Shown: one piece after another, positions 1 to 64,000 of the stretch | Layout of the letters: each line of letters opens with the position of its first letter | Numbering within the stretch: the first letter of the stretch is position 1 | NCBI RefSeq assembly: GCF_014252955.1 | Contig: NZ_JACMIA010000001.1 | Span: forward strand, 4,402,001-4,466,000 | Direction of reading: 5' to 3' | DNA length: 64,000 nt | DNA from: Stappia sp. 28M-7 | GTDB lineage: Bacteria > Pseudomonadota > Alphaproteobacteria > Rhizobiales > Stappiaceae | Program-made: the position numbers and the translations under genes | The notes under the pieces: generated by a model | What the model saw: the letters and a program-made list of their open reading frames with translations, nothing else | What the model was told of the DNA's origin: nothing | Databases searched by the model: none

Positions 1-2
1 CC

Positions 3-137
3 AAGCCGCCGGTCGAGACCACCCTTGCCGCCGGCTTCGTGCTCGGCTGGCACGAGGCGCGCGCCGCCCATGCCTTCGAAAACGCCCGCACCCTGTGGGA
101 CGAGACGAAACGCGCCCGCCGCTTCTGGCGCGGCTGA
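3..137 (+). CDS. C-terminal end of an unidentified protein (partial)
   Basis: The frame is open from the left window edge to a TGA at 135-137. It encodes the last 44 residues of a protein that ends in a basic, tryptophan-containing tail (WDETKRARRFWRG). Codon use is normal for this genome. The convergent AsmA gene begins its stop codon about 50 bases downstream. I do not recognise the family from this fragment, and no function can be assigned. Confidence 0.5.
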   Translation, partial: KPPVETTLAAGFVLGWHEARAAHAFENARTLWDETKRARRFWRG

Positions 138-188
138 TCCCGCCCGAACGGATTGCCCGCGGCGCCAGGCGCCGCGAGAAACCGGGAT

Positions 189-3100
189 TTACTGGATCGG
201 CGCGCCCTGCTGCGGCGTCTCCCCCTGAGGGGTCTCGCCGTCCTGCGGGGCCTCGTCCAGCGGCAGCTGCTCTTCCTGCTGCTGCTCCTGCTGGGGAGCT
301 GCATCCTGCTGCTGGCGGCGGCCGATGCCGAACGAGCCGAGGAAGCCGGACGGCAGGCCGAAGCCCTGCTCCACCGCCTCAAGCACTTCCTTGTCGTCGA
401 CCTCGCCGTCGAGCACCTTCTGCACGTCGATATTGGTGTTGCCGCCGGTCGCCCGGTTGATCGCCTCGTTGGCGACGCCCGTCAGCGTCTCCTGCGGGTT
501 GCGCGCCTGCTGCAGCGACTTGAACAGTCCGCCGCCGAGATTTTCCAGCTGCTTCAGCGCCGCCTGCGGGTTCTCCAGGATGCCCTTGATGTCCGGATAG
601 ATCTGCGGCCGGTCCCAGGACCCGCGCACGATCACCGGCACGCCGAGCCCTTCCAGCTCGCGCGCCTCGCCCTTGGCCAGCGGCACCGGCGCGCTGCCCT
701 CCAGGCTCGCCACCACCCGGGGCTCCAGCCGCCAGTCGAGCATCCGTTCCGGCATGTCGATCCGGCCGGTGCCGCTCATGCGCACCAGCGGGCCGATCAG
801 GGCCAGATCCTCGGTCGCGGCGATGCCGCGCGTGATGGTGAAGCTGGCGCCCAGCGCCGAAAAGTCCGTCTTCTGCGCCTCGTTCGAGGCCCAGCCCAGC
901 AGCGTGTCGACTGTCAGCCCGCGTACCATGCGCGGAATGTTGAGGCCGCGGATCGCGCCGTCGGCGAAGTCGAAGCGGGCCGTGCCGTCGAGACCGGAGA
1001 TCAGTTCGTACTGGCTCACGCCATGCGCCTTGACGTCCAGCGCCGTCGTCACCCGGCCCTCGATCCACTCGAAGCCGGCGACCGCCGCCAGGAACGGCCG
1101 GGCACTGAGATCGGTGAGCGAGAAACGGCCGGCAAGTTCGGGCACCTGCTGCGAGCCGTCGAGCACCAGGAGGCCGTTGCCCTGACCGCCATAGAGCGAC
1201 ATTTCGGCCAGTTCCGCCGACAGCCGCCCGCCTTCCAGCGTCAGCTCCAGCCGGCTCGGCCCGATCTCCAGCTTGTCGCGCACGATCTGCTTGGCCGACA
1301 GCGACAGCTGCGCATCGACGGCGCGCAGGCCCGTGAGATCGATCGGCACCCGGCTCCACGAGCCGCGTTCCGCCCCCGGCACGCGCGCCTCGCTGCGTCC
1401 GTCATTGGCCCGGTCGGTCTCCACCACGTAAGGGTCGAGGCCCAGCCGGTCGAGCTCCAGCCGCGCCGTCACCTTGGGCCTTGCACCGAGGCGCAGCTCG
1501 CCCTCGCCGCGTCCGGTCGTGTCGTCGAGGCGGATTTCCGCCCCGGTGAAGCGCACCGCGTCCTCGCCCGCCGCCAGCCGGCCGGAGAAGGAGAAGGGTC
1601 CGAGCCCGCCGCCCTCGGCCAGCGGCACGCCGAGCCAGCTCGCCAGCGCCCGCAGGTTCTGCGTTTCCAGCACGACGGCACCGTCGACCGCGCCGGCCGG
1701 CGACACGCTGCCGTCATAGCCGACCTCGACCCGCGAGCCGGCAACCCTCAGCCGCAAGGGCGTCGGCATGCCGGCCATCGCCAGCGCCGGCGTCGCCGAA
1801 CCCTCGATGCGGAAGGAATCGCCGCGCCATTTCAATCCGCCGCTCACCGAGACGGGGGCATCCAGCCCCGCAAAGTCGATGGCGACCGCCAGATCCTCAA
1901 TCCGCCGCGCCGACGCGTCGTCGCCGATGGGCGAAGGCACCGGCAGGCCGGAAATCCCGCCGCCGGCCAGCGACAGGCGGCCCGAGGCGTCGAGCGATCC
2001 CATCAGGGTCGCCGCATCCGCGCCGCGTGCCGAAAAGCGCAGCGAGCCGCCCAGCGTTCCCTGCGCCTCCTCGCTGCGGCCGGCCAGCGACAGCAGCGTT
2101 TCCAGCCGCGCATCGGCCAGCTCCAGCTGGCCCGTGACCTGCGGCTCGCCCGCCAGCGCCACCGTGGCGCTGGAGCGCAGGCTCGCTCCGGCCAGCTGCG
2201 CTTCCAGGCCGTGGATTTCCACCGCGCGCTCGCCTGCCGTCACATCGCCCGTCACCCGGAAGGGGCCCGGCTCGCGCGGCAGGCTGCTGCCCAGCGCCGC
2301 CAGCGTCGCGCCCAGTTCCTCGCCTTCCACGGCGATGCGCAGACGGCTCGCCTGCTGCGGCGCCAGTTCGCCGGAGATCTTGGCACTCGCCCCGGCGCCG
2401 CCCAGCGTCAGGTCGACCGCCGAGCTGCCGCCGCCGGCAAGGCGCATCGGCGCCTCCACCGTGCCGGCCAGCGTCACCGCGATGCCGCGATATCCGAGCC
2501 CGCCATCCAGCGCCAGCGCGCCGGAGAGCGAGGGCAGGCTGAGAACCAAATTGACATTGTCCGCCTCGTGGCGCGTGCCGTCGCGGCGGTCGGAATAGAT
2601 CAGGCGGCCATTGGTGATTTCCAGCCGGTCGACGCCGATGCGTGCCAGCGCCATGCCGTCGGCAGCAACGCTTGCCGCCGTCGCCGCGCCGTCAGGCGTA
2701 TCCGCCGGCACCCGCGCCTGGTCGGTCGCGCCGGCCGCGGGCTGGACGGGCGCCTCGCCGTTGCTGTCGGCGATCGCCTGCGTCGCCGCGCTCCAGCGGT
2801 CGGCCGGGAAGCCTGCTGCCGCCGTATCCGTGCTGTCGTTGGTTGCCACGGCCGCGCCTGTCGACAGGCCGGCGGTCCAGTTCGGCCGGCCGTTCTCGTC
2901 GATTTCCACGCTGACCACCGGCGCGTCGAGCCGCAGATGCGTCAGGCGGATGTCGCCGCCGAACAGCCCGCTCCAGGCAAGGCCGAAATCCACGGTCTCG
3001 GCGCGCAGGATCTCGCCCGCCTCGCCGGCCGAGACGCCGACATTTTCCGCGCTCATCCGGAATCCGGGCAGCAGCGACAGCCCGACCGGCCCGTCCAGGC

Positions 3101-3242
3101 GCAGCCGCCAGCCGGTCCGCTCCTCGATCTGACTGATCAGCTCGGCGCGGATCGCGTCCTTCGGCAGGAGCAGCGGCACCACGAAGGCAGCCGCCATGAG
3201 GAGGAAGAGCAGGCTGGCAAGGCCCGCGAGTGCGCGTTTCAA
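189..3242 (-). CDS. AsmA family protein
   Basis: This 1017-residue protein begins with a single membrane anchor (about residues 7-26) followed by a very long periplasmic part. The segment after the anchor has the AsmA pattern: a conserved region around GWRLRLDGPVGLSLLPG, then repeats rich in beta-strand. AsmA-type proteins belong to the bridge-like group (with TamB and YhdP) linked to lipid movement to, and homeostasis of, the outer membrane. The C-terminus (about residues 975-1017) is a low-complexity tail rich in Gln, Pro and Glu. The gene is transcribed towards the left and is divergent from the TerB gene, whose start lies about 170 bases away. Family assignment is firm; the exact lipid role is not known. 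Confidence 0.85.
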   Translation of the reverse strand: MKRALAGLASLLFLLMAAAFVVPLLLPKDAIRAELISQIEERTGWRLRLDGPVGLSLLPGFRMSAENVGVSAGEAGEILRAETVDFGLAWSGLFGGDIRLTHLRLDAPVVSVEIDENGRPNWTAGLSTGAAVATNDSTDTAAAGFPADRWSAATQAIADSNGEAPVQPAAGATDQARVPADTPDGAATAASVAADGMALARIGVDRLEITNGRLIYSDRRDGTRHEADNVNLVLSLPSLSGALALDGGLGYRGIAVTLAGTVEAPMRLAGGGSSAVDLTLGGAGASAKISGELAPQQASRLRIAVEGEELGATLAALGSSLPREPGPFRVTGDVTAGERAVEIHGLEAQLAGASLRSSATVALAGEPQVTGQLELADARLETLLSLAGRSEEAQGTLGGSLRFSARGADAATLMGSLDASGRLSLAGGGISGLPVPSPIGDDASARRIEDLAVAIDFAGLDAPVSVSGGLKWRGDSFRIEGSATPALAMAGMPTPLRLRVAGSRVEVGYDGSVSPAGAVDGAVVLETQNLRALASWLGVPLAEGGGLGPFSFSGRLAAGEDAVRFTGAEIRLDDTTGRGEGELRLGARPKVTARLELDRLGLDPYVVETDRANDGRSEARVPGAERGSWSRVPIDLTGLRAVDAQLSLSAKQIVRDKLEIGPSRLELTLEGGRLSAELAEMSLYGGQGNGLLVLDGSQQVPELAGRFSLTDLSARPFLAAVAGFEWIEGRVTTALDVKAHGVSQYELISGLDGTARFDFADGAIRGLNIPRMVRGLTVDTLLGWASNEAQKTDFSALGASFTITRGIAATEDLALIGPLVRMSGTGRIDMPERMLDWRLEPRVVASLEGSAPVPLAKGEARELEGLGVPVIVRGSWDRPQIYPDIKGILENPQAALKQLENLGGGLFKSLQQARNPQETLTGVANEAINRATGGNTNIDVQKVLDGEVDDKEVLEAVEQGFGLPSGFLGSFGIGRRQQQDAAPQQEQQQEEQLPLDEAPQDGETPQGETPQQGAPIQ

Positions 3243-3414
3243 ACCGTGTCTCCAGAAGGACGAATCAGCGCCAGTCTACGCCAAAGCTTGTCGACAGGAT
3301 GGCGCGGGACGGGTCTTTGCGATACCCGGCCACATGTTCTTTCCGCACAGCAGCATAGACAAGCGCGCCCGGATTGCGGATGCTGCCGCGGTTGCGGACG
3401 GCACCGGAGGGGAT

Positions 3415-3903
3415 ATGTTTTCAGCGTTGAAGCGGTTCTTGCGCACCGCGGTCACGGGCGAGAGCGGCGAACTGACCTTCGCCGAGGACGACCACCGCCT
3501 CGCGGCGGCGGCCTTGCTCGTGCACATCATTTCCGTCGACGGCGTGGTCGACGACGTGGAACGGGCGGCGCTGACCGAGGTCCTGCGGGCCAATTACAAG
3601 CTGACGCCCGAGATGACCGAGGACCTGATCCGCGAGGCGACGCGCCGCGACAACGAGGCGGTCGACCTCTACGGCTTCACCTCGGTGCTCAAGCGCAGCC
3701 TGGAGCTGGAAGAGCGGCTCAAGGTCATCGAGATGATGTGGGAGCTCGTCTATGCGGACGGCACCGTCCACGAATTCGAGGACAACACGATCTGGCGCGT
3801 CGCCGAGCTGCTCGGCATTTCCTCGCGCGACCGGCTGGCCCTGCGCCGCAAGGTCGCCGGCGAGGCGTCGACCGGCCCCGCCGATCCCGCGGACGATGCC
3901 TGA
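3415..3903 (+). CDS. TerB-like (tellurite resistance family) cytoplasmic protein
   Basis: I start this 162-residue protein at ATG 3415, which directly follows a GGAGGGG ribosome site at 3406-3412 (the spacing is short). The longer frame upstream runs through the intergenic region and is not supported. The body is an all-helical TerB domain with the typical acidic metal-binding pattern: DGVVDDVE near the first helix pair and a second YADGTVHEFED repeat later. TerB-domain proteins bind divalent metal and are common stand-alone genes in alphaproteobacteria. A tellurite phenotype should not be assumed. The amidotransferase gene follows after 49 bases. Confidence 0.8.
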   Translation: MFSALKRFLRTAVTGESGELTFAEDDHRLAAAALLVHIISVDGVVDDVERAALTEVLRANYKLTPEMTEDLIREATRRDNEAVDLYGFTSVLKRSLELEERLKVIEMMWELVYADGTVHEFEDNTIWRVAELLGISSRDRLALRRKVAGEASTGPADPADDA

Positions 3904-3952
3904 CCGCAGCAGCCTCTCGACGTCGTATCGCCTTGCAATATAATCTGGTGCC

Positions 3953-4708
3953 ATGATCCTGGATCCAAAAGAGCTCGCCGACAGGCCCAAGGTTCTCATC
4001 GTCCTGCATCAGGAAACCTCGACGCCCGGCCGCGTCGGGCAGGAACTGGTGCGCCGGGGCTTTGCCCTCGACATCCGCCGGCCGCGCTTCGGCGAGTTGC
4101 TGCCCGAAACGCTGGAACACCATGCCGGCGTGGTCGTGTTCGGCGGGCCGATGAGCGCCAACGACACCGATGCCTTCATCGCCCGCGAGACCGACTGGCT
4201 CGACGTGCCGCTGCGCGAGGAAAAGCCGTTCCTCGGCATCTGCCTCGGCGCGCAGATGCTGGCGCGCAATCTCGGCGCGCGCGTCTACGGCCATGACGAC
4301 GGCCTGGTCGAGATCGGCTATTACGACCTTGCGCCGACCGATGTCGGCCGCGAGCTGATGCCGAAATGGCCCGGCAAGGTCTATCAGTGGCACCGCGAGG
4401 GCTTCGACCTGCCGCGCGGCGCCGAGCTGCTGGCCACCGGCGAGACCTATCCCAACCAGGCGATCCGCGTCGGCCCCTGCGCCTACGGCATCCAGTTCCA
4501 TCCCGAGCTGACCTACCAGATGATGGTCCGCTGGACGACGCGCGGCGCCCCGCGCATGGAGCTGCCCGGCGCCCGCGACCGGCGCGATCATTTCGCCGGA
4601 CGCTTCGCCTTCGACCCGGCGGTGAAGGCCTGGCTCGACGCGTTCCTCGACCGCTGGATCGGCCGCGCCGACCTTGCCGCCTCCGCCGCTGCGGTGGCAG
4701 CCGAGTAG
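3953..4708 (+). CDS. class I glutamine amidotransferase domain protein
   Basis: This is a 251-residue stand-alone class I glutamine amidotransferase. The nucleophile elbow is FLGICLGAQ with Cys97, and the His-x-Glu pair is in QFHPE (His183, Glu185), so the catalytic triad looks intact. The protein resembles GuaA-type glutaminase domains but has no synthetase half. In this family such proteins release ammonia from glutamine or hydrolyse gamma-glutamyl bonds, as in PuuD-like gamma-glutamyl hydrolases. The next gene, asparagine synthetase, carries its own class II glutaminase, so the two are probably not subunits of one enzyme. They share strand and a 57-base gap. The substrate is unknown. Confidence 0.85.
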   Translation: MILDPKELADRPKVLIVLHQETSTPGRVGQELVRRGFALDIRRPRFGELLPETLEHHAGVVVFGGPMSANDTDAFIARETDWLDVPLREEKPFLGICLGAQMLARNLGARVYGHDDGLVEIGYYDLAPTDVGRELMPKWPGKVYQWHREGFDLPRGAELLATGETYPNQAIRVGPCAYGIQFHPELTYQMMVRWTTRGAPRMELPGARDRRDHFAGRFAFDPAVKAWLDAFLDRWIGRADLAASAAAVAAE

Positions 4709-4765
4709 CGCGCAAGCCGTCCCCTTCTCGCGACCCTTTCGCGTTTCTCGCTGGAGCGCCTTCCG

Positions 4766-6721
4766 ATGTGCGGAATTGCCGGCATCTATGCCCCTCTCGG
4801 CTCGCCCGCCCTCGAGCCGGCTGCGCTTGCCGCCATGGGCGAGGCGATCCGCCATCGCGGTCCCGACGCCGGCGACATCTGGCGCGACGTCGAGGCCGGC
4901 ATCGGACTCGTCCATCGCCGCCTTGCGATCATCGACCTCAGCCCCGCCGGCGTGCAGCCGATGCACTCGCCCTGCGGGCGCTACGTCATCTCCTACAATG
5001 GCGAGATCTACAATTATCTCGAGTTGCGCCGTGAGCTGGAGGAGGCCGGCCTTGCGCCCGAATGGCGCGGCCACTCCGACACCGAGGTGCTGCTCGCCGG
5101 CATCCGCGCCTGGGGGATGGCCGAGACCCTGACGCGCACCGCCGGCATGTTCGCCATCGCCCTGTGGGACCGGGAGCGCCGGGTGCTGTCGCTCGCCCGC
5201 GACCGTTTCGGCGAAAAGCCGCTGCATGTCGGCCTGTTCGGCGGCGAGATCGCCTTCGCCTCCGAGATCAAGGCGCTGCGCACCCACCCCGCATGGACCG
5301 GCGAGATCGACCGCCAGGCGATCGCCCTGTGCCTGCGCCACGGCTACATCCCCGCCCCGCGCACCGCCTTCACACAGGCGGTGAAGATCGCACCGGGCAC
5401 CATCGTCGAGATCGACGAGGGCGCGCTCACCCCCGAGACCTGGCGCGTCACCCCCTGGTGGGACACGCTGGAAGAGGCCCGCATCGCTCGCCGCAACCGC
5501 TTTGCGGGCAGCGACCAGGAGGCCGTCGACCAGCTCGACGAGTTGCTGCGCGGCTCCGTCGCCCGGCAGATGATCTCCGATGTGCCGCTCGGCGCCTTCC
5601 TGTCGGGCGGCATCGATTCCTCCACCATTGCCGCGATGATGCAGTCGCTGAGCGCCGTGCCGATCGAGACCTTCTCCCTCGGCTTCCACGACAAGGCGAC
5701 CAACGAGGCGGAGTTCGCCCGCGCCGTCGCGGGTCACCTCGGCACCCGCCACAACGAGATCTTCCTCTCCGGCGAGGAGGCGCGCGATCTCGTCGACGAG
5801 ATGCCGGACGTCTACGACGAGCCCTTCACCGACCAGTCGCAGCTGCCGACCTACATGGTCGCCCGCTTCGCCCGCACGCGCGTCACCGTCAGCCTGTCGG
5901 GCGATGCTGCCGACGAATTGTTTGCCGGCTACGGACGGTATCATTCCATCGACCGGCAATGGCAGGGCACCTTGTCCGCGCGCATCGGCCGCGCCGCCCG
6001 CCGCGCCTATGTCTCGGCCCAGCTTGCCGGCATCGTCGCCCCGGCCGAGCGGCTCGGCCTGTCGCGGATCGGGCGCAAGAGCCCGGCCGGCCTGCGCCTG
6101 CGGCTGGAGGAGAAGCTCGCCAGCCTCACCGCCCGCTCGGCGGTCGCCGCCTATGAGCGCAAGTTCACGCTGATGGACACCGCCCACCGGCTGGTGCCGG
6201 GCAGCGCGCGCGAGACCCATCCGCTTGCCGACACGGTGGCGAAGGAAACCGGCTGGAGCGTGCTGGAACAGGCGAGCCTGCTCGACCTCGTCCACTACCT
6301 GCCCGACGACATCCTGGTGAAGGTCGACCGCGCCGCCATGGCACATGCGCTGGAAACCCGCGTGCCCTTCCTCGATCCGGCCGTGGTGCGCTTTGCCCTC
6401 GCCCTGCCCGACCGGGTGCGGCTGATGGGCGGCCAGCGCAAGGGCGTGGTGAAGCAGGTGCTCGACCGCTACGTCCCCGCCTCCCTGTGGGACCGGCCCA
6501 AGCGCGGCTTCGGCATTCCCTGCGCCGACTGGCTCAAGGGCCCGCTGCGCCCGCTCGCCGAGGACATGTTCTCATCCGCGCAGATCGCCCGCCTCGGCCT
6601 GCTGGACGAGGAGCTTGTGCGCCTGTTTTGGGACGATTTCCTGGCCGGCGACCGCCGCCGCGCCAACATGGTCTGGGCGATGTTCGTGGTGCAGCTCACC
6701 CTCTCGCGCCACACGCGCTGA
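4766..6721 (+). CDS. asnB: asparagine synthase (glutamine-hydrolysing)
   Basis: This 651-residue enzyme makes asparagine from aspartate, ATP and glutamine in the cytoplasm. The N-terminal class II glutaminase starts MCGIAGIY, with Cys2 as nucleophile after Met removal, and has RHRGPD at about 29-34. The synthetase half has the pyrophosphate loop SGGIDSS at 280-286. At over 600 residues it belongs to the AsnB group often found in alphaproteobacteria. Some members of that group act in cell-surface or peptide amidation rather than free asparagine synthesis, but no surface-sugar genes lie next to it here. It follows the amidotransferase gene on the same strand. Confidence 0.92.
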   Translation: MCGIAGIYAPLGSPALEPAALAAMGEAIRHRGPDAGDIWRDVEAGIGLVHRRLAIIDLSPAGVQPMHSPCGRYVISYNGEIYNYLELRRELEEAGLAPEWRGHSDTEVLLAGIRAWGMAETLTRTAGMFAIALWDRERRVLSLARDRFGEKPLHVGLFGGEIAFASEIKALRTHPAWTGEIDRQAIALCLRHGYIPAPRTAFTQAVKIAPGTIVEIDEGALTPETWRVTPWWDTLEEARIARRNRFAGSDQEAVDQLDELLRGSVARQMISDVPLGAFLSGGIDSSTIAAMMQSLSAVPIETFSLGFHDKATNEAEFARAVAGHLGTRHNEIFLSGEEARDLVDEMPDVYDEPFTDQSQLPTYMVARFARTRVTVSLSGDAADELFAGYGRYHSIDRQWQGTLSARIGRAARRAYVSAQLAGIVAPAERLGLSRIGRKSPAGLRLRLEEKLASLTARSAVAAYERKFTLMDTAHRLVPGSARETHPLADTVAKETGWSVLEQASLLDLVHYLPDDILVKVDRAAMAHALETRVPFLDPAVVRFALALPDRVRLMGGQRKGVVKQVLDRYVPASLWDRPKRGFGIPCADWLKGPLRPLAEDMFSSAQIARLGLLDEELVRLFWDDFLAGDRRRANMVWAMFVVQLTLSRHTR

Positions 6722-6917
6722 GAAAGCACGACAACACGCCGGCGGGAAACACGCACTCCGCTGTCGTCCCGAACGGCTCGTGTGGGGCCCGGCGCCGCCG
6801 CGAATGCCCCTCGCCTGCCCCCGCACCGCCCTTTCGGTTCGTCATCCCGGGCAAGCGAAGCGCGACCCGGGGCCCATTCATTCCCAGAGCGGCAGCGAGG
6901 GCACGCCCCCCTCAGCG
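6722..6917. other. intergenic region with palindromic repeat R1
   Basis: No gene is evident between asnB and the small membrane ORF. The stretch holds one copy (about 6841-6900) of an interspersed palindromic unit that reads GTCATCCCGGGCAAG and then CGCGACCCGGGGCCCATTC. A nearly identical copy lies at 7314-7370. Confidence 0.6.
6841..6900 (+). repeat. interspersed palindromic repeat, copy R1
   Basis: The unit opens with GTCATCCCGGGCAAGCG and closes with CGACCCGGGGCCCATTC, so CCCGGG-type arms face each other. It is followed by CCCAGAGCGGCA, which also follows copy R2. Copies differ by only a few bases over nearly 60 positions. The position between genes suggests a REP/BIME-like element rather than coding DNA. 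Confidence 0.7.
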
Positions 6918-7163
6918 TCAGTCGCCCTCGATAAAGTAGGCTGCAAAAGCCATCAGCCATACGATGCTGAACATCGACTTCAAGATGAACACGATCGGAA
7001 AATCTTCCGTTCCGTGCCGCACTCCACCAAATCGATAATAGTAGTGAATATAACTCCCTTTACCATAGCGCTTCTTCCATCTTCTATAGCCTGTGATTTC
7101 GAAGATGATTATCGGAAGAAACGCCACGATCACTTTTACTGCAAAGACGAAAGCATGGAGCAT
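6918..7163 (-). CDS. small two-helix membrane protein of unknown function, AT-rich
   Basis: This 81-residue open frame is clearly unlike its surroundings: it is near half AT in a genome of roughly two-thirds GC. The predicted protein has a hydrophobic segment at about residues 4-23, a basic and aromatic loop (GYRRWKKRYGKGSYIHYYYR), and a second hydrophobic segment at about residues 56-77. That layout is typical of a small inner-membrane protein. I do not recognise a family. It is flanked on both sides by interspersed palindromic repeats, and the base composition suggests acquisition from elsewhere. Against it being real: it is short, and no strong ribosome site is evident. Confidence 0.5.
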   Translation of the reverse strand: MLHAFVFAVKVIVAFLPIIIFEITGYRRWKKRYGKGSYIHYYYRFGGVRHGTEDFPIVFILKSMFSIVWLMAFAAYFIEGD

Positions 7164-7232
7164 TCAAGAACCCTCGCCCACCCGGAATGGCGGACAACCG
7201 GGGCAGTCTGCCTCTCACCCACTGAGGGCACC

Positions 7233-7280
7233 AATGGTTCCCGGATCTCGGCCTTCGGCCTCGTCCGGGATGACACCCGA
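7233..7280 (-). repeat. interspersed palindromic repeat, copy R3
   Basis: In reverse orientation this reads GTCATCCCGGACGAGGCCG and then GGCCGAGATCCGGGAACC. It is a palindromic unit with the same GTCATCCCGG opening as R1 but a different inner stem (GAGGCCGAAGGCC). Confidence 0.6.
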
Positions 7281-7313
7281 GAGGGAGCCGCCGTCTTACC
7301 CTCACCCTCAACC

Positions 7314-7370
7314 GTCACCCCGGGCAAGCGCAAGCGCGACCCGGGGCCCATTCGTTTCCAGAGCGGCAAC
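7314..7370 (+). repeat. interspersed palindromic repeat, copy R2
   Basis: This copy is almost identical to R1 at 6841. It starts GTCACCCCGGGCAAGCG, carries CGACCCGGGGCCCATTCG, and is followed by CCAGAGCGGCA. The small AT-rich ORF lies between R1 and R2, which are direct repeats. Confidence 0.7.
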
Positions 7371-7502
7371 TACGACACGCTGGCCGAGCCGCGCACTCCG
7401 GTGTCCCCCCGAGAAAGAGATGAGGGGGAGATGTCGGCGCAGCCGACAGAGGGGGGTGAGCAGCACCAGCGACAGAGCGCACCCCGACCGCCGGGGCTCT
7501 CC

Positions 7503-7553
7503 GGTCCCGGATCTTCGGCCTCCGGCCTCGTCCGGGAAGACGCGAGGAGAGGC
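7503..7553 (-). repeat. interspersed palindromic repeat, copy R4
   Basis: This reverse-oriented unit is similar to R3. The visible arms are CCGGATCTTCGGCCTCCGG and CCTCGTCCGGGAAGACG on the plus strand. It lies just downstream of the allantoicase stop codon. Confidence 0.55.
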
Positions 7554-7581
7554 ATTCGCACTAGCCTCAGCGGCGCCCCCC

Positions 7582-8595
7582 TCAGGCGAGGCGGCCGAAC
7601 AGCCGCAGCCGGCTGACGCCGCCGTCGGGATGGATGTTGAGGCGCACATGGGTGACCGGCCCGAGCGGCTTCACCGCCTCCTTGCCGATGTCGTGGATCG
7701 CGTCGGCGGAGAGTTTCGTACGGCCGACCAGTTCCTCCCAGAACATCGAGGAGGTGACGATGGCCCGGTCGAGATCGCCGGTCATGCCGGCAAGATCGGC
7801 CGCCTGCATCGAGCAGCTTTCCGGGAAATTGCCCTTGTAGAAGGCCGTGTCGACGCTGGCCCACTCGATGATACCGCGCGCGCCCAGCTCGACGATGATC
7901 CAGTCGTGCCCCGGCTCGCGGCGCCGGCGGGTCTCCCACCCATCGCCCATGTTGAGCCCGCGCCCCGGCGCCAGCATGCGGTGATAGGCGCCGTAATGCG
8001 CGTCGGAGAAGGCGACGATGCGCGCCCCGTTCAGCGCCGAGGCAAGGTCCAGCTCCGCCGATCCCGCCGCCTGCCGGTCGAGCTCCGGGCGGCCATAGAC
8101 GCGAAGGCGCGCAACGCCGCCATCGGGATGGATGTGCAGCCGCACATGGGTCCACACGCCGGCATCGCCACAGGCGAAATAGTGATGGGCGCTCGGCCCC
8201 AGCGGCGACATCGGCAGCAGCTCGGTCCACTGGGTCGCAGCGTCCGGATCGCCGGCGCAGCTAGCTGCCTCGATGCGGCAGGCCGGCGGGTAGTTGCCGG
8301 TGAAATGCGAGGTGTCGACGTCGAAGCCGGTGATGCGGCCGCGCACGGCCAGGCGCACCACCGCGATGTCGTGGCCCGGCCCCCGGCGGCGGCGCGATTC
8401 CCAGCCGTCCATCCACTTGCCGTTGTCGTCGTAGCGGTCGGGATAGAACACCGCCGCATCGTCCGCGAGCATCCGCGAGACCTCGGCGAAGAAGTCGTCG
8501 GTGACCGACACCGCCGCGGCCCCAAGGCCGGCGGAGGCGAGGTTGATGTCCTTGCGGGCGAAGTCCGGACGGCTGTCCGGCTGATGAGACGTCAT
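7582..8595 (-). CDS. alc: allantoicase
   Basis: This 337-residue protein hydrolyses allantoate to ureidoglycolate and urea in the purine degradation pathway. It has the two-fold repeat of beta-jelly-roll allantoicase domains: DGWESRRRR..GHD near residue 65 and DGWETRRRR..GHDW near residue 220. Each is followed by a threonine- or serine-rich strand ending in F.GN.P (HFTGNYPP and FYKGNFPE). The length matches the family. It lies about 100 bases downstream of the OHCU decarboxylase gene on the same strand, and the two probably form one transcript. Confidence 0.92.
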   Translation of the reverse strand: MTSHQPDSRPDFARKDINLASAGLGAAAVSVTDDFFAEVSRMLADDAAVFYPDRYDDNGKWMDGWESRRRRGPGHDIAVVRLAVRGRITGFDVDTSHFTGNYPPACRIEAASCAGDPDAATQWTELLPMSPLGPSAHHYFACGDAGVWTHVRLHIHPDGGVARLRVYGRPELDRQAAGSAELDLASALNGARIVAFSDAHYGAYHRMLAPGRGLNMGDGWETRRRREPGHDWIIVELGARGIIEWASVDTAFYKGNFPESCSMQAADLAGMTGDLDRAIVTSSMFWEELVGRTKLSADAIHDIGKEAVKPLGPVTHVRLNIHPDGGVSRLRLFGRLA

Positions 8596-8694
8596 GACAG
8601 GGGTCCTTCAGGCTAAGGCGCGCAGGCGGCGCGCCGAAAAGGCAGACAAGGGCGCACAAACAGCGCGCCGGAAAGAGCGACCGGAAAACCCGGC

Positions 8695-9237
8695 TCAGCC
8701 GGCAACAAGGTCCTTCAGGCGCAAAAGGGCAATCCGCTCCACCTGGGCGCAGGCGGTCGAAAACTCGACCCGCCGGTCGTTGGCGATGCGGCCCTCGAAA
8801 TTCTCCAGGATCTCGGCCTTGCTGCGGCCCTTCACCGCCAGGATGAAGGGAAAGCCGAAGCGGGAGGTATAGGTCTCGTTGAGAGCGGTGAAGCGGGCGC
8901 GCTCCGTGTCGGTCAGCGCGTCGAGCCCGGCGGAGGCCTGCTCGCCGGCGGACTCCGCCGTCAGGCGCCTGGCCGCCGCCAGCTTGCCGGCAAGATCGGG
9001 ATGCGCCCGCAGGACGGCGAGCCGCTCGTCCTCGCTCGCCGCGCGGAACTCCGCAACCAGCCGGGCATGCAGCCCCTCGGCCGTGTCGGCGTCGGAGGCC
9101 AGCCCCTTCGCAAGCGCCCGCTCGGCGATCCAGGGCGAATGTTCGAAGACCCCGCCGAACCGGGCAAGAAAGGCAGCGCGGTCCAGGCGTGAGGGACGCT
9201 GGCCGGAAGACGGATCGGAATGCTCGCTTGCGGTCAC
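8695..9237 (-). CDS. uraD: 2-oxo-4-hydroxy-4-carboxy-5-ureidoimidazoline (OHCU) decarboxylase
   Basis: This 180-residue cytoplasmic enzyme converts OHCU to S-allantoin after urate oxidation. The family marks are visible: HSPWIAERA near residue 33, RAHPDLAGK with His79, and FGFPFILAVKG at 127-137. It is a stand-alone protein here; in some bacteria it is fused to an allantoinase-type domain. A 10-bp inverted repeat with TCAA-N7-TTGA at its core lies about 50-75 bases upstream of the start. The gene sits between allantoicase and a LysR regulator, consistent with a urate-utilisation locus. Confidence 0.93.
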   Translation of the reverse strand: MTASEHSDPSSGQRPSRLDRAAFLARFGGVFEHSPWIAERALAKGLASDADTAEGLHARLVAEFRAASEDERLAVLRAHPDLAGKLAAARRLTAESAGEQASAGLDALTDTERARFTALNETYTSRFGFPFILAVKGRSKAEILENFEGRIANDRRVEFSTACAQVERIALLRLKDLVAG

Positions 9238-9287
9238 GGATGGATCTCCGGATGGGTTCGTCTATTGGTAATGCAAAACAATGACCC

Positions 9288-9314
9288 TCTCTTTCAAATT
9301 TTTCTTGAAAGAGA
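9288..9314. promoter_or_regulatory. inverted repeat upstream of uraD, possible LysR operator
   Basis: The arms TCTCTTTCAA (9288-9297) and TTGAAAGAGA (9305-9314) are perfect reverse complements around a 7-base centre. The core TCAA-N7-TTGA (9294-9308) occurs again in the lysR-puuD intergenic region at 10565-10579. It could bind the LysR regulator, or it could be a hairpin in the leader. The binding role is inferred. Confidence 0.5.
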
Positions 9315-9381
9315 TGTCCGCCGCGACGGGGCTTGCGGACCTGCGCAAAACGCTCCCAGAAGCGCCCCGCACTTGTCCCCG

Positions 9382-9465
9382 TTTGCGCGAAGGTGATCGG
9401 GATTTGCGACGGATTTTGCGCAGCTTTCTCGAAATCTCGCAAAATCCGTCGCAAACTCGCGCAAA
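9382..9465. repeat. nested perfect inverted repeats
   Basis: An 18-bp perfect inverted repeat has arms 9403-9420 (TTTGCGACGGATTTTGCG) and 9438-9455, with a 17-base spacer. Outside it, TTTGCGCGA (9382-9390) pairs with TCGCGCAAA (9457-9465), so the structure is nested. The region is locally rich in A and T and is not part of any supported gene. It could form a long cruciform or RNA hairpin. Confidence 0.75.
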
Positions 9466-9625
9466 TTCCGCCGATCTCCGCACGACTTTCAACCGGATTC
9501 CGGTTCTTTTCGGGGCGAACGGGGATAGATCCGGCCCGCTTTTACCCCCTACCCGGCAGAACAGCGGCCCGCGCAGCGAATTTGTGCCCGCACCGCTCCC
9601 CTCGCGCCGTGCCGCCAATCCCCCC

Positions 9626-10546
9626 TCAGTCCCCGGCAAGGGCGGCATCGACCGCCGCCTTGCAGCGCGCGGTCACGAAGTCGATGAACAGGCGGATCTT
9701 CGGGTCCTGGTAGCGCTTGTGCGGGTAAAGGCAGGCGAGTTGCACCGGCAGCGGCGGCGTCGCCCGGCAGACCTCGACCAGCCGCCCGGCCCGCAGGTGA
9801 TGCGCCACCTCGAACAGCGGCTTGTTGACGATGCCGCAGCCGGAAAGCGCCCAGTCGGTCAGCACGTCGCCGTCGTCCGATTCGAACGGCCCCGACACCT
9901 CGTGGCGCACCGGCCCGTCCGGGCCCTTCAGCGTCCAGTTGAACTCGCTGGTTCCGGGAAAGCGCAGCAACAGGCAGTGATGGCGGCCGCGCACCAGCTC
10001 CTCGCCGCTCTCCGGCGTGCCGTGGGCGGCCAGATATTCGGGCGCCGCGCACAACACCCTGGCGCAGTCGACGACGGGGCGCATCTTCAGGGCCGAATCG
10101 GCCGGCTGGCCCAGCACGAAGGCGATATCCAGCCCCTCGCCCAGCACGTCGACCTTGCGGTCGGACAGGCGCAGCCGCACGTCGATATCCGGATATTCCG
10201 CCTTGAACGCCGGGATCAGCGGCGCCACCAGCCGCCGCCCGAGGCCGAGCGGCGCGGCCACGAAGATCGAACCGCGCGGATGGCGGGCGACATCGGCCAC
10301 CGCCGCCTCCGCCTCCTCGATGGCGTCGAGGATCTTCACCGCGCCCTTGTAGAAGATCGACCCGTGCTCGGTTGGCGTCAGCTTGCGCGTCGTGCGGTTG
10401 AACAGGCGCACGCCCAGGTGCTTTTCCAGCTCGCCGATGCGGCTGGAGACCACCGCCGGCGAGACACGCTGGTCGCGCGCCGCCGCCGACATCGAACCGA
10501 GGTCGACAGCCCGCACGAAAACCCGGAGATTGTTCACGTAGGACAT
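9626..10546 (-). CDS. LysR family transcriptional regulator
   Basis: This is a 306-residue LysR-type regulator. The winged helix-turn-helix spans about residues 5-62 (SMSAAARDQRVSPAVVSSR, then LGVRLFNRTTRKLTPTEHG), and a substrate-binding domain follows from about residue 90. It is transcribed divergently from puuD with 210 bases between the starts, the usual layout for a LysR gene and its target. With uraD and allantoicase downstream on its own strand, it most likely controls urate use. The effector is not known, though urate or a breakdown product is a sensible guess. Confidence 0.88.
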   Translation of the reverse strand: MSYVNNLRVFVRAVDLGSMSAAARDQRVSPAVVSSRIGELEKHLGVRLFNRTTRKLTPTEHGSIFYKGAVKILDAIEEAEAAVADVARHPRGSIFVAAPLGLGRRLVAPLIPAFKAEYPDIDVRLRLSDRKVDVLGEGLDIAFVLGQPADSALKMRPVVDCARVLCAAPEYLAAHGTPESGEELVRGRHHCLLLRFPGTSEFNWTLKGPDGPVRHEVSGPFESDDGDVLTDWALSGCGIVNKPLFEVAHHLRAGRLVEVCRATPPLPVQLACLYPHKRYQDPKIRLFIDFVTARCKAAVDAALAGD

Positions 10547-10564
10547 GGACGGCTCTTATCATTT

Positions 10565-10579
10565 TCAAGAAATTCTTGA
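10565..10579. promoter_or_regulatory. dyad between lysR and puuD, possible LysR operator
   Basis: TCAAGAAATTCTTGA is a 7-bp perfect inverted repeat around one base, 19 bases upstream of the lysR start. It matches the uraD-upstream element in the frame TCAA-N7-TTGA and also shares TTCTTGA. The position suits autoregulation and control of puuD. Binding is inferred. Confidence 0.5.
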
Positions 10580-10756
10580 TAGTGATCGAAGCGCCTCGCG
10601 ACTTTTTTGCAAATGACGGATCTGTCAATCTCGCGCGAAATCCGGCAGCGCGGCCCGCGGACGGTTGGCACGTTTCGTGATTGGACTTTGCGCCGGGCGG
10701 GCGCGGACCCGTCGGGTGTCCGCCGCACCTTGAGTGCCCCAAGGAGGGAGAGAGTG

Positions 10757-11989
10757 ATGGAAGTGGCTATCGCCTGGGACTGGCTGGCCTTCGCCTTGCG
10801 CTGGCTGCATGTGGTGACGGCCATCGCCTGGATCGGCTCGTCCTTCTACTTCATCGCCCTCGATCTGGGCTTGCGCAAGGCGCCCGACCTGCCCGCTGGC
10901 GCCCATGGCGAGGAATGGCAGGTCCATGGCGGCGGCTTCTACCATATCCGCAAGTATCTGGTGGCACCCGCCACCCTTCCCGAGCACCTGACCTGGTTCA
11001 AGTGGGAGAGCTACGCCACCTGGCTTTCGGGCTTCGCGCTGATGTGCGTCGTCTACTATGCCGGCGCCGATCTCTACATGATCGACCCGTCCGTCATGGA
11101 GCTGTCGCGGCTCGGCGCCATTGCGCTGTCCATCGCCTCCATCGCCTTCGGCTGGATCGTCTACGACCTCCTGTGCCGCTCGCCGCTGGGGCGCAGCACC
11201 ACCGGGCTGATGCTCCTGCTCTACGTGGTGCTGGTCGCCATGGCCTGGGGCTACACCCAGGTCTTCACGGGCCGCGCCGCCTTCCTGCATCTGGGCGCCT
11301 TCACCGCGACCATCATGTCGGCCAACGTCTTCATGATCATCATCCCCAACCAGAAGAAGGTGGTCGCCGCGCTTCTGGCCGGGAAGACGCCGGACCCGGC
11401 GCTCGGGGCCCAGGCCAAGCAGCGCTCGCTGCACAACAATTACCTCACTCTCCCCGTCGTCTTTTTGATGCTGTCCAATCATTATCCCCTGGCCTTCGCC
11501 ACGCAGTACAATTGGGCGATCGCCTCGCTGGTTTTCCTGATGGGCGTCACGATCCGACACTTCTTCAACAGCACCCACGCCCGCAAGGATGCGCCGTGGT
11601 GGACCTGGTTCGTCACCGCCGCTCTCTTCCTCGCCGTCGTCTGGCTGTCGACCCTGCGTCCCGGCGACGAAGCCAGTGAAACCGCGCAGAGCTATCGCCG
11701 GCTGCCGCCGCAGATCGCCCGCTTCGTCAATGACGAGCATTTCGAGGCGGCCCGCGACACGGTGCTGACGCGCTGCTCGATGTGCCATGCGGCCGAGCCG
11801 CTGTGGGAGGGAATGGCGGCGGCACCCAAGGGCGTGCGGCTGGAAAGCGACGCGGAAATCGCCGAGCACGCCCGCGAGATCTACCTGCAGGCCGGCATTA
11901 CCCACGCCATGCCGCCGGCCAACGTGACCTATATCGAGCCGGACGAGCGCGCCGTTCTCGCCGCCTGGTATCGCAGCGCCACCCGCTGA
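10757..11989 (+). CDS. puuD: urate hydroxylase PuuD, membrane protein with C-terminal cytochrome c domain
   Basis: I start this 410-residue protein at ATG 10757, preceded by AAGGAGGG at 10741-10748. The upstream extension is not needed. The N-terminal part has about eight hydrophobic segments, beginning with ALRWLHVVTAIAWIGSSFYF, as in the PuuD/COG3748 membrane family. The C-terminus is a c-type cytochrome domain with heme site CSMCH at 340-344. The family oxidises urate to 5-hydroxyisourate and feeds electrons to the respiratory chain, replacing soluble uricase. The divergent LysR gene and the uraD/allantoicase pair fit this. The heme attachment would depend on a Ccm system, part of which lies at 31.5 kb. 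Confidence 0.9.
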   Translation: MEVAIAWDWLAFALRWLHVVTAIAWIGSSFYFIALDLGLRKAPDLPAGAHGEEWQVHGGGFYHIRKYLVAPATLPEHLTWFKWESYATWLSGFALMCVVYYAGADLYMIDPSVMELSRLGAIALSIASIAFGWIVYDLLCRSPLGRSTTGLMLLLYVVLVAMAWGYTQVFTGRAAFLHLGAFTATIMSANVFMIIIPNQKKVVAALLAGKTPDPALGAQAKQRSLHNNYLTLPVVFLMLSNHYPLAFATQYNWAIASLVFLMGVTIRHFFNSTHARKDAPWWTWFVTAALFLAVVWLSTLRPGDEASETAQSYRRLPPQIARFVNDEHFEAARDTVLTRCSMCHAAEPLWEGMAAAPKGVRLESDAEIAEHAREIYLQAGITHAMPPANVTYIEPDERAVLAAWYRSATR

Positions 11990-12203
11990 CCGGCCGCCTG
12001 CCGGCTGTGCACTTGCCCGAAAGACGAGCAATCTGTCCCCGCCCGGTGGATTGCCGGCCCGTTTCGTATTAAGAAGATCCCATCATCAACAGGGATCCGC
12101 TCTGGCCGAAACGTCATCGACGTTCTTCGGCGCGCCGACGTATTTTTCATACGGAATATCGCGATGCGCGGGTCCCGAACCTGACGGGAGGGACGACAGC
12201 ACG

Positions 12204-13214
12204 ATGACGGTTCTGACAGAGGCCGAGGAAATCTCGGATATCGCCTTCGGCTACATGGGATCGAAGGCGCTGTTCGCCGCGCTCCACTTCGGGGTCTTCA
12301 CCGAGCTGGACGAAGGCCCGGCCTCCGCCGACGATCTCGCCCCCAGGATCGGCCTGCCGCGGGAACGCTGCCGCACCCTGATGACCGCCCTCACCTCGCT
12401 CGGACTGACCGAGATCCGGGACGGGCGCTACGCCAATTCCCCCGCCGCCGAGCGGTTCCTGGTCAAGGGCGCCCGCTACGACTTCGGCGACTACCTGCGC
12501 CTTCAGGTCGGCCAGCAGATGTACCCGTTGATGGACCAGATCGAGCCCGCACTGGCCGGCGAACTGCCGGAGGAGGCAACCGCCTCCTATGACGACTGGT
12601 TCTCCGACCCGGAGGAAGCCCGCCTTTATTCCGAGAGCCAGCATGCCGGCTCGCTCGGCCCGGCGCGCGGCCTTGCCAAGCGGGTCGACCTTTCGGCGGC
12701 GCGCAGCCTGCTCGATATCGGCGGAGGCACCGGCGCCTTTGCCATCACCTTGTGCAAGGCCTTCCCGCAATTGTCCGCAACGCTCGTCGAGTTTCCCAAT
12801 GTCGCGGATATCGGCGAAGGCTTCGTCGCCCGCGCGGGCCTTTCAGAGCGCATCACCTATCGGCGCGGAAACGCACTGGACGCCGACTGGCCGACGGGAC
12901 AGGACGCGGTGCTGATGTCCTATCTCCTGTCCGGCGTGCCGGATCATGCTCATGAGGATCTGTTCGCCCGTGCCTTCGCGCATCTGGCGCCGGGCGGCCA
13001 GCTGATGATCCACGACTTCGTCGTCGATGCCGACCGCAAGGGCCCGCGCAACACCGCCCTGTGGCAGTTGCAGCACACCGCCTTCACGCCCGAAGCCCGC
13101 TCGATCGCCGACGACTGGCTGGCCAAGCGCCTTGCCGCCGCCGGCTTCACCGATGTCTCGGTCGAGCCGCTCATCCCCGGCATGACCAAGCTGGCACTGG
13201 GGCGGCGCCCCTGA
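12204..13214 (+). CDS. SAM-dependent O-methyltransferase with dimerisation domain
   Basis: I start this 336-residue enzyme at ATG 12204, which has GGGAGGGA a few bases upstream. The N-terminal 90 residues form the winged-helix dimerisation domain seen in plant-type and antibiotic O-methyltransferases (ALHFGVFTELDEG). The C-terminal Rossmann part has the SAM motif LLDIGGGTGAFAI at about 168-180 and GQLMIHDF later. Relatives methylate hydroxyls on small aromatic or polyketide-like compounds, and some are annotated as acetylserotonin methyltransferase-like. No biosynthetic partners are adjacent, so the substrate is unknown. Confidence 0.82.
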   Translation: MTVLTEAEEISDIAFGYMGSKALFAALHFGVFTELDEGPASADDLAPRIGLPRERCRTLMTALTSLGLTEIRDGRYANSPAAERFLVKGARYDFGDYLRLQVGQQMYPLMDQIEPALAGELPEEATASYDDWFSDPEEARLYSESQHAGSLGPARGLAKRVDLSAARSLLDIGGGTGAFAITLCKAFPQLSATLVEFPNVADIGEGFVARAGLSERITYRRGNALDADWPTGQDAVLMSYLLSGVPDHAHEDLFARAFAHLAPGGQLMIHDFVVDADRKGPRNTALWQLQHTAFTPEARSIADDWLAKRLAAAGFTDVSVEPLIPGMTKLALGRRP

Positions 13215-13382
13215 CCTGACCCGCTCAGCTCCGACGCCACCCCAAGGGCGATGCAAGCCTGCAACAGGGTGGCGCAAGCCGGTCACATTGCCGCGAAATC
13301 GCTTCGCGGTAACGGATCCGTCAGTTAAACCGGAGTATAGAAGACTAGATACAGACCGATTTCCGGAGCCGGCTGGACCGTC

Positions 13383-14210
13383 ATGCGCAAGAACACCTTC
13401 CTTTCCGCCCTCACCGCCGCCGCCCTTGTGGCCGGTGCGAGCCTCGCTGCTCCGGCAGCCCTTGCCCAGGACGGCATGGCAGCGCCGCAGGACATGCCCC
13501 TGCCCTCCCGGCAGTACGTCATCGACCTCGGCGTCGGCGCGCTGGTCTCGCCGAAATACGAAGGCGCGGACAAGATGATGGTCTCGCCGCTGCCGATCAT
13601 CTCGGTCGGCCGGTTCTACGTGCCGGGCCTCGGCCAGGTCAGCGACGGCGAGAAGACCACCCGCGGCGTCTTCTTCTTCCCCTCGTTCAACTTCGTGGGC
13701 GAGCGCAAGGCCTCCGACAGCGCCAAGCTGACCGGTACCAACAAGGTCGACTGGGCGCTGGAACTCGGCCTCGGCGCCGGCTTCCGCTACGACTGGTTCA
13801 GCGCCTTCGTCGAGCTGCGCCAGGGCATCAACGGCCACACGGGTCAGGTCGGCCAGATCGGTGCCGACATCATCCTGAACCCGATGGAACGGCTGGAAAT
13901 CGCCTTCGGCCCGCGTGCCGACTTCGCCAGCGGCGACTACATGAGCACCTATTTCGGCGTCACCCCTGCCGAGGCGGCCGCCTCGCTGGGCAACCTGACC
14001 GCCTACAAGGCCAGCGGCGGCTTCAAGTCGATCGGCCTGTCGGGCCGCGCCAGCTATGCGGTCACGGACCAGACAGCACTGCACCTGCAGGCCGGCTGGG
14101 ACCACTATGTGGGCGACGCCCGCAACAGCCCGATCGTCCGCCGTGGCAACCAGAACAATTTCACCATCGGCACCGGCGTCACCTACCGCTTCTCCTTCGA
14201 TCTGTTCTGA
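13383..14210 (+). CDS. MipA/OmpV family outer membrane protein
   Basis: This 275-residue protein has a clear signal peptide, with likely cleavage after APAALA at residue 28. The mature part begins with a short linker and then YVIDLGVGALVSPKYEGAD, the typical MipA/OmpV start. It is rich in alternating strands and ends with a terminal phenylalanine (TYRFSFDLF), the usual outer-membrane barrel signal. MipA in E. coli scaffolds peptidoglycan enzymes and OmpV is a porin-like protein; the role here is open. The 60 bases upstream are AT-rich compared with the surroundings and probably hold the promoter. Confidence 0.85.
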   Translation: MRKNTFLSALTAAALVAGASLAAPAALAQDGMAAPQDMPLPSRQYVIDLGVGALVSPKYEGADKMMVSPLPIISVGRFYVPGLGQVSDGEKTTRGVFFFPSFNFVGERKASDSAKLTGTNKVDWALELGLGAGFRYDWFSAFVELRQGINGHTGQVGQIGADIILNPMERLEIAFGPRADFASGDYMSTYFGVTPAEAAASLGNLTAYKASGGFKSIGLSGRASYAVTDQTALHLQAGWDHYVGDARNSPIVRRGNQNNFTIGTGVTYRFSFDLF

Positions 14211-14249
14211 TCGCCGCCCCGGTCGCAAGGACAGGCCGGCGGCATCGAC

Positions 14250-14912
14250 ATGACAGGCGAGCAGCGCATTCCCGTGCGGATCGACGACGAGGACGACCTC
14301 GCCGCCGGTCTCGGCCAACTTCTGGCCATTGCGCCCGATCTCGGCCGCCTTGCCGCGGCCGGCGATCCCCTGCCGCTGCGCCGCCATCCCGCGACCTTTG
14401 CCGAGCTTGCCCGCATCGTCACCGCACAGCAGGTGTCGCTGGCGAGCGCCGCCGCGATCTACGGTCGGCTTGAAGCGCTGATTTCCCCCTTCGACGCGGC
14501 GACCGTCCTGCGCCTGAGCGATGACCAGCTCGGCCAGGCAGGTCTGTCGCGCGCCAAGATCGCCGCTTTCCGGGCGGTGGCGCAGGCCGTCGACGATGGC
14601 CTCGACCTTGCGGACCTGACGCGCCTGCCGGCGGAGGACGCCCGCACCCGCCTCGTCTCCCTGCGCGGCATCGGCCCATGGACGGCGGATGTCTTTCTGC
14701 TGTTCTGCGCCGGGCACCCGGATGTGTTTCCCGCCGGCGATGTCGCCCTGCAGGAAGCCCTGCGCGACGCCCTTGCGCTGGATGTGCGGCCGAACCCGCG
14801 CGAGGCGGAACGGCTGGCCCGGCGCTGGTCGCCCTGGCGCGGTGTCGCGGCGCGGCTTCTATGGGCGCATTATCGCCGCCTCACCGGGCGCGGGACCGGC
14901 CTCCCGGTCTGA
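14250..14912 (+). CDS. DNA-3-methyladenine glycosylase, AlkA/HhH-GPD type
   Basis: This 220-residue base-excision repair glycosylase removes alkylated purines. The helix-hairpin-helix is at about 135-150 (LVSLRGIGPWTADVFL), and the catalytic aspartate is Asp164 in FPAGDVALQ, as in AlkA. It lacks the N-terminal TBP-like domain of E. coli AlkA and is closer to the short Mag1-like form. The gene starts 39 bases after MipA/OmpV and converges with the YkvA gene, whose stop codon begins at the next base. Confidence 0.88.
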   Translation: MTGEQRIPVRIDDEDDLAAGLGQLLAIAPDLGRLAAAGDPLPLRRHPATFAELARIVTAQQVSLASAAAIYGRLEALISPFDAATVLRLSDDQLGQAGLSRAKIAAFRAVAQAVDDGLDLADLTRLPAEDARTRLVSLRGIGPWTADVFLLFCAGHPDVFPAGDVALQEALRDALALDVRPNPREAERLARRWSPWRGVAARLLWAHYRRLTGRGTGLPV

Positions 14913-15323
14913 TCAAACCGAACCGGGCTTGCCCGCCCTGCCGTCGTCGGCGGCCTCTGTCTTGCCGAGCGCGGCGCGCGCCGCCTCCCTGTGCTCCTCG
15001 CGCATATGGCTGCCGATCAGGGCCAGCACGCCGAGCAGGATACTGGCATCGTCCGTGAAACCGATGCCGAGGATGGCGTCGGGAATGATGTCGAAGGGCA
15101 TGACGAAATAGGCAAGGCCGGCGAAGATCGTGCCGCGCACGCGCACGGGCGTGGCCGGATCGACGGCGCAAATATAGGCGGCGATCACATCCTCCATGAA
15201 GGGGATCTGCCGCGCCGCCTTGCGCGCCACCTTGAAGAGGCGCGCGCCGACCCGCTCCTCGCGGCCCTTCTCGGGGCCGAGGATTTCCGGATCGATGCCG
15301 AGATCGTCGTAACTTGCCGCCAT
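14913..15323 (-). CDS. YkvA family (DUF1232) small membrane protein
   Basis: This 136-residue protein contains the YkvA/DUF1232 core: IPFMEDVIAAYICAVDPATP, then FVMPFDIIPDAI and the DDASILLGVL segment. The PxDxIPD motif is the family mark. These are short proteins with one or two hydrophobic stretches and no known biochemical role. The gene directly abuts the convergent AlkA-like gene and is downstream of purH on the same strand, from which it is separated by two hairpins. Confidence 0.85.
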   Translation of the reverse strand: MAASYDDLGIDPEILGPEKGREERVGARLFKVARKAARQIPFMEDVIAAYICAVDPATPVRVRGTIFAGLAYFVMPFDIIPDAILGIGFTDDASILLGVLALIGSHMREEHREAARAALGKTEAADDGRAGKPGSV

Positions 15324-15409
15324 GCCTGCCGTCTCCTTGCCGGACCTTGCGAAGGTCCCGCGGACAGCCCCCGGGCGGGCCGAAATGACCCGCTTTCTAC
15401 CCCATATCT

Positions 15410-15454
15410 GGGCCGAAACGGCCCGCGCCCGCCCCTTATGTGGGGCGGGCGCGG
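15410..15454 (-). terminator. tandem hairpins downstream of purH
   Basis: A 13-bp perfect GC-rich stem has arms 15423-15435 and 15442-15454 and a TTATGT loop. The smaller stem GGGCC-GAAAC-GGCCC at 15410-15424 shares its edge. The site lies between the purH stop and the ykvA start. There is no long T-run, so termination strength is uncertain. Confidence 0.5.
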
Positions 15455-15509
15455 TGGATTTTCAAAGAGGCGGGCGAAGGGGCCTGGGGCAGGCGCCCTT
15501 TGCAAACCG

Positions 15510-17126
15510 TCAGTGACGGAAGTGACGCATGCCGGTGAAGACCATGGCGAGCCCGGCCTCGTCGGCCGCCGCGATCACTTCCGCATCGCGCATCGAGCCG
15601 CCCGGCTGGATCACCGCCGTGGCGCCGGCGGCAGCCGCCGCCAGAAGGCCGTCTGCGAAGGGGAAGAAGGCATCGGACGCCACGACCGAGCCGATGGTGT
15701 TCGGCCGGGCGGCACCTGCCGCCTCCGCCGCGTCCTCGGCCTTGCGCGCGGCGATGCGGGCGCTGTCGATGCGGCTCATCTGGCCCGCGCCGATGCCGGC
15801 GGTCGCGCCCTCGCGCACATAGACGATGGCGTTCGACTTGACGTGCTTGGCGACGCGGAAGGCGAACTTGAGGTCGGCCATTTCCTGCTCGGTCGGGGCG
15901 CGCTTCGTCACCACCTTGAGGTCGAGATCCTCGACCGTGCCGGTGTCGCGGTCCTGCACCAGCAGGCCGCCGGCAACCGACTTGACGATACGTGCGCCGG
16001 CGCGCGGATCGGCGAGCCCGCCGGTGATCAGCAGGCGCAGATTCTTCTTCGCCGCCACGATCGCCAGCGCCTCGTCGCTGGCCTCCGGCGCGATGATCAC
16101 CTCGGTGAAGATCTTGACGATCTCCTCGGCCGCGGCCGCGTCCAGCTTGCTGTTGAGCGCGACGATACCGCCGAAGGCCGAAACCGGATCGCAGGCCAGG
16201 GCCTTCAGATAGGCGTCCTTGAGGCTCGCGCCCGTCGCCACGCCGCAGGGGTTGGCGTGCTTGATGATGGCGACCGCCGGCGACACGCCCGGATCGAACT
16301 CGCTGACCAGCTCGAACGCGGCATCGGTGTCGTTGATGTTGTTGTAGGACAGCTCCTTGCCCTGCACCTGGCGGGCGGTGGCAACGCCGAAGCGGCGCTC
16401 CGGCGTCAGGTAGAACGCCGCCTTCTGATGCGGGTTCTCGCCGTAGCGCATGACCGACGCGAGACGTCCGCCGAAGGCCACATGGGCCGGCGCGTCCTCG
16501 CCGATGGCGGCGGCGAACCAGTTGGAAACCGCCGCGTCATAGGCCGCGGTGCGGGCGAAGGCCTTCTGCGCCAGACGCTTGCGCAGCGCCAGCGGCACTT
16601 GCCCCTCGTGCTCGCCGAGCGCCTCGATCACCTCGGAATAGTCGGCCGGATCGCTGACCATCGTCACATAGGCGTGGTTCTTGGCCGCGGCGCGGGTCAT
16701 TGCCGGGCCGCCGATGTCGATGTTCTCGATGGCGAGCGCGAAGTCGGCGCCGGAAGCGACCGTTTCCTCGAAGGGATAGAGATTGACGCAGACGAGGTCG
16801 ATGCCGGTGATGCCGTGCTCCTTCATCGCCGCGGCGTGTTCGGCATCGTCGCGGATGGCGAGCAACCCGCCATGCACGGCCGGATGCAGCGTCTTGACGC
16901 GCCCGTCCATGATCTCGGGAAAGCCGGTGACCTCCGAAATGTCGAGCACCTTCAGCCCGGCGTCAGCCAGCGTCTTGCGCGTACCGCCGGTCGAGACCAG
17001 CTCGACGCCGAGCCCTGCAAGCGCGGTCGCGAACTCGATGAGGCCTGTCTTGTCGGAGACGGAGAGCAGGGCGCGCCTGACGGGAACGAGATCGGGAACG
17101 GGAATGCGTTTCGACACCACGGCCAT
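15510..17126 (-). CDS. purH: bifunctional AICAR transformylase / IMP cyclohydrolase
   Basis: This 538-residue enzyme carries out the last two steps of de novo IMP synthesis in the cytoplasm. I start it at the internal ATG 17126 ([13 protein letters not shown]). The longer frame would add 18 residues outside the conserved start. The N-terminal IMP cyclohydrolase domain has [12 protein letters not shown] and STGGTRKTL. The transformylase half has the catalytic Lys-His in KHANPCGVA near residue 288. It is preceded on the same strand by rsmB and a heparinase-family gene, an order common in Rhizobiales. Confidence 0.96.
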
Positions 17127-17252
17127 TGCGGAGGGTCCTTCGGGTTTTCGGCGGGACAGTGATCTGCGTGCGCCTAGCACGAAGCGCGGAAAACCGGAAG
17201 CCGACGACGAAGAATTGGGTAAAAAATGCGCAGGGCGCGGCAGAACACCGCC

Positions 17253-18992
17253 CTAAAGGTCGAGTTCGCCGCTGCTCGCGTCGGAAACGCGCCGCCGCGT
17301 CGCCCGCCCGGCGGCGGTACGACAGAACTGCCAGGCCGCCTCGCGGCGATGGACGAGCCGGCCGTACAGCACGATCTGCTCGCAGCGCCGGTGGCCGGAC
17401 CTGTCGGAAAGATAGATCGATTCCTCGATGGCCATCTCGCAGCCTGGCGCCGTGAACTCCCACGCCTCGCCGTCCGGCGCCACCAGCAGGATGCCGGTGC
17501 CCGAGCGGATCGAGCTGGCCTTGATCGCCGGATGCAGGTGGAAGCGGATGGCGAACTCGTGGTCGCGTCCGGTGCGCGCGGTCGGGTGGAACCGGTCGAT
17601 GCCGTCCAGCACGCTGCCGTCCTGCGACAGGGTGATGTCGCGCTCGTGGATCAGCCGCAGACTGTCCTGATAGCCGTTGTGGCTGGCGACGATGCGGGTG
17701 CCGGAAGGCCCCTCCTCACGCTCCACCGGCACGCTGGTCGGCCCGGTGAGGATCGGCGCGCCGAGCCAGCCGCCGAAACGCGCTTCCGACAGGAAGCGGG
17801 CGGAGGACGTGTCGTCGATCGTCGCGGTGGAATGGGCGGCCGTTGCCCGCGAGACCGAGCGCCAGGCGCCGCGCTCGCTGTTGGACACCCCGCAATTGAC
17901 GACGATGCGGTTGCGCCGCGACGACATCTCGAAGGACAGGCACCCGGCATGGGCGGTCAGGCTCAGCGCCGGCTCCGGCGGCACCCCCGTATCCATCAGC
18001 AGCAGGGTGTCGCCGCAGCTGACCCGTTGATAGCCCGAATGCGGGGCATTGCCCGGCGGGCCCCCGCGCGCATCGTCATAGGCAAGGATCGTCGCCACCA
18101 GATCCGCCGGCGTCGCCCCCATTCCGTTGAAATGCGCGAACGTGCCGTCGCCGTGGCGGAAGAAGCGGATCATCGGCATCATCCGGTCGATCGCCTGCAT
18201 CACCGTCGGCGAAGCGGGCATGCCCTGCACGGTCAGCGCCTGGCGCACCGGCAACAGGTCGACGAGGATATCCAGCAAGGCAGCCGGATTGCGCGAGATG
18301 TGGCCGCCATCGGCGAGGATCTGGCGGGCGAGTTCCTGGTCCAGCCGGCGCAGGCTCTGGCGCACGAAGCGGCCCTGGCCCGACATGGAGACGGTGGCCG
18401 CGGCAACGGCGATGGCTGCCTGCAGGCGCGGCACCCCGTCCGGCGTCTCGTTCATGGTCCGGCGCAGGTAGCGAACCTGCCGGGCGAGCGAGCGCAGGAA
18501 GCGGCGATAGAACTCGCGGTCGCAGCCCTCCAGGATCAGCGGCGACTGCGACAGCCAGGCCAGCACTCGGCGCGCCACCACCTGTTGCTCCCAGGCCGTG
18601 TCCTGCCAGTAGCCGCAACTCCTTATCCAGTCGTCGACGAGCGCCCGGGCGTTCTGCCGCGCCACCACGGTCTCCGCCGCCTTGAGGTGGCGCAGCCAGC
18701 CGAAGCCGTGCAGGGCGCGGGCCCAGTCGGCGGAGGGGGCGGGAACCTCGAAGGGGGACTGGCCGGATGTCTCGACCAGCTGGCCGGCGAACAGGAAGCG
18801 CCCGGCATAGATATCGGCGGCATTGGTGCCGTCGGCGGTGCGCAGATCCTGCGGGGCGATGATCAGGCGGGCGGGCGTGCTGGAGAACAGCCGCCAGCGG
18901 AACAGCGGCCCGCCATGCATCCATCTGAGCAGGGACTGCCAGGCGGCCTGCGCGAGGAGACGCCACACCCGTGCCCGTTCGGTCACCGACAT
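17253..18992 (-). CDS. heparinase II/III family protein
   Basis: This is a 579-residue protein if started at ATG 18992 (MSVTERARVW); a start 26 codons further upstream is possible. The N-terminal half is an alpha-helical barrel region. The C-terminal half holds the beta-sandwich heparinase II/III-like domain, with RNRIVVNCG and the DIDRFHPTARTGRDHEFAIRFHLHP region. Family members degrade uronic-acid polysaccharides by elimination. The rhizobial genes in this position, between rsmB and purH, have no proven substrate, and I see no clear Sec signal peptide here. The genomic context is conserved, but the function is inferred from family only. Confidence 0.8.
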   Translation of the reverse strand: MSVTERARVWRLLAQAAWQSLLRWMHGGPLFRWRLFSSTPARLIIAPQDLRTADGTNAADIYAGRFLFAGQLVETSGQSPFEVPAPSADWARALHGFGWLRHLKAAETVVARQNARALVDDWIRSCGYWQDTAWEQQVVARRVLAWLSQSPLILEGCDREFYRRFLRSLARQVRYLRRTMNETPDGVPRLQAAIAVAAATVSMSGQGRFVRQSLRRLDQELARQILADGGHISRNPAALLDILVDLLPVRQALTVQGMPASPTVMQAIDRMMPMIRFFRHGDGTFAHFNGMGATPADLVATILAYDDARGGPPGNAPHSGYQRVSCGDTLLLMDTGVPPEPALSLTAHAGCLSFEMSSRRNRIVVNCGVSNSERGAWRSVSRATAAHSTATIDDTSSARFLSEARFGGWLGAPILTGPTSVPVEREEGPSGTRIVASHNGYQDSLRLIHERDITLSQDGSVLDGIDRFHPTARTGRDHEFAIRFHLHPAIKASSIRSGTGILLVAPDGEAWEFTAPGCEMAIEESIYLSDRSGHRRCEQIVLYGRLVHRREAAWQFCRTAAGRATRRRVSDASSGELDL

Positions 18993-19165
18993 TAGCGTCA
19001 CCTGTGCCACCTTCCCTCCAGCCGCGCCGCCGTCGTGCCGAGCCCTTTCGCGAATCCGCTTCGCCTGCACATTTCAGTTTCCGGCAACAGGGTTAGCGAT
19101 CCGTTACCGATTTCAGCACGATTCGAGGGATTCACAGCGGATGCAAGGTGTCTTGAGGGGGAGGA

Positions 19166-20572
19166 TCAGAGACGGACGAGGCGGGCGGCGAAGAAGCCGT
19201 CCATGCCGCCGTTCTGGCTGGGTTCGCGCGGCAACGACACCGGCAGGGTCCGCAGATCGCCCTCGCCCGTCACCAGACCCGCAAAGCCCGTCTCCGCTTC
19301 CGTGATCGGCAGGCGCGCGAACTGGGGATTGGCGGCGAGGAACCGCGCGACGACAAGCTCTCCTTCCGCCGGCTCCAGCGAGCAGGTGCAATAGACGAGA
19401 CGCCCACCGGGCTTGAGCCATCCGCTCACCCGCTCCAGCAGCAGCGCCTGCGTGGCGGCGAGGCTCGCCACATCCTCGGCCCGCCGGTTCCAGGCGACCT
19501 CCGGATGGCGGCGGATCGTGCCGGTCGCCGAGCACGGCGCATCCAGCAGGATGGCGTCGAACGGTGCGGCGGGCTCGTAGTCGGCAAGATCGGCGGCCAC
19601 CACCTCGGCGCTCAGGCTCAGCCTTGCAAGGTTCTGCGAGAGCCGCTCCAGGCGGCGGGCGGAAATGTCGATGGCGGTGACGTGACCGCCGGCCGCGGCC
19701 AGCTGCGCGGTCTTGCCGCCGGGCGCCGCGCACAGGTCCGCAACCTGCAAGCCGGCGACATCGCCGAGCAGCCGCGCCGGGATCGCGGCGGCCGCGTCCT
19801 GGACCCACCAGGCGCCGGCGTCATATCCCTCCAGCGCCTCGATGCGCCCGCCCGGACGGGCGAGCCGCACCGTATTGCCGCCAATGGCCGTGCCGCCGAG
19901 CCGTTCGGCCCAGCCTTGCGGGTCATCCTTGACGGTGAGATCGAGATTGGGCTCCAGCAGGTGCATGCCGGCAAGGGCGAGCGCCGTGTCCTCGCCATAG
20001 GCCTTCTGCCAGCCGGCGAACAGCCAAACCGGCGTGTTGCGCCAGGGCTGCGCGGTGGCAGCGAGCAGGTCCTCGCGCTCGGCCACCATTCGCCGCAGCA
20101 CCGCGTTGACCAGCCCCTTGTAGCGCCGCGAGCGGTTGTCGGCATCCGCCAGCGCCACGGCGATGGCCACCGCAGCCCGGTCCGGCACTTCCATGAACAG
20201 CACCTGCGCGGCCGCGACATGCAGGATGTCGAGAACGAAGCCGGTCTTTTCCGGCACCGGGCGCTCGAGCAGCCTGTCCACAATGGCGGAGATCTGTCCG
20301 CGCCGGCGCAGCGCCGTGCCGAGCATCGCCCGCACCAGGGCCCGGTCGCGGGCGATCAGCGCGGAAAAACCGGGATGGCCGCCGCTCTCCTTGAGCTCGT
20401 CGTCGAGCGGCCGGCGACCGGTCACGACCCGCCCGAGGATTTCCACCGCGACGCGGCGGGCTGCCAGGCCCACCGTCGAATGGTCCGGCTGGTAGCGGGT
20501 GCGCACAGGGCTCCCGCCCTGGCCCTTGCGGGGTCGGGAGCTCTGCTTGCGGTTGTCGGTCTTGTCGCTCAC
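19166..20572 (-). CDS. rsmB: RsmB-type rRNA cytosine-C5 methyltransferase (NusB domain + methyltransferase)
   Basis: This 468-residue protein starts at GTG 20572 (VSDKTDNRKQ). An ATG 16 codons upstream is the alternative. A basic N-terminal tail is followed by a NusB-like RNA-binding domain (about residues 40-175) and a Rossmann methyltransferase domain with DLCAAPGGKTAQLAA. The PC motif DAPCSATGTIRRHPE places the catalytic-type Cys near residue 345. The family methylates C967 of 16S rRNA in E. coli. Divergence is noticeable, so an exact target is not claimed. The heparinase-family gene follows on the same strand. Confidence 0.88.
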   Translation of the reverse strand: MSDKTDNRKQSSRPRKGQGGSPVRTRYQPDHSTVGLAARRVAVEILGRVVTGRRPLDDELKESGGHPGFSALIARDRALVRAMLGTALRRRGQISAIVDRLLERPVPEKTGFVLDILHVAAAQVLFMEVPDRAAVAIAVALADADNRSRRYKGLVNAVLRRMVAEREDLLAATAQPWRNTPVWLFAGWQKAYGEDTALALAGMHLLEPNLDLTVKDDPQGWAERLGGTAIGGNTVRLARPGGRIEALEGYDAGAWWVQDAAAAIPARLLGDVAGLQVADLCAAPGGKTAQLAAAGGHVTAIDISARRLERLSQNLARLSLSAEVVAADLADYEPAAPFDAILLDAPCSATGTIRRHPEVAWNRRAEDVASLAATQALLLERVSGWLKPGGRLVYCTCSLEPAEGELVVARFLAANPQFARLPITEAETGFAGLVTGEGDLRTLPVSLPREPSQNGGMDGFFAARLVRL

Positions 20573-20742
20573 CGGCTCGGATCGCCTCACGGGGCGGGCA
20601 GCGCGCGAAGCGCACGGCACCGCCGCATCAAAAGAAGGAGAGGCGGTATGCCCGCAAACGGCAGGCGATCACAACCCCTAAAGCACATGGGCCGGGCGCA
20701 TCGCGGACCGAATGCGGCCCGCCGGGCGGTCGGCCGGCGGCA

Positions 20743-21771
20743 TCAGCCCCAGGGACCGCGACGGCCCGAGCTTCCCCCGTTGCCACCCTCGTCGCGGCGG
20801 CGCGAGCGCCCCCACGGACCCGGAGGATCGCTGCGCGAGGGACCCTCGCCGGCCGGGCCACGCCCCTGCGGAGCGCTGGATGCGTAGCCGGCCCCGCTGC
20901 TGCGGGAATAGCCGCCGCCCCCGCCGCCCATCGCCCCGGCCAGCTCCTGCAGCGCGCGGATGCGGTTCTCGGTGTTGGGGTGGGTGGAGAACAGATTGTC
21001 CATCCGCTCGCCCGACAGCGGGTTGATGATGAACATGTGCGCGGTCGCCGGGTTGCGCTCCGCGTCCGGATTGTGGACCCGCGCCGCGCCGCCGGCGATC
21101 TTTCCCAGCGCCGAGGCGAGCCAGATCGGGTTGCCGCAGATTTCCGCGCCCATGCGGTCGGCGGCATATTCGCGGGTGCGGCTGATCGCCATCTGCACCA
21201 GCATCGCCGCGAGCGGGGCGACGATCATCGCGATCAGCACGCCGATGAAGCCGAGCGGATTGTTGTTCTCCCGGTTGCCGCCGAAGAAGAAGGCGAAATT
21301 GGCCAGCATCGAGATCGCACCGGCAATCGTCGCCGTCATCGTCATGATCAGCGTGTCGCGGTTCTTCACATGGGCGAGCTCGTGCGCCATCACGCCGGCG
21401 ACTTCTTCGGCCGACAGGCTTTCCAGCAGGCCGGTGGTGGCGGCAACCGCCGCATTCTGCGGATTGCGGCCCGTGGCGAAGGCGTTGGGTTGCGGATTGT
21501 TGATGAGGTAGACCTTCGGCATCGGCAGGTCGGCCCGCGCGGCCAGCTGCCGCACCATGTGGAACAGCTCCGGCGCCTGGCTCTCGTTGGCCTCCACCGC
21601 ATGGTGCATGCGCAGCACCATCTTGTCGGAGTTCCAGTAGCTGAACAGGTTCATCGCCGCGGCGATGAGGAGCGCGATCATCATGCCGCCCTCGCCGCCG
21701 ATCAGGAAGCCGACGCCCATGAACAGCGCCGTCATCGCGGCGAGGAGAAGTGCGGTGCGGAAGTAGTTCAT
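20743..21771 (-). CDS. htpX: membrane zinc metalloprotease HtpX
   Basis: This 342-residue inner-membrane protease takes part in quality control of membrane proteins. Two N-terminal hydrophobic segments (about 5-24 and 28-45) precede the zinc site HELAH at 130-134 and a later Glu ligand in [10 protein letters not shown]. Further hydrophobic segments lie near residues 145-200. It is longer than the usual 290-300 residues because of a Gly/Ser/Arg-rich C-terminal tail after about residue 285, which looks disordered. It is divergent from the DUF1674 gene. Confidence 0.93.
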
Positions 21772-21921
21772 CTCACCTGCCTGTGTCGTGGGGCCACTAT
21801 GGCGACAGCTGCATCTTTGACCCTATATGTTGGCGGCAGCGCGATTTTCTGCAAGAGAGCAACGCGAGCCCACCGAAGGAAGACGGCCGAAAAGGCCGGC
21901 CCGGACCGGAGCACGACGACA

Positions 21922-22167
21922 ATGACCGAGACCGAAGACACCGCCATGACCGCGCCCGACAACGCCGCAACCGAAGACGCAGCCCCGCAGCGCCGTTTCG
22001 AGGACCTGCCGCCGGCCGCCCAGCGGGCGCTTCTGGAAGCAGAGGCCCGCCGCCGCGAGATCGACGCCAAGGGCGAGGCCATGCCGCGCGAGATCGACGG
22101 CCGCGGCGGGCTGGAGCCGACCCGCTATGAAGACTGGGAAATCAAGGGACTGACCTGCGACTTCTGA
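21922..22167 (+). CDS. DUF1674 protein (succinate dehydrogenase assembly factor 4-like)
   Basis: This 81-residue protein ends in the highly conserved DUF1674 tail: EIDGRGGLEPTRYEDWEIKG, then LTCDF. Members are bacterial relatives of mitochondrial SDHAF4, which protects the flavinylated succinate dehydrogenase subunit during assembly. I start at ATG 21922. A second ATG eight codons in is possible. It is divergent from htpX with 150 bases between the starts. The sdh genes are not in this window. Confidence 0.85.
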   Translation: MTETEDTAMTAPDNAATEDAAPQRRFEDLPPAAQRALLEAEARRREIDAKGEAMPREIDGRGGLEPTRYEDWEIKGLTCDF

Positions 22168-22380
22168 CGCCCGCCGGCGCCCGGACCCGTGCTACCCGCT
22201 CGCAAGGCGTGCGATCGCGGCTTGGTTAATGAGGGATTTACCATCGGCGAATAGGCTTGGCGTCGCAGCCGGTCTTCCGTTCGCCGCGCCCTCCCGGGCT
22301 GCGGCACGGTCGGCCTGACGTCAACAGGCCGGGAGGTCCGCCGCAGGGCTGGCGGGATCCCGGTGAATGGTTCGAGCCGA

Positions 22381-23598
22381 ATGTCTTCTGACGCCGCCCC
22401 CAAGGCCGCAAGGTCCGCTTCCCTGCCCTCCTCGAACCCGTTCGAGCGGCTGGCCGCGCTGATTGCCGATCTCGCACCGGGCATGGACCCGGTCGTGATG
22501 ACCATCGGCGAGCCGCGCCATGCCGTGCCCGGCTTCGTCGCAGATGTCCTGGCCGGATCCATCGGCGACTTCAGCCGCTACCCCAACATTCGCGGCACCG
22601 ATGCCTTCCGCGAATCGGTGGGACGCTGGCTCGACACCCGCTACTGCCTCGGCGGCACGCTGGACGTTGCCCGCGGCATCCTGCCGCTGAACGGCTCGCG
22701 CGAAGGCCTGACCTTCGCCGCACTCGGTGCCCGCGATTATCTCGCGAAAACCGGCGCCCGGCCGGCGGTGCTGATGCCCAATCCGTTCTACCAGACCTAT
22801 GCCGCCGCGGCCCATGTCGCCGGCGCCGAACTGGTCGCGCTCGATGCGCGCGCCGAAACGGGCTTCCTGCCCGATCTCGATGCGCTGTCGCCCGAGCTGC
22901 TCGACCGCACCGTCGCCTTCTACTACGCCTCGCCGGCCAACCCGCAGGGCGTTGCCGCGGACCTCGCCACCTGGCAGCGGGTGATAACGCTGGCCCGCCG
23001 CCACCGCTTCCTGGTGGTTGCCGACGAGTGCTATTCGGAAATCTACCGCGACGCGCCGCCCGCCGGCGTGCTGGAGGCCGCCCATGCCATGGGCGAGGGC
23101 TTCGCCAACGTCGTCAGCATCAACTCGCTGTCGAAGCGCTCGAACCTTGCCGGCCTGCGCGTCGGCCTTGCCGCCGGCGATCCGGACTTCCTGGAAGCCT
23201 GGGCCCGCTTCCGGGGCCTTGCCGCGCCGCAGGTCTCCATGCCGCTGCAGGCGGTGGCCGCCGCCGCCTTCGCGGACGAAGCGCATGTCGCCGAGAACCG
23301 GCGGCTCTACAACGCGAAATACGACGTGGCGCAGCGCCTGCTGGCGCCGCTGTTCGGCCCGGTCGTTCCGCAGGCCGGCTTCTTCCTGTGGCTCGACGTC
23401 GCCCGCTGGGGCGGCGGCATCGAGGTCACCAGGCGGCTTTGGGCCGAGGCCGGCGTCAAGGTGCTGCCGGGCGCCTATCTGGCGATGGACGGGGCTTCGG
23501 GCAATCCGGGCGCGGACTATATCCGCATTGCCCTCGTCGACGACGAGACGACCATCGAGCGGGCGCTGTCCCGCGTGGTCGCGGTACTGGGGGACTAG
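22381..23598 (+). CDS. PLP-dependent aminotransferase class I/II (DapC-like)
   Basis: This is a 405-residue fold-type I aminotransferase. It begins with NPFERLAALIADL and has TIGEPRH and the NPFYQTY / ASPANPQG elements. The PLP lysine lies in the NSLSKRSNLAGLRVG segment, and the distal arginine region is close to the C-terminus (DYIRIALVD). Similar alphaproteobacterial proteins are called succinyldiaminopimelate aminotransferase in lysine and peptidoglycan synthesis. That substrate cannot be confirmed from sequence alone. An alternative start lies six codons upstream at 22363. ftsK begins three bases after its stop, suggesting one transcript. Confidence 0.85.
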   Translation: MSSDAAPKAARSASLPSSNPFERLAALIADLAPGMDPVVMTIGEPRHAVPGFVADVLAGSIGDFSRYPNIRGTDAFRESVGRWLDTRYCLGGTLDVARGILPLNGSREGLTFAALGARDYLAKTGARPAVLMPNPFYQTYAAAAHVAGAELVALDARAETGFLPDLDALSPELLDRTVAFYYASPANPQGVAADLATWQRVITLARRHRFLVVADECYSEIYRDAPPAGVLEAAHAMGEGFANVVSINSLSKRSNLAGLRVGLAAGDPDFLEAWARFRGLAAPQVSMPLQAVAAAAFADEAHVAENRRLYNAKYDVAQRLLAPLFGPVVPQAGFFLWLDVARWGGGIEVTRRLWAEAGVKVLPGAYLAMDGASGNPGADYIRIALVDDETTIERALSRVVAVLGD

Positions 23599-23601
23599 AG
23601 G

Positions 23602-26430
23602 ATGCGTCGCGCCACTCCCGTGAGAAGCGGCCGGGCCGCAGCGCTCGGCCTCGAAGACACCGAGGCGCCGTTCAAGCGCTTCGTCAAACGCAACGTCATC
23701 GGCGCGGCCGGACTGGCGCTGATCGCCCTGTGCGCCGCGCTCGCAGCCGCGCTCGCCACCTGGTCGACGGGCGACCCGAGCCTCAGCCATGCCACCTCCG
23801 CGCCGGTGCGCAACGCGCTCGGACAGCCCGGCGCGATCATCGCCGACATGTTCATGCAGGCGATCGGCCTCGCCTCGGCCGTGTTCCTCATCCCCGTGGT
23901 CCTGTGGGGCTGGCGGCTGGTCGCGGCCCGCGCCACCCGCATCGCCACTCGCCGCATCGTCTTCTGGGGCCTCGGCACCCTGCTCGCCGCCGGCGCGCTG
24001 GCCGCCCTTCCCGTTCCTTCCGGCTGGCCGCTGCCCACGGGCCTCGGCGGCTTCCTCGGCGATTTCGTCCACCGCCTTCCGGCCCTGCTGACCGGCGAGC
24101 TGACCGACGGCATGGCGATGATCGTCGGCATGCTCGGCCTCGGCGTTCCGGCCGCGATCTGCATGCTGCGCGCCGCCGGCTGGCTCGGCCGCGATCCCGA
24201 GCCTGTGCTCGCGCCCCTGCCCGAACCCTCGCACCACGCCCGCTCGGTCGGCGCCGTTCCGAACCTCGACGAGGACGATGAGGATGACGACGCTGGCGAG
24301 GGCCGCTTCGGCGCGCTGATGGGTGCCGTCACCCATTGGGGCCTGGTGGCCCGCGCCAATGCCCGCCGCATGCTCGGTCGCCGCGGCGCCTCGCGCCGCG
24401 CGTCCGACCCGTATGACGATGCCTTCATCGACGAGGACGGCGAGGACTGGGACGAGGGACGCGGCGCCCGTGCACAAGGTCCCGCGGAAGACGAGGACGA
24501 GGATCCGGTCGGCCGCCGCGGCGGGTTCTCTGCCCTGCGCCGCCGCCTCGCCAGCAAGCTTCTGCCCAGGGAAGACGACGGCCTCGACGCGTTCTACGAC
24601 ACCTCCGCTCCGGCAGAGCCCGCCTTTGCCGATGACTACGGCGACGACTATGCGGACGATGCGCGCGACCTCGACGAGGACTATGCCGAGGCCTCCGGCG
24701 CCACCATCGACGACCTGCCGGACCTCGACGAAGACGGCCCGCTCGACGAGCTGTCGACGCCGCTGCCGCGCGCCATCGCCGGCCCGGTCAGCCGTGGCCC
24801 GGCCGCCCAGATCCCGAGCCGCGTCGTGCCGCCGGCCGGCCGGCCCAAGCCCGGCCGCCGCGCCACCGAAGAGGCGCAGCCCTCGTTCCTGCGCAACCCG
24901 TCCGTCTACGAGCTGCCGCCGCTGCACCTCCTGTCCGAACCGAAGGCCGCCGGCAAACAGACGGCCGTCAACACCGACGCGCTGGAGCAGAACGCCCGCA
25001 TCCTGGAAGGCGTGCTGGAGGATTTCGGGGTACGCGGCGAGATCATCGAGGTTCGCCCCGGCCCGGTCGTCACCCTGTATGAGCTGGAGCCGGCGCCCGG
25101 CATCAAGTCGAGCCGCGTCATCGGTCTTGCCGACGACATCGCCCGCTCGATGAGCGCCATCTCTGCCCGTGTCGCGGTGATCCCGGGCAAGAACGCCATC
25201 GGCATCGAACTGCCCAACCAGCGCCGCGAGATGGTGTTCCTGCGCGAGCTGCTGGCCGCCAGCGACTACGAGAAGACCAAGGCCAAGCTGGCGCTGACGC
25301 TGGGCAAGACCATCGGCGGCGAGCCGGTGATCGCCGATCTTGCCCGCATGCCGCACCTGCTGGTTGCCGGCACCACCGGCTCGGGCAAGTCGGTCGCCAT
25401 CAACACCATGATCCTGTCGCTGCTCTACCGGCTGGAGCCGGAGCAGTGCAAGCTGATCATGATCGACCCCAAGATGCTGGAACTGTCGATCTACGACGGC
25501 ATCCCGCATCTTCTGACGCCGGTCGTCACCGACCCGAAAAAGGCCGTCGTCGCGCTCAAGTGGACCGTCCGCGAGATGGAAGAGCGCTACAAGAAGATGT
25601 CGAAGATGGGCGTGCGCAACATCGACGGCTACAACACCCGCGTCGCCCAGGCGATGGAGAAGGGCGAGGTCTTCACCCGCACGGTGCAGACCGGATTCGA
25701 CCGCAACACCGGCGAGCCGATCTTCGAGAACGAGGAACTGCCGCTGGAGACGATGCCCTACATCGTCGTCATCGTCGACGAGATGGCCGACCTGATGATG
25801 GTCGCCGGCAAGGACATCGAGGGCGCGATCCAGCGCCTGGCGCAGATGGCCCGTGCCGCCGGCATCCACCTGATCATGGCGACGCAGCGCCCGTCCGTGG
25901 ACGTCATCACCGGCACGATCAAGGCCAACTTCCCGACCCGCATCTCCTTCCAGGTGACGTCGAAGATCGACAGCCGCACCATTCTCGGCGAACAGGGCGC
26001 GGAACAGCTGCTCGGCCAGGGCGACATGCTCTACATGGCCGGCGGCGGCCGCATCCAGCGCGTCCACGGTCCCTTCGTCTCGGACGAGGAGGTGGAGGAC
26101 ATCGTCAGCCACCTGAAGCGCCAGGGCACGCCGCAATATCTCGAGGCGGTGACCGAGGAGGACGAGGGCGGAGACAGCCCCTATGACGCGCTGGCCGGCG
26201 GTGGCGGCAGCGGCGACGACGAGGGCAACGACCTCTACGACAAGGCGGTAGCCGTGGTCCTGCGCGACAAGAAGGCCTCGACCTCCTATATCCAGAGGCG
26301 TCTGTCGATCGGTTACAACCGGGCCGCCTCGATCATCGAGCGGATGGAGCGCGAGGGGCTGGTGGGCGCAGCCAACCATGCCGGCAAGCGCGAGATCCTG
26401 GTGCAGAACGGGGTCGAGGACGACTATTGA
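23602..26430 (+). CDS. ftsK: DNA translocase FtsK
   Basis: This 942-residue septal DNA pump resolves chromosome dimers and clears DNA from the division plane. About four hydrophobic segments lie in residues 30-190. A long acidic linker follows (about 215-420, with runs of Asp/Glu such as [12 protein letters not shown]). The RecA-type motor has Walker A GTTGSGKS near residue 590 and Walker [13 protein letters not shown]. The C-terminus is the winged-helix gamma domain that reads KOPS sequences ([18 protein letters not shown]). Length and order are normal. LolA-like follows after 133 bases. Confidence 0.95.
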
Positions 26431-26563
26431 CGGCGCGAAACGCGCAGACCGTGGCCCGTCGCAACTTTGCCACAGCTGCCTGCTAGCGCATCCTGACAAT
26501 TGACGAGATGCGGCGCGCCCTTCCGCGAGCCGCCCGCCAGACCGAGCCGACGGAGCCGTATCG

Positions 26564-27208
26564 ATGACCAGCATCGCCCGCCGCACCCTGCTTGCCCTTG
26601 CCGCCGCTGCCGCGGTCGGCCTTGCCAGCCTTGCGCCGGCCGGCGCCGCCGCACTGAGCTCGGAGCAGAAGACCAAGCTTGCCGAGGTGAATTCCTACTT
26701 CAACTCGGTGAAGACCATGCATGGCGACTTCATCCAGTTCGGCCCCAATGGCGAGCGGGCGGAAGGCAAGTTCTATCTCGCCCGCCCGGGCAAGATCCGC
26801 TTCTACTACAACCCGCCCTCCAAGGTGGACATCGTCGCCGACGGCAAGTCGGTCTCGGTCAAGGACCGGAAGCTTGCGACCCAGGACATCTGGCCGCTCA
26901 AGGAGACGCCGCTGCGCTTCCTGCTGGCGGAAAGGATCAACCTGGAGGCGGATGCGGAAGTCGCCAGCGTCTCGGTCGAGCCGGATCTCGTCACCGTGGT
27001 GCTCGCCGACAATTCCACCTTCGGCACCGGCAAGCTGACGCTGATCTTCGACGCCGCGACCACCGAGCTGAAGCAGTGGACGGTCACGGATGCGCAGGGC
27101 TACGACACGTCGGTGGCGATCTACAACACCTCGGTGAACGGGCCCACCAACCCGAAGCTCTTCACCATCGACTACAACGCCAACCTGATGCAGCGCCGCG
27201 GCAACTGA
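26564..27208 (+). CDS. LolA-like outer membrane lipoprotein carrier family protein
   Basis: This 214-residue periplasmic protein has a signal peptide, with likely cleavage after APAGAA at about residue 29. The mature domain has the LolA curved-sheet pattern: LAEVNSYFNSVKTMHGDFIQ, then GKFYLARPGKIRFYYNPPSK and DIWPLKETPLRFLL. In alphaproteobacteria this gene usually follows ftsK, as here. LolA carries lipoproteins from the inner to the outer membrane. The family in this clade is divergent, so direct equivalence to LolA is likely but not certain. Confidence 0.87.
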   Translation: MTSIARRTLLALAAAAAVGLASLAPAGAAALSSEQKTKLAEVNSYFNSVKTMHGDFIQFGPNGERAEGKFYLARPGKIRFYYNPPSKVDIVADGKSVSVKDRKLATQDIWPLKETPLRFLLAERINLEADAEVASVSVEPDLVTVVLADNSTFGTGKLTLIFDAATTELKQWTVTDAQGYDTSVAIYNTSVNGPTNPKLFTIDYNANLMQRRGN

Positions 27209-27246
27209 CGCCAGGCGCTTGGCCCTTCCCCTTGGGCGCATCCCGC

Positions 27247-28272
27247 GTGAGCAAAGCCGAGGCGAGCGTGCGACGGCCGGTCTTCGTCGAGATTCTCGAG
27301 CGGCTCGCCGCTCAGCGCGGCGCGCGCATCGAGACCGAGCCGCTCTACGGCTATGCCGGGGCGGTGGTCGACGCGCGCGGCCGGCGGCACTTCTTCAAGG
27401 GCACCCATTTCGACATCAACCGGGCGGGCGCGGCAGCGCTTGCCCGCGACAAGGACTATGCCGGCCGCTTCCTGGCCGGCGCGGGGCTCGCGACGCCCCG
27501 CGGCGTGCTGCTGCACGGGGCGCGCCGCACCGCCCAGCTCTCCCTCAAGAACCCCGCCGTCGCCGCCCGCCTGCCGGACCGTACCACGGCCCACGCGTTC
27601 GCCCGTGAGGTCGGCTACCCCCTCTTCGCCAAGCCGAACGAAGGCTCCGAAGGCGACGGGGTAACCCGAGTCGGCGATGCCGCCGCCCTCGACCTTGCCC
27701 TCGACACGCTGCTGGCGCTGCACGACCGGGTGCTGGTGCAGCAGGCGGCCAGCGGCGAGGACCTGCGCGTCGTCGTGCTCGACGGACAGGTCAAGGCCGC
27801 CTTCGCCCGCCGTCCGCTGTCGGTTACCGGCGACGGTGCCAGCCCGCTTTCCGCGCTGATCGCCGCCCGGCTTGCCGAGTTCGCCAGCGACGGCAAGGGC
27901 GCCCGCATCGCCGCCGACGATCCCCGCATTCTCAGCGAGCTCGCCGCCTCGGGCCTCGGCCTTGAAAGCGTCCCGGCAAGGGGCGCGACGATCGCGCTGC
28001 TCGCCAACGCGAACCTCTCCACCGGCGGCAGCGCCAGCGACATCACCGACACGCTCACCCCCGCCGCGGCCGATGCCGCGATCCGCGCCGCCGCTGCGCT
28101 CGGCCTGCGCTTTGCCGGCGTCGACCTGCTCGTCGATCCCGGCGCGCCGCCGGTGGTGCTGGAGGTCAACGCCGCCCCCGGCCTTGCCTATTTCCACCGC
28201 ATGGGCGCGCAGGCCGCCGCCCGCGTGGAGGCGATCTACGCCGACCTGCTGGACGCCTTGCTGGCATCCTGA
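27247..28272 (+). CDS. ATP-grasp domain protein
   Basis: I start this 341-residue protein at GTG 27247. There is no in-frame ATG near the conserved start, and the longer frame overlaps the LolA-like gene. The C-terminal two-thirds is an ATP-grasp fold: PLFAKPNEGSEGDGVTRV (the ATP-binding lysine and loop) and the metal-binding end LEVNAAPGL. It is most like cyanophycin synthetase and D-Ala-D-Ala ligase-type enzymes, which join a carboxylate to an amine through an acyl phosphate. An upstream segment (HFFKGTHFDINRAGAAALARDK) resembles the opening found in ArgX/cyanophycin-like ligases. The substrates are unknown. Confidence 0.7.
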   Translation: MSKAEASVRRPVFVEILERLAAQRGARIETEPLYGYAGAVVDARGRRHFFKGTHFDINRAGAAALARDKDYAGRFLAGAGLATPRGVLLHGARRTAQLSLKNPAVAARLPDRTTAHAFAREVGYPLFAKPNEGSEGDGVTRVGDAAALDLALDTLLALHDRVLVQQAASGEDLRVVVLDGQVKAAFARRPLSVTGDGASPLSALIAARLAEFASDGKGARIAADDPRILSELAASGLGLESVPARGATIALLANANLSTGGSASDITDTLTPAAADAAIRAAAALGLRFAGVDLLVDPGAPPVVLEVNAAPGLAYFHRMGAQAAARVEAIYADLLDALLAS

Positions 28273-28319
28273 AGACCCGCGCGACAACGCCCGTCGCCCC
28301 TTCCCTTCCCCCAAAAGCA

Positions 28320-28350
28320 AAAGGGCCGGCGAATGCCGGCCCTTTCTTTT
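28320..28350 (+). terminator. intrinsic terminator between ATP-grasp and acnA
   Basis: The perfect 11-bp stem AAAGGGCCGGC (28320-28330) pairs with GCCGGCCCTTT (28335-28345) around GAAT and is followed by CTTTT. It lies between convergent genes and, having A- and T-rich sides, could serve both. Confidence 0.85.
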
Positions 28351-28370
28351 CGGATCTGCGCTCCTGCGGA

Positions 28371-31121
<2,751 letters not shown>

Positions 31122-31515
31122 GCTGGCGGTCCCCTTGTTGTCCTCGGGCGGATGCGGCCCCATGGCTGCCTGTCACCCGACGAATGCGCTCCCCCGGCGG
31201 AAAGCGTCGTCTTGGGATACGCCGCCGGCCGGGTTTGCCGTCTCGCGTCGGCGGACACTGGAGCGTGTCCGCGTGCGGGTTGGCGCCCGTATAGCGAATT
31301 TCCGCGCGCGGGGCCAGCGGTTAGCAGCGCCATTCCTCTCGTCAATATGGGGGAGTCCCGGCGCGCCGGGCGCCCCGGGCAGCGACGCATTGCCGCTTGA
31401 TCGCCGCCGGCCTGCATGCCATGCCTCGTCCTGCCGGACGGACGCGCCGTCCGGGCGCGAAAAACCGCCGCTGCCGGCCATCCCTTGGCCGGCGCATGCA
31501 GCAGATCCGGGGCCG
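31122..31515. other. intergenic region between divergent acnA and ccmA
   Basis: These 394 bases must hold the promoters of both acnA and ccmA. I see no convincing consensus promoter. A perfect 8-bp stem GCGGACAC (31251-31258) / GTGTCCGC (31265-31272) with a six-base loop is the only clear structure. No gene is supported. Confidence 0.5.
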
Positions 31516-32166
31516 ATGCGTCTTCTTGCCGAACAGCTTGCCTGCGACCGCGGAGGCCGCAGGGTCTTCGCCGGCCTGTCGCTCGCGATCTCCAGCGGCG
31601 AGGCCATGGTCGTCACCGGGCCGAACGGCGTCGGCAAGTCCAGCCTGCTGCGCGTCCTGGCCGGCCTGGTGCCGCCGACCGAGGGCGCGATCCGCGTCGA
31701 GGGCGGCGAGGCGGAGGCCGAGCCTTTCGAGCACTGCCACTATGCCGGCCATCTCGACGCGGTGAAGCCGGCCCTGTCCGTCATCGAGAACCTCGCCTTC
31801 TGGCGCGATTTCCTTGCCGGCCTGCCCGCCCTCGGCGGGCTCCGACCGCGCAGCGCGCACGAGGCGCTGGACCTGCTCGGCATCGGCCATGCGGCGGAGC
31901 TTCCCGCCGCCTACCTGTCCGCCGGCCAGCGGCGCCGGCTGGCGCTCGCCCGGCTTCTCGCCATTCCCCGCCCCGTCTGGCTGCTCGACGAGCCGACCGC
32001 CGCGCTCGATGCCGCCTCCGAGGAGCTGCTCTGCGAACTGATGCGCGATCACGTCGCCGCCGGCGGCATCGTCATCGCCGCGACCCACCAGCCGCTCGGC
32101 CTCGACGGACTGCTGAAGCTGCATCTCGAGGCGCCCGATCCGCTCGAGACGGAGATGCCGGCATGA
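31516..32166 (+). CDS. ccmA: heme exporter ATP-binding protein CcmA
   Basis: This 216-residue ABC ATPase drives the CcmABCD complex, which releases holo-CcmE for cytochrome c maturation. I start at ATG 31516 (MRLLAEQLACDRGGR), which gives the usual size for the family. Walker A is GPNGVGKSS at about 35-43. The signature is LSAGQRRRLALARL and Walker B is PVWLLDEPTAALD. Its stop overlaps the ccmB start (ATGA), so translation is coupled. Confidence 0.94.
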   Translation: MRLLAEQLACDRGGRRVFAGLSLAISSGEAMVVTGPNGVGKSSLLRVLAGLVPPTEGAIRVEGGEAEAEPFEHCHYAGHLDAVKPALSVIENLAFWRDFLAGLPALGGLRPRSAHEALDLLGIGHAAELPAAYLSAGQRRRLALARLLAIPRPVWLLDEPTAALDAASEELLCELMRDHVAAGGIVIAATHQPLGLDGLLKLHLEAPDPLETEMPA

Positions 32167-32855
32167 GCAGGGCAGACGACCGTCCGCGCGGCTGGGCCGC
32201 GGCCCTGTTTTCCCGCGAGCTGCGGCTATCGCTGCGCTCGGGCGGCGGTGCGCTGATCGGCGTGCTGTTCTTCCTGGCCGTCGTCACGGTCATCCCCTTC
32301 GGCGTTGGCCCGGATCTCAACCTGCTCGCCCGCATCGGCCCGGCCGTGCTGTGGATCGGCGCCCTGCTCGCCACCCTGCTCGGCCTCGACCGCCTGTTCC
32401 AGGCCGACCGCGACGACGGCTCGCTCGACCTCGTGCTGATGGCGGGGCGTCCGCTGGAGGTCGTCGTGCTCATCAAGTGCCTTGCCCACTGGGTCGGCAC
32501 CTGCCTGCCGCTGGTGGCCGCGGCCCCGGTGCTGGCGATCTTCCTCAACCTGGAACCGCTGGCCATCGGCGCGGTGACGCTGACGCTGGCCGTCGGCACG
32601 CCGGCGCTCACGCTGATCGGCGCGGTCGGCGCGGCGCTCACCGTCAGCCTGCGCCGCGGCGGGCTGCTGCTGGCCGTCCTCGTGGTGCCGTTCTCGATTC
32701 CCGTGCTCATTTTCGGGGTCAGCGCGGCCGGTGCCGCCATCACCGAGCCCGCCCCGTTCCTGGCGCCGTTCCTCTATCTGTGCGCGGTGACGCTGATCAC
32801 CGCCGTGATCGGCCCCTTTGCCGCTGCGGCAGGACTGCGCTTCTCGGCCGACTGA
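32163..32855 (+). CDS. ccmB: heme exporter membrane protein CcmB
   Basis: This 230-residue inner-membrane permease subunit of the CcmABCD complex has six hydrophobic segments. It starts LFSRELRLSLRSGGGALIGVLFFLAVVTVIPF and includes the conserved RPLEVVVLIKCLAHW and LRRGGLLLAVLVVPFSIPVLIFG regions. It overlaps ccmA by four bases. The gap to ccmC is 66 bases. Confidence 0.94.
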   Translation: MSRADDRPRGWAAALFSRELRLSLRSGGGALIGVLFFLAVVTVIPFGVGPDLNLLARIGPAVLWIGALLATLLGLDRLFQADRDDGSLDLVLMAGRPLEVVVLIKCLAHWVGTCLPLVAAAPVLAIFLNLEPLAIGAVTLTLAVGTPALTLIGAVGAALTVSLRRGGLLLAVLVVPFSIPVLIFGVSAAGAAITEPAPFLAPFLYLCAVTLITAVIGPFAAAAGLRFSAD

Positions 32856-32921
32856 CGGGAACGTGAACGTGTCGCATTCTCCCTGATTGAAAGCGGGCGC
32901 CGGCGACATTAGAAAAGGTCC

Positions 32922-33680
32922 ATGGGATTGATGGACCTTGCCAACCCGACGCGCTTCATGTCGTTCTCCGGCCGGCTTCTGCCGTGGCTGGGGGCCGCTT
33001 GCGCGCTCGCCTTCGCCGCCGGGCTCTACCTGACCTTCTTCGTCGCGCCCGACGACTACCAGCAGGGTGCCACGGTCAAGATCATGTTCCTGCATGTGCC
33101 CGCCGCGTGGCTGGCCATGATGTGCTACTCGATCATGGCGATCTCATCGCTCGGAACCCTGGTGTGGAAGCATCCGCTCGCCGACGTCTCGGCGCGCGCC
33201 GCCGCCCCCATCGGGGCCGCCTTCACCTTCCTGTCGCTGGTCACCGGCTCGCTCTGGGGCAAGCCGATGTGGGGCACGTACTGGGTCTGGGACGCGCGGC
33301 TGACCTCGGTCCTCGTGCTCTTCGTCATGTATCTGGGGCTGATCGCCCTGTGGCGGACGATGGAAGACCCGATCCGCGCCGGCAAGGCAGCCGCCGTCCT
33401 CACGCTGGTGGGCGCGGTCAACCTGCCGATCATCAAGTTCTCCGTCGACTGGTGGAACACGCTGCACCAGCCGGCCAGCGTGATGCGCCTCGACGGCCCG
33501 ACCATCCATCCGACGATCCTCTGGCCGCTGCTCACCATGGCGCTCGCCTTCACCCTGCTGTTCCTCGTCATGCACCTGATGGCGATGCGCAACGAGATCC
33601 TGCGCCGCCGCCTGCGCACGCTGCAGCTGGGCGCCGCCAGCACCCGCATCGCCGCCGCACGACCACAGGCCGCTGAATGA
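32922..33680 (+). CDS. ccmC: heme-handling membrane protein CcmC
   Basis: This 252-residue protein delivers heme to CcmE. It has six hydrophobic segments, the tryptophan-rich periplasmic WWD motif (WGTYWVWDARLT), and the conserved histidine in VDWWNTLHQP. The other axial histidine is in HVPAAWLAM. It overlaps ccmD by four bases. No ccmE, ccmF or ccmH is present in this window, so the rest of the maturation system must be elsewhere. Confidence 0.95.
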   Translation: MGLMDLANPTRFMSFSGRLLPWLGAACALAFAAGLYLTFFVAPDDYQQGATVKIMFLHVPAAWLAMMCYSIMAISSLGTLVWKHPLADVSARAAAPIGAAFTFLSLVTGSLWGKPMWGTYWVWDARLTSVLVLFVMYLGLIALWRTMEDPIRAGKAAAVLTLVGAVNLPIIKFSVDWWNTLHQPASVMRLDGPTIHPTILWPLLTMALAFTLLFLVMHLMAMRNEILRRRLRTLQLGAASTRIAAARPQAAE

Positions 33681-33868
33681 CCGAGCTTCTCGACCTTGGC
33701 CCCCACGCGGGCTTCATCCTGACCTGCTACGCGATCACGGCGGCGACCATCGTCGGCCTGTTCGTCTGGCTTGCGGCCGACCGCGCCAGCCTGACCGCCT
33801 CGCTGGCAAAGCTCGAAGCGGACGGCGTGCGCCGCCGCTCGGCCGCCTCTTCGTCCGGAGAGCGCTGA
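33677..33868 (+). CDS. ccmD: heme exporter small membrane protein CcmD
   Basis: This 63-residue protein has one transmembrane segment (about residues 9-32, GFILTCYAITAATIVGLFVW) and a basic cytoplasmic tail. This is the expected size and layout for CcmD, which holds CcmABC together. It overlaps both neighbours: four bases with ccmC and one base with ccmG. Confidence 0.85.
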   Translation: MTELLDLGPHAGFILTCYAITAATIVGLFVWLAADRASLTASLAKLEADGVRRRSAASSSGER

Positions 33869-34497
33869 TGAGCACCGAGACCGGGACCGCCCCTGGATCC
33901 GGCGGACGGCCGGACGGCGCCGCCCCGCGCCGCATCCCGCTTCTGGCCCTGCTGCCGCTTGTCGTCTTCGGCCTGCTCGCCGTGCTCTTCCTGGTTCAGC
34001 TGGTCAGCGGCAAGGACACGTCCAAGGTTCCCTCCGCGCTGATCGACAAGCCGGCGCCGGAATTCTCGCTGCCGCCGGTTCCCGGGCTTATCGACCGCGG
34101 CACGCCCGTTCCCGGCGTTTCCCGCGCCGATCTTCTCGGCAAGGTCAGCGTCGTCAACATCTTCGCCTCCTGGTGCGTTCCCTGCCGCCAGGAACACCCG
34201 CTGCTCGAAGAGCTCGCCCGCTCCGGCAAGGCGCAGATGATCGGCATCAACTACAAGGACAAGGCGGAGAACGCCCGCCGTTTCCTCGGCACGCTCGGCA
34301 ATCCTTACGCGCTTGTCGGCGCCGACGAGAACGGCCGCGCGGCCATCGAGTGGGGCGTCTACGGCGTGCCCGAGACCTTCATCGTCGACGCCACCGGCAC
34401 CATTCGCTTCAAGTTCATCGGCCCGCTGTCGCCGGAAAGCTACCGCGACGTCTTTCTCCCGCAGCTGGAAAAGGTGCTGGCGAGCACCGGCGAGTGA
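33868..34497 (+). CDS. ccmG: thiol:disulfide interchange protein CcmG/DsbE
   Basis: This 209-residue membrane-anchored thioredoxin-like protein reduces apocytochrome c cysteines in the periplasm. The hydrophobic anchor is at about residues 23-45. The active site is FASWCVPCRQEHP with Cys103 and Cys106, and the CcmG-type ligand region GVPETFIVD is conserved. It is the last gene of the ccmABCDG run and shares a base with ccmD. Confidence 0.93.
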   Translation: MSTETGTAPGSGGRPDGAAPRRIPLLALLPLVVFGLLAVLFLVQLVSGKDTSKVPSALIDKPAPEFSLPPVPGLIDRGTPVPGVSRADLLGKVSVVNIFASWCVPCRQEHPLLEELARSGKAQMIGINYKDKAENARRFLGTLGNPYALVGADENGRAAIEWGVYGVPETFIVDATGTIRFKFIGPLSPESYRDVFLPQLEKVLASTGE

Positions 34498-34634
34498 CCC
34501 GCACACCGCCGTTCCCGATTGCGTGATTTCAAGCCCTCGTGAGTGGCCTTCACCCGCGGCGCGACCTAATGTCGGGCCACTCAGGTCGCGGCGTCCGTCG
34601 CGGCGCCACATCACAGGAATGGTCAGATCCCCCG

Positions 34635-35357
34635 ATGCGGGCACCGGCACATCTCATTCTGTCCGTCTTTCTGTCGCTGGCCGCGGCGCTCCCTGCCGCG
34701 CAGGCGGGCGAGCAGCGCGCCGTCGTCGAGCTGTTCACCAGCCAGGGCTGCTCCTCCTGTCCGCCGGCCGACAAGCTGATGGGCGATCTCGCCCGCCGGG
34801 GCGATCTCGTCACCCTCACCTATCCCGTCGACTACTGGGACTATCTCGGCTGGCGCGACACGCTCGCCTCGCCGGACTACAGCGCCCGCCAGCGCGCCTA
34901 TGCCGAAGCGCGCGGGGACCGCGCGGTCTACACGCCGCAGATCATCGTCAACGGCAACGGCCATGTGGTCGGCAGCGACCGCGGCGCGATCCAGGCCGAG
35001 CTGGACAAGCAGAAGCCGCTGCCGGTCACCGTCGACCTGGAGATGGCCGGCGATCTGCTGAAGGTCCGTGTCGACGGCACGCTTCCCGCCTCCGCGAAGA
35101 TGGCGACCATCTACTTCGTCTTCGTCTCCCGCCCGATCGAGGTGGAGATCGAACGCGGCGAGAACAGCGGCCGCAACATCGTCTACCATCATGTGGTGCG
35201 CGGCATCCGCGCCGTCGGCATGTGGGAAGGCGGCCCGGCCACCTACCGCCTGCCGGCCAGCGAAATGCGCAAGATGAAGGCCGGCCACTGCGCCGTTCTG
35301 GTGCAGGTCGAGCCGGGCGGCCGGCCGGGCATGATCCTCGGCGCGGCCATGCAGTGA
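34635..35357 (+). CDS. DUF1223 secreted thioredoxin-like protein
   Basis: This 240-residue protein begins at ATG 34635 with a signal peptide, likely cut after PAAQA at about residue 24. The mature protein opens with the DUF1223 mark VELFTSQGCSSCPPAD, which carries a Cys39-x-x-Cys42 pair on a thioredoxin-like fold, followed by YWDYLGWRDT and PQIIVNG. The family is widespread in alphaproteobacteria and its partner proteins are unknown. It lies 137 bases after ccmG, so a redox role near cytochrome c assembly is possible but only inferred from position. Confidence 0.82.
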   Translation: MRAPAHLILSVFLSLAAALPAAQAGEQRAVVELFTSQGCSSCPPADKLMGDLARRGDLVTLTYPVDYWDYLGWRDTLASPDYSARQRAYAEARGDRAVYTPQIIVNGNGHVVGSDRGAIQAELDKQKPLPVTVDLEMAGDLLKVRVDGTLPASAKMATIYFVFVSRPIEVEIERGENSGRNIVYHHVVRGIRAVGMWEGGPATYRLPASEMRKMKAGHCAVLVQVEPGGRPGMILGAAMQ

Positions 35358-35455
35358 AAGCAACCGACGGGTTTGTCTTGAAGGCAAAAAAGGGTTAGGG
35401 CTTTGCCCGCAACCGGGGTCCCGGTGTCCCGGATCACTTGCGAGGCTGCCCTCCC

Positions 35456-36343
35456 ATGACCCTTCGACTGCGAGTCGCGCTCGCCAGCATCTTCGTCGGC
35501 ATCGCCGTCCTCGCGCTGAAATACCTGGCCTATCGGTGGACCGGGTCGGTCGCACTGTATTCCGACGCACTGGAATCGATCGTCAACGTCGCCTCCGCGA
35601 TCGCGGCGTTCCTCGCCGTGTGGTTCGCGGCCAAGCCCGCCGACAGCAATCACCCCTACGGCCACCACAAGGCCGAATACATGGCCGCGGTCCTGGTCGG
35701 CGTGCTCATCGTGCTGGCGGCCCTGTCGATCGGTCACGAGGCCTGGACGAACTATCTCGATCCGCAGCCGGTCGACTTCACGCCGGAGGGCCTGGGAGTC
35801 AACGCGCTCGCCACCGTGCTCAACGGCATCTGGGCCACCGTCCTGGTGCGCATCGGCCGCGGCCACCGCTCCATGGCACTGGTCGCCGACGGCAAGCATC
35901 TCTACACCGACGTCTTCTCCTCGCTCGGCGTGCTGGCCGGCGTCATCCTGGTCATGCTGACCGGCATCCGGGAGCTCGATTCGCTGCTGGCCGGTCTCGT
36001 CGCGCTCAACATCCTGTGGTCGGGCTGGGGCTTGATGAAGGAATCGCTCGGCGGGCTGATGGACGAGGCGGTCGCCCCGGCGCTACAGGATCGCATCCGC
36101 GACGTCATCTCCACCTCGGCGGACGGCGCCATCGAGGCCCATGACCTGCGCACCCGCTCGGCCGGCCATGTCGTCTTCGTGGATTTCCATCTGGTCGTGC
36201 CGGCCGACATGACCGTCGAGCGCGCCCACGACATCTGCGACCGCATCGAGGCGGCGATCTCCAAGGAGGTGCCGGGCGCGCGCACGACGATCCATGTCGA
36301 ACCCGAGCACAAGGCCAAGCATACCGGCATCGTGGTGATCTGA
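35456..36343 (+). CDS. cation diffusion facilitator family transporter
   Basis: This 295-residue inner-membrane divalent metal/proton antiporter starts at ATG 35456; a TTG six codons upstream is less likely. There are five to six hydrophobic segments. Metal-site motifs are YSDALES at 35-41 and DGKHLYTDVFSS in the fifth helix, with the HPYGHHKAEY loop at 66-75. The C-terminal cytoplasmic domain carries the ferredoxin-like dimer fold (HVVFVDFHLVVP). This D..E-type site is close to FieF/MamM-like iron or zinc exporters. The metal is not certain. Confidence 0.87.
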   Translation: MTLRLRVALASIFVGIAVLALKYLAYRWTGSVALYSDALESIVNVASAIAAFLAVWFAAKPADSNHPYGHHKAEYMAAVLVGVLIVLAALSIGHEAWTNYLDPQPVDFTPEGLGVNALATVLNGIWATVLVRIGRGHRSMALVADGKHLYTDVFSSLGVLAGVILVMLTGIRELDSLLAGLVALNILWSGWGLMKESLGGLMDEAVAPALQDRIRDVISTSADGAIEAHDLRTRSAGHVVFVDFHLVVPADMTVERAHDICDRIEAAISKEVPGARTTIHVEPEHKAKHTGIVVI

Positions 36344-36371
36344 AGATCCTCGCGCCGGGACGGCAGCCGGA

Positions 36372-37586
36372 TCAGCCCGCGCGCTCCGAGATCGCCCGGT
36401 CGAGGGCGGAAAACAGCGCCGCCGGCAGCACCGGCTTTTCCAGCAGCAGATCGAAACCGGCGAGGTCCTCGCGCTCGCGCGCCGAAAGGGTCGCGGCGGT
36501 GATGCCCAGCACCGGCAGTTGGCCCCTGCCCGAGCCTTCCTTCGCGCGGATTTCCGCCAGCGTCTCGATCCCGTCCATGCCGGGCATGTTGATGTCCAGC
36601 AGCACCGCGTCGACCGGCTCGCGCTCCAGCAGCTCCAGCGCCTCGCGCCCGCCGCTCGCCAGCAGCGTGTCGCAGCCGAAGGCGCCGAGCATCGCCTCCA
36701 TCATCTTGCGGTTCGCCTCGTTGTCGTCGACGACCAGCAACCGCCGGCGCACCAGGCAGCGGATGTTCGGCGCCTCGCGCCAGTTGCGGGCGCCGCCGCT
36801 CGCCGCCCGCGCACGCGCGCCCTCGAAGGGACGCAGCGGCAGGCGCAGCGAAAACCGGCTTCCCGCCGGCGAGCTTTCGGCCAGTTCCAGCCGTCCGCCC
36901 TGCGCGACCGCCAGCCGGCTGGCGCTCCACAGTCCGAGCCCGCTGCCGCTCGCCGTGTCGCGGGCAAGCTCACCGCGCCGCCTGGCGCGAAACAGCAGCG
37001 GCCGCTCCTCGTCCGGGATGCCGATGCCGGTATCGGCAAGGCTCAGCTCCAGCGTGCAGGCGCCCCCCTCGTCCCCATCGCCGGAGACGCGGGCGGTGAG
37101 CGCCAGCCCGCCCTCGGCAGTGTATTTCAGCGCATTGTCGTAGAGCACGGACAGGATGCGGCGCAGCGCCAGCGGGTCGGCCACCCGGTAGCCGGACAGC
37201 GCGGCGGCGATGTCGCGCCGCTCGGCAAGGCCGCGCACCCGCGCCTCGGCCGAGAACAGCTCGCACACGGACAGGATATCGGTGGCCGCGTCGCAGGCGT
37301 CCCCGCTGTCCGGCGCCTCGCCGGCGAGCCCCTGGGTCGTCATCGACAGCAGGGCATCTATCGCCATTTCCAGGGTCCGGAGCGCCGAGGCCTGTCGCTG
37401 GGTGGTCGGGTCTGCGCCGATCATCTCGGCCGCCGTGCGCATCGCCGCCAGCGGCGTGCGCAGGTCGTGCAGCAGCACCGCCACCCGGTCGACGGAAGCA
37501 GCCTCCTTGTCGCCGGCATCGGCTGCCGGCCCGGTTGCCGACCCGCCTGTAAGCGCCTCGCCCTGCGGTGCGACCGTTCCGACCAT
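36372..37586 (-). CDS. hybrid histidine kinase without a sensor domain
   Basis: This is a 404-residue soluble protein. The dimerisation/phosphoacceptor box is LLHDLRTPLA with His40, and the ATPase part has YDNALKYT, ADTGIGIP and GSGLGLW. A receiver domain follows from about residue 281, with the phospho-acceptor Asp331 in LLDINMPGMDG. Only about 35 low-complexity residues precede the histidine box, so there is no input domain. Such proteins usually take signals from a partner. No separate response regulator or HPt gene is adjacent. The gene is on the opposite strand to both neighbours. Confidence 0.88.
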   Translation of the reverse strand: MVGTVAPQGEALTGGSATGPAADAGDKEAASVDRVAVLLHDLRTPLAAMRTAAEMIGADPTTQRQASALRTLEMAIDALLSMTTQGLAGEAPDSGDACDAATDILSVCELFSAEARVRGLAERRDIAAALSGYRVADPLALRRILSVLYDNALKYTAEGGLALTARVSGDGDEGGACTLELSLADTGIGIPDEERPLLFRARRRGELARDTASGSGLGLWSASRLAVAQGGRLELAESSPAGSRFSLRLPLRPFEGARARAASGGARNWREAPNIRCLVRRRLLVVDDNEANRKMMEAMLGAFGCDTLLASGGREALELLEREPVDAVLLDINMPGMDGIETLAEIRAKEGSGRGQLPVLGITAATLSAREREDLAGFDLLLEKPVLPAALFSALDRAISERAG

Positions 37587-37712
37587 GATGCCGAATCTCC
37601 TCGCGTCCCCTTGTCTGCCATGGTGCCCGACCTGCCGGGCAAATCAAGCAGACATGACGGACATGCTTGACTGCGACTTGTCGGCGCATCCCGGGCATGC
37701 GAAAGAGCGATC

Positions 37713-38666
37713 ATGGTCGACCAGATCCTCTCCATCGTTCTTCCCGTCTTCGCGCTGATCGGCATCGGCTACGCCGCCGCCCGTTTCGGCGTCCTCGATG
37801 CGAAGGTCGGCGACGCTCTCGGCCAGTTCATCTACGTGATCGCCATTCCCGTGCTGATCTTCCGGACGCTGGCGACCAGCTCCCTCGGCGGCGTCTCGCC
37901 CTGGGGCTTCTGGATCTCCTATTTCACCGGCGTCGCCGTCGTCTGGACCCTCGGCACGGTGATCGTCCGCCACATATTCGGGCGCGAGGCGCGCGCCGGG
38001 GTGATCGCCGGCATCAGCGCCGGCTTTGCCAACACGGTTCTCGTCGGCATTCCCCTGATCACCGCGATCTATGGCGAGGAGGGGCTGGTGCCGCTCTTCG
38101 TGCTGATCTCGATCCACCTGCCGGTGCTGACCATCGTCTGCGCCGTCCTGATGGAGCGGGCCGCCGTGATCGACGGCACCCAGGAGGCCAAGCCCCTGGG
38201 CGAGCTGCTGCTCGGCATCGCCCGCAACCTCGCCACCAACCCGATCGTCATCGGCATCGTCGCCGGCGGCATCTGGCGCGTGACCGGCCTGCCGATCGAA
38301 GGCGTCCTCGCCGACGTGCTTTCGCGCATCGCCGGATCGGCGATCCCGGTTGCCCTGTTTTCGCTCGGCATGAGCATCGTCGCCTACGGCATCCGCGGCA
38401 ATGTCGGTCCCGGCCTGCTGCTCAGCGTGCTGAAGATCGGCGTCATGCCGGCGGTGGTCTATCTGATGGCGGCGCATGTGGTGCACCTGCCGCCCCTGTG
38501 GGTCTCGGTGGCGACCCTCACCGCCGCCTGCCCGACCGGCATCAACGCCTTCCTCTTCGCCAACCGCTACGGCACCGGCCACGCCATGTCGGCGAACTCG
38601 ATCACCATGACGACCGGCCTTGCCGTCGTCTCCACCGTGCTGTGGATGGCGTTCCTCGGGCTTTGA
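37713..38666 (+). CDS. AEC family transporter
   Basis: This 317-residue membrane protein is of the auxin efflux carrier family, with about ten hydrophobic segments in two inverted halves. It starts with ILSIVLPVFALIGIGYAAARFGVLD and has NPIVIGIVAGGIWR in the second half. Family members move malonate, malate or other organic acids and amino-acid precursors. The substrate cannot be read from the sequence. It is divergent from the hybrid kinase and converges with gluQ, whose stop lies 13 bases away. Confidence 0.87.
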   Translation: MVDQILSIVLPVFALIGIGYAAARFGVLDAKVGDALGQFIYVIAIPVLIFRTLATSSLGGVSPWGFWISYFTGVAVVWTLGTVIVRHIFGREARAGVIAGISAGFANTVLVGIPLITAIYGEEGLVPLFVLISIHLPVLTIVCAVLMERAAVIDGTQEAKPLGELLLGIARNLATNPIVIGIVAGGIWRVTGLPIEGVLADVLSRIAGSAIPVALFSLGMSIVAYGIRGNVGPGLLLSVLKIGVMPAVVYLMAAHVVHLPPLWVSVATLTAACPTGINAFLFANRYGTGHAMSANSITMTTGLAVVSTVLWMAFLGL

Positions 38667-38679
38667 AGCTGCACTCCCG

Positions 38680-39588
38680 TCAGGCGCCGCCCGGCGCCAG
38701 CCCGACCAGCCGCCGGATCGTGTCGGGCGTTACTCCCTTGGCCCGCAGCTCGGCCAACGCAGTATCGCCTTGCGACTTCGACAGCTTGCGACCGTCCTCG
38801 CCCAGCACCAGCCGGTGGTGGCGATAGAGCGGCTCGGGCAGGCCGAGCAGCACCTGCAGCAGCCGGTGCACCGCCGTTGCCTCATAGAGGTCGCGCCCGC
38901 GCACCACATGGGTGATGCCCTGCAGCGCATCGTCGACCACAACGGACAGGTGATAGCTCGTCGGCGTGTCCTTGCGCGCCAGCACCACGTCGCCCCAGCG
39001 CGCGGGATCGGCGGCAATGCGCGCCGGCGCCTGCCGGCCCTCGTCGTCCGGCAGCTCTTGCCAGGACAGCGGAGCGGCGAGAAGCGCCTTGCAGCGGGCA
39101 AGCGCCGCCGCCATGTCGAGCCGCAGCGCGAACGGCGCTCCTTGCGCGTCGCGCGCGGCGATCTCCTCAGGCCCCAGCACCGCTTCATCGCCGGGATAGA
39201 GCGGCGCCCCGTCCGGGTCGCACGGCCAGGGCGCGCCGCGCGTCTCCGCCAGCTGCGCCACCGCGCGCGCGATCTCGCCGCGGGTCAGGAATGCCTTGCG
39301 CACCAGCCCCATGGCGGACAGGCGGTCGAGAGCCGCCGCATACTCGGGAAAATGCTCGGATTGCCGGCGCACCGGCTGCTCCCAGTCGAGCCCCAGCCAG
39401 GCCAGATCCTCCAGCACCCCGGCCTCGAGCTCCGGCGTGCAGCGGGTCCGGTCGATGTCCTCGATGCGGATCAGCAGCCGCCCGCCGAGCGCCTTCGCCA
39501 TGCCCGCGTTGAGCAGCGCGGACAGGGCATGACCCAGATGCAGGCGGCCGTTCGGCGAGGGGGCGAAGCGGAGGACGGGTCGGCTCAT
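38680..39588 (-). CDS. gluQ: glutamyl-Q tRNA(Asp) synthetase
   Basis: This 302-residue GluRS paralogue lacks the anticodon-binding domain. It attaches glutamate to queuosine at position 34 of tRNA(Asp). The class I motifs are present: FAPSPNGRLHLGHA at the start (HIGH region) and KLSKSQGD near the C-terminus. The four-cysteine zinc-binding set of E. coli YadB is not evident. A queuosine-precursor transporter gene at 53.4 kb in the same window fits with queuosine use by this organism. Confidence 0.92.
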   Translation of the reverse strand: MSRPVLRFAPSPNGRLHLGHALSALLNAGMAKALGGRLLIRIEDIDRTRCTPELEAGVLEDLAWLGLDWEQPVRRQSEHFPEYAAALDRLSAMGLVRKAFLTRGEIARAVAQLAETRGAPWPCDPDGAPLYPGDEAVLGPEEIAARDAQGAPFALRLDMAAALARCKALLAAPLSWQELPDDEGRQAPARIAADPARWGDVVLARKDTPTSYHLSVVVDDALQGITHVVRGRDLYEATAVHRLLQVLLGLPEPLYRHHRLVLGEDGRKLSKSQGDTALAELRAKGVTPDTIRRLVGLAPGGA

Positions 39589-39656
39589 GACGTGATCTTG
39601 TTGGCGATCCCCGCCGCCGCGTCAATCTTCCGGCGAAGGCGAAAGACCGGCCCGCC

Positions 39657-40520
39657 TCAGCGCTCCTGGTCGTCCATGTCGCTGCAGGTCTTCAGCGTGA
39701 TGCCGTCGGGCAGCTTGGTCGTCGCATCGCCGCAGGCTCCGACCATACGCGCCCCATCGAGGCCGCTGGCCCCCGAAAGGTCGGCCCCCACCAGCCGCGT
39801 GCGGCGCATCAACGCCCCGTCGAGCCGGGCGCCCGACAGGTTCGCGCCGGTCAGGTCGGCACTGGAGAAATGCGCGCCGGACAGGTCCGCATCGCTGAAG
39901 TCGGCCCCGACCGCGCTCACCCGGTCGAAATCGGCATTGGGCAGCCGCGCGCCGACGAATTTCGCCGACATCAGGTTGGCGCGCTCCAGGTTGACGCCCT
40001 CCATCTTCGCCTTGCTGAAATCGGCGCCCGAGGCCACCACACGGATGAGCAGCGCCTGGCGCAGGTCCGCGCCCTGAAGTCCGGCGCCCACCAGGTTGGT
40101 TTCGATCATGTCGGCATTGCGCAGGTCCGCCCCTGCAAGGCTGGCCTCGGTCAGCACGGCCTTTTCCAGATCGACGCCGCGCATCGACCCCTTCGACAGG
40201 TCCGCGCCGGTCAGGTCCGTGCGCTCCAACTCGGTGCGGCGCAGGTCCGCCCCCTTCAGGTTGGCCCCGACGAGCGAGGCCTCCTTGAGGTCGGTTTCGC
40301 GCAGGTTCGCGCCTTCCAGCCTCGCCTTTTCCAGCTTGAGCCCGCGCAGCTCGGCCAGCCGCAGGTCGCAGCCGGCGCATTCGCCGCTGCGCTTCAGGCG
40401 CTCCACATCGCTTTCGGCAAGCGCCGGTCCCGTCCCCGCTAGAAGAGCGAGCACGACCAAGGCCGCAGCGCGGACCCGTTCCGGCCGCCCATGCGCAAAA
40501 CTGGCAGCGAATATCGTCAT
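39657..40520 (-). CDS. secreted pentapeptide-repeat protein
   Basis: This 287-residue protein starts at ATG 40520 and has a signal peptide, with cleavage likely after GPALA at about residue 35. A CAGCDLRLAEL segment follows, then about forty A(D/N)LxX repeats across residues 45-265, expected to form a right-handed quadrilateral beta helix. The family has mixed roles, and a periplasmic member has no clear known function. An opening of SDVERLKRSGECAGCDLR is common in this group. It is divergent from the L,D-transpeptidase gene. Confidence 0.83.
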   Translation of the reverse strand: MTIFAASFAHGRPERVRAAALVVLALLAGTGPALAESDVERLKRSGECAGCDLRLAELRGLKLEKARLEGANLRETDLKEASLVGANLKGADLRRTELERTDLTGADLSKGSMRGVDLEKAVLTEASLAGADLRNADMIETNLVGAGLQGADLRQALLIRVVASGADFSKAKMEGVNLERANLMSAKFVGARLPNADFDRVSAVGADFSDADLSGAHFSSADLTGANLSGARLDGALMRRTRLVGADLSGASGLDGARMVGACGDATTKLPDGITLKTCSDMDDQER

Positions 40521-40756
40521 CTCGAACCTCTCCCGTCGGCCCGGCGCCTCTTCCCTTGCTGAACAGTTAGGGCGCGGGAGCGGGCAATTTAAGGGCGCGG
40601 CGGCGCAACGGGCCGAGAATTCGCCTCCCCGCCCGAACGGACCTTGCGGCATTGTGGAAAAACGCTGTTAATACCCTGTGGAAAATGCGGATGCGCAGCA
40701 AGGAGGAGCTGCGATACGCCCCGGCAAACGACGGCCGGACGAACACGGGGGGAGAC

Positions 40757-41230
40757 ATGAACCATCCTGGTCACGCACCGGCTTTCCGCCGCCTGCGGCA
40801 GCTGCTGGCGGCATTGTCCTGCACGCTCGTGCTGCTCGTTGCAGCCGGCGTGGAGAGCCCGGCACACGCGGCCGGCCTCATCGCCCGCATCGATCTGTCC
40901 GACCAGCGCATGCGCGTCTACAGGAACGGCCGGCAGATCCACGACTGGCCGGTTTCCACCGCCCGGCGCGGCTACCGCACGCCCGTCGGCACGTTCCGGC
41001 CCGGGCGCATGCACAAGCGCTACTTCTCGCGCAAGTATCACGGCTCGCCGATGCCGCATTCGGTGTTCTTTCTCGGCGGCTATGCCATCCACGGCACCAA
41101 CGACATCCGCAATCTCGGCCGTCCCGCCTCGCATGGCTGCGTGCGGCTGCACCCCGACAATGCCCGCCGCCTGTTCTCCCTGATCCGCGATGGCGGCAAA
41201 CAGAATGCGCGAATCGTCATCACCCGGTAA
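40757..41230 (+). CDS. L,D-transpeptidase (YkuD family)
   Basis: This 157-residue protein starts at ATG 40757 after a GGGGGGAG ribosome site at 40747-40754. The N-terminal signal peptide (about residues 1-38, ending SPAHA) leads to a compact YkuD domain. The domain starts IARIDLSDQRMRVYRNG, with His112 in YAIHGTND and the catalytic site SHGCVRL (His126, Cys128). It forms or exchanges 3-3 peptidoglycan cross-links, or attaches proteins to the wall. There is no LysM or other wall-binding domain. Confidence 0.9.
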   Translation: MNHPGHAPAFRRLRQLLAALSCTLVLLVAAGVESPAHAAGLIARIDLSDQRMRVYRNGRQIHDWPVSTARRGYRTPVGTFRPGRMHKRYFSRKYHGSPMPHSVFFLGGYAIHGTNDIRNLGRPASHGCVRLHPDNARRLFSLIRDGGKQNARIVITR

Positions 41231-41705
41231 CCTTTACCGGCGATGGCCGGCCCGGCCGGTTGCGCAAGCGACTGGAAATGGGGAATAATCACCGGACGTA
41301 GCAGCCGAGCGGTGCGCCTTGCGCAGCTTTCGGCAGTCGTCATCCGGTCTATGCAGCACTTGCAGGCCGGATGGGATGCTGGCGGGACGAAGGAAGACAG
41401 CGGGGTCGCATTTGCCGCCTTCCCTCGTCCGCCAATCGCTGACGACGCACAACCTGACTATCAGCGTGCCAATGATGGAGCAAAACCCTTGCCAAATCGT
41501 TGGCACGCTGATTTTCACAGATGTGGTGCGCACCCCTTCCAAAACCGCAAGATGCTGAGGCCGTTAACCGGTCTCTAACCGCCCCTGCGACGCAATCTGC
41601 AAGGCGAAGCGCGAAAGCCGGTTAAGGCGCGTTAACGAAGCCCTCGAAACCGCCTGCCGGGCAGCGAATCGCATGCCGGAAAACGAATCACTTCGCCGGT
41701 GATGG
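41231..41705. other. intergenic region with a 13-bp inverted repeat
   Basis: This 475-base region lies between the L,D-transpeptidase and the convergent patatin gene. I find no supported gene: the short frames here have no ribosome site or recognisable product. It contains the inverted repeat at 41460-41512. The composition is somewhat less GC-rich than the flanks. Confidence 0.55.
41460..41512. repeat. perfect 13-bp inverted repeat
   Basis: ATCAGCGTGCCAA (41460-41472) and TTGGCACGCTGAT (41500-41512) are exact reverse complements separated by 27 bases. It is intergenic, with no T-run on either side, so it is not a plain terminator. It could be a protein-binding site or the trace of a small mobile element. 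Confidence 0.7.
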
Positions 41706-42722
41706 TCACAGGAACTCGGCGCGCAGATCGACGCTCGAGCGCTTGCCGACGGCCTCGTAATTCTCCTCGGCCCAGTCCTGCGCCGCCGCGCGGCCGATGT
41801 CGCGCAGATGGGTGAGGAAGCGCCATTCGGCATTGACCTTGGAGGAGGCCTGCAGCGGGTTCAGCTCGGTTGCCGAGATCCGGTGCATATGGACCTTCTG
41901 GTAGTGCCCGGCCTCCAGCTTGCCGTCCTCGATCAGCCGGGTGACGAACTCGATGGCACGCATCTCGCGCAAGAGCGTCGAGTTGAAGGTGATCTCGTTG
42001 AGCCGGTTCAGGATCTCGCGCGCCGTGCGCGGCGTCTCCTTGCGCTCCACCGGGTTGATCTGCACCAGCACCGTGTCGCTGCTTCCGGTCGTGCCGAACA
42101 GCGGGAACAGCGGCGGATTGCCCATGTAGCCGCCGTCCCAATAGGGCACGCCGTCGATCTCCACCGCCTGGAACACATGCGGCAGGCAGGCCGAGGCCAT
42201 CACCGCATCGAGCGTGATCTCCCCGTCGGAAAACACCTTGATCTTGCCCGACTGCACGTTGGTGGCGCTGATGAAGATCTTCAGCCGGTCGCAGGCGCGC
42301 ACCGCCTCGAAATCGACCGTTGCCTCCACCACGTCGCGCAGCGGATTGATGTTGAGCGGATTGAACTCGTAAGGCGAGGCGAAGCGCGAGGCGATGTCGA
42401 AGGCCAGATAGCTCGGCGACATGTCGAGGCTCCACTGCCCCATGATGATGTCGATGGGCGAGCGCCGCAGCGGGCTCAGCCAGGCCTGATCGCTGACCGC
42501 CTTCCAGAATTTCTCCAGCGCCTCGCGCGCCCCGTCCTCGCCGCCCTTGTGGAAGCCGTCGGCCAGCACCACCGCGTTCATCGCCCCGGCCGAGGTGCCG
42601 CTGATGCCCTCGACGGTGAAGCGGCGGCTCTCCAGCATCCAGTCGAGCACGCCCCAGGTGAAGGCGCCATGCGCCCCCCCGCCCTGCAGGGCAAGGTTGA
42701 TCGGCTTGGGAGCTTTGCTCAT
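41706..42722 (-). CDS. patatin-like phospholipase
   Basis: This 338-residue lipid acyl hydrolase starts at ATG 42722 (MSKAPKPINL). The oxyanion loop is GGGAHG at 14-19, the nucleophile is in GTSAG (Ser44), and the catalytic aspartate is Asp196 in WDGGYMGNPP, so the Ser-Asp dyad is intact. There is no signal peptide. It lies 93 bases downstream of 3-hydroxybutyrate dehydrogenase on the same strand. The pairing suggests a link to storage lipid or acyl ester turnover, but the substrate is not known. Confidence 0.9.
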   Translation of the reverse strand: MSKAPKPINLALQGGGAHGAFTWGVLDWMLESRRFTVEGISGTSAGAMNAVVLADGFHKGGEDGAREALEKFWKAVSDQAWLSPLRRSPIDIIMGQWSLDMSPSYLAFDIASRFASPYEFNPLNINPLRDVVEATVDFEAVRACDRLKIFISATNVQSGKIKVFSDGEITLDAVMASACLPHVFQAVEIDGVPYWDGGYMGNPPLFPLFGTTGSSDTVLVQINPVERKETPRTAREILNRLNEITFNSTLLREMRAIEFVTRLIEDGKLEAGHYQKVHMHRISATELNPLQASSKVNAEWRFLTHLRDIGRAAAQDWAEENYEAVGKRSSVDLRAEFL

Positions 42723-42815
42723 GGCGCGCCTCGGGCTGTCGTGGGGTGTGAGAAGGACGGCACCGCCCGGCACACGGGCCGGGCGATCGGGATCGGTCGT
42801 TGTGGCTGGCCGCCC

Positions 42816-43598
42816 TTACTGTGCGACCCAACCGCCGTCCATCTGCAGCATGGTGCCGGTGATCGAGGCCGCCTGGTCGCCGGCCAGGTAGAGCGCCAGC
42901 GAGGCCACCTGGTCGACCGTGACGAACTCCTTGGTCGGCTGGGCGGCCAGCAGGACGTCGCGCTTGACCTGTTCCTCGGTCATGCCACGCGCCTTCATCG
43001 TGTCGGGGATCTGGCGCTCGACCAGCGGCGTCCAGACATAGCCCGGGCAGATCGCATTGACGGTGATGCCGCACTGGGCGACTTCCAGCGCGATGGTCTT
43101 GGTGAAGCCGGCGATGCCGTGCTTGGCCGCCACATAGGCGCTCTTGAACGGCGAGGCGACCAGCGCATGCGCCGAGCCGGTGTTGATGATGCGGCCCCAG
43201 CCGCGCGCCTTCATGCCCGGTACGGCGGCACGCGTCGTGTGGAAGGCGGAGGACAGGTTGATCGCGATGATCGCGTCCCACTTCTCGATGGGGAATTCCT
43301 CGACCGGCGAAACGTGCTGGATGCCGGCATTGTTGACGAGAATGTCGACCGACCCGAACGCCTCTTCGGTCTCCGCCACCATCGCGGCGATCTCATCCGG
43401 CTTGGTCATGTCGGCGGCCGAATAGCGGCACTTGACGCCGAACTCGCTCTCGATGCCGGCACGCTCCTTCTCGATCGCCGCGGCATCGCCGAACCCGTTG
43501 ATCATCACATTGGCGCCGTTCGCCGCATAGATGCGGGCGATGGCAAGCCCGATGCCCGAGGTCGAGCCGGTGACGAGGGCTGTCTTGTTGGTGAGCAT
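42816..43598 (-). CDS. bdhA: 3-hydroxybutyrate dehydrogenase
   Basis: This 260-residue short-chain dehydrogenase interconverts 3-hydroxybutyrate and acetoacetate with NAD, the entry step for breakdown products of polyhydroxybutyrate. The cofactor motif is TGSTSGIG at 10-17, NNAG at 89-92, and the catalytic triad is Ser142, Tyr155 and Lys159 (SAYVAAKHG). The sequence around NIQHVSPVEEFP-type and QPTKEFVTVDQVA segments is typical of this enzyme. I start at ATG 43598. Patatin follows on the same strand. Confidence 0.93.
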   Translation of the reverse strand: MLTNKTALVTGSTSGIGLAIARIYAANGANVMINGFGDAAAIEKERAGIESEFGVKCRYSAADMTKPDEIAAMVAETEEAFGSVDILVNNAGIQHVSPVEEFPIEKWDAIIAINLSSAFHTTRAAVPGMKARGWGRIINTGSAHALVASPFKSAYVAAKHGIAGFTKTIALEVAQCGITVNAICPGYVWTPLVERQIPDTMKARGMTEEQVKRDVLLAAQPTKEFVTVDQVASLALYLAGDQAASITGTMLQMDGGWVAQ

Positions 43599-43778
43599 GC
43601 GAAGGGATCTCCTGTCCTGGCGGACGCTGGAAACGGTCCGAAAATCGGTGCCGCCTGCGCCGGACCGGCGCGGCAAGGCCACCTTTTGAGGCGGCCCGCC
43701 ACATAGAACATGAGATCGCGCTGCGCTGCAACAAGGGGCGGCGGGCCGCCCGGGTCACCCTGTCGCAGGCCGTTCGCG

Positions 43779-44531
43779 TCAGTCGGCCGGAGGTGCCGCC
43801 GGCGGAGGCATGTCGCGTTCGCGCAGGATGTAGTAGCCGCCGGACAGGATGCCGATCTGCAGCGCGGTCATGGCGATCTGCAGCGCCAGCGACAGGATCA
43901 GCACGGCGATCGCGCCGAACACAGCTCCCTCGCCCATCGTCTTGGCCACAACCGACAGGACCATCTCCACGGCGCCGACACACAGGCCGGCGCCGACGGC
44001 AGCCAGCGCCATCGGCAGGCCCAGCCCCTCGCTGCGGGCGAAGGCCTCGGCAACGCCCAGCGGCTCGTCCAGCGCCGTTGCCGGCAGGATGAGGAACAGT
44101 CGCATCAGGGCCGGCAGGACGAATACGACCACAACGGCGATGGCGATGAAGAGGCTGGTCATGCCGTTCACCATCACTCTCACCAGGGTCACGAATATGA
44201 GCAGCGGCACCGCCGCGATCAGAGAAACCAGCAGCGTCTTGCCGAGATAAGCGATCTCGCGCCGGCCGAAGCTGAGGTTCACCGGGCCGGGCCGCTCGCC
44301 CAGCAGCAGATTGCGGTGCCAGGCGACGGCGATGGAGGCGTAGGAGCACACCCACACGCCCATGACCACCAGCACGACCACCTTGGAATTGGCAGCGAGC
44401 AGCATCCCGAGCACGCCGAGCACGGCGACCAGCGCATACCAGGCCCAGACGATCCGCAGGAACCCGTCGAAATCGGAAAACAATGCCTTGAACGCACCGG
44501 TGAACAGCCGGGCGGTTGTCCTTGCAAACAT
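43779..44531 (-). CDS. membrane protein of unknown function, paralogue A
   Basis: This 250-residue protein has about six hydrophobic segments. It starts at ATG 44531 (MFARTTARLFTGAFKALFSD). It shares an arrangement and short identities with the next gene upstream, including a WHRNLLLGER loop versus [11 protein letters not shown] and LFLILPATALDEPL versus [15 protein letters not shown] take the two as tandem paralogues. No catalytic or binding motif is visible. The distance to the paralogue is about 100 bases, so co-transcription is likely. Confidence 0.75.
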   Translation of the reverse strand: MFARTTARLFTGAFKALFSDFDGFLRIVWAWYALVAVLGVLGMLLAANSKVVVLVVMGVWVCSYASIAVAWHRNLLLGERPGPVNLSFGRREIAYLGKTLLVSLIAAVPLLIFVTLVRVMVNGMTSLFIAIAVVVVFVLPALMRLFLILPATALDEPLGVAEAFARSEGLGLPMALAAVGAGLCVGAVEMVLSVVAKTMGEGAVFGAIAVLILSLALQIAMTALQIGILSGGYYILRERDMPPPAAPPAD

Positions 44532-44632
44532 GGAGCCCCCTTCAAAAGACTTTCCACTTCTGCGACAGGCGGGAGCCTCAGGCAAGCCGTGATCGTGCTG
44601 CGGATGCGAAGGAATGCAGGGAATGTGCGGCC

Positions 44633-45547
44633 TCAGTCGCGTCCGGAGCGGGAATCCAGCACCGAACGCACCGCCTTGCGGGCCTTGTCGCGGCCGGCCT
44701 CGGCCCGTCGTTCGGCCGCCCGCTCCGCTTCGGTGATCTTGAGACCCACCCTCTCCACGAAGCGCTCGCGCGTCAGGGCATAGGCGGTGGCATGCAGCGA
44801 GGCGAACAGCCAGGTGACGATCACCATCACGCCCATCGGCACCAGCGCCGAGCGCAGCTCCGCGGCCAGGCCCGTCGCCGGCACGAACGCTTCGCCAACC
44901 AGCCAGACCAGGCCGACCCACAGGCCCGACACCAGGGCGGCCAGCAGCGCCACGGCCAGGGCTGCGAGAACCAGCGCCCAGCCGATGCCGGCGGTCAGGC
45001 GCCAGGAGTCTCCCAGCGACATGCGGTCGTCCAGCGCGGCGGCCGGCAGCACCAGCGACAGGCGTTGCACCAGCATCACCGTCAGGAACGGACTGGCCAC
45101 CAGCAGGGTGAAGCCGGCCGGCGCCACCACCGGCAGCAACAGTCCGGCCGCCAGCAGCATCGGCACGAAGAAGACCCCGGACAGCACACCGAGCAGCAGC
45201 AGCTTCCAGGCGACCCGCAGGTTGCGCGCGCCGAAAGCGAGAGGAAACGCCCGCTCGCCCAGCAGGATGCGCCGCAGATAGGCAACGGCGATGGAAAAGC
45301 CGGTGGCGATGTTGGCGAGCCCCGCCAGGATGCGCAGCGCCCGTTCGCGCTCGTCGCCGGCCGCCGCACCGGCCAGCGGCTCCATCATGTAGGAGCCGGT
45401 GGAAAAGCCCGTTGCCGGCATCAACTGGCCGCTGATTGCGAGGTTCAGCACCAGCAGCAACAGCATGTAGCCCCAGCCGGCGGCGAACAGCGTTCCGAAC
45501 CGGTCGCGGGCAAGATCGAGGGTCCGGCTGAGAACGACGAGCAGCAT
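44633..45547 (-). CDS. membrane protein of unknown function, paralogue B
   Basis: This 304-residue integral membrane protein has about six hydrophobic segments and a charged C-terminal tail ([19 protein letters not shown]), expected to be helical and cytoplasmic. It is related to the protein at 43779 (see that entry). The two together resemble a duplicated, diverged pair of unknown function. It is divergent from ispG, with a perfect 12-bp stem-loop (45600-45632) in the shared region. Confidence 0.75.
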
Positions 45548-45599
45548 GGTCGGGCTCCCTGCCCCTTTTCAAAAAATGGCGCCCTTGAGATGCGACCTC

Positions 45600-45632
45600 G
45601 CACCGCCCGCGTCAAGCAGGCGCGGGCGGTGC
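45600..45632. repeat. 12-bp perfect stem-loop between divergent genes
   Basis: GCACCGCCCGCG (45600-45611) pairs with CGCGGGCGGTGC (45621-45632) around a nine-base loop. It lies in the leader of the minus-strand membrane gene and 105 bases before the ispG start. It could be a leader hairpin or a protein site. Confidence 0.6.
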
Positions 45633-45646
45633 GCTCTGCTGCGGCC

Positions 45647-45675
45647 TTGCGAAAGCACGTGGCGCGCCCTATTCA
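45647..45675 (+). promoter_or_regulatory. possible promoter of ispG
   Basis: TTGCGA (45647-45652) and TATTCA (45670-45675) are spaced by 17 bases, about 60 bases ahead of the ispG start. The match is moderate, so this is a weak call. Confidence 0.35.
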
Positions 45676-45737
45676 ATCGGCGGTATCCTTGCAAGGCGGG
45701 GGCTCAGGCCTTCCGCAAGATCGGGACGATCGGCGAC

Positions 45738-47006
45738 ATGCAGAGCAACAGCCCCATCCGCGAAACGCAGGCCGGACCGGCCGCACGGCGCGTCTCGGTC
45801 CCGGTGAAGGTCGGCTCGGTCACCGTCGGCGGCGGCGCCCCGGTCGTCGTCCAGTCGATGACCAACACCGACACCGCCGATATCGACGCCACGGTCGCCC
45901 AGGTCTCCGCCCTGGCGCGAGCCGGCTCCGAAATCGTGCGCATCACCGTCGACCGCGACGAGAGCGCCGCCGCCGTGCCGCGCATCCGCGAACGGCTGGA
46001 GCGGATCGGCGTGCATGTGCCGCTGGTCGGCGACTTTCACTATATCGGCCACAAGCTGCTGAACGACCATCCGGCCTGTGCCGAGGCGCTGGAGAAGTAC
46101 CGCATCAATCCCGGCAATGTCGGCTTTCGCGACAAGCGCGACCGGCAGTTCTCCGAAATCATCGAGATCGCGCTGAAGCACGACAAGCCGGTGCGCATCG
46201 GCGTCAACTGGGGCTCGCTCGACCAGGAGCTGCTGACCCACCTGATGGACGAGAACGCCGCCAGCCCCGCGCCCGTCTCCGCCGCCGCGGTGATGCGCGA
46301 GGCGATCGTGCGCTCGGGGCTTCTGTCCGCCGCCCGGGCCGAGGAGCTCGGCATGGGCCGCGACAAGATCATCCTGTCGGCCAAGGTCAGCCAGGTGCAG
46401 GACCTCATTGCCGTCTATGCGGATCTTGCCGCGCGCTGCGACTACGCCCTGCATCTCGGCCTCACCGAGGCCGGCATGGGCACCAAGGGCATCGTCGCCT
46501 CGGCCGCCTCCATGGGCATCCTGCTGCAGCAGGGCATCGGCGACACGATCCGCGTGTCGCTGACGCCGGAGCCCGGCGGCGACCGCACCCGCGAGGTACA
46601 GGTGGCGCAGGAACTGCTGCAGGTGATGGGCTTCCGCGCCTTCATCCCCGTCGTCGCCGCCTGTCCGGGGTGCGGCCGCACCACCTCCACCGTGTTCCAG
46701 GAGCTGGCCCGCGACATCCAGGACGACATCCGCCGCTCCATGCCGGTGTGGCGCGAGAAATATCCCGGCGTCGAGGCGCTCAACGTCGCGGTGATGGGCT
46801 GCATCGTCAACGGTCCGGGCGAGAGCAAGTTCGCCGATATCGGCATCTCCCTGCCCGGCACGGGCGAGGCGCCCTCCGCCCCCGTCTTCGTCGACGGCAA
46901 GAAGGTCGCGACCCTGCGCGGGGCCGGCATTGCCGAGGAGTTCAAGGCGATGGTCGACGAATACATCCGCAACCGCTTCGGCGGCGAACGGTCCGCTGCC
47001 GAATGA
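45738..47006 (+). CDS. ispG: 4-hydroxy-3-methylbut-2-enyl-diphosphate synthase (flavodoxin)
   Basis: This 422-residue [4Fe-4S] enzyme of the MEP isoprenoid pathway makes HMBPP from MEcPP. I start at ATG 45738. The N-terminal TIM barrel is recognisable by [16 protein letters not shown]. The cluster ligands lie in [10 protein letters not shown] (about Cys309 and Cys312) and [10 protein letters not shown] (about Cys354). The ATG of the pyridoxal kinase gene overlaps its stop, so translation is probably coupled. Confidence 0.97.
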
Positions 47007-47887
47007 ACACGATCATGCCCGCCGCGGCTGACGCGCGCGACGTCCTCGTCGTCAATTCCCAGGTGGTGCGCGGCTCCGTCGGCGGCCGCGTCACGCTCTT
47101 CGCGCTGGAACGGCTCGGTCACCGGGTGTGGTTCCTGCCCACCATTCTCCTGCCCTGGAACCCCGACGAAGGGCGCGGCCACCGCCACGTGCAGGACGAC
47201 GAGGGCTTTGCCGCGCTCGCCGACAACCTGATCAAGAGCGATACGCTGTCGCGCATCGGCGCGGTCGTCTCCGGGTATCTCGGCAGCCCCTCGCAGGCCT
47301 CCGCCGTCGCCCGCCTCGTGGCGGCGGTGCGCAAGGCCAACCCACGCGCGCTCTATCTCTGCGACCCGATCAGCGGCGACGACGGCGATCTCTACGTGCC
47401 GCCGGAAACCGCCGCCGCCGTGCGCGACACGCTGCTGCCGCTCGCCGATGTGGCAACGCCCAATCTCTTCGAGCTGCAATGGATGAGCGGCCGCCGGATC
47501 GAGAGCGAGGCCGACACCATCGCCGCCGCCCGCGCGCTCGGGCCGCAGCGCGTGCTGGTCACCTCCGCCCCCGCCATGCGCCGCAACTCCACCTGCAACC
47601 TGCTGGTGACGCCGCGTGCCACCATCGCCGCCGAGCACGGGCTGGTGCCCAACGCGCCGCACGGCACAGGCGACCTGATGGCTGCCACCTTCACCGCCGG
47701 CCTGATGGCCGGGCTCGACGATGAAACGGTTCTGAAGCGGTCCGCAGCCACCGTGTTCGAGATGGTCGCCCGCTCGGTCAAGCGCCATTCCCGCGACCTG
47801 CTGCTCGCCGACGAGCAGTCCTCGCTGATCAATCCGATGGCGCTCGTCTCCTGCCGGCGCGTGCTCGACGCGCCGCTGCGCGCCTGA
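47003..47887 (+). CDS. pdxY: pyridoxal kinase family protein
   Basis: This 294-residue protein of the ribokinase superfamily phosphorylates pyridoxal in B6 salvage. The start has [30 protein letters not shown], close to the PdxY/PdxK opening. The nucleotide-binding end is [12 protein letters not shown], with GTGD as the anion hole and base. The expected substrate loop is present ([16 protein letters not shown]). It overlaps the end of ispG by four bases. Whether it is PdxY or PdxK in specificity cannot be told. Confidence 0.88.
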
Positions 47888-47908
47888 GCGGCCGGGAAGC
47901 GAGAGGAC

Positions 47909-48637
47909 ATGCTGCGGGTCGCCGGCATCGACGGCTGCCGCTCGGGGTGGATCGCGATCCTGCGCGACCACGCGGCGCCGGATGCTCCGCCCCGCCATAC
48001 GCTTCTGCAGCTCCGCGCCTTCGGTGAACTTCTCGCCGATCCCGGCATCTCCGTCCTTGCCGTCGACATGCCCATCGGCCTGCCCGAGCGCGCCGGGATC
48101 GGCGGGCGCGGGCCGGAGCGCTGCGTGCGCCCGCTGCTCGGTGAGCGCCAGTCCTCGGTCTTTTCCGTGCCCTCGCGGGCCGCCGTCTTCTGCCAGGACT
48201 ATGGCGAGGCCTGCGCCACCGCGCTCGCCACTTCCGAGCCGCCGCGCAAGGTCTCCCGCCAGGCCTTCCACCTCTTCCCGAAGATCCGCGAGATCGACGC
48301 GCTGATGACCCCGGCGCTGGAGGCGCGCGTCTTCGAGGTCCACCCTGAGCTCGCCTTCTGGCGGCTCAACGGCGAACGGGCGATGAGCCTGCCGAAAAAG
48401 GTGAAAAGCGCGGCCAGCATGCCGGGCCTCGACGAGCGCATCGCCCTTTTGTGCCGCTACGGCTACGACGAGGCGTTCCTGCGCCAGCGCCCGCCCTCCG
48501 GGGCCGGCCGCGACGATCTGATCGACGCCTGTGTCAATGCGGTGATCGCCGAGCGCATCGCGCAAGGACAGGCGGCATCGTTCCCGCCCGCGCCGGAGCG
48601 CGACGCGAGAGGCCTGCGGATGGCGATCTGGGCGTAA
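47909..48637 (+). CDS. DUF429 family protein
   Basis: This 242-residue protein opens with AGIDGCRSGWIAI and carries the SVFSVPSRAAVF and EVHPELAFWRLNG segments that mark DUF429 (an RNase H-like nuclease-fold family of unknown function). The acidic residues of the first strand and of the helix around DLIDACVNAVIAE are present. It starts 21 bases after pdxY and is probably part of the ispG-pdxY transcript. No role is proven in the family. Confidence 0.8.
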   Translation: MLRVAGIDGCRSGWIAILRDHAAPDAPPRHTLLQLRAFGELLADPGISVLAVDMPIGLPERAGIGGRGPERCVRPLLGERQSSVFSVPSRAAVFCQDYGEACATALATSEPPRKVSRQAFHLFPKIREIDALMTPALEARVFEVHPELAFWRLNGERAMSLPKKVKSAASMPGLDERIALLCRYGYDEAFLRQRPPSGAGRDDLIDACVNAVIAERIAQGQAASFPPAPERDARGLRMAIWA

Positions 48638-48692
48638 GCAATTCCAGGACCAGAAATGCTCCGGACATTCCGGAGATCGGAAAACGTTCGGA

Positions 48693-49940
48693 TCAGGGCT
48701 TGGCCGGAGGCACCGGCGCATTCGGGTCCGGCGTACCTTCGGCCGCTTCCGTCTCCTGCGAGCCGCCGCCAGAGAACAGCCGGCTGAAGAACCCGCCGGA
48801 CGACTTCTGCTCCGTCGGGGCGAACGCCGTCTGCTGCGTGGCCGCATCGGCCGTCGCTGCGGGAGCAGCTGCTGCCGTTGCCGCCGGAGCGGTTGCGGCG
48901 GCTGCCGCAGGTGCCGCATTGGTCGCGGCCACCGCGACGGGCTGGCTGGTGCCGGCGGCAGGGGTCGCCTCGACCGGCGCGGCTTCCGCCGTCTCGCCGG
49001 CCTTGTCCGCCTCGCTGTTGCCGAAGAGCGCGGCGATCTGCGCGCGGCGGCGCTCCGAGCGCTCCTCCGCCTCGGCGATCTCGATGATCTTCTGGTCGTC
49101 CGTGCGCTGCTTCTTGGCGACCGCCACCTCGATGGCGTCCGGCACGTCGTATTCGGGGCACTTGGCGGTGGCACGGAAGGGCACGCCCTCAACCAACGGC
49201 ACGGCGTCGAACACGTAGCGCTTCTCGCAAACGTCGATCTTCGGCGGCTGCTTGGTGACCTCGAAATGGTCGTAGCCGCTCTTCAGCATGCGCCAGAACT
49301 CGTAATGCTCCGACTTGCGGTGCTTGGCCAGGTTCTCCGCCGTCATGCGGAAGGGGAAGGCCTGCACCTGGAACGAGCGCTGGCCGCCCTTGAAGCTCTC
49401 CCGCGCCAGCGCGTAGATGTCCTGCACCTGCTGGTCGGTCATCGCGTAGCACCCGCGCGAGGAGCATGCGCCATGCACCATCAGATGCGTTCCGGTCCGG
49501 TTGTGCGACCGGTCGAACTTGTTGGGATAGCCGAGGTTGAACGCCAGGTGATAGCTGGAGTTCGGGTTCATCAATGCCGGCGTGATCTCGTAGAAGCCTT
49601 CCGGCGCCTGGCGGTCGCCTTCCTTGATCTTCGGGCCCAGTTCGCCGGACCACTTGCAGATCTCGAAGGTTTCCAGCAGCGCATAGCGACCCGACCGCGT
49701 CTGCTTCCAGACCTCCAGTGTTGATTCTTCCTTGAAGATGCGCAGCATGATCGGGCTCGTCATCGACATGTCGAGGCCCGGCAGCTTCTGCCGGATGCTG
49801 GCGCTGATCTCGCGCAGGTGCTTGGGACCGGCGGTGATCATCTCGTCGGCCTGACAACCGGCGAGCGCGCCGGCCAGCGCCAGCGCCACGAGTGTCCTGC
49901 GGGTGTTTGTGCGAAGCCGCGCGATCCCCTGCACCATCAT
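48693..49940 (-). CDS. YafK-type murein L,D-transpeptidase-like lipoprotein
   Basis: This is a 415-residue lipoprotein. Its signal peptide ends in a lipobox with Cys29 (LAGALAGC). The YkuD-type catalytic domain spans about residues 60-200, with His156 in THLMVHGACS and Cys164 in SSRGCYAM. The segment before it (IRIFKEESTLEVWKQ-type) is typical of the YafK/DpaA group, which in E. coli cuts Lpp off peptidoglycan. The last 130 residues are Ala/Pro/Thr-rich and probably disordered. The start could be either of two consecutive ATGs (49940 or 49937). Confidence 0.83.
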   Translation of the reverse strand: MMVQGIARLRTNTRRTLVALALAGALAGCQADEMITAGPKHLREISASIRQKLPGLDMSMTSPIMLRIFKEESTLEVWKQTRSGRYALLETFEICKWSGELGPKIKEGDRQAPEGFYEITPALMNPNSSYHLAFNLGYPNKFDRSHNRTGTHLMVHGACSSRGCYAMTDQQVQDIYALARESFKGGQRSFQVQAFPFRMTAENLAKHRKSEHYEFWRMLKSGYDHFEVTKQPPKIDVCEKRYVFDAVPLVEGVPFRATAKCPEYDVPDAIEVAVAKKQRTDDQKIIEIAEAEERSERRRAQIAALFGNSEADKAGETAEAAPVEATPAAGTSQPVAVAATNAAPAAAAATAPAATAAAAPAATADAATQQTAFAPTEQKSSGGFFSRLFSGGGSQETEAAEGTPDPNAPVPPAKP

Positions 49941-50207
49941 GCCTGTCTGCCCGAAACCTGGCCGAACCGTCGGCCGAAACCATATCCGAAACTGCGTTCG
50001 AAATCACGCCCGTGCGAACCCGTGCGCCTGCCGGCCAAGGCGCCAGTATTGGCGCGCGCGCCCTGCAAGGCCAGTCACTTGGGAGTTACCCCGCCAGCGG
50101 CCTGTCCGCGGCTGCGGCCGGGAACACAACGGTTCCTGCGGCCCCTCCCTGCGGACGGTCCTCGCACTGCTCGCGCCTTGCTGACGCAAGATTCTGGCGT
50201 TTTGGCG

Positions 50208-50232
50208 GCAAAAGCGCGGGCTTGGCGCCCGC
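50208..50232 (-). terminator. intrinsic terminator of accA
   Basis: On the minus strand, GCGGGC and GCCCGC pair (50227-50232 with 50216-50221) around GCCAA, followed by GCTTTTGCC. The site begins a few bases downstream of the accA stop codon. Confidence 0.7.
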
Positions 50233-50237
50233 AGGCC

Positions 50238-51191
50238 TTACAGCGACCGGCCGATGGCCAGGAACTTGTCGCGGCGATGGGCGCGGATTTCCTCGCCGCT
50301 CATGCCGTCGAAACGGGCCAGCGCCTTGTCGATGGCCGCGCCCGCGCGGTCGATGACGATGGCCTTGGCCCGGTGCGCGCCGCCCAGCGGCTCCTCGACG
50401 ATCTCGTCGATCACCTTGAGCTGGATCAGGTCCTGCGCGGTGATCTTCATGTTCGTGGCCGCATCCTGGGCCCTGGCGCTGTCGCGCCACAGGATCGAGG
50501 CGCCGGCCTCCGGCGAGATCACGCTGTAGATCGCGTGTTCCAGCATGGCGACATGGTTGGCCGTGGCAATCGCGATGGCACCGCCCGAACCGCCTTCGCC
50601 GATGATCAGGGCAAGGTTCGCCGTGCCCAGGCCCAGGCACGCATCCGTCGAGCGGGCGATGGCCTCGGCCTGGCCGCGCTCCTCGGCGCCGATGCCCGGA
50701 TAGGCGCCGGCAGTGTCGACGAAGGAAACCACTGGCAGGCCGAACCGCTCGGCCATGTGCATGATGCGCACCGACTTGCGGTAGCCCTCGGGCCGCGCCA
50801 TGCCGAAATTGTGCTTGAGCCGCGCCTGGGTGTCGGCGCCCTTCTCCTGGCCCAGGATCGCCACCGAGCGGCCGCGGAACCGGCCGATGCCGGCGATAAT
50901 CGCCGCATCCTCGGCATAGCCGCGATCGCCGGCCAGCGGCGTGAAGTCCTCGATCAGCCCGGTAATATAGTCGGCCGCATGCGGACGGTCCGGATGGCGC
51001 GCCACCAGGGTCTTCTGCCAGGGCGTCAGCCGCGAATAGAGGTCGCGCAGCGTCTGCTCGGCCTTCTTCTCCAGCCGCTCGATCTCGCCCGATATCTCGA
51101 CCGCCTCGCCCGAACCCGCGACCGACCGCAACTCATGGACCTTGCCCTGCAGGTCGGCGACGGGTTTTTCGAACTCGAGGAAGCTGTGCAT
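50238..51191 (-). CDS. accA: acetyl-CoA carboxylase carboxyltransferase subunit alpha
   Basis: This 317-residue alpha subunit of the heterotetrameric carboxyltransferase moves the carboxyl group from biotin to acetyl-CoA in fatty acid synthesis. I start at ATG 51191 (MHSFLEFEKPVADL), the conserved N-terminus. Key regions are FGMARPEGYRKSVRIMHMAERF, SFVDTAGAYPGIGAEERGQAEA and IIGEGGSGGAIAI. The longer frame beyond the ATG is not conserved. DUF3108 is upstream on the same strand, with a terminator between. Confidence 0.96.
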   Translation of the reverse strand: MHSFLEFEKPVADLQGKVHELRSVAGSGEAVEISGEIERLEKKAEQTLRDLYSRLTPWQKTLVARHPDRPHAADYITGLIEDFTPLAGDRGYAEDAAIIAGIGRFRGRSVAILGQEKGADTQARLKHNFGMARPEGYRKSVRIMHMAERFGLPVVSFVDTAGAYPGIGAEERGQAEAIARSTDACLGLGTANLALIIGEGGSGGAIAIATANHVAMLEHAIYSVISPEAGASILWRDSARAQDAATNMKITAQDLIQLKVIDEIVEEPLGGAHRAKAIVIDRAGAAIDKALARFDGMSGEEIRAHRRDKFLAIGRSL

Positions 51192-51319
51192 CGGTTTACC
51201 GGTCCAGAAAGTCTGCGGCGCGGCCTCATGCCGCCGCCGGGTCATTTGCGGCGCGACACTGGCGAGGGAGGCTGCCCCTGTCAAGTTGCCCACCGCGTCG
51301 ACATGGCGTGCGCGGGGCG

Positions 51320-51361
51320 AAAATGCAAGCGCCGGCGGGAACGATCCGCGCCGGCGCTTGC
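51320..51361 (-). terminator. intrinsic terminator downstream of the DUF3108 gene
   Basis: A perfect 13-bp stem, GCAAGCGCCGGCG (51325-51337) with CGCCGGCGCTTGC (51349-51361), is followed on the minus strand by ATTTTCG. It closes the DUF3108 transcript before accA. Confidence 0.75.
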
Positions 51362-51394
51362 GAAAACCGGGATGTGTCCTGTGGTTTTTTCGTC

Positions 51395-52276
51395 CTAGCG
51401 GGCGGCCTGGTCCTGCCCCGACTTGAAGTCGAGCTGGCGCGGCTCCACCACCAGAGTGCCGCTGTTGGTGCCCATCTCGATGCGATAGGGCACGAAGACC
51501 CGGCCGGAGCCGAGCGGAGCCAGCCAGGCTTCCATGCGGCGGTTCTCGGCCATGTACTTCACCGACTTGGTCGAGGGACGATGGCCGGCGACCGGGATCC
51601 AGCGTGCCGAGCACACCACCACCTTGCCGTCATAGCCCTTGCCCGAGACTTCGCGGATTTCCTTGAAACCGAGCTGGATGTCGAAGCGCGTCCAGCCGTC
51701 GAAGACCGGGATGCGGCGCTCGCAGACCGAGGCGTCCGGCTGGCCCTTGGCCGCCTTGACCGGCATCAGGATGGCGCTCAGCGGGTCGACCACGTTGCGC
51801 GTGTGCTTCTTGGTGACCTCGATCCGCTCCGGGTTCGGCTTGAACTTCGGCGTCACGCGCATCGAGCGCACCTTGCCCGAGCCCTGCGCCAGATCGACGA
51901 AGAAGTCGCGGTCGGCCGCGCGCGAGGCCATCTTGTAGCTCGACGGCACCACCTTCTTGCCGGACACCCAGCCGGAGGCCTCCGCTCCGCCCTTGCCGGC
52001 GGAAAACAGCGTGCCGATGCCAGCCGGCTCCATGCCCACCTTGGCCGAATAGGCATTGGCCTGCACCACCAGCGACAGCGAGCCGCGGGCGATCTTGAAG
52101 CCCGCGACGGAGATATCGTAGACGCCGCCGAGCCGCGCGGTCTCGGCGCTTGCCGGGCCGGCGGCCAACGGCGCGACCAGGAGGGCAGCGGCGGCAAGGC
52201 CGGCGGGAAGCAGGCGGCGGATCTGGGCCCCGGAAGACGGCTGGGGCCTTGCAGACGAAAGGGAGAGCCTGGACAT
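51395..52276 (-). CDS. DUF3108 periplasmic protein
   Basis: This is a 293-residue protein, started at ATG 52276 (MSRLSLSSAR). It has a long N-terminal signal region ending near GPASA at about residue 44. The mature part contains the DUF3108 core: LGGVYDISVAGFKIARGSLSL, DPLSAILMPVK and RWIPVAGHRPSTKSVKYM. The family is common in alphaproteobacteria and has no defined role; a beta-rich fold is expected. A terminator lies between it and accA. Confidence 0.82.
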   Translation of the reverse strand: MSRLSLSSARPQPSSGAQIRRLLPAGLAAAALLVAPLAAGPASAETARLGGVYDISVAGFKIARGSLSLVVQANAYSAKVGMEPAGIGTLFSAGKGGAEASGWVSGKKVVPSSYKMASRAADRDFFVDLAQGSGKVRSMRVTPKFKPNPERIEVTKKHTRNVVDPLSAILMPVKAAKGQPDASVCERRIPVFDGWTRFDIQLGFKEIREVSGKGYDGKVVVCSARWIPVAGHRPSTKSVKYMAENRRMEAWLAPLGSGRVFVPYRIEMGTNSGTLVVEPRQLDFKSGQDQAAR

Positions 52277-52911
52277 CGGAACCTCACACACCGCGCGGCC
52301 ACGGCCGGCAGGACAACACACTCGACTTCGGCTTCGCTCCGGCGCCTTTGATTCCGCAGCCCGCTTGGGCGTCCGCGGAACCTGTCACCGCCTCCCGCCC
52401 GCGCCTTTCAGCCCGTCCCGCACCTGGCGTCCGTCGGCCGGACACGCCGTGTCGAAGAGATGGGCCGAAGCCGGATGGTTAAGCGAAAGACCGTCCCCGC
52501 GCGGTCCGGCCTGATGCCGGTCGGTTCCCGCGGGACGGCGAACCGTTCACGCATGCATTTTCAGCCAGCACGGTAACCGCATGGTTAACGGACTGCAAAT
52601 GTCCTGCATCGACCTGCGCACGCAAGGCGCTCCGCGTTGCGCCCGCGCCACGCTTGCGCTATCGGGGGGCTGCGCCATCGACGGGCCGAAGCGCAAGGCG
52701 CCCCGCCCTGCCGCTTTCGCGCGATTTCGCGTGCAAGACGCCTTGACGGCGCGTCGCGCGCCCCGTATAGCAGGCCGACTTTTCGACCATTGCCGGACAA
52801 TGGGCGCCGGGCCGTGCGGGTCCGCGAACGCCCCGGCAATCTCCAGCAGGGGCATCCGCCCCGTCTTGAAACGATCGGGGCTTGCTCCGAGAAGAAAGAA
52901 AAAGGTGTCCC
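52277..52911. other. intergenic region between divergent DUF3108 and rpmB genes
   Basis: These 635 bases hold no supported gene. The short frames lack ribosome sites, have no recognisable product, and cross the rpmB promoter. The region contains that promoter at 52743-52771 and two TTAACCAT motifs (read on the minus strand, at 52475-52482 and 52581-52588) of the kind bound as half-sites by CtrA. Nothing else could be assigned, and an untranslated RNA cannot be excluded. Confidence 0.5.
52743..52771 (+). promoter_or_regulatory. sigma-70 type promoter of rpmB
   Basis: TTGACG (52743-52748) and TATAGC (52766-52771) are separated by 17 bases, the optimal spacing. The start codon of rpmB lies about 140 bases downstream, so a leader of about 130 bases is predicted. 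Confidence 0.7.
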
Positions 52912-53214
52912 ATGGCACGCCGTTGCGAACTCACCGGCAAGGACGTGATGACCGGTAACAACGTCAGCCACGCCAACAACAAGTCGCGCCGCCGGTTCCT
53001 GCCGAACCTGTGCAACGTGTCGCTGATTTCCGACGCGCTGGGCGAGACCTACAAGCTGCGCATCTCTGCGCATGCGCTGCGCTCGGTCGAGCATCGCGGC
53101 GGCCTCGATGCCTTCCTTTTGAAGGCTGCCGAGAGCGACCTGTCGCCGAAGGCCCGCATCCTGCGCACCGAGATCAAGCGTCGCCTGGCCGCTTCGGCCG
53201 CCGCTGCGGCCTGA
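52912..53214 (+). CDS. rpmB: 50S ribosomal protein L28
   Basis: This 100-residue L28 protein of the large ribosomal subunit begins [20 protein letters not shown]. It carries the conserved [19 protein letters not shown] and [16 protein letters not shown] segments typical of alphaproteobacteria. A short extra ATG ten codons upstream is ignored because the conserved start is at 52912. A promoter and a terminator bracket it. Confidence 0.97.
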
Positions 53215-53290
53215 TACGCGCCCAGGTCAGCGTCTGTCCGGCAGGCTCGCCCGCCGGACCTGATGCGACCATCGACGAACGAGCTTGCAG

Positions 53291-53312
53291 GAGGCGCCAT
53301 GGCGCCTCTTTT
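53291..53312 (+). terminator. intrinsic terminator of rpmB
   Basis: GAGGCGCC and GGCGCCTC (53291-53298 and 53301-53308) form a palindrome, followed by TTTTC. It lies 77 bases after the rpmB stop codon. Confidence 0.75.
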
Positions 53313-53383
53313 CGCGTTTCCGGCATCCGCCGGGGCCGCTTCGTACCCGGCCGGCATGCGGCCGAAGGTCAGGACCCATCGAC

Positions 53384-54058
53384 ATGACGCAGACCCGCTT
53401 CGCACCGGCATCCTTCACCCTCGCGCAGGCCGTTCCCGCGGTCCTTGCCATGGCGGTCGTCGTCGTCGCCTCCAATATCCTGGTCCAGTATCCGCTGGAC
53501 GCGACGCTGGGCGGGCTGAACCTTGCCGACCTGCTGACCTGGGGCGCCTTCACCTATCCGGCCGCCTTCCTCGTCACCGACCTCACCAACCGCCGCTTCG
53601 GCCCGAGCGCCGCACGCAAGGTCGTGCTGGTCGGCTTCGCGCTCGCAGTGCTGCTGTCGATCTGGCTCGCGACCCCACGCATCGCGGTCGCCTCCGGCTC
53701 GGCCTTCCTGATGGCCCACCTGCTCGACATCGCCGTCTTCGACCGGCTGCGCCGCTTCACCTGGTGGCTGGCGCCGGCCGTCTCCTCGACGCTGGCCTCG
53801 ATCCTCGACACGGTGCTGTTCTTCGGTCTCGCCTTCTCCCTCGCTGCGACCCCGCTGCTCGGCTATGGCGACGAGTTCGCGACCTCCGCCGCTCCGTTCC
53901 TCAGCGTCTTTTCGCTGGAGCTGCCGCGCTGGCTGTCCTGGGCCGCCGGTGATTTCACGGTGAAGCTGCTGGTCGCCGCCGCCCTGCTCGTGCCCTACCG
54001 GCTGATGCTCGCGGTTCTGATCCCGGCCCCGGCCGGCGGAAACGCCAACCGCGCCTGA
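53384..54058 (+). CDS. queuosine precursor transporter, YhhQ/VUT family
   Basis: This 224-residue membrane protein starts at ATG 53384 and has about six hydrophobic segments. The family mark FLVTDLTNRRFGPSAAR near residue 65 is clear, as is AFLMAHLLDIAVFDRLRR. YhhQ (QueT-like VUT family) imports preQ0 or preQ1 for tRNA queuosine. gluQ at 38.7 kb modifies Q34 and fits the same pathway. A strong terminator follows. Confidence 0.87.
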   Translation: MTQTRFAPASFTLAQAVPAVLAMAVVVVASNILVQYPLDATLGGLNLADLLTWGAFTYPAAFLVTDLTNRRFGPSAARKVVLVGFALAVLLSIWLATPRIAVASGSAFLMAHLLDIAVFDRLRRFTWWLAPAVSSTLASILDTVLFFGLAFSLAATPLLGYGDEFATSAAPFLSVFSLELPRWLSWAAGDFTVKLLVAAALLVPYRLMLAVLIPAPAGGNANRA

Positions 54059-54079
54059 TCCAGTCCAGTTCAGACAAAC

Positions 54080-54107
54080 AAAAAGCGCGCCCTCCGGCGC
54101 GCTTTTT
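54080..54107 (+). terminator. intrinsic terminator after the queuosine precursor transporter
   Basis: A perfect 12-bp stem, AAAAAGCGCGCC (54080-54091) with GGCGCGCTTTTT (54096-54107), surrounds a CTCC loop. Because it has both A- and T-runs it may work on both strands. Confidence 0.9.
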
Positions 54108-54160
54108 CGTTTTCGGGGTAGTGTTCAGGACGCTCTTTCGGAACAGCCCCCTCTCAGGAT

Positions 54161-54199
54161 GTCATCCCGGTCAAGCGCAGCGCAGAACCGGGACCCATT
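54161..54199 (+). repeat. interspersed palindromic repeat, copy R5
   Basis: GTCATCCCGGTCAAGCGCAG followed by CAGAACCGGGACCCATTGG is a diverged copy of the unit at 6841 and 7314. Here the first arm is CCCGG and the second is CCGGG. Confidence 0.6.
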
Positions 54200-54239
54200 G
54201 GCACCCTCGGCAGGCGTGAGGCGAACAGGCCTCTCCTGC

Positions 54240-54285
54240 GTCTTCCCGGGCAAGGCGTAGCCGCGACCCGGGACCGGAGAGCCAC
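54240..54285 (+). repeat. interspersed palindromic repeat, copy R6
   Basis: GTCTTCCCGGGCAAGGCGTA and CGCGACCCGGGACCGGAGAG form a second copy close to R5, downstream of the folD stop. Confidence 0.55.
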
Positions 54286-54335
54286 CGACCTGTCGTCAGC
54301 GCTCAACCGCCTGCGCCGATCCTCAAAGCGCCTTC

Positions 54336-55232
54336 CTACAGCGCCGGCGCGGGCAGCCCCCGGCGGGCGCAGGCCGCCTGCACCGTGTTCGCCAGCAGGC
54401 AGGCGATGGTCATCGGCCCGACGCCGCCCGGCACCGGGGTGATCGCCCCTGCGACCTTCACCGCCTCGTCGAAGGCGACGTCGCCGACGAGCCGCGTCTT
54501 GCCCTCGCCGCGCTCGGGCGCCGGCACCCGGTTGATGCCGACATCGATCACCGTCGCCCCCGGCTTCACCCAGTCGCCGCGCACCATCTGCGGCCGGCCG
54601 ACGGCCGCGACCAGAATGTCGGCGCGCCGGCACAGCTCGGCAATATCGCGCGTGCGCGAATGCGCCATGGTCACCGTGCAGTTGGCGTTCTGCAGCAGCA
54701 GGGCCACCGGCTTGCCGACCAGGATCGAACGGCCGAGCACCACCGCATCGAGGCCGGAGAGATCCCCGCCATGCGCCTCGCTCGCCAGCATCACGCAGCC
54801 CTTCGGCGTGCACGGCACCAGGCCCGGCCGGCCGAGCACGATCCGCCCGGCATTGGTCGGGTGCAGCCCGTCGACATCCTTGGCCGGGTCGATGGCCAGC
54901 ACCACCTTGTCCGTGTCGATCTGCGCCGGTAGCGGCATCTGTACCAGGATGCCGTCGACCTCCGGGTCCGCGTTGAGCCGCGCCACCAGGTCGAGCAGCT
55001 CCGCCTCCGGCGTGTCCGCCGGCAGCCGGTGTTCGATCGAGCGCATGCCGCATTCCTCGGTCTGGCGCACCTTGTTGGAGACATAGACCTGGCTCGCCGG
55101 ATCCTCGCCGACCAGCACCACCGCAAGGCCGGGCGTCACGCCGTGGCCCGCCTTCAGCGCGGACACCGCCTCGCGCACGTCGCCGCGCAGGCGCGCCGCC
55201 CGCGCCTTGCCGTCGATCAGCTTTGCAGTCAT
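54336..55232 (-). CDS. folD: bifunctional methylenetetrahydrofolate dehydrogenase/cyclohydrolase
   Basis: This 298-residue folate enzyme interconverts 5,10-methylene-THF and 10-formyl-THF with NADP. I start at ATG 55232 ([10 protein letters not shown]). The catalytic lysine is Lys54 in [11 protein letters not shown], followed by the conserved Gly after the loop. The [11 protein letters not shown] and [11 protein letters not shown] motifs are intact. DUF167 and YggT genes lie upstream on the same strand. Confidence 0.96.
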
Positions 55233-55273
55233 GGAACCTCCGGAAGACACCGTCAAAGTTGGGCAAAGTCGAG

Positions 55274-55624
55274 TTACTTTAGCTGCCCGCCGCCGGCGAT
55301 GTCGGCAAGACGAGCGGCAATTGCATGCGCATCCGCGTCATCGCGGGCGCCAAGGACAAACGTCTTGAGCCGGGCCGTCGCCCCGGCGGTCAGCCGCACA
55401 TCGCGCTTCGCAAGGCCGAGTTCCGCGGCGAGAACGGCAGCGACGGCCGCATTGGCCGCCCCCTTGTCGGCGACCGCCCGCACCCGCACGCAGAGCACGG
55501 CGCGCCCGTCGGACAGGCGCGTCACCCCGTCGATGCCGTCGCGCGCGGCGCGCGGCGTTGCCCGCACCGCAAGGCGCACCCCGTCCCGCGCCACGCTCCA
55601 GGCCGTGTCGGCGTCACCGGTCAT
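55274..55624 (-). CDS. DUF167 (YggU) family protein
   Basis: This is a 116-residue small soluble protein. The N-terminal strand pattern [21 protein letters not shown] and the core [20 protein letters not shown] are characteristic of DUF167. The function is unknown. It lies 23 bases downstream of YggT and about 40 bases upstream of folD, an order often seen in alphaproteobacteria. Confidence 0.88.
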
Positions 55625-55647
55625 CGCGGCAGCGGGGCGGCGCGTCG

Positions 55648-55938
55648 TCAGAAGACGTTGGGATAGACGTAGTAGGCCAGCACCCGCTGCAGCAGGAAGA
55701 TGCCGAGCAGCAGGATGATCGGCGACAGGTCGAGCCCGCCCATCGACGGCACGTAGCGGCGGATCGGCCGTAGCAAGGGTTCGGTCAGGTTGTAGAGCAC
55801 CTGCCCGATCATCGCGACGAACTGGTTGCGCGAGTTGATCACGTTGAAGGCATAGAGCCAGGAGAAGATCGCGCTGGCGATGATCACCCACGTATACAGA
55901 TTGAGGATGAGGAAGATCACGTCGAGGATGGCACGCAT
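55648..55938 (-). CDS. YggT family membrane protein
   Basis: This 96-residue integral membrane protein with two or three hydrophobic segments starts at ATG 55938. The YggT core is visible: [44 protein letters not shown]. The family is linked to osmotic stress, and its plant relatives to photosynthetic complex assembly. The role here is unknown. The DUF167 gene follows 23 bases later. Confidence 0.92.
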
Positions 55939-56100
55939 GGACGGCGGGTCTCCGGCTTGGACCGACGGGGGCTTTGACCGACGGGGGTGATTTCCCCTCA
56001 TGTAGCCGCCACGCGCGCCCGCCGCAAGGCTCCTCGGGGCCGCGCGCCGGGCGGTGCACACGGCTTGTCTACAGGCTGTCCATGCGCACCGGGGAAATGC

Positions 56101-56130
56101 TTGACAGGGACACCCGCCCTCTCCTAAATG
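56101..56130 (+). promoter_or_regulatory. promoter of tRNA-Ala
   Basis: TTGACA (56101-56106) is a perfect -35 element. The -10 candidate is TAAATG at 56125-56130 with 18-base spacing (or CTAAAT with 17). The tRNA starts about 20 bases later. Confidence 0.6.
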
Positions 56131-56149
56131 CCGCTCACGCTCGAAGAGC

Positions 56150-56225
56150 GGGGCCGTAGCTCAGATGGGAGAGCGCTGCAATCGCACTGCAGAGGTCAGG
56201 GGTTCGATTCCCCTCGGCTCCACCA
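56150..56225 (+). tRNA. tRNA-Ala, anticodon CGC
   Basis: This 76-base tRNA has a complete cloverleaf. The acceptor arms GGGGCCG and CGGCTCC pair with one G-T pair. The D arm starts AGCTCAGATGGGAGAGC, the anticodon stem is CTGCA/TGCAG with loop ATCGCAC (anticodon CGC), and the T arm is GGGGTTCGATTCCCC. The 3' CCA is encoded. It decodes GCG alanine codons, which are common in this GC-rich genome. Confidence 0.97.
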
Positions 56226-56429
56226 ATTTCCCCCGACCACTTCATATCACCAGCAGAACGCCCGGATCGCGGTCGTTCGCGAAGGCTCGCAGGCCGGTCT
56301 TCCGGATGCGGCCGCAGTCTGTCGCGGCGCTTGCACTCCCTCGCGCGGCCGATCCCTAAAATTGTAGCGATCCGGTTCAGCTGGTGTTCATCTGGCCTCT
56401 CCTACAGGGAGGCGACAGGATGATACCCG

Positions 56430-57602
56430 ATGCCGCATCTCGACTTCATGACCCTTTATATTCTGGTGTTTCTCAACTCGCTCGCGGTGACCGCGGTGTG
56501 GGCGGGATTCGCCTGGATGTACCGCCCGTACCCGGCGGCCCGCTACTGGCTCGCCGGGACGCTAATGACCCTGCTGGGCGGTCTCGTGCTGGCGACACAG
56601 GGCAACGCGGGGGCGCTGGTGCCCGCCGTCCTGGGCAACACCATCGTCATTTTCGGCTTCATGCAGTTCTGGATCGGCTTGCGGCGCTTTGCCGGCCAGC
56701 CCGGCGGACAGACCGTTGCCGTCGCCTTCTCGCTGCTCGCCGCAGCAGCGATGATCGCCCTGCACGACAGCGACCGCGGCCGCGCCATCGTCTATGCCTC
56801 CGGCCAGTCCATTGTGATGCTGACCTGCCTCTTCCAGCTGCTGCGTCGCCGCATCTCCGGCATCGGCACGGTGATTGCGGCCGTCGCCTTCACGGTGGCG
56901 CTCACCGGCCAGTTCCTCGTCGTCGCCTCGAACGGCGCGGTCCTCGCCGGCGCGCTGGACTACAAGATCTATTACGCGCTCGCCTCCTACGCCCTGCTCT
57001 GCACGGTCTTCAGCGCCACCGTGTGGAACCTCGGCTTTGCCCTGATGGCCGTCGACAGTCTTCACCGGCAGCTGAGGGGCCTTTCGGAAACGGATGCGCT
57101 GACGGGCCTGGCCAATCGCCGCGCCTTCGCCGCGCGCGCGGACCAGCTACAGCAGCAGGCGGACACCCTTCCCTGGTGCCTGATCCTGATCGACCTCAAC
57201 GACTTCAAGCCGCTCAACGACCGCTTCGGCCATCTTGCCGGCGACGGCGCGCTGAAGCATTTCGGTCAGGTCCTGGTGTCTTGCGCGCGGCCCGGCGATC
57301 TGGTGGCGCGCCTTGGCGGCGACGAGTTCGCCCTGCTGCTCCCCGACACCGCCCTTGCACAGGCCGCCGCTCTGGCGCAGACGATCCGCCGCAAGGTGGC
57401 CTCCTCTCCCTTCTCACTCGGCAAGGACAGCGTGCCGATGTCGGCCGCGATCGGCGTTGCAGGGTCGCAAGAGGAAACGGCGGGCCACGACCGACTGTTC
57501 TCTCTCGCCGACGCACGCCTTTACCAGGACAAGACGGCCTCGAAGGGCGACCAGCGCCCGCGTTCCGGGCAACTGTGGCTGCAGCTGGCCACGCAAGGCT
57601 AG
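56430..57602 (+). CDS. membrane-bound diguanylate cyclase (GGDEF)
   Basis: This 390-residue inner-membrane enzyme makes cyclic di-GMP. About six hydrophobic segments occupy residues 7-205, with no recognisable ligand-binding motif. The GGDEF domain begins around DALTGLANRRAFAAR (about residue 222), and the active-site motif GGDEF lies near residue 295. I see no RxxD inhibitory site before GGDEF and no EAL partner domain, so it is probably an active synthase. It converges with the TPR/acyltransferase gene with only five bases between the stops. Confidence 0.93.
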   Translation: MPHLDFMTLYILVFLNSLAVTAVWAGFAWMYRPYPAARYWLAGTLMTLLGGLVLATQGNAGALVPAVLGNTIVIFGFMQFWIGLRRFAGQPGGQTVAVAFSLLAAAAMIALHDSDRGRAIVYASGQSIVMLTCLFQLLRRRISGIGTVIAAVAFTVALTGQFLVVASNGAVLAGALDYKIYYALASYALLCTVFSATVWNLGFALMAVDSLHRQLRGLSETDALTGLANRRAFAARADQLQQQADTLPWCLILIDLNDFKPLNDRFGHLAGDGALKHFGQVLVSCARPGDLVARLGGDEFALLLPDTALAQAAALAQTIRRKVASSPFSLGKDSVPMSAAIGVAGSQEETAGHDRLFSLADARLYQDKTASKGDQRPRSGQLWLQLATQG

Positions 57603-57607
57603 AGCCA

Positions 57608-60532
57608 TCATTCCGGTTCGTGTCGGGCGAGGCGGAGATCGCCCTGCTTCAGCATCAGATAGCGGTACATGACCGAGGAGAAATTCTGGTTGTCCGCGCC
57701 CGATGTCATCACGCCGGCGAGCAGGTCGAGATAGTCCTGCGCCCAGCGCGCGGACCATGTCGCGGTATCCTCTTCCGGCAAGGGGCCGGCCATGCGCCGC
57801 ACGTCGACCCGCACCTCCGTGCCCGAGCGCAGGGCCTGCAGCCAGTAGATCGGCACCCCCAGCGCCTGGGCGACCTTCGGCACGGTGTCGAGCAGCGTGC
57901 AGCTCACCCCGAACAGGGTGCCGACCGCCTCGCTCCTGAAACCGACCTTCGTGTTGGCCTCGGCGGGAAAATCGGGGATGGAGAAGACGCTCATCCCCCC
58001 TTTCAGGAATTTGACGATCCGTGCCGCAGCCAGGCGGTCTGTCATCTGAATGACCTGGTAGCGGCTGTTCAGCTCCTCGTGACGGGTCGCCGAGCTCAAC
58101 AGGAACGCGGTATTCCGGAAATAGCTCTCGCGAAGAACCACGTTGCCCTGTCCCTGATGCGTTCCGACGATCAGCGTGGGAACGCGCGACCGCATGCGGT
58201 CTTCCAGCTCGGCATAGGTGTCGGTCCGCTCGAATGCCAGTTCGATCTCGGGATGCACATTGCGCAAGCCTATGACCCGCTGGACGTAGGTCGCGCGCTG
58301 CGCGCGGGCGAGCCACGCTTGCCTGTCGCCATCGCCCTTGCCCTGCAGCTGCCATGCGATCTGCCCGGCGGTCGACGGCAGTGCTGGTTCGGCCAGCCCC
58401 TGCTCCGCAGCCTCGATCAGGTCGCAGACATCCTCGCCGCTCATCGGTCGATAAAGGGGATAGGCCGGGATAGTCAGCTGGCCCAGATCGTCGTGATGGC
58501 CCAGGAAATGCCTCAAAAGCGCGATGGCATTGGAAGAACCCGGCGCGCGACCGTCCGCCCGGCTGGCGATCAGCGCGGGGAGCACCTCCGGACAGTTCAT
58601 CATCCGCAAGTCGCACAGCATCCAGGATTCGAGAGTCAGGGCGCCGGAGCAGACCTGCTCGACAAGAAACGCCGCCCCGCCCTTTGTATCGCCGAGCGCG
58701 AGGAACAGGGCATAACGCAGCTTCAATCCCGCCTCATGGACAGGATGATGCGCCAGCACGGCCTCGGTCGTCGCCAGCGCCCTGTCGAGCCGGCCCGTTT
58801 CGAATTCTGCCCGCGCCTTCAGCACCGACAGCTGGATATCGCGGGGCGACTGGCCACAGGCGCGTCCGGTGCGCTCCGCCAGCTCTGCCCACGCGCAGGT
58901 TCCCATGGCGACCTGCGCCCGCAACACGTCGAGCGTGAAGTCGGGAAACCGGCTCTCGGACTCGGCCAGTAGGTGCTCGAGCCTTGCCATGACCGCCCGC
59001 GACGGCGCCGTCCCGAAGCCCCACCGCCCCGCGGCCGAGACCAGCTTCCTGACATGTTCCAGAAGCGAGGGGGCGTGCCTTGCATCCTCGATCAGGAGAT
59101 CGGCGAACGCCTCGATCTCCCCGAGCGTCAGATGCAGATGAGCCAGCGCCCGCCTGACGGCTGTGTGGCCCTTCAACTCGTCGGAAAGTCCGGCGACAAA
59201 GGCTTCCGCCTCCCCGATGCGCTCGGCGTTGACCAGTTCGTTCAGGACCAGTGCCGCTCCCTCCGGCGATGCCGGGTCGTCCTTCCAGAGCCCAAGCATC
59301 CTTGCATGGGCGACCTCGTGACGGCCCTCGCTGCGCAGCAGGCGGATCTCCAGCCGCTGCAGCGCCGGGGTGAGCTCGCCCCTCGCGATCTGCTCGTCCA
59401 GCCGGTTCCGCGCGCGTTCGAAGCGGCGCAGGTCGAGATCCAGCCCGATCCGCAGGTCGGCGTGTTGGTGACGCGAGGCGGACAGCACCGCCTCCATATC
59501 CGTCATATCGCCCGCCGGCCATAACGTCAGCACCTTTTGCCGGACGAGCCCCTCGTCGTCCGGCCAGCGGGCCAGCGCCCCGTCGCACAGCCGGAGCGCC
59601 GCCGTATGGTCGAGGGCGAGGCGCTCCAGCCCTATCGCCTGGAACACGGCATCGCGATTGTCGGGCGCCTCCCTCAGCGCCGCCCGCGCGGCCTCGAGCG
59701 CGGCCCGCGTCGCCCCCGTGTCGGCGAGACAGCGGGACGCCTCCACGTGCAACCTCGCCCGGTCCTGCGGCTTGAGCCCATCCGGCCTTGCCAGGATCCG
59801 CTCGACGATGGCCAGCGCCTGCAAGGGATCTGCGGCCCGGCGCAGCGCCACCGCATGGCGCAGCTCTGCCTGCCACTCGGCCGGGTGCTTTTGCGCGAGC
59901 ACGGCACCGGCCCTGGCGGCCGCCGCGAAATCCTTCATCTGCGTCAGGATTTCGACCCGGGCATAGAGGGCCGGCTTGTGCGCCGGATCGACCGCGAGGA
60001 TCTCCTCGGCCAGCGCCAGGCTTTGCGCATGCGCGCCGTGCCACAGCAGCGACAGGGAGAGCTCATGTTTGATCGAAAGGTGGTCCGGATGGCGCCGCAA
60101 GGCCTCGCTCAGCTGGCGAATGCTCTCCTCCACGCGCCGGCTCTGGCGCAAGGCCGCGCCCTGCTTGGCAAGCACGGCCGGATCGCCGGGAAAGCGCGCC
60201 AGCATCTGTCCGGCCGCCTCCAGCGCCGCATCGAACTCCCGCGCCTGCATGAAGGTATCGATCCTGGCATGAAGTGCCGGCCGGTGTGTCGGATCGGCCG
60301 CAAGGATCTCCTCCACCAGCGCCAGGCTTTGCGCATGCTTGCCCTGCCAGCGCAGGGACAGCGCCAGCTCGTACCTGATCGCGAGATTGCCTGGATGGCG
60401 TCCCAGGGCATCGGACAGATACCGGACGCTCTCCTCCACGCGCCGGCCCTGCCGCAGCGCGATGCCTTTGCTGATGACCGCTGCCGGGTCGTCGTCCGCC
60501 TCCCTCCCTGCAGCCTCTGACATGTCTGACAT
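57608..60532 (-). CDS. TPR repeat protein with LpxL-like acyltransferase segment
   Basis: This 974-residue protein starts at ATG 60532, 29 bases after the carbamoyltransferase stop. Residues 21-122 and 123-206 form a tandem duplication (RRVEES at 31 and 132) of TPR-like helices, and more helical repeats continue to about residue 650. The C-terminus resembles the LpxL/HtrB lysophospholipid acyltransferase fold: TLIVGTHQGQGNVV (His792), FLKGGMSVFSIPDFP, TLFGVSCTLLDTVPKVAQALGVPIY. In the HX4(D/E) motif the acidic residue appears to be Asn797, so activity is doubtful or unusual. There is no signal peptide or membrane segment. With an ACP and carbamoyltransferase in the same run, acyl transfer from ACP is an attractive guess. 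Confidence 0.65.
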   Translation of the reverse strand: MSDMSEAAGREADDDPAAVISKGIALRQGRRVEESVRYLSDALGRHPGNLAIRYELALSLRWQGKHAQSLALVEEILAADPTHRPALHARIDTFMQAREFDAALEAAGQMLARFPGDPAVLAKQGAALRQSRRVEESIRQLSEALRRHPDHLSIKHELSLSLLWHGAHAQSLALAEEILAVDPAHKPALYARVEILTQMKDFAAAARAGAVLAQKHPAEWQAELRHAVALRRAADPLQALAIVERILARPDGLKPQDRARLHVEASRCLADTGATRAALEAARAALREAPDNRDAVFQAIGLERLALDHTAALRLCDGALARWPDDEGLVRQKVLTLWPAGDMTDMEAVLSASRHQHADLRIGLDLDLRRFERARNRLDEQIARGELTPALQRLEIRLLRSEGRHEVAHARMLGLWKDDPASPEGAALVLNELVNAERIGEAEAFVAGLSDELKGHTAVRRALAHLHLTLGEIEAFADLLIEDARHAPSLLEHVRKLVSAAGRWGFGTAPSRAVMARLEHLLAESESRFPDFTLDVLRAQVAMGTCAWAELAERTGRACGQSPRDIQLSVLKARAEFETGRLDRALATTEAVLAHHPVHEAGLKLRYALFLALGDTKGGAAFLVEQVCSGALTLESWMLCDLRMMNCPEVLPALIASRADGRAPGSSNAIALLRHFLGHHDDLGQLTIPAYPLYRPMSGEDVCDLIEAAEQGLAEPALPSTAGQIAWQLQGKGDGDRQAWLARAQRATYVQRVIGLRNVHPEIELAFERTDTYAELEDRMRSRVPTLIVGTHQGQGNVVLRESYFRNTAFLLSSATRHEELNSRYQVIQMTDRLAAARIVKFLKGGMSVFSIPDFPAEANTKVGFRSEAVGTLFGVSCTLLDTVPKVAQALGVPIYWLQALRSGTEVRVDVRRMAGPLPEEDTATWSARWAQDYLDLLAGVMTSGADNQNFSSVMYRYLMLKQGDLRLARHEPE
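59915..60472 (-). repeat. in-gene tandem duplication of a TPR-like block
   Basis: Two protein blocks of about 102 residues match closely. Shared segments are GRRVEESVRYLSDALGRHP and SRRVEESIRQLSEALRRHP, then HAQSLALVEEILAADPTHRP and HAQSLALAEEILAVDPAHKP. The period in DNA is 306 bases. This suggests a recent internal duplication. Confidence 0.75.
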
Positions 60533-60561
60533 GAGCGACTTCTTGGTTTGGCTATCGCAGC

Positions 60562-62250
60562 TCAGCTCGCCGCGGTCTTCTCGATGAGCAGGTCCTCGAT
60601 CACCAGCGCATCGATCCCCGAGGTCACGAAGACCGCCAGCGCATCCTCCGGCGAATGAATGATGGGCTTGCCCATGATGTTGAAGCTCGTGTTCAGGACG
60701 ACGGGAACGCCGGTCCGCTCGCCGAAGCGCCGCACCAGCTTGTGCATCCAGGGCCCGGTACGGGGGGAGACCGTCTGCAGACGGCCGGTCCCGTCCGCGT
60801 GGACGACCGCCGGCACCTGCGCGGCCTTCTCGCCGCGCCAGCGCAGGGTGATCGACATGTATGGCGAGGGTTGGGCGCTCTCGAACCACTCCGCGACATC
60901 CTCCTCGCACAACACCGGAGCGAAGGGCCGATAGGGCTCGCGGCCCTTCACCAGCCGGTTGATACGGTCCTTCATGTCGGCGGGGCGGGGATCCGCCAGG
61001 ATCGAGCGATTGCCGAGGGCGCGCGGACCGAACTCCGCCCGCCCGCGCATGACGCCGACGATCTTTCCCTCGGCCAGCAGCTCCGCGACCCTGTCCTCGC
61101 CGTTCATCGAGACATCGCTCACCCGCGCGATGCCGCGAAGGTTCTCCAGTCTGGATACTGCGTCCGGCGTTGCGGCCGATCCCAGATAGGGCGTGGCCGG
61201 CAGGACGGGCACCCGGCTCGTCTCCGCCGTGTCCATCCAGCTCAAAAGCGCCGCACCGACGGCGTTGCCGTCGTCCGCCGGGGCCGGTGGCACGAACAGG
61301 CGGTCGAACGGCATGCGCCCGGCGATCGTGCCGTTATAGGAGGAGTTCAGCGCGCATCCGCCGCCGAGGATGAGGTTTCCGTCGGCCCCCTCAGCCACCG
61401 CAGACAGGATCTGGTCGGCAAGGGCCGCATAGGCGGCCTGCCCGCTTGCGGCAAGGTCGGCCGCGTTCATCAACGGCGCGTCCGCCGGGCGGGCGAACTG
61501 CCGGATGCTGCCTGCAAGGGCGGCGAGCGCTTCCTTGTCCGCAAAGCGCAGGCGCCCCCGATCCACTTCCAGGAGCGCGACCATCGCATCGCGGATCTCG
61601 GGCCTGACCGTCCCGTAGGCGGCCAGCCCCATCACCTTCCACTCTTCCCCCAGCCGCCAGTCGAACCCGCACAGCTGCGTCAGCCAGGCATACAGCGTGC
61701 CCAGGCTCCCCGGCCCCCACGAGCGCCACCGGCGCTTGAGCACCCGGCCGCGAAGATCGAACATCGAAACCGCGCCGGCCTCGCCCTCCCCGTCGACGAT
61801 CAGGCAGGATGCGGTGTCGACCGGTGCGAAGGCGCTGGCCGTCACCGCGTGGCACAGGTGGTGATCGTAGCGCCGCACCTCGGGCATCTGCCGCGCGATC
61901 CCCAGTCTCAGGAGCGAGGCACCCGCATGGGTGTTGATGCCGGCATGCAGTTCCCGCAGCCAGAGGGCATCCGTCACGGGCAGCAACTCGCCCATCAGCT
62001 CGACCGGCAGGTCCGCCTTGATCCGTTGCCAGGACGTGGCCACGGCCAGGCTGTCTGAGCCGAAATCGAAACCGACCTGGGTCAGGGCGGATTCAAGGTG
62101 CGGCACATGATCGGGCGTGATGCCCCAGGCCCGTTTGTCCTGTACGAAACGTTCCGTTGCCTCGGCGAAGAGAAGATTTCCATCGGCATCGACGATCGCC
62201 AGCGCCGGGTCATGCCCGGATGTCGAAAGCCCGAGGTGGAACAGCGCCAT
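60562..62250 (-). CDS. O-carbamoyltransferase (NodU/CmcH family)
   Basis: This 562-residue enzyme has the two-part NodU/TobZ layout. The Kae1/YrdC-linked N-terminal domain starts LGLSTSGHDPALAIVD and has YDHHLCHA, LGGGCALN and SYNGT. The C-terminal domain carries FGPRALGNRSILADPR and VPVVLNTSFNIMGKP. The family makes carbamoyl adenylate from carbamoyl phosphate and ATP, then transfers carbamoyl to a hydroxyl on a sugar, polyketide or other small molecule. The ACP stop shares its last A with this start codon (TGATG), so translation is coupled. The acceptor may be an ACP-bound or sugar hydroxyl, but this is inferred. Confidence 0.9.
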   Translation of the reverse strand: MALFHLGLSTSGHDPALAIVDADGNLLFAEATERFVQDKRAWGITPDHVPHLESALTQVGFDFGSDSLAVATSWQRIKADLPVELMGELLPVTDALWLRELHAGINTHAGASLLRLGIARQMPEVRRYDHHLCHAVTASAFAPVDTASCLIVDGEGEAGAVSMFDLRGRVLKRRWRSWGPGSLGTLYAWLTQLCGFDWRLGEEWKVMGLAAYGTVRPEIRDAMVALLEVDRGRLRFADKEALAALAGSIRQFARPADAPLMNAADLAASGQAAYAALADQILSAVAEGADGNLILGGGCALNSSYNGTIAGRMPFDRLFVPPAPADDGNAVGAALLSWMDTAETSRVPVLPATPYLGSAATPDAVSRLENLRGIARVSDVSMNGEDRVAELLAEGKIVGVMRGRAEFGPRALGNRSILADPRPADMKDRINRLVKGREPYRPFAPVLCEEDVAEWFESAQPSPYMSITLRWRGEKAAQVPAVVHADGTGRLQTVSPRTGPWMHKLVRRFGERTGVPVVLNTSFNIMGKPIIHSPEDALAVFVTSGIDALVIEDLLIEKTAAS

Positions 62251-62501
62251 CAGGAACCCGCGCGCTTCAGGATGGAGCGTGCGAACTCGCCGAGCGTGTC
62301 GTGCTGGAAGATATCGGCCGGGTCCACCTCCACGTCGAAGCGATCTTCCACCTCGCCGCAGACCAGCACCGCATCGATCGACTGCAGCCCCAGATCCGCG
62401 AGCGACATCTCCATCCGGATATCGTCTACCGAGGTCTTGGTGCGCTGCGCGACCCTCTCGCGAAGAAACGAGAAAAACTGGGACTCGTCTATTTCAGTCA
62501 T
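62250..62501 (-). CDS. acyl carrier protein
   Basis: This is an 83-residue stand-alone carrier protein. The phosphopantetheine site is DLGLQSIDAV, with Ser41, and the flanking helices match the ACP fold (FFSFLRERVAQRTKTSVDDI, then FDVEVDPADIFQHDTLGEFA). It is not the housekeeping AcpP, which is more acidic and differs in sequence. It overlaps the P450 gene by eight bases and is translationally coupled to the carbamoyltransferase. The pattern is typical of a carrier for tethered intermediates in a small secondary pathway. Confidence 0.9.
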   Translation of the reverse strand: MTEIDESQFFSFLRERVAQRTKTSVDDIRMEMSLADLGLQSIDAVLVCGEVEDRFDVEVDPADIFQHDTLGEFARSILKRAGS

Positions 62502-64000
62502 CTTGATGCTCTGTTCTTCTGAAAACGCACGGAAGCGTGCTGAGGGCGACGGTTTCCGACATGGGGTGGTAACGATGCGCCTGCGTAACCAGCGCCATGT
62601 CGGGAAAGGTCTGGAGGAGTGAGGGAATGGCGCGCTTGAGGACCATCACCGAAAGGGCCGCGCCGACGCAGCGATGCAGCCCCTTGCCGAACGAGACATG
62701 CCCGTTGCCGCCCGGGGTCTGCCGGTTCAGCACGCGGATGTTCAGCCGCGCCGTGTCGCCGGCCTTCATTGCCATCTCGCTGAGCGTCAGGTCGGCGCGG
62801 GCAACGCGGTAGATGAACTTCGGCCCGCTGCAACGCGCGACCAGTTCGTCGATATTCGCCTCGACCCACGCCGGATCGCCTGCCGCCGCCCGTTCCTCGG
62901 GAGGGAGCGAGAGGATCCACAGCAAGGCATTGGACAGCGTGTGGGACAGGTTGAAGCTCGCGCCGTAGAGCACCAGCACCACGGCCTTGAGATCCGCTTC
63001 GTCGAACCCGTCCGGCGCCTCGGCGACCAGGGCCTCCAGCAGCGAGGGCGGACCGTCGGAGGCGACGGGCACCTCCATCAGCGACAGCGCCTCGGCGAAG
63101 ACCGCTTGGACGCGCCGCAGGTTCCGCATCGAAAGCCAGGGCTCCAGCACGTCCTGCAGGTGCGGCGCGATGGCGTCGAACCTGTGCGGATCGCGGCTGG
63201 AGATGCCGAGGATGCGCATCATCGTGCTCTTGCGCAGCGGATCGGAATAGCCCGAGACCAGATCCGGCGACGCCACCGCCGACAGGGCGCGCAGCGTCTC
63301 GTCCAGCGCCCCGTCGACGACACCCTGCCAGAGGGGCAGCTGCGCGGTGCCGAGGAAGCGCATCAGCGCCTGTTTCAGCGCTTCGTGCCGCGGCCCGTCC
63401 ATGAAGAACAGCGCGTTGCGCGCGATCCTCGTCGCGTCCCCCAGATCCTCGCCGCTCGCCTGCGACAGCAGCGCGAGGTGGCTTTCCATCGGCGGCGGGG
63501 CAAAGGCCTCGTTGTCCCGCAAGACCCGGTGCGCGCTGGCCATGTCGCGGATGTCGCAAAGACGCGCGCTCACCCGCCGGGACCGCTTGTCGATGTCGCA
63601 CGGCAGGGCCGTCGGGGCCTGCATCATCGGCGTGACCACGAACCGGCACTCGTCGGTCTTCAGGACGATATCGGGAAAGGACCGCGCCAGGGCGGGCAAG
63701 GCGGTTTCGATCAGCATCTCGCTGAGAAACACTCCGGGACACTTGTGCGCGCCGCTGCCGAAGCTCATGTGGCTTTGGCGCGTGCCCTGGCTGGCCCGCA
63801 ACCGGCTGTTGGCCGCCACGATATCGACCACGGCGGACTCGCCCTGGCGATAGGGACAGCCGGCGACTTCGGTCGCCTCGCTCGCGACGCGCACCAGCGT
63901 GCGGGTGGACTGGTAGAGCCCCAGGATCTCCTGGGTGTGCCGCGCGCCCCATCCGGGCTTGCCGGCCTCGGCCCACAGATCAGCCGGACCGCTCAGCAAT
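62494..64000 (-). CDS. tandem cytochrome P450-like domain protein (5' end outside window)
   Basis: The frame is open through the right edge, so at least the 501 last residues are visible. Two heme-thiolate loops lie in the same frame: FGSGAHKCPG (Cys87 counted from position 63999) and FGKGLHRCVG (Cys444). The first domain is cut at its N-terminus. The second runs from about residue 140 to the end and has a C-helix segment FFMDGPRHEALKQALMRF and an I-helix YGASFNLSHTLSNALL. In both domains the ExxR arginine seems absent (EILG and ELVA) and the meander is very short. P450s usually hydroxylate or cyclise carbon frames, with carrier-bound substrates being common. The divergence makes the chemistry uncertain. 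Confidence 0.75.
   Translation of the reverse strand, partial: LLSGPADLWAEAGKPGWGARHTQEILGLYQSTRTLVRVASEATEVAGCPYRQGESAVVDIVAANSRLRASQGTRQSHMSFGSGAHKCPGVFLSEMLIETALPALARSFPDIVLKTDECRFVVTPMMQAPTALPCDIDKRSRRVSARLCDIRDMASAHRVLRDNEAFAPPPMESHLALLSQASGEDLGDATRIARNALFFMDGPRHEALKQALMRFLGTAQLPLWQGVVDGALDETLRALSAVASPDLVSGYSDPLRKSTMMRILGISSRDPHRFDAIAPHLQDVLEPWLSMRNLRRVQAVFAEALSLMEVPVASDGPPSLLEALVAEAPDGFDEADLKAVVLVLYGASFNLSHTLSNALLWILSLPPEERAAAGDPAWVEANIDELVARCSGPKFIYRVARADLTLSEMAMKAGDTARLNIRVLNRQTPGGNGHVSFGKGLHRCVGAALSVMVLKRAIPSLLQTFPDMALVTQAHRYHPMSETVALSTLPCVFRRTEHQDD

Follow-up and report, generated by a model that had tools for sequence, protein, structure and literature searches.

Beside the kinase gene studied here stand its two conserved neighbors, a divergent gene for an AEC-type (auxin efflux carrier superfamily) transporter and then gluQRS. 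We consider it fairly probable, reasoning from sequence, that the gene encodes an orphan hybrid histidine kinase, cytosolic and without a sensor of its own, that has been inherited at this AEC/gluQRS locus in Hyphomicrobiales and feeds a phosphorelay. The window, meaning the whole 64-kb stretch of DNA that was analyzed (G000:C1:4402001-4466000), lies within a 5.1-Mb genome, and its closest named DNA relatives, by best segments, are Stappia indica (87% identity) and two Stappia sp. (84% and 75%).

Table 1. Features of the kinase locus, with positions counted in the window
Feature	Residues	Position	Strand	Remarks
CDF cation efflux transporter gene		35438..36343	+	convergent, ends 28 bp from kinase
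Hybrid histidine kinase gene		36372..37586	-	404 aa, ATG start
Receiver, Response_reg PF00072	284-395	36402..36737	-	71.8 bits, cut-off 30.2
Receiver acceptor Asp	331	36594-36596	-	D in 55/55 locus-linked rows
HATPase_c PF02518	137-252	36831..37178	-	64.7 bits, cut-off 26.4
HATPase_c boxes	N151, D185/G187/G189, G214-G218			residues in place
HisKA PF00512	35-82	37341..37484	-	31.2 bits, cut-off 26.9
Phospho-acceptor His in HisKA	40	37467-37469	-	H in 55/55 locus-linked rows
Gap between divergent kinase and transporter genes		37587..37712	.	126 bp
AEC-type transporter gene		37713..38666	+	PF03547 126.4 bits, cut-off 25.7
gluQRS, tRNA glutamyl-Q(34) synthetase gene		38680..39588	-	NF004315 381 bits, cut-off 250

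Architecture of the kinase

A Pfam search at E<=0.01 returned HisKA, HATPase_c, and a single receiver, and no further family in the 404 residues, in agreement with the first-pass annotation of a hybrid kinase lacking an input domain. The residues of a HisKA-type hybrid kinase are all in place: the phospho-acceptor histidine, the N and G boxes, and, in the receiver, the acidic pair D287 and D288 together with D331, T363, and K384. His40 and Asp331 are indeed the acceptors that had been named. A gap of 31 residues separates the end of HATPase_c from the start of the receiver. Output receivers usually carry an aromatic residue three positions before the conserved Lys; in the kinase, where that Lys is K384, the position (residue 381) is occupied by Leu, consistent with a role in a relay.

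Upstream of the ATG, 19 in-frame codons contain no ATG, GTG, or TTG and are followed by TGA, 20 codons upstream, so that a longer kinase gene is impossible. The missed upstream start that might have added a sensor domain, a worry raised in the first-pass annotation, is thereby ruled out. None of the 386 19-residue hydropathy windows of the kinase exceeded 1.6 (maximum, 1.19), so we found no membrane-like segment by this measure, compared with 50 of 299 windows in the neighboring transporter, which served as a control. By hydropathy the kinase is soluble, as had been proposed. Against four same-genus genomes its dN/dS is 0.255 to 0.332, and the ORF is therefore not a chance one; three neighbor genes gave 0.029 to 0.204, so that among the four genes constraint is weakest on the kinase. 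An AlphaFold model, built from 40 rows of which 36 were only about 27 to 33% identical, reached a mean pLDDT of 72.6 and a pTM of 0.49. Its pLDDT stayed below 50 for residues 1-31 and near 50 across HisKA, where the model is hence of little value.

All 25 NCBIfam matches listed for the kinase fell far under their curated cut-offs. The best was TorS (149.9 bits), which, like BarA, RcsC, ArcB, and NahK/ErcS, shares the HisKA-HATPase-REC core. These five carry sensor domains, and several have further relay domains. By sequence, the nearest solved structure is Caulobacter ShkA (6qrj, E 2.9e-20, query residues 33-274 aligned to chain residues 4-245); a fold search also ranked ShkA first (E 3.6e-18), but with a TM of 0.37 and an rmsd of 15.5 over several domains. 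Like the window kinase, ShkA is a cytosolic hybrid kinase with its core near the N-terminus and no sensor domain. ShkA is described as being released when c-di-GMP binds its pseudoreceiver (PMC8534201). ShkA has two receivers, the first being this c-di-GMP-binding pseudoreceiver, whereas the window kinase has one; since the site is absent here, the ShkA input is not simply transferable. Most likely, the kinase is ordinary in build, of the kind known from ShkA minus the extra receiver.

Locus and lineage in Hyphomicrobiales

The kinase gene is alone on its strand, between a convergent CDF gene and the divergent AEC gene; gluQRS lies tail-to-tail with the AEC gene and is co-directional with the kinase. 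A search of the 64-kb window with an HK-REC profile (E<=10, frames of at least 60 aa) found no other kinase or receiver, which bears out the earlier statement that the kinase is not in an operon with a response regulator. The AEC transporter scored 92.2 bits against TIGR00946, under the cut-off of 246. For the CDF neighbor the best NCBIfam match was the manganese exporter MntE model (436 bits, cut-off 500), and it is possibly a manganese exporter. In the kinase/AEC intergenic region of several same-genus genomes, AATCAAG-like stretches and GCGAAAGAGC recur by eye; the latter lies just ahead of where the transporter gene starts and is possibly its ribosome site.

All 61 genomes in the sample of relatives match the kinase at E<=0.001, many of the listed matches sitting in frames of at least 600 aa that belong to other hybrid kinases. 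The best match in each of 14 same-genus genomes, the kinase's own included, is 48 to 100% identical. A look for conserved neighbors in relatives, which the first-pass annotation had recommended, gave a positive result, with neighbors that the annotation itself did not name: the divergent kinase/AEC pair is found in 37 of 40 kinase-centered loci that we picked by hand from the best matches (13 same-genus, 23 other Stappiaceae, 4 from other families; 36 thus from the kinase's own family). gluQRS lies within the stretch in 37, and AEC and gluQRS are both there in 35, the exceptions being L151 and L154 (no gluQRS), L155 and L157 (no AEC), and L160 (neither). The CDF gene adjoins the kinase in all 13 same-genus loci. 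Other Stappiaceae keep the kinase/AEC pair in 22 of 23 loci, all 22 without a CDF gene next to the kinase; in L148, a partial match to CDF lies more than 5 kb off. The pair is also kept in two genomes in which gluQRS is far off (about 250 kb in G017) or on another contig (G027). G028 is the exception among other Stappiaceae: AEC and gluQRS stand together without a kinase (L321), and its short kinase (L160) lies where neither is found. We considered whether G028 had lost the kinase together with its AEC copy and rejected the idea, the remaining AEC being about equidistant from both kinds of copy (47 to 51% versus 50%). Tandem AEC copies, about 50% identical, occur in three Stappiaceae genomes of genus g6 (L150 3862-5805, L152 7278-9221, and L156 7276-9219, the second copy in L156 being split by a stop). 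Some relatives have long open frames upstream of the kinase that might be taken for hidden sensors (whole frames of up to 740 aa); the longest of these overlap the transporter gene in antisense, and in 17 of the 40 loci the frame ends no more than 24 codons ahead of the match.

In a search of the order with an AEC alignment, 177 of 247 sampled genomes gave a match at E<=1e-60. From the listed matches we took 40 AEC-centered loci of families other than Stappiaceae (one to four from each), with about 4 kb per side where the contig allowed. Eight hold a full divergent kinase (L235, L237, L238, L240, L243, L245, L246, L249), two a kinase placed otherwise (L231, co-directional; L233, 3.6 kb away), and seven a receiver-only gene (L213, L214, L216, L217, L221, L226, L228); in 22, L211 among them, neither a kinase nor a receiver-only gene was found. 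A receiver at L211, presumably CpdR-like, was not counted, as it lies beyond gluQRS at a distance of 3.5 kb from the AEC gene. At L242 (4996-6075), a 360-aa frame next to AEC and gluQRS sits where the kinase is found elsewhere. It matches the profiles weakly (12 and 10 bits), its pairwise score of 63 does not reach the highest shuffled value (66), and it is a doubtful remnant that could be a decayed kinase. The full trio of kinase, AEC, and gluQRS is present in G060 (L322, f25). Elsewhere a kinase of this type comes after gluQRS on the same strand, and no AEC gene separates the two (L155, L157, L192, L195-L200, L204). Further kinases after gluQRS without an intervening AEC gene are at L323, L324, L326 (AEC 2.6 kb beyond), L327, and L330, the last two covering more of the DNA around L192 and L204. 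At L325 (G195) the kinase is short, and the 10 kb there contain neither of the two neighbor genes.

Across the class, the AEC alignment matched 20 of 289 genomes at E<=1e-70; 17 of these belong to other orders, and in none of their 17 loci was a kinase or receiver found within about 1.5 kb of the AEC gene. At this depth, nothing of the arrangement is seen beyond Hyphomicrobiales. A class-wide search with the kinase alignment was swamped by long-frame hybrid kinases. At L301 (1495-3318), outside the order, AEC and gluQRS stand tail-to-tail with no kinase within about 1.5 kb, which suggests that the pair may predate the arrival of the kinase.

We then placed the kinases in a tree of 69 sequences and 372 columns (45 AEC-linked, 10 gluQRS-linked, and 14 others). 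A branch with 100/99 support parts the 14 others and L231 from the remaining linked kinases, the outside set being small and including one kinase (L002) from the window's own genome. The linked kinases come from 13 families (f1, f3, f7, f13, f21, f31, f33, f36, f37, f40, f42, f45, f46). For the AEC label two changes were counted, against gluQRS rows only. Left out were L042-L044 (Stappia) and L121, L123, and L124 (identical, merged); eight of the distant rows L045-L120 were kept and most omitted. Long branches (L240, L159, L246, L235, f42) are placed with little certainty, and Stappiaceae do not form one clade. The co-directional kinase just upstream of AEC at L231 (5092-6192, in one f28 genome) is a generic hybrid kinase and falls among generic kinases. 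The window gene is not itself a row, and it is by proxy of its same-genus orthologue from G002 (L122, 86% identical), which falls on the linked side, that the window kinase belongs to the AEC/gluQRS-linked sensor-less lineage of Hyphomicrobiales; its own locus likewise has the divergent AEC gene with gluQRS alongside.

In 55 locus-linked rows (L231 in, the window gene out), admitted only if they matched at least about 250 profile positions, which favors intact kinases, H40, N151, D185, G187, G189, G216, G218, D288, D331, M334, and P385 are invariant. The HDxxT motif has its T44 in 54 rows, and G214 is present in 52 and K384 in 53; Arg replaces K384 in two f42 rows, which we count against the relay reading.

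Receiver-only genes at the same place

In the four families with receiver-only genes we picked 20 additional loci, of which 11 have a receiver-only gene and 9 have neither. Taking both locus sets together, a receiver-only gene sits at the AEC-divergent place in 9/9 loci of f20, 4/8 of f27, 3/4 of f14, and 2/9 of f16. A receiver tree (99 rows, 129 columns; 13 of 18 receiver-only genes in) has an unsettled bootstrap. In it, eight f20 and f27 rows group with locus-linked receivers (81/86, inner 88/70), f14 joins L235 at 82/8 only, f16 is unplaced, and the linked receivers are spread over more than one group. Position is thus the main evidence that the receiver-only genes descend from the kinase. 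By eye, f20 and f27 receivers keep Asp and Lys, f14 receivers are without the Lys, and L217 (f16) is without the acidic pair.

MrrA and other alphaproteobacterial single-domain receivers are stand-alone, as are the receiver-only genes at the locus. MrrA is described as a single-domain receiver acting as a hub and carrying a FATGUY motif (PMC5964349). The window receiver differs, reading GITAAT around its conserved Thr. We take this to be the place matching the MrrA motif.

Proposed function and alternatives

The architecture suggests a kinase that responds to a partner, a possibility raised in the first-pass annotation. It would dimerize through HisKA, autophosphorylate at His40, and pass the phosphate to its own Asp331, as the intact residues imply. 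From there the phosphate would probably go to a free phosphotransferase (Hpt or ChpT) and then to a distant response regulator. Indeed, the genome has Hpt at three places (frames of 951, 198, and 149 aa) and a ChpT-type HPTransfase (117.6 bits). Input would have to reach HisKA, HATPase, or the receiver through a partner or a ligand, as it does in Caulobacter ShkA, and the T44 motif suggests an additional phosphatase role.

A different and attractive source of input would be the AEC transporter itself, with the kinase docking on the carrier and reading transport. There is precedent: the transporter DctA is described as a cosensor of the kinase DcuS (PMC8307970). The persistence of the divergent pair in the kinase-centered loci, also in Stappiaceae outside the genus, where no CDF gene is adjacent, points the same way, but those 40 loci were hand-picked from best matches, the kinase evolves faster than the transporter, and over half of the AEC-centered loci (22 of 40) yielded neither a kinase nor a receiver-only gene. 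Furthermore, some families have the kinase next to gluQRS with no AEC gene between (L155, L157, L192, L195-L200, L204, L323, L324). Among such genomes G061, G176, and G177 are outside the 177 with an AEC match at E<=1e-60, G042 has no AEC match at 1e-50, and G038 and G050 have theirs on another contig. The transporter is thus not an obligate sensor, and we regard this reading as unlikely. Inherited gene order without functional meaning is a more serious prospect, one that we place somewhat short of probable. gluQRS has no evident signaling link, and the AEC/gluQRS pair of L301 exists outside the order with no kinase nearby; yet in Stappiaceae the kinase/AEC pair survived while the CDF side changed, and it persists in G017 and G027 away from gluQRS.

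Receiver-only genes in four families hint at a receiver that serves as the output instead of passing phosphate on: it would bind protein and be set by its own kinase part, and stand-alone versions left by loss of that part would be phosphorylated by other kinases. The f20 and f27 rows among locus-linked receivers and the hub MrrA (PMC5964349) speak for this, but f14 and f16 are not placed in the receiver tree, their residue losses tell against it, and the receiver-only genes may be separate arrivals of unrelated receivers. We hold it to be rather unlikely. Quite unlikely in our estimate is a Hyphomicrobiales transporter-linked signaling locus that would join a sensor-less kinase, or the bare receiver left when its kinase part is lost, to AEC, with the receiver as output and the carrier or its substrate as input. 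A receiver that does no more than draw off phosphate from some other pathway, the sink raised in the first-pass annotation, seems improbable. An orphan kinase with one receiver and no output domain could serve as such a sink, but a sink needs no ATP-binding domain; complete boxes, purifying selection, and the near-invariant T44 fit a working kinase/phosphatase better. The phosphorelay kinase inherited at the locus remains the reading we prefer.

In titles and abstract openings, covering in part only the top-ranked matches, we found no description of a kinase/AEC/gluQRS locus. For most orphan hybrid kinases of the cytosol, to our knowledge, the input has yet to be identified. The recurring locus with its receiver-only versions is the part worth specialist attention and is modestly interesting. 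A lineage whose neighbors recur over several families is a concrete handle on what sensor-less kinases sense, and receiver-only genes at the same place elsewhere are a handle on the relay versus output role of the kinase's receiver.

Follow-up and report, generated by a model that had tools for sequence, protein, structure and literature searches.

A bounded six-gene cassette in Stappia and other Alphaproteobacteria encodes a candidate carrier-protein route for acyl tailoring with interchangeable terminal enzymes

We analysed a 64,000-nucleotide window of the Stappia sp. 28M-7 genome and found that the four minus-strand genes at its end (57608 to 64000) belong to a six-gene cassette with precise limits, a conserved core, conserved active-site residues and terminal enzymes that exclude one another in the loci examined. 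We consider it probable (roughly 0.6) that the cassette is a self-contained carrier-protein system in which an acyl group would be tailored on an acyl carrier protein (ACP) and then transferred or released, each of these reactions being predicted from the enzyme families. The initial annotation had taken the families to mean that a carrier-bound group is oxidised, that O-carbamoylation takes place and that acyl transfer from the ACP may occur, and at the level of families this reading is supported. The molecules that it proposed as possible targets of tailoring, a lipid, a glycolipid or a small amide, are all still candidates. It knew of no described pathway with this gene set, and none was found in the PMC literature, outside which most subscription journals lie.

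The order and spacing of the four coupled genes were confirmed from the open reading frames (ORFs) and their coordinates. The double cytochrome P450 gene stops at 62494 and the ACP gene starts at 62501, giving an 8-base overlap on the minus strand, a single base is common to the ACP (62250-62501) and carbamoyltransferase (60562-62250) genes, and a gap of 29 bases (60533-60561) separates the latter from the ATG of the last gene at 60532, which ends at 57608. The start of the operon had been placed outside the window and does lie there; the P450 gene continues to window position 64668 (G000:C1:4466668) and has two more genes upstream, one for a fatty acyl-AMP ligase (FAAL) and one for a radical SAM enzyme that is putatively B12-binding. 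The full operon in Stappia is composed of six minus-strand genes and not of the four initially recognised. Because another Stappia (G006) lacks exactly window positions 57607-68053, a precise empty site, the six genes were delimited as one cassette of 10.4 kb. An EamA transporter gene, recognised beside the cassette in Stappia loci only using our own simple gene finder, was rejected as a seventh member as it is present in the cassette-free G006.

A genome scan for the double P450 identified 25 loci, all alphaproteobacterial and spanning at least four orders. These loci came from 24 genomes, with Rhodobacter NTK016B contributing two. ACP and carbamoyltransferase genes follow the double P450 in 25/25 loci, FAAL precedes it in 23/25 (the L040 locus has no FAAL) and a radical SAM gene is present in 17/25. 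Co-occurrence of all four of the original families, together with further enzymes upstream, had been named as support for the initial reading. The upstream enzymes were found (FAAL and radical SAM) and co-occurrence held, beyond what chance would give, for the P450, ACP and carbamoyltransferase, while the TPR-acyltransferase proved not to be fixed and is one of three alternatives. The distribution is patchy, with the cassette in 4 of 14 Stappia genomes and two plasmid-borne copies. Within 87 genomes of the family the carbamoyltransferase subfamily (>600 bits) was detected in nine, and the same nine are those with the double P450 (>500 bits) among 151 relatives; other carbamoyltransferase matches in these genomes score at most 285 bits. 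The 285-bit match, in G027, is a 53%-identical carbamoyltransferase piece that lies about 3 kb from a P450 piece, and the two are probably a second, decayed copy of the cassette.

The upstream enzymes were assigned from their nearest relatives and domains. The nearest solved relatives of the FAAL are FAALs, matched over nearly the full length; among the NCBIfam matches listed (25 models) none attains its curated cut-off. In the radical SAM enzyme the Radical_SAM domain scored above its cut-off and the three Cys of CxxxCxxC were kept in 17/17 sequences, and the B12-binding domain scored 26.6 bits, under the 32.1 cut-off. A reading of this protein as a hopanoid enzyme was rejected (HpnJ 58 bits, cut-off 578; HpnR 50 bits, cut-off 650). 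For five of the 25 loci the search of the whole genome yielded no radical SAM gene, which is therefore not essential to the core.

The discrete ACP (83 aa; 62250 to 62501, minus strand; Pfam PP-binding, E 9e-14) has its predicted phosphopantetheine serine at Ser41 (codon 62379-62381) in a GxxSxDAV motif, and this Ser was present in 26/26 sequences. The O-carbamoyltransferase (562 aa; 60562 to 62250, minus strand) matched Pfam Carbam_trans_N (8e-30) and Carbam_trans_C (2e-68), with NovN, GdmN and TobZ as its relatives in the PDB. Residues H13, D14, H130, H131, H134, D153, E155, D326 and D327 were invariant in all 25 aligned sequences. The cassette enzyme has its family and conserved residues in common with the NodU, TobZ, GdmN and NovN O-carbamoyltransferases but forms a separate subfamily, and membership of NodU was rejected (equivalog score 165 vs a cut-off of 1000).

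The P450 consists of two tandem-fused halves (724 aa in total; 62494 to 64000 in the window, minus strand), as judged from its ORF and an AlphaFold2 model with a pLDDT of 90.7. The first half occupies 63574 to 64000 within the window, with haem Cys310 encoded at 63739-63741, and the second 62497 to 63573, with haem Cys667 encoded at 62668-62670. Pfam p450 matched with an E of 5e-9, covering one Cys-loop stretch only, and P450 chains were matched by sequence for both halves. Conservation was assessed using alignment A2, which has 27 rows and leaves out the frameshifted L045, plasmid copies L023 and L024, repeat copies of included loci, and L056, whose two halves did not share a single ORF in our search. 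The haem Cys was kept in both halves in 27/27 rows and the surrounding FG.G.H.C motif (FxxGxHxC) was invariant. A complete ExxR was found in 1/27 first halves, the only halves in which its register was checked against the BioI profile alignment, and in 0/27 second halves (1/54 halves overall); the Arg was absent from all 27 second halves. The usual P450 I-helix motif is (A/G)Gx(E/D)T. In the second half this helix reads YGA[SG]FN in 27/27, with a Phe at the position of the expected oxygen-activating Thr and no acid-alcohol pair. With ExxR complete in a single half and the second half lacking this pair, ordinary hydroxylation is therefore not assured.

The ten best Foldseek matches to the double P450 model were all P450BioI-ACP entries, and P450BioI matched with a TM of 0.78 to the target, covering one half, with Foldseek leaving open which. 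P450BioI functions in pimeloyl-ACP formation and binds fatty acyl-ACP; the cassette P450 differs from it in its two fused halves, near loss of ExxR and altered I-helix. By sequence, BioI was not singled out among P450s. Nocardicin N-oxygenase outscored BioI in the profile search, ten other P450 entries fell within 2 bits of BioI, and with the second half alone BioI ranked 13th, behind several Oxy-type P450s. No described counterpart of the fused double P450 was found in the PMC literature, most subscription journals lying outside it. Classification as a 'P450-derived glycosyltransferase activator' was rejected, with 77 bits against a 343-bit cut-off and the haem Cys intact. One or both halves may nevertheless be a scaffold or have another haem activity (peroxygenase, isomerase or dehydratase), a substantial minority possibility that is compatible with acyl tailoring on the ACP as well as with the other explanations considered below. 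The ExxR and I-helix changes and the absence of a redox partner gene from the six genes point in this direction, as does the activator-family score, far under its cut-off as it is, but the haem Cys and FG.G.H.C motif are invariant in both halves and there is precedent for P450s without ExxR in CYP157, so that ExxR is not absolute for the superfamily (PMC3599690).

The last gene in Stappia (57608 to 60532, minus strand; 974 aa) encodes N-terminal TPR repeats, identified from the ORF and Pfam TPR, and a C-terminal, LpxM-like putative acyltransferase domain (57611 to 58615, minus strand) proposed using alignment A3, AlphaFold2 and Foldseek. The Pfam scan gave no hit in the C-terminal part of the protein, and the PDB sequence search gave no match supporting an acyltransferase call for this domain. 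The AlphaFold2 model of the domain was of moderate confidence (mean pLDDT 63), with block pLDDT values of 59-92 across residues 131-310 and 9 of 18 blocks at or above 82. Foldseek searches with this model returned LpxM (5kn7) as the best match (E 3e-8, TM 0.43-0.47) followed by mycobacterial PatA, and the whole-domain superposition on LpxM was poor (rmsd 9-13). The predicted acyltransferase function rests on this LpxM fold match from a moderate-confidence model. His153 and Asp215 (domain numbering) were invariant in the 8 rows of A3, and this His is the putative catalytic residue of an LPLAT-type fold. LpxL and LpxM use acyl-ACP. LpxM and PatA provide the best folds for the domain, and the cassette protein differs from both in its fusion to TPR repeats and in having no sequence match to solved members.

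Three alternative terminal enzymes were found among the 25 loci. Homologues of the LpxM-like TPR-acyltransferase occur in nine loci, as remnants only in two of these; an MBOAT lies in one operon with the carrier and adenylating enzyme in eight (His residues kept in 8/8), several of which have an SGNH-like partner; and a thioesterase-like protein with a Cys nucleophile occurs in six (Cys at the nucleophile position in 9/9 aligned). The window's own cassette has no MBOAT; Brevundimonas and Roseovarius are examples of the MBOAT type and Roseibium of the thioesterase type. With module queries that included the loci's own proteins, and with L038 counted through a separate contig, exactly one terminal module was present in 23/25 loci and two modules in 0/25. 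Random re-dealing of the modules, ignoring relatedness, gave a mean of 11.2 single-module loci, and none of 20,000 re-dealings reached 23. In the two loci from Rhodovulum no terminal module lies next to the core, and a weak TPR-acyltransferase relative is located about 18 kb away. On a carbamoyltransferase tree of 29 rows, which leaves out L045 and includes L002, L023, L024, L028 and L029 from outside the 25 loci, the terminal type changes seven times, or six without the remnant-bearing L049, counting changes among the three types and not the label 'none'.

The product could also be a diffusible small molecule such as a signal, antibiotic or metallophore, with the terminal enzyme joining a small amine or alcohol to the carbamoylated acyl group or releasing this group as an acid or lactone. 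Secondary metabolism typically involves genes for FAAL, ACP, P450 and carbamoyltransferase, and both the thioesterase-like proteins and the patchy, partly plasmid-borne distribution would fit. We regard this as rather unlikely, as the acceptors of known MBOAT and LpxM-like enzymes are located in the membrane or envelope (in part from PMC12148441) and, beyond the families named here, none recurred beside the core among the clusters listed. Neighbour families were read by hand from these clusters and the simple gene finder, since antisense ORFs dominated the raw ORF clustering, and the domain scan covered a minority of the unlabelled neighbours. That the ACP keeps the tailored acid for delivery to an NRPS or PKS elsewhere, with the terminal enzymes as unrelated neighbours, is very improbable, as the carrier domain fused to a thioesterase-like protein in Methylorubrum L056 and a module swapping that could reflect varied downstream pathways are set against the single terminal module in nearly all loci, Stappia cassette limits that take in the terminal enzyme, and the finding of no NRPS/PKS domain besides the L056 carrier and thioesterase in 19 scanned neighbour proteins, a small part of the flanks.

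We favour acyl tailoring on the ACP followed by transfer or release. The FAAL would adenylate a carboxylic acid and load the dedicated ACP, as its family suggests, and the double P450, with an acyl-ACP-acting enzyme as its best fold match, would oxidise the bound acyl chain. The carbamoyltransferase, given its family and intact residues, would form an O-carbamate on a new or existing hydroxyl, and the B12 radical SAM enzyme might contribute a further step, most likely C-methylation. The terminal enzyme would then take the completed acyl group from the ACP. The TPR-LpxM-like acyltransferase of Stappia would transfer it, probably to a membrane lipid or glycolipid, and in other loci transfer or release would be carried out by the MBOAT, in several cases with the SGNH-like partner in a Dlt-like arrangement, or by the Cys-nucleophile thioesterase-like enzyme.

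Parts of this scheme resemble known systems. JamABC (terminal alkyne) and isonitrile lipopeptide clusters combine a FAAL, a stand-alone ACP and an oxidising enzyme acting on the carrier-bound acid, all of which have equivalents in the cassette, but they use a desaturase or non-haem oxidase where the cassette has a carbamoyltransferase and double P450, and the six cassette genes include no NRPS. The MBOAT form of the cassette, in several loci with an SGNH-like partner, would follow the same logic as the Dlt pathway (DltA-DltC-DltB-DltD) of teichoic acid D-alanylation, which likewise has an MBOAT and an SGNH partner. Unlike in Dlt, the acyl group would apparently be oxidised and carbamoylated on the carrier, and Stappia has an LpxM-like enzyme in place of the MBOAT. 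To our knowledge Gram-negatives have no teichoic acid. In Dlt an adenylating enzyme loads the acid onto a small carrier protein (PMC13231372). A bolder and doubtful proposal is that the cassette is a Gram-negative counterpart of Dlt, a previously undescribed modification of the envelope or membrane lipids in which a tandem P450 nearly devoid of ExxR would remodel the ACP-bound acid by non-canonical haem chemistry, O-carbamoylation and possibly C-methylation would take place on the carrier, and one of three unrelated, interchangeable enzymes would transfer the product to a lipid or glycan.

The cassette is a bounded and portable unit across at least four alphaproteobacterial orders. If acyl groups are indeed tailored on its carrier, it would supply oxidised and carbamoylated acyl groups by a ready-made pathway, and the repeated fitting of different transferases to one core would amount to a natural experiment. 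Two questions become testable with this system: what role ExxR-less P450s have on acyl-ACP, and whether carbamoylated acyl groups are used by Gram-negatives to decorate their lipids or glycans.

The sequence was extended past the window edge, where the operon continued to a total of six minus-strand genes. In order of transcription these encode a B12-binding radical SAM protein (L002:10378-11937, L002 being our own locus with the stretch beyond the edge), a fatty acyl-AMP ligase (FAAL; L002:8665-10353), the double P450 (L002:6494-8668, which is window 62494-64668), the ACP (window 62250-62501), the carbamoyltransferase (window 60562-62250) and the TPR-acyltransferase (window 57608-60532). The FAAL and P450 genes overlap by 4 bases, and the spacings described in the initial annotation (an 8-base overlap, a shared base and a 29-base gap) were exact when the coordinates were re-read. 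The flanks of this cassette abut in the related Stappia genome G006, where own window positions 57606 and 68054 correspond to bases 11239 and 11236 of locus L135, and where the stops of the EamA gene and of a GGDEF-motif gene (own copy at window 56430-57602) have 9 bases between them. As the flanks meet in G006, the difference between the two genomes is window 57607-68053, consisting of the six genes and about 0.1 kb upstream. When window 57601-69100 was compared with the Stappia indica locus (L025), identity was a mosaic: EamA and the radical SAM gene were about 94-99% identical, the stretch from FAAL through carbamoyltransferase mostly 81-93%, and most of the last gene 69-87%, with lower values at TPR repeats that fail to align. 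This mosaic suggests recombination inside the cassette. An internal repeat of about 115 aa is apparent in the N-terminal TPR region of the last gene (window 59600-60560). Alignments of other Stappia copies to this region start at residue 115-117 or occur twice, indicating that repeat number varies between strains.

Distribution was assessed by scanning the genome contigs of 84,980 species with the double-P450 alignment A1. The scan yielded 229 stretches with some P450 relative, and 80 of these were retained. The first 25 of the 80 (L033-L057) aligned with the double protein over most or all of its length (35-84% identity), a lower limit on the number of loci because the scan uses two short peptide patterns; the remaining 55 were P450 matches about 0.9-1.2 kb long and no more than 29% identical, all from Actinomycetota. 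All 25 double-P450 loci were alphaproteobacterial (12 Rhodobacterales, 8 Hyphomicrobiales, 3 Caulobacterales, 1 Sphingomonadales and 1 without order). ACP and carbamoyltransferase followed the double P450 in every one, the L045 copies being broken by frameshifts or stops, and FAAL lay upstream in 23, the exceptions being L040 and L045. Radical SAM was inside the locus in 17/25. A search of the eight remaining genomes found a homologue in three and none in five, bringing the whole-genome count to 20/25. One of these three was the copy in the genome's other cassette (L035), one was away from any recognised cassette gene, and one was on a separate 3.3-kb Xinfangfangia contig with a thioesterase-like gene and a FAAL gene start that fits the cut-off FAAL of L038. 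Two more cassette copies were plasmid-borne, on pSC52_1 and on a Phaeobacter sp. G2 plasmid. Within the family, P450 scores above 500 bits were found in 9/151 relatives, and the carbamoyltransferase subfamily scored above 600 bits in the identical nine of 87 family genomes. Four of 14 Stappia genomes carried a carbamoyltransferase of this subfamily. Stappia G009 and G013 carried another subfamily (L126 and L127, 39% identity), and other contigs of both genomes encode weak TPR-acyltransferase relatives.

Neighbour clustering and Pfam scans revealed that loci without the TPR-acyltransferase have another enzyme nearby. By tblastn the 25 loci comprised nine with TPR-acyltransferase (including two remnants, L045 and L049), eight with an MBOAT, six with a thioesterase-like protein (one counted through L137) and two with none; no locus of the 25 had two types. 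Neither Rhodovulum locus (L041, L044) has an adjacent terminal module; the contig of each does encode a weak TPR-acyltransferase relative, about 18 kb further downstream. When labels were re-dealt independently, with no correction for kinship, a mean of 11.2 loci carried exactly one type and 23 was reached in 0/20,000 deals. Partner changes were counted on a quick carbamoyltransferase tree (29 rows, two long branches flagged). The three types needed 7 changes, or 6 when the remnant-bearing L049 is left out, and the starred branches force 5, 3 and 3 changes for the three types. Treating 'none' as a fourth label gave 8 changes versus a shuffled mean of 15.1, indicating that the types are clustered by descent, yet that the core has switched partner several times while having a single one at any time. 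This swapping among single partners is, in our view, the best support for all three terminal enzymes performing an equivalent final step.

The modules themselves are dissimilar proteins. The acyltransferase domain of the TPR-acyltransferase gave LpxM (E 3e-8) and PatA (E 3e-7) as best folds in a Foldseek search, with TM below 0.52 and a predicted model that is poor over its first ~120 residues. Otherwise rare, this domain scored above 400 bits in 5/151 relatives, all cassette genomes, and weakly (134 bits or less) in seven more, of which G027 and G072 carry the cassette. The thioesterase-like type is alpha/beta-hydrolase-like and related to NRPS thioesterases; the L056 protein exceeded the Pfam Thioesterase cut-off, four others tested had no Pfam match, and in the motif GGNCQG a Cys replaces the usual Ser (9/9). 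The Methylorubrum protein (L056:4230-6251) has a fused carrier domain. The MBOAT directly follows the carbamoyltransferase in 8/8 MBOAT loci, and both proteins tested were barely over the Pfam MBOAT cut-off. An extra protein recurs after the MBOAT in at least five loci (L023, L036, L037, L046, L054), with SGNH-like D-x-x-H-F in 5/5, IGTS in 3/5, an N-terminal membrane anchor by eye in the two inspected and no Pfam match in the single one tested. In the Dlt pathway, DltB receives the acyl group from DltC. DltC is itself loaded by DltA, according to an excerpt of PMC13231372, and MBOAT-SGNH pairs acylate envelope polymers, according to an excerpt of PMC12148441.

The AlphaFold2 model of the double P450 (27 sequences, mean pLDDT 90.7) has two P450-type halves. 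The best ten Foldseek matches were all P450BioI in complex with acyl-ACP (E 2e-14, TM 0.71-0.78 to target, matched half unspecified). In profile searches nocardicin N-oxygenase ranked first and BioI, matching the first half, came next, ten other entries scoring within 2 bits of it; the second half alone gave CYP107X1 and glycopeptide Oxy P450s on top and BioI 13th. The Oxy P450s act on carrier-bound peptides. The halves matched each other at hhalign E 2e-61, and 27/27 first halves had a better score with a second half than with the fetched actinobacterial P450s. As the halves are mutual nearest kin among the sequences compared, duplication and fusion are the probable origin of the gene. The haem cysteines (Cys 310 and Cys 667) are invariant in 27/27. 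Monooxygenation of the ordinary kind is doubtful for the second half: its K-helix ExxR Arg is Ala, Ser, Pro or Gly in 27/27, and its I-helix reads YGA[SG]FN in 27/27 with Phe at the expected oxygen-activating Thr position. The first half has Ser or Thr there in 26/27, Gly, Ser or Leu for the ExxR Arg in 23/27 and a complete ExxR in one (Sphingopyxis). ExxR loss is no bar to a haem enzyme, since P450s without it exist, such as CYP157 (excerpt of PMC3599690).

Solved relatives of the carbamoyltransferase include NovN, GdmN and TobZ, and its key His and Asp are invariant in the 25/25 aligned, as is the ACP Ser in 26/26. The closest solved relatives of the FAAL were FAALs, the top ones labelled 'polyketide synthase'. 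Radical SAM CxxxCxxC was present in 17/17; scored against known methyltransferases and further types, the protein stayed far under every cut-off, so C-methylation by this enzyme is a guess.

Several copies were irregular. On a further contig of the Breoghania MAG G027 (L022 and L132), one piece of a carbamoyltransferase (285 bits, 53% identity) and one of a P450 lie about 3 kb from each other at G027:C24:264029-268458, probably a second decayed cassette. L045/L031, from a Breoghania MAG, is a decaying copy with frameshifts or stops in several genes, as is L049 a decaying copy, where a DDE transposase gene adjoins the TPR-acyltransferase remnant; assembly error is possible for MAGs. The cassette of G072 is partly doubled (L029, 5842-16207), in the order radical SAM, FAAL remnant, double P450, ACP, thioesterase-like, FAAL, short P450 piece, ACP and carbamoyltransferase. 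Rhodobacter sp. NTK016B has two cassettes with different terminal modules (L035, L040); the second lacks FAAL and radical SAM genes in its vicinity and may borrow both.

The initial annotation's call of a compact operon of unknown product was a good one. The homologues were neighbours in other genomes, and the data here pointed to no well-known cluster. The likeliest course is that FAAL would load the carrier, the P450, carbamoyltransferase and often the radical SAM enzyme would tailor the group on the carrier, and the terminal enzyme would hand it over.
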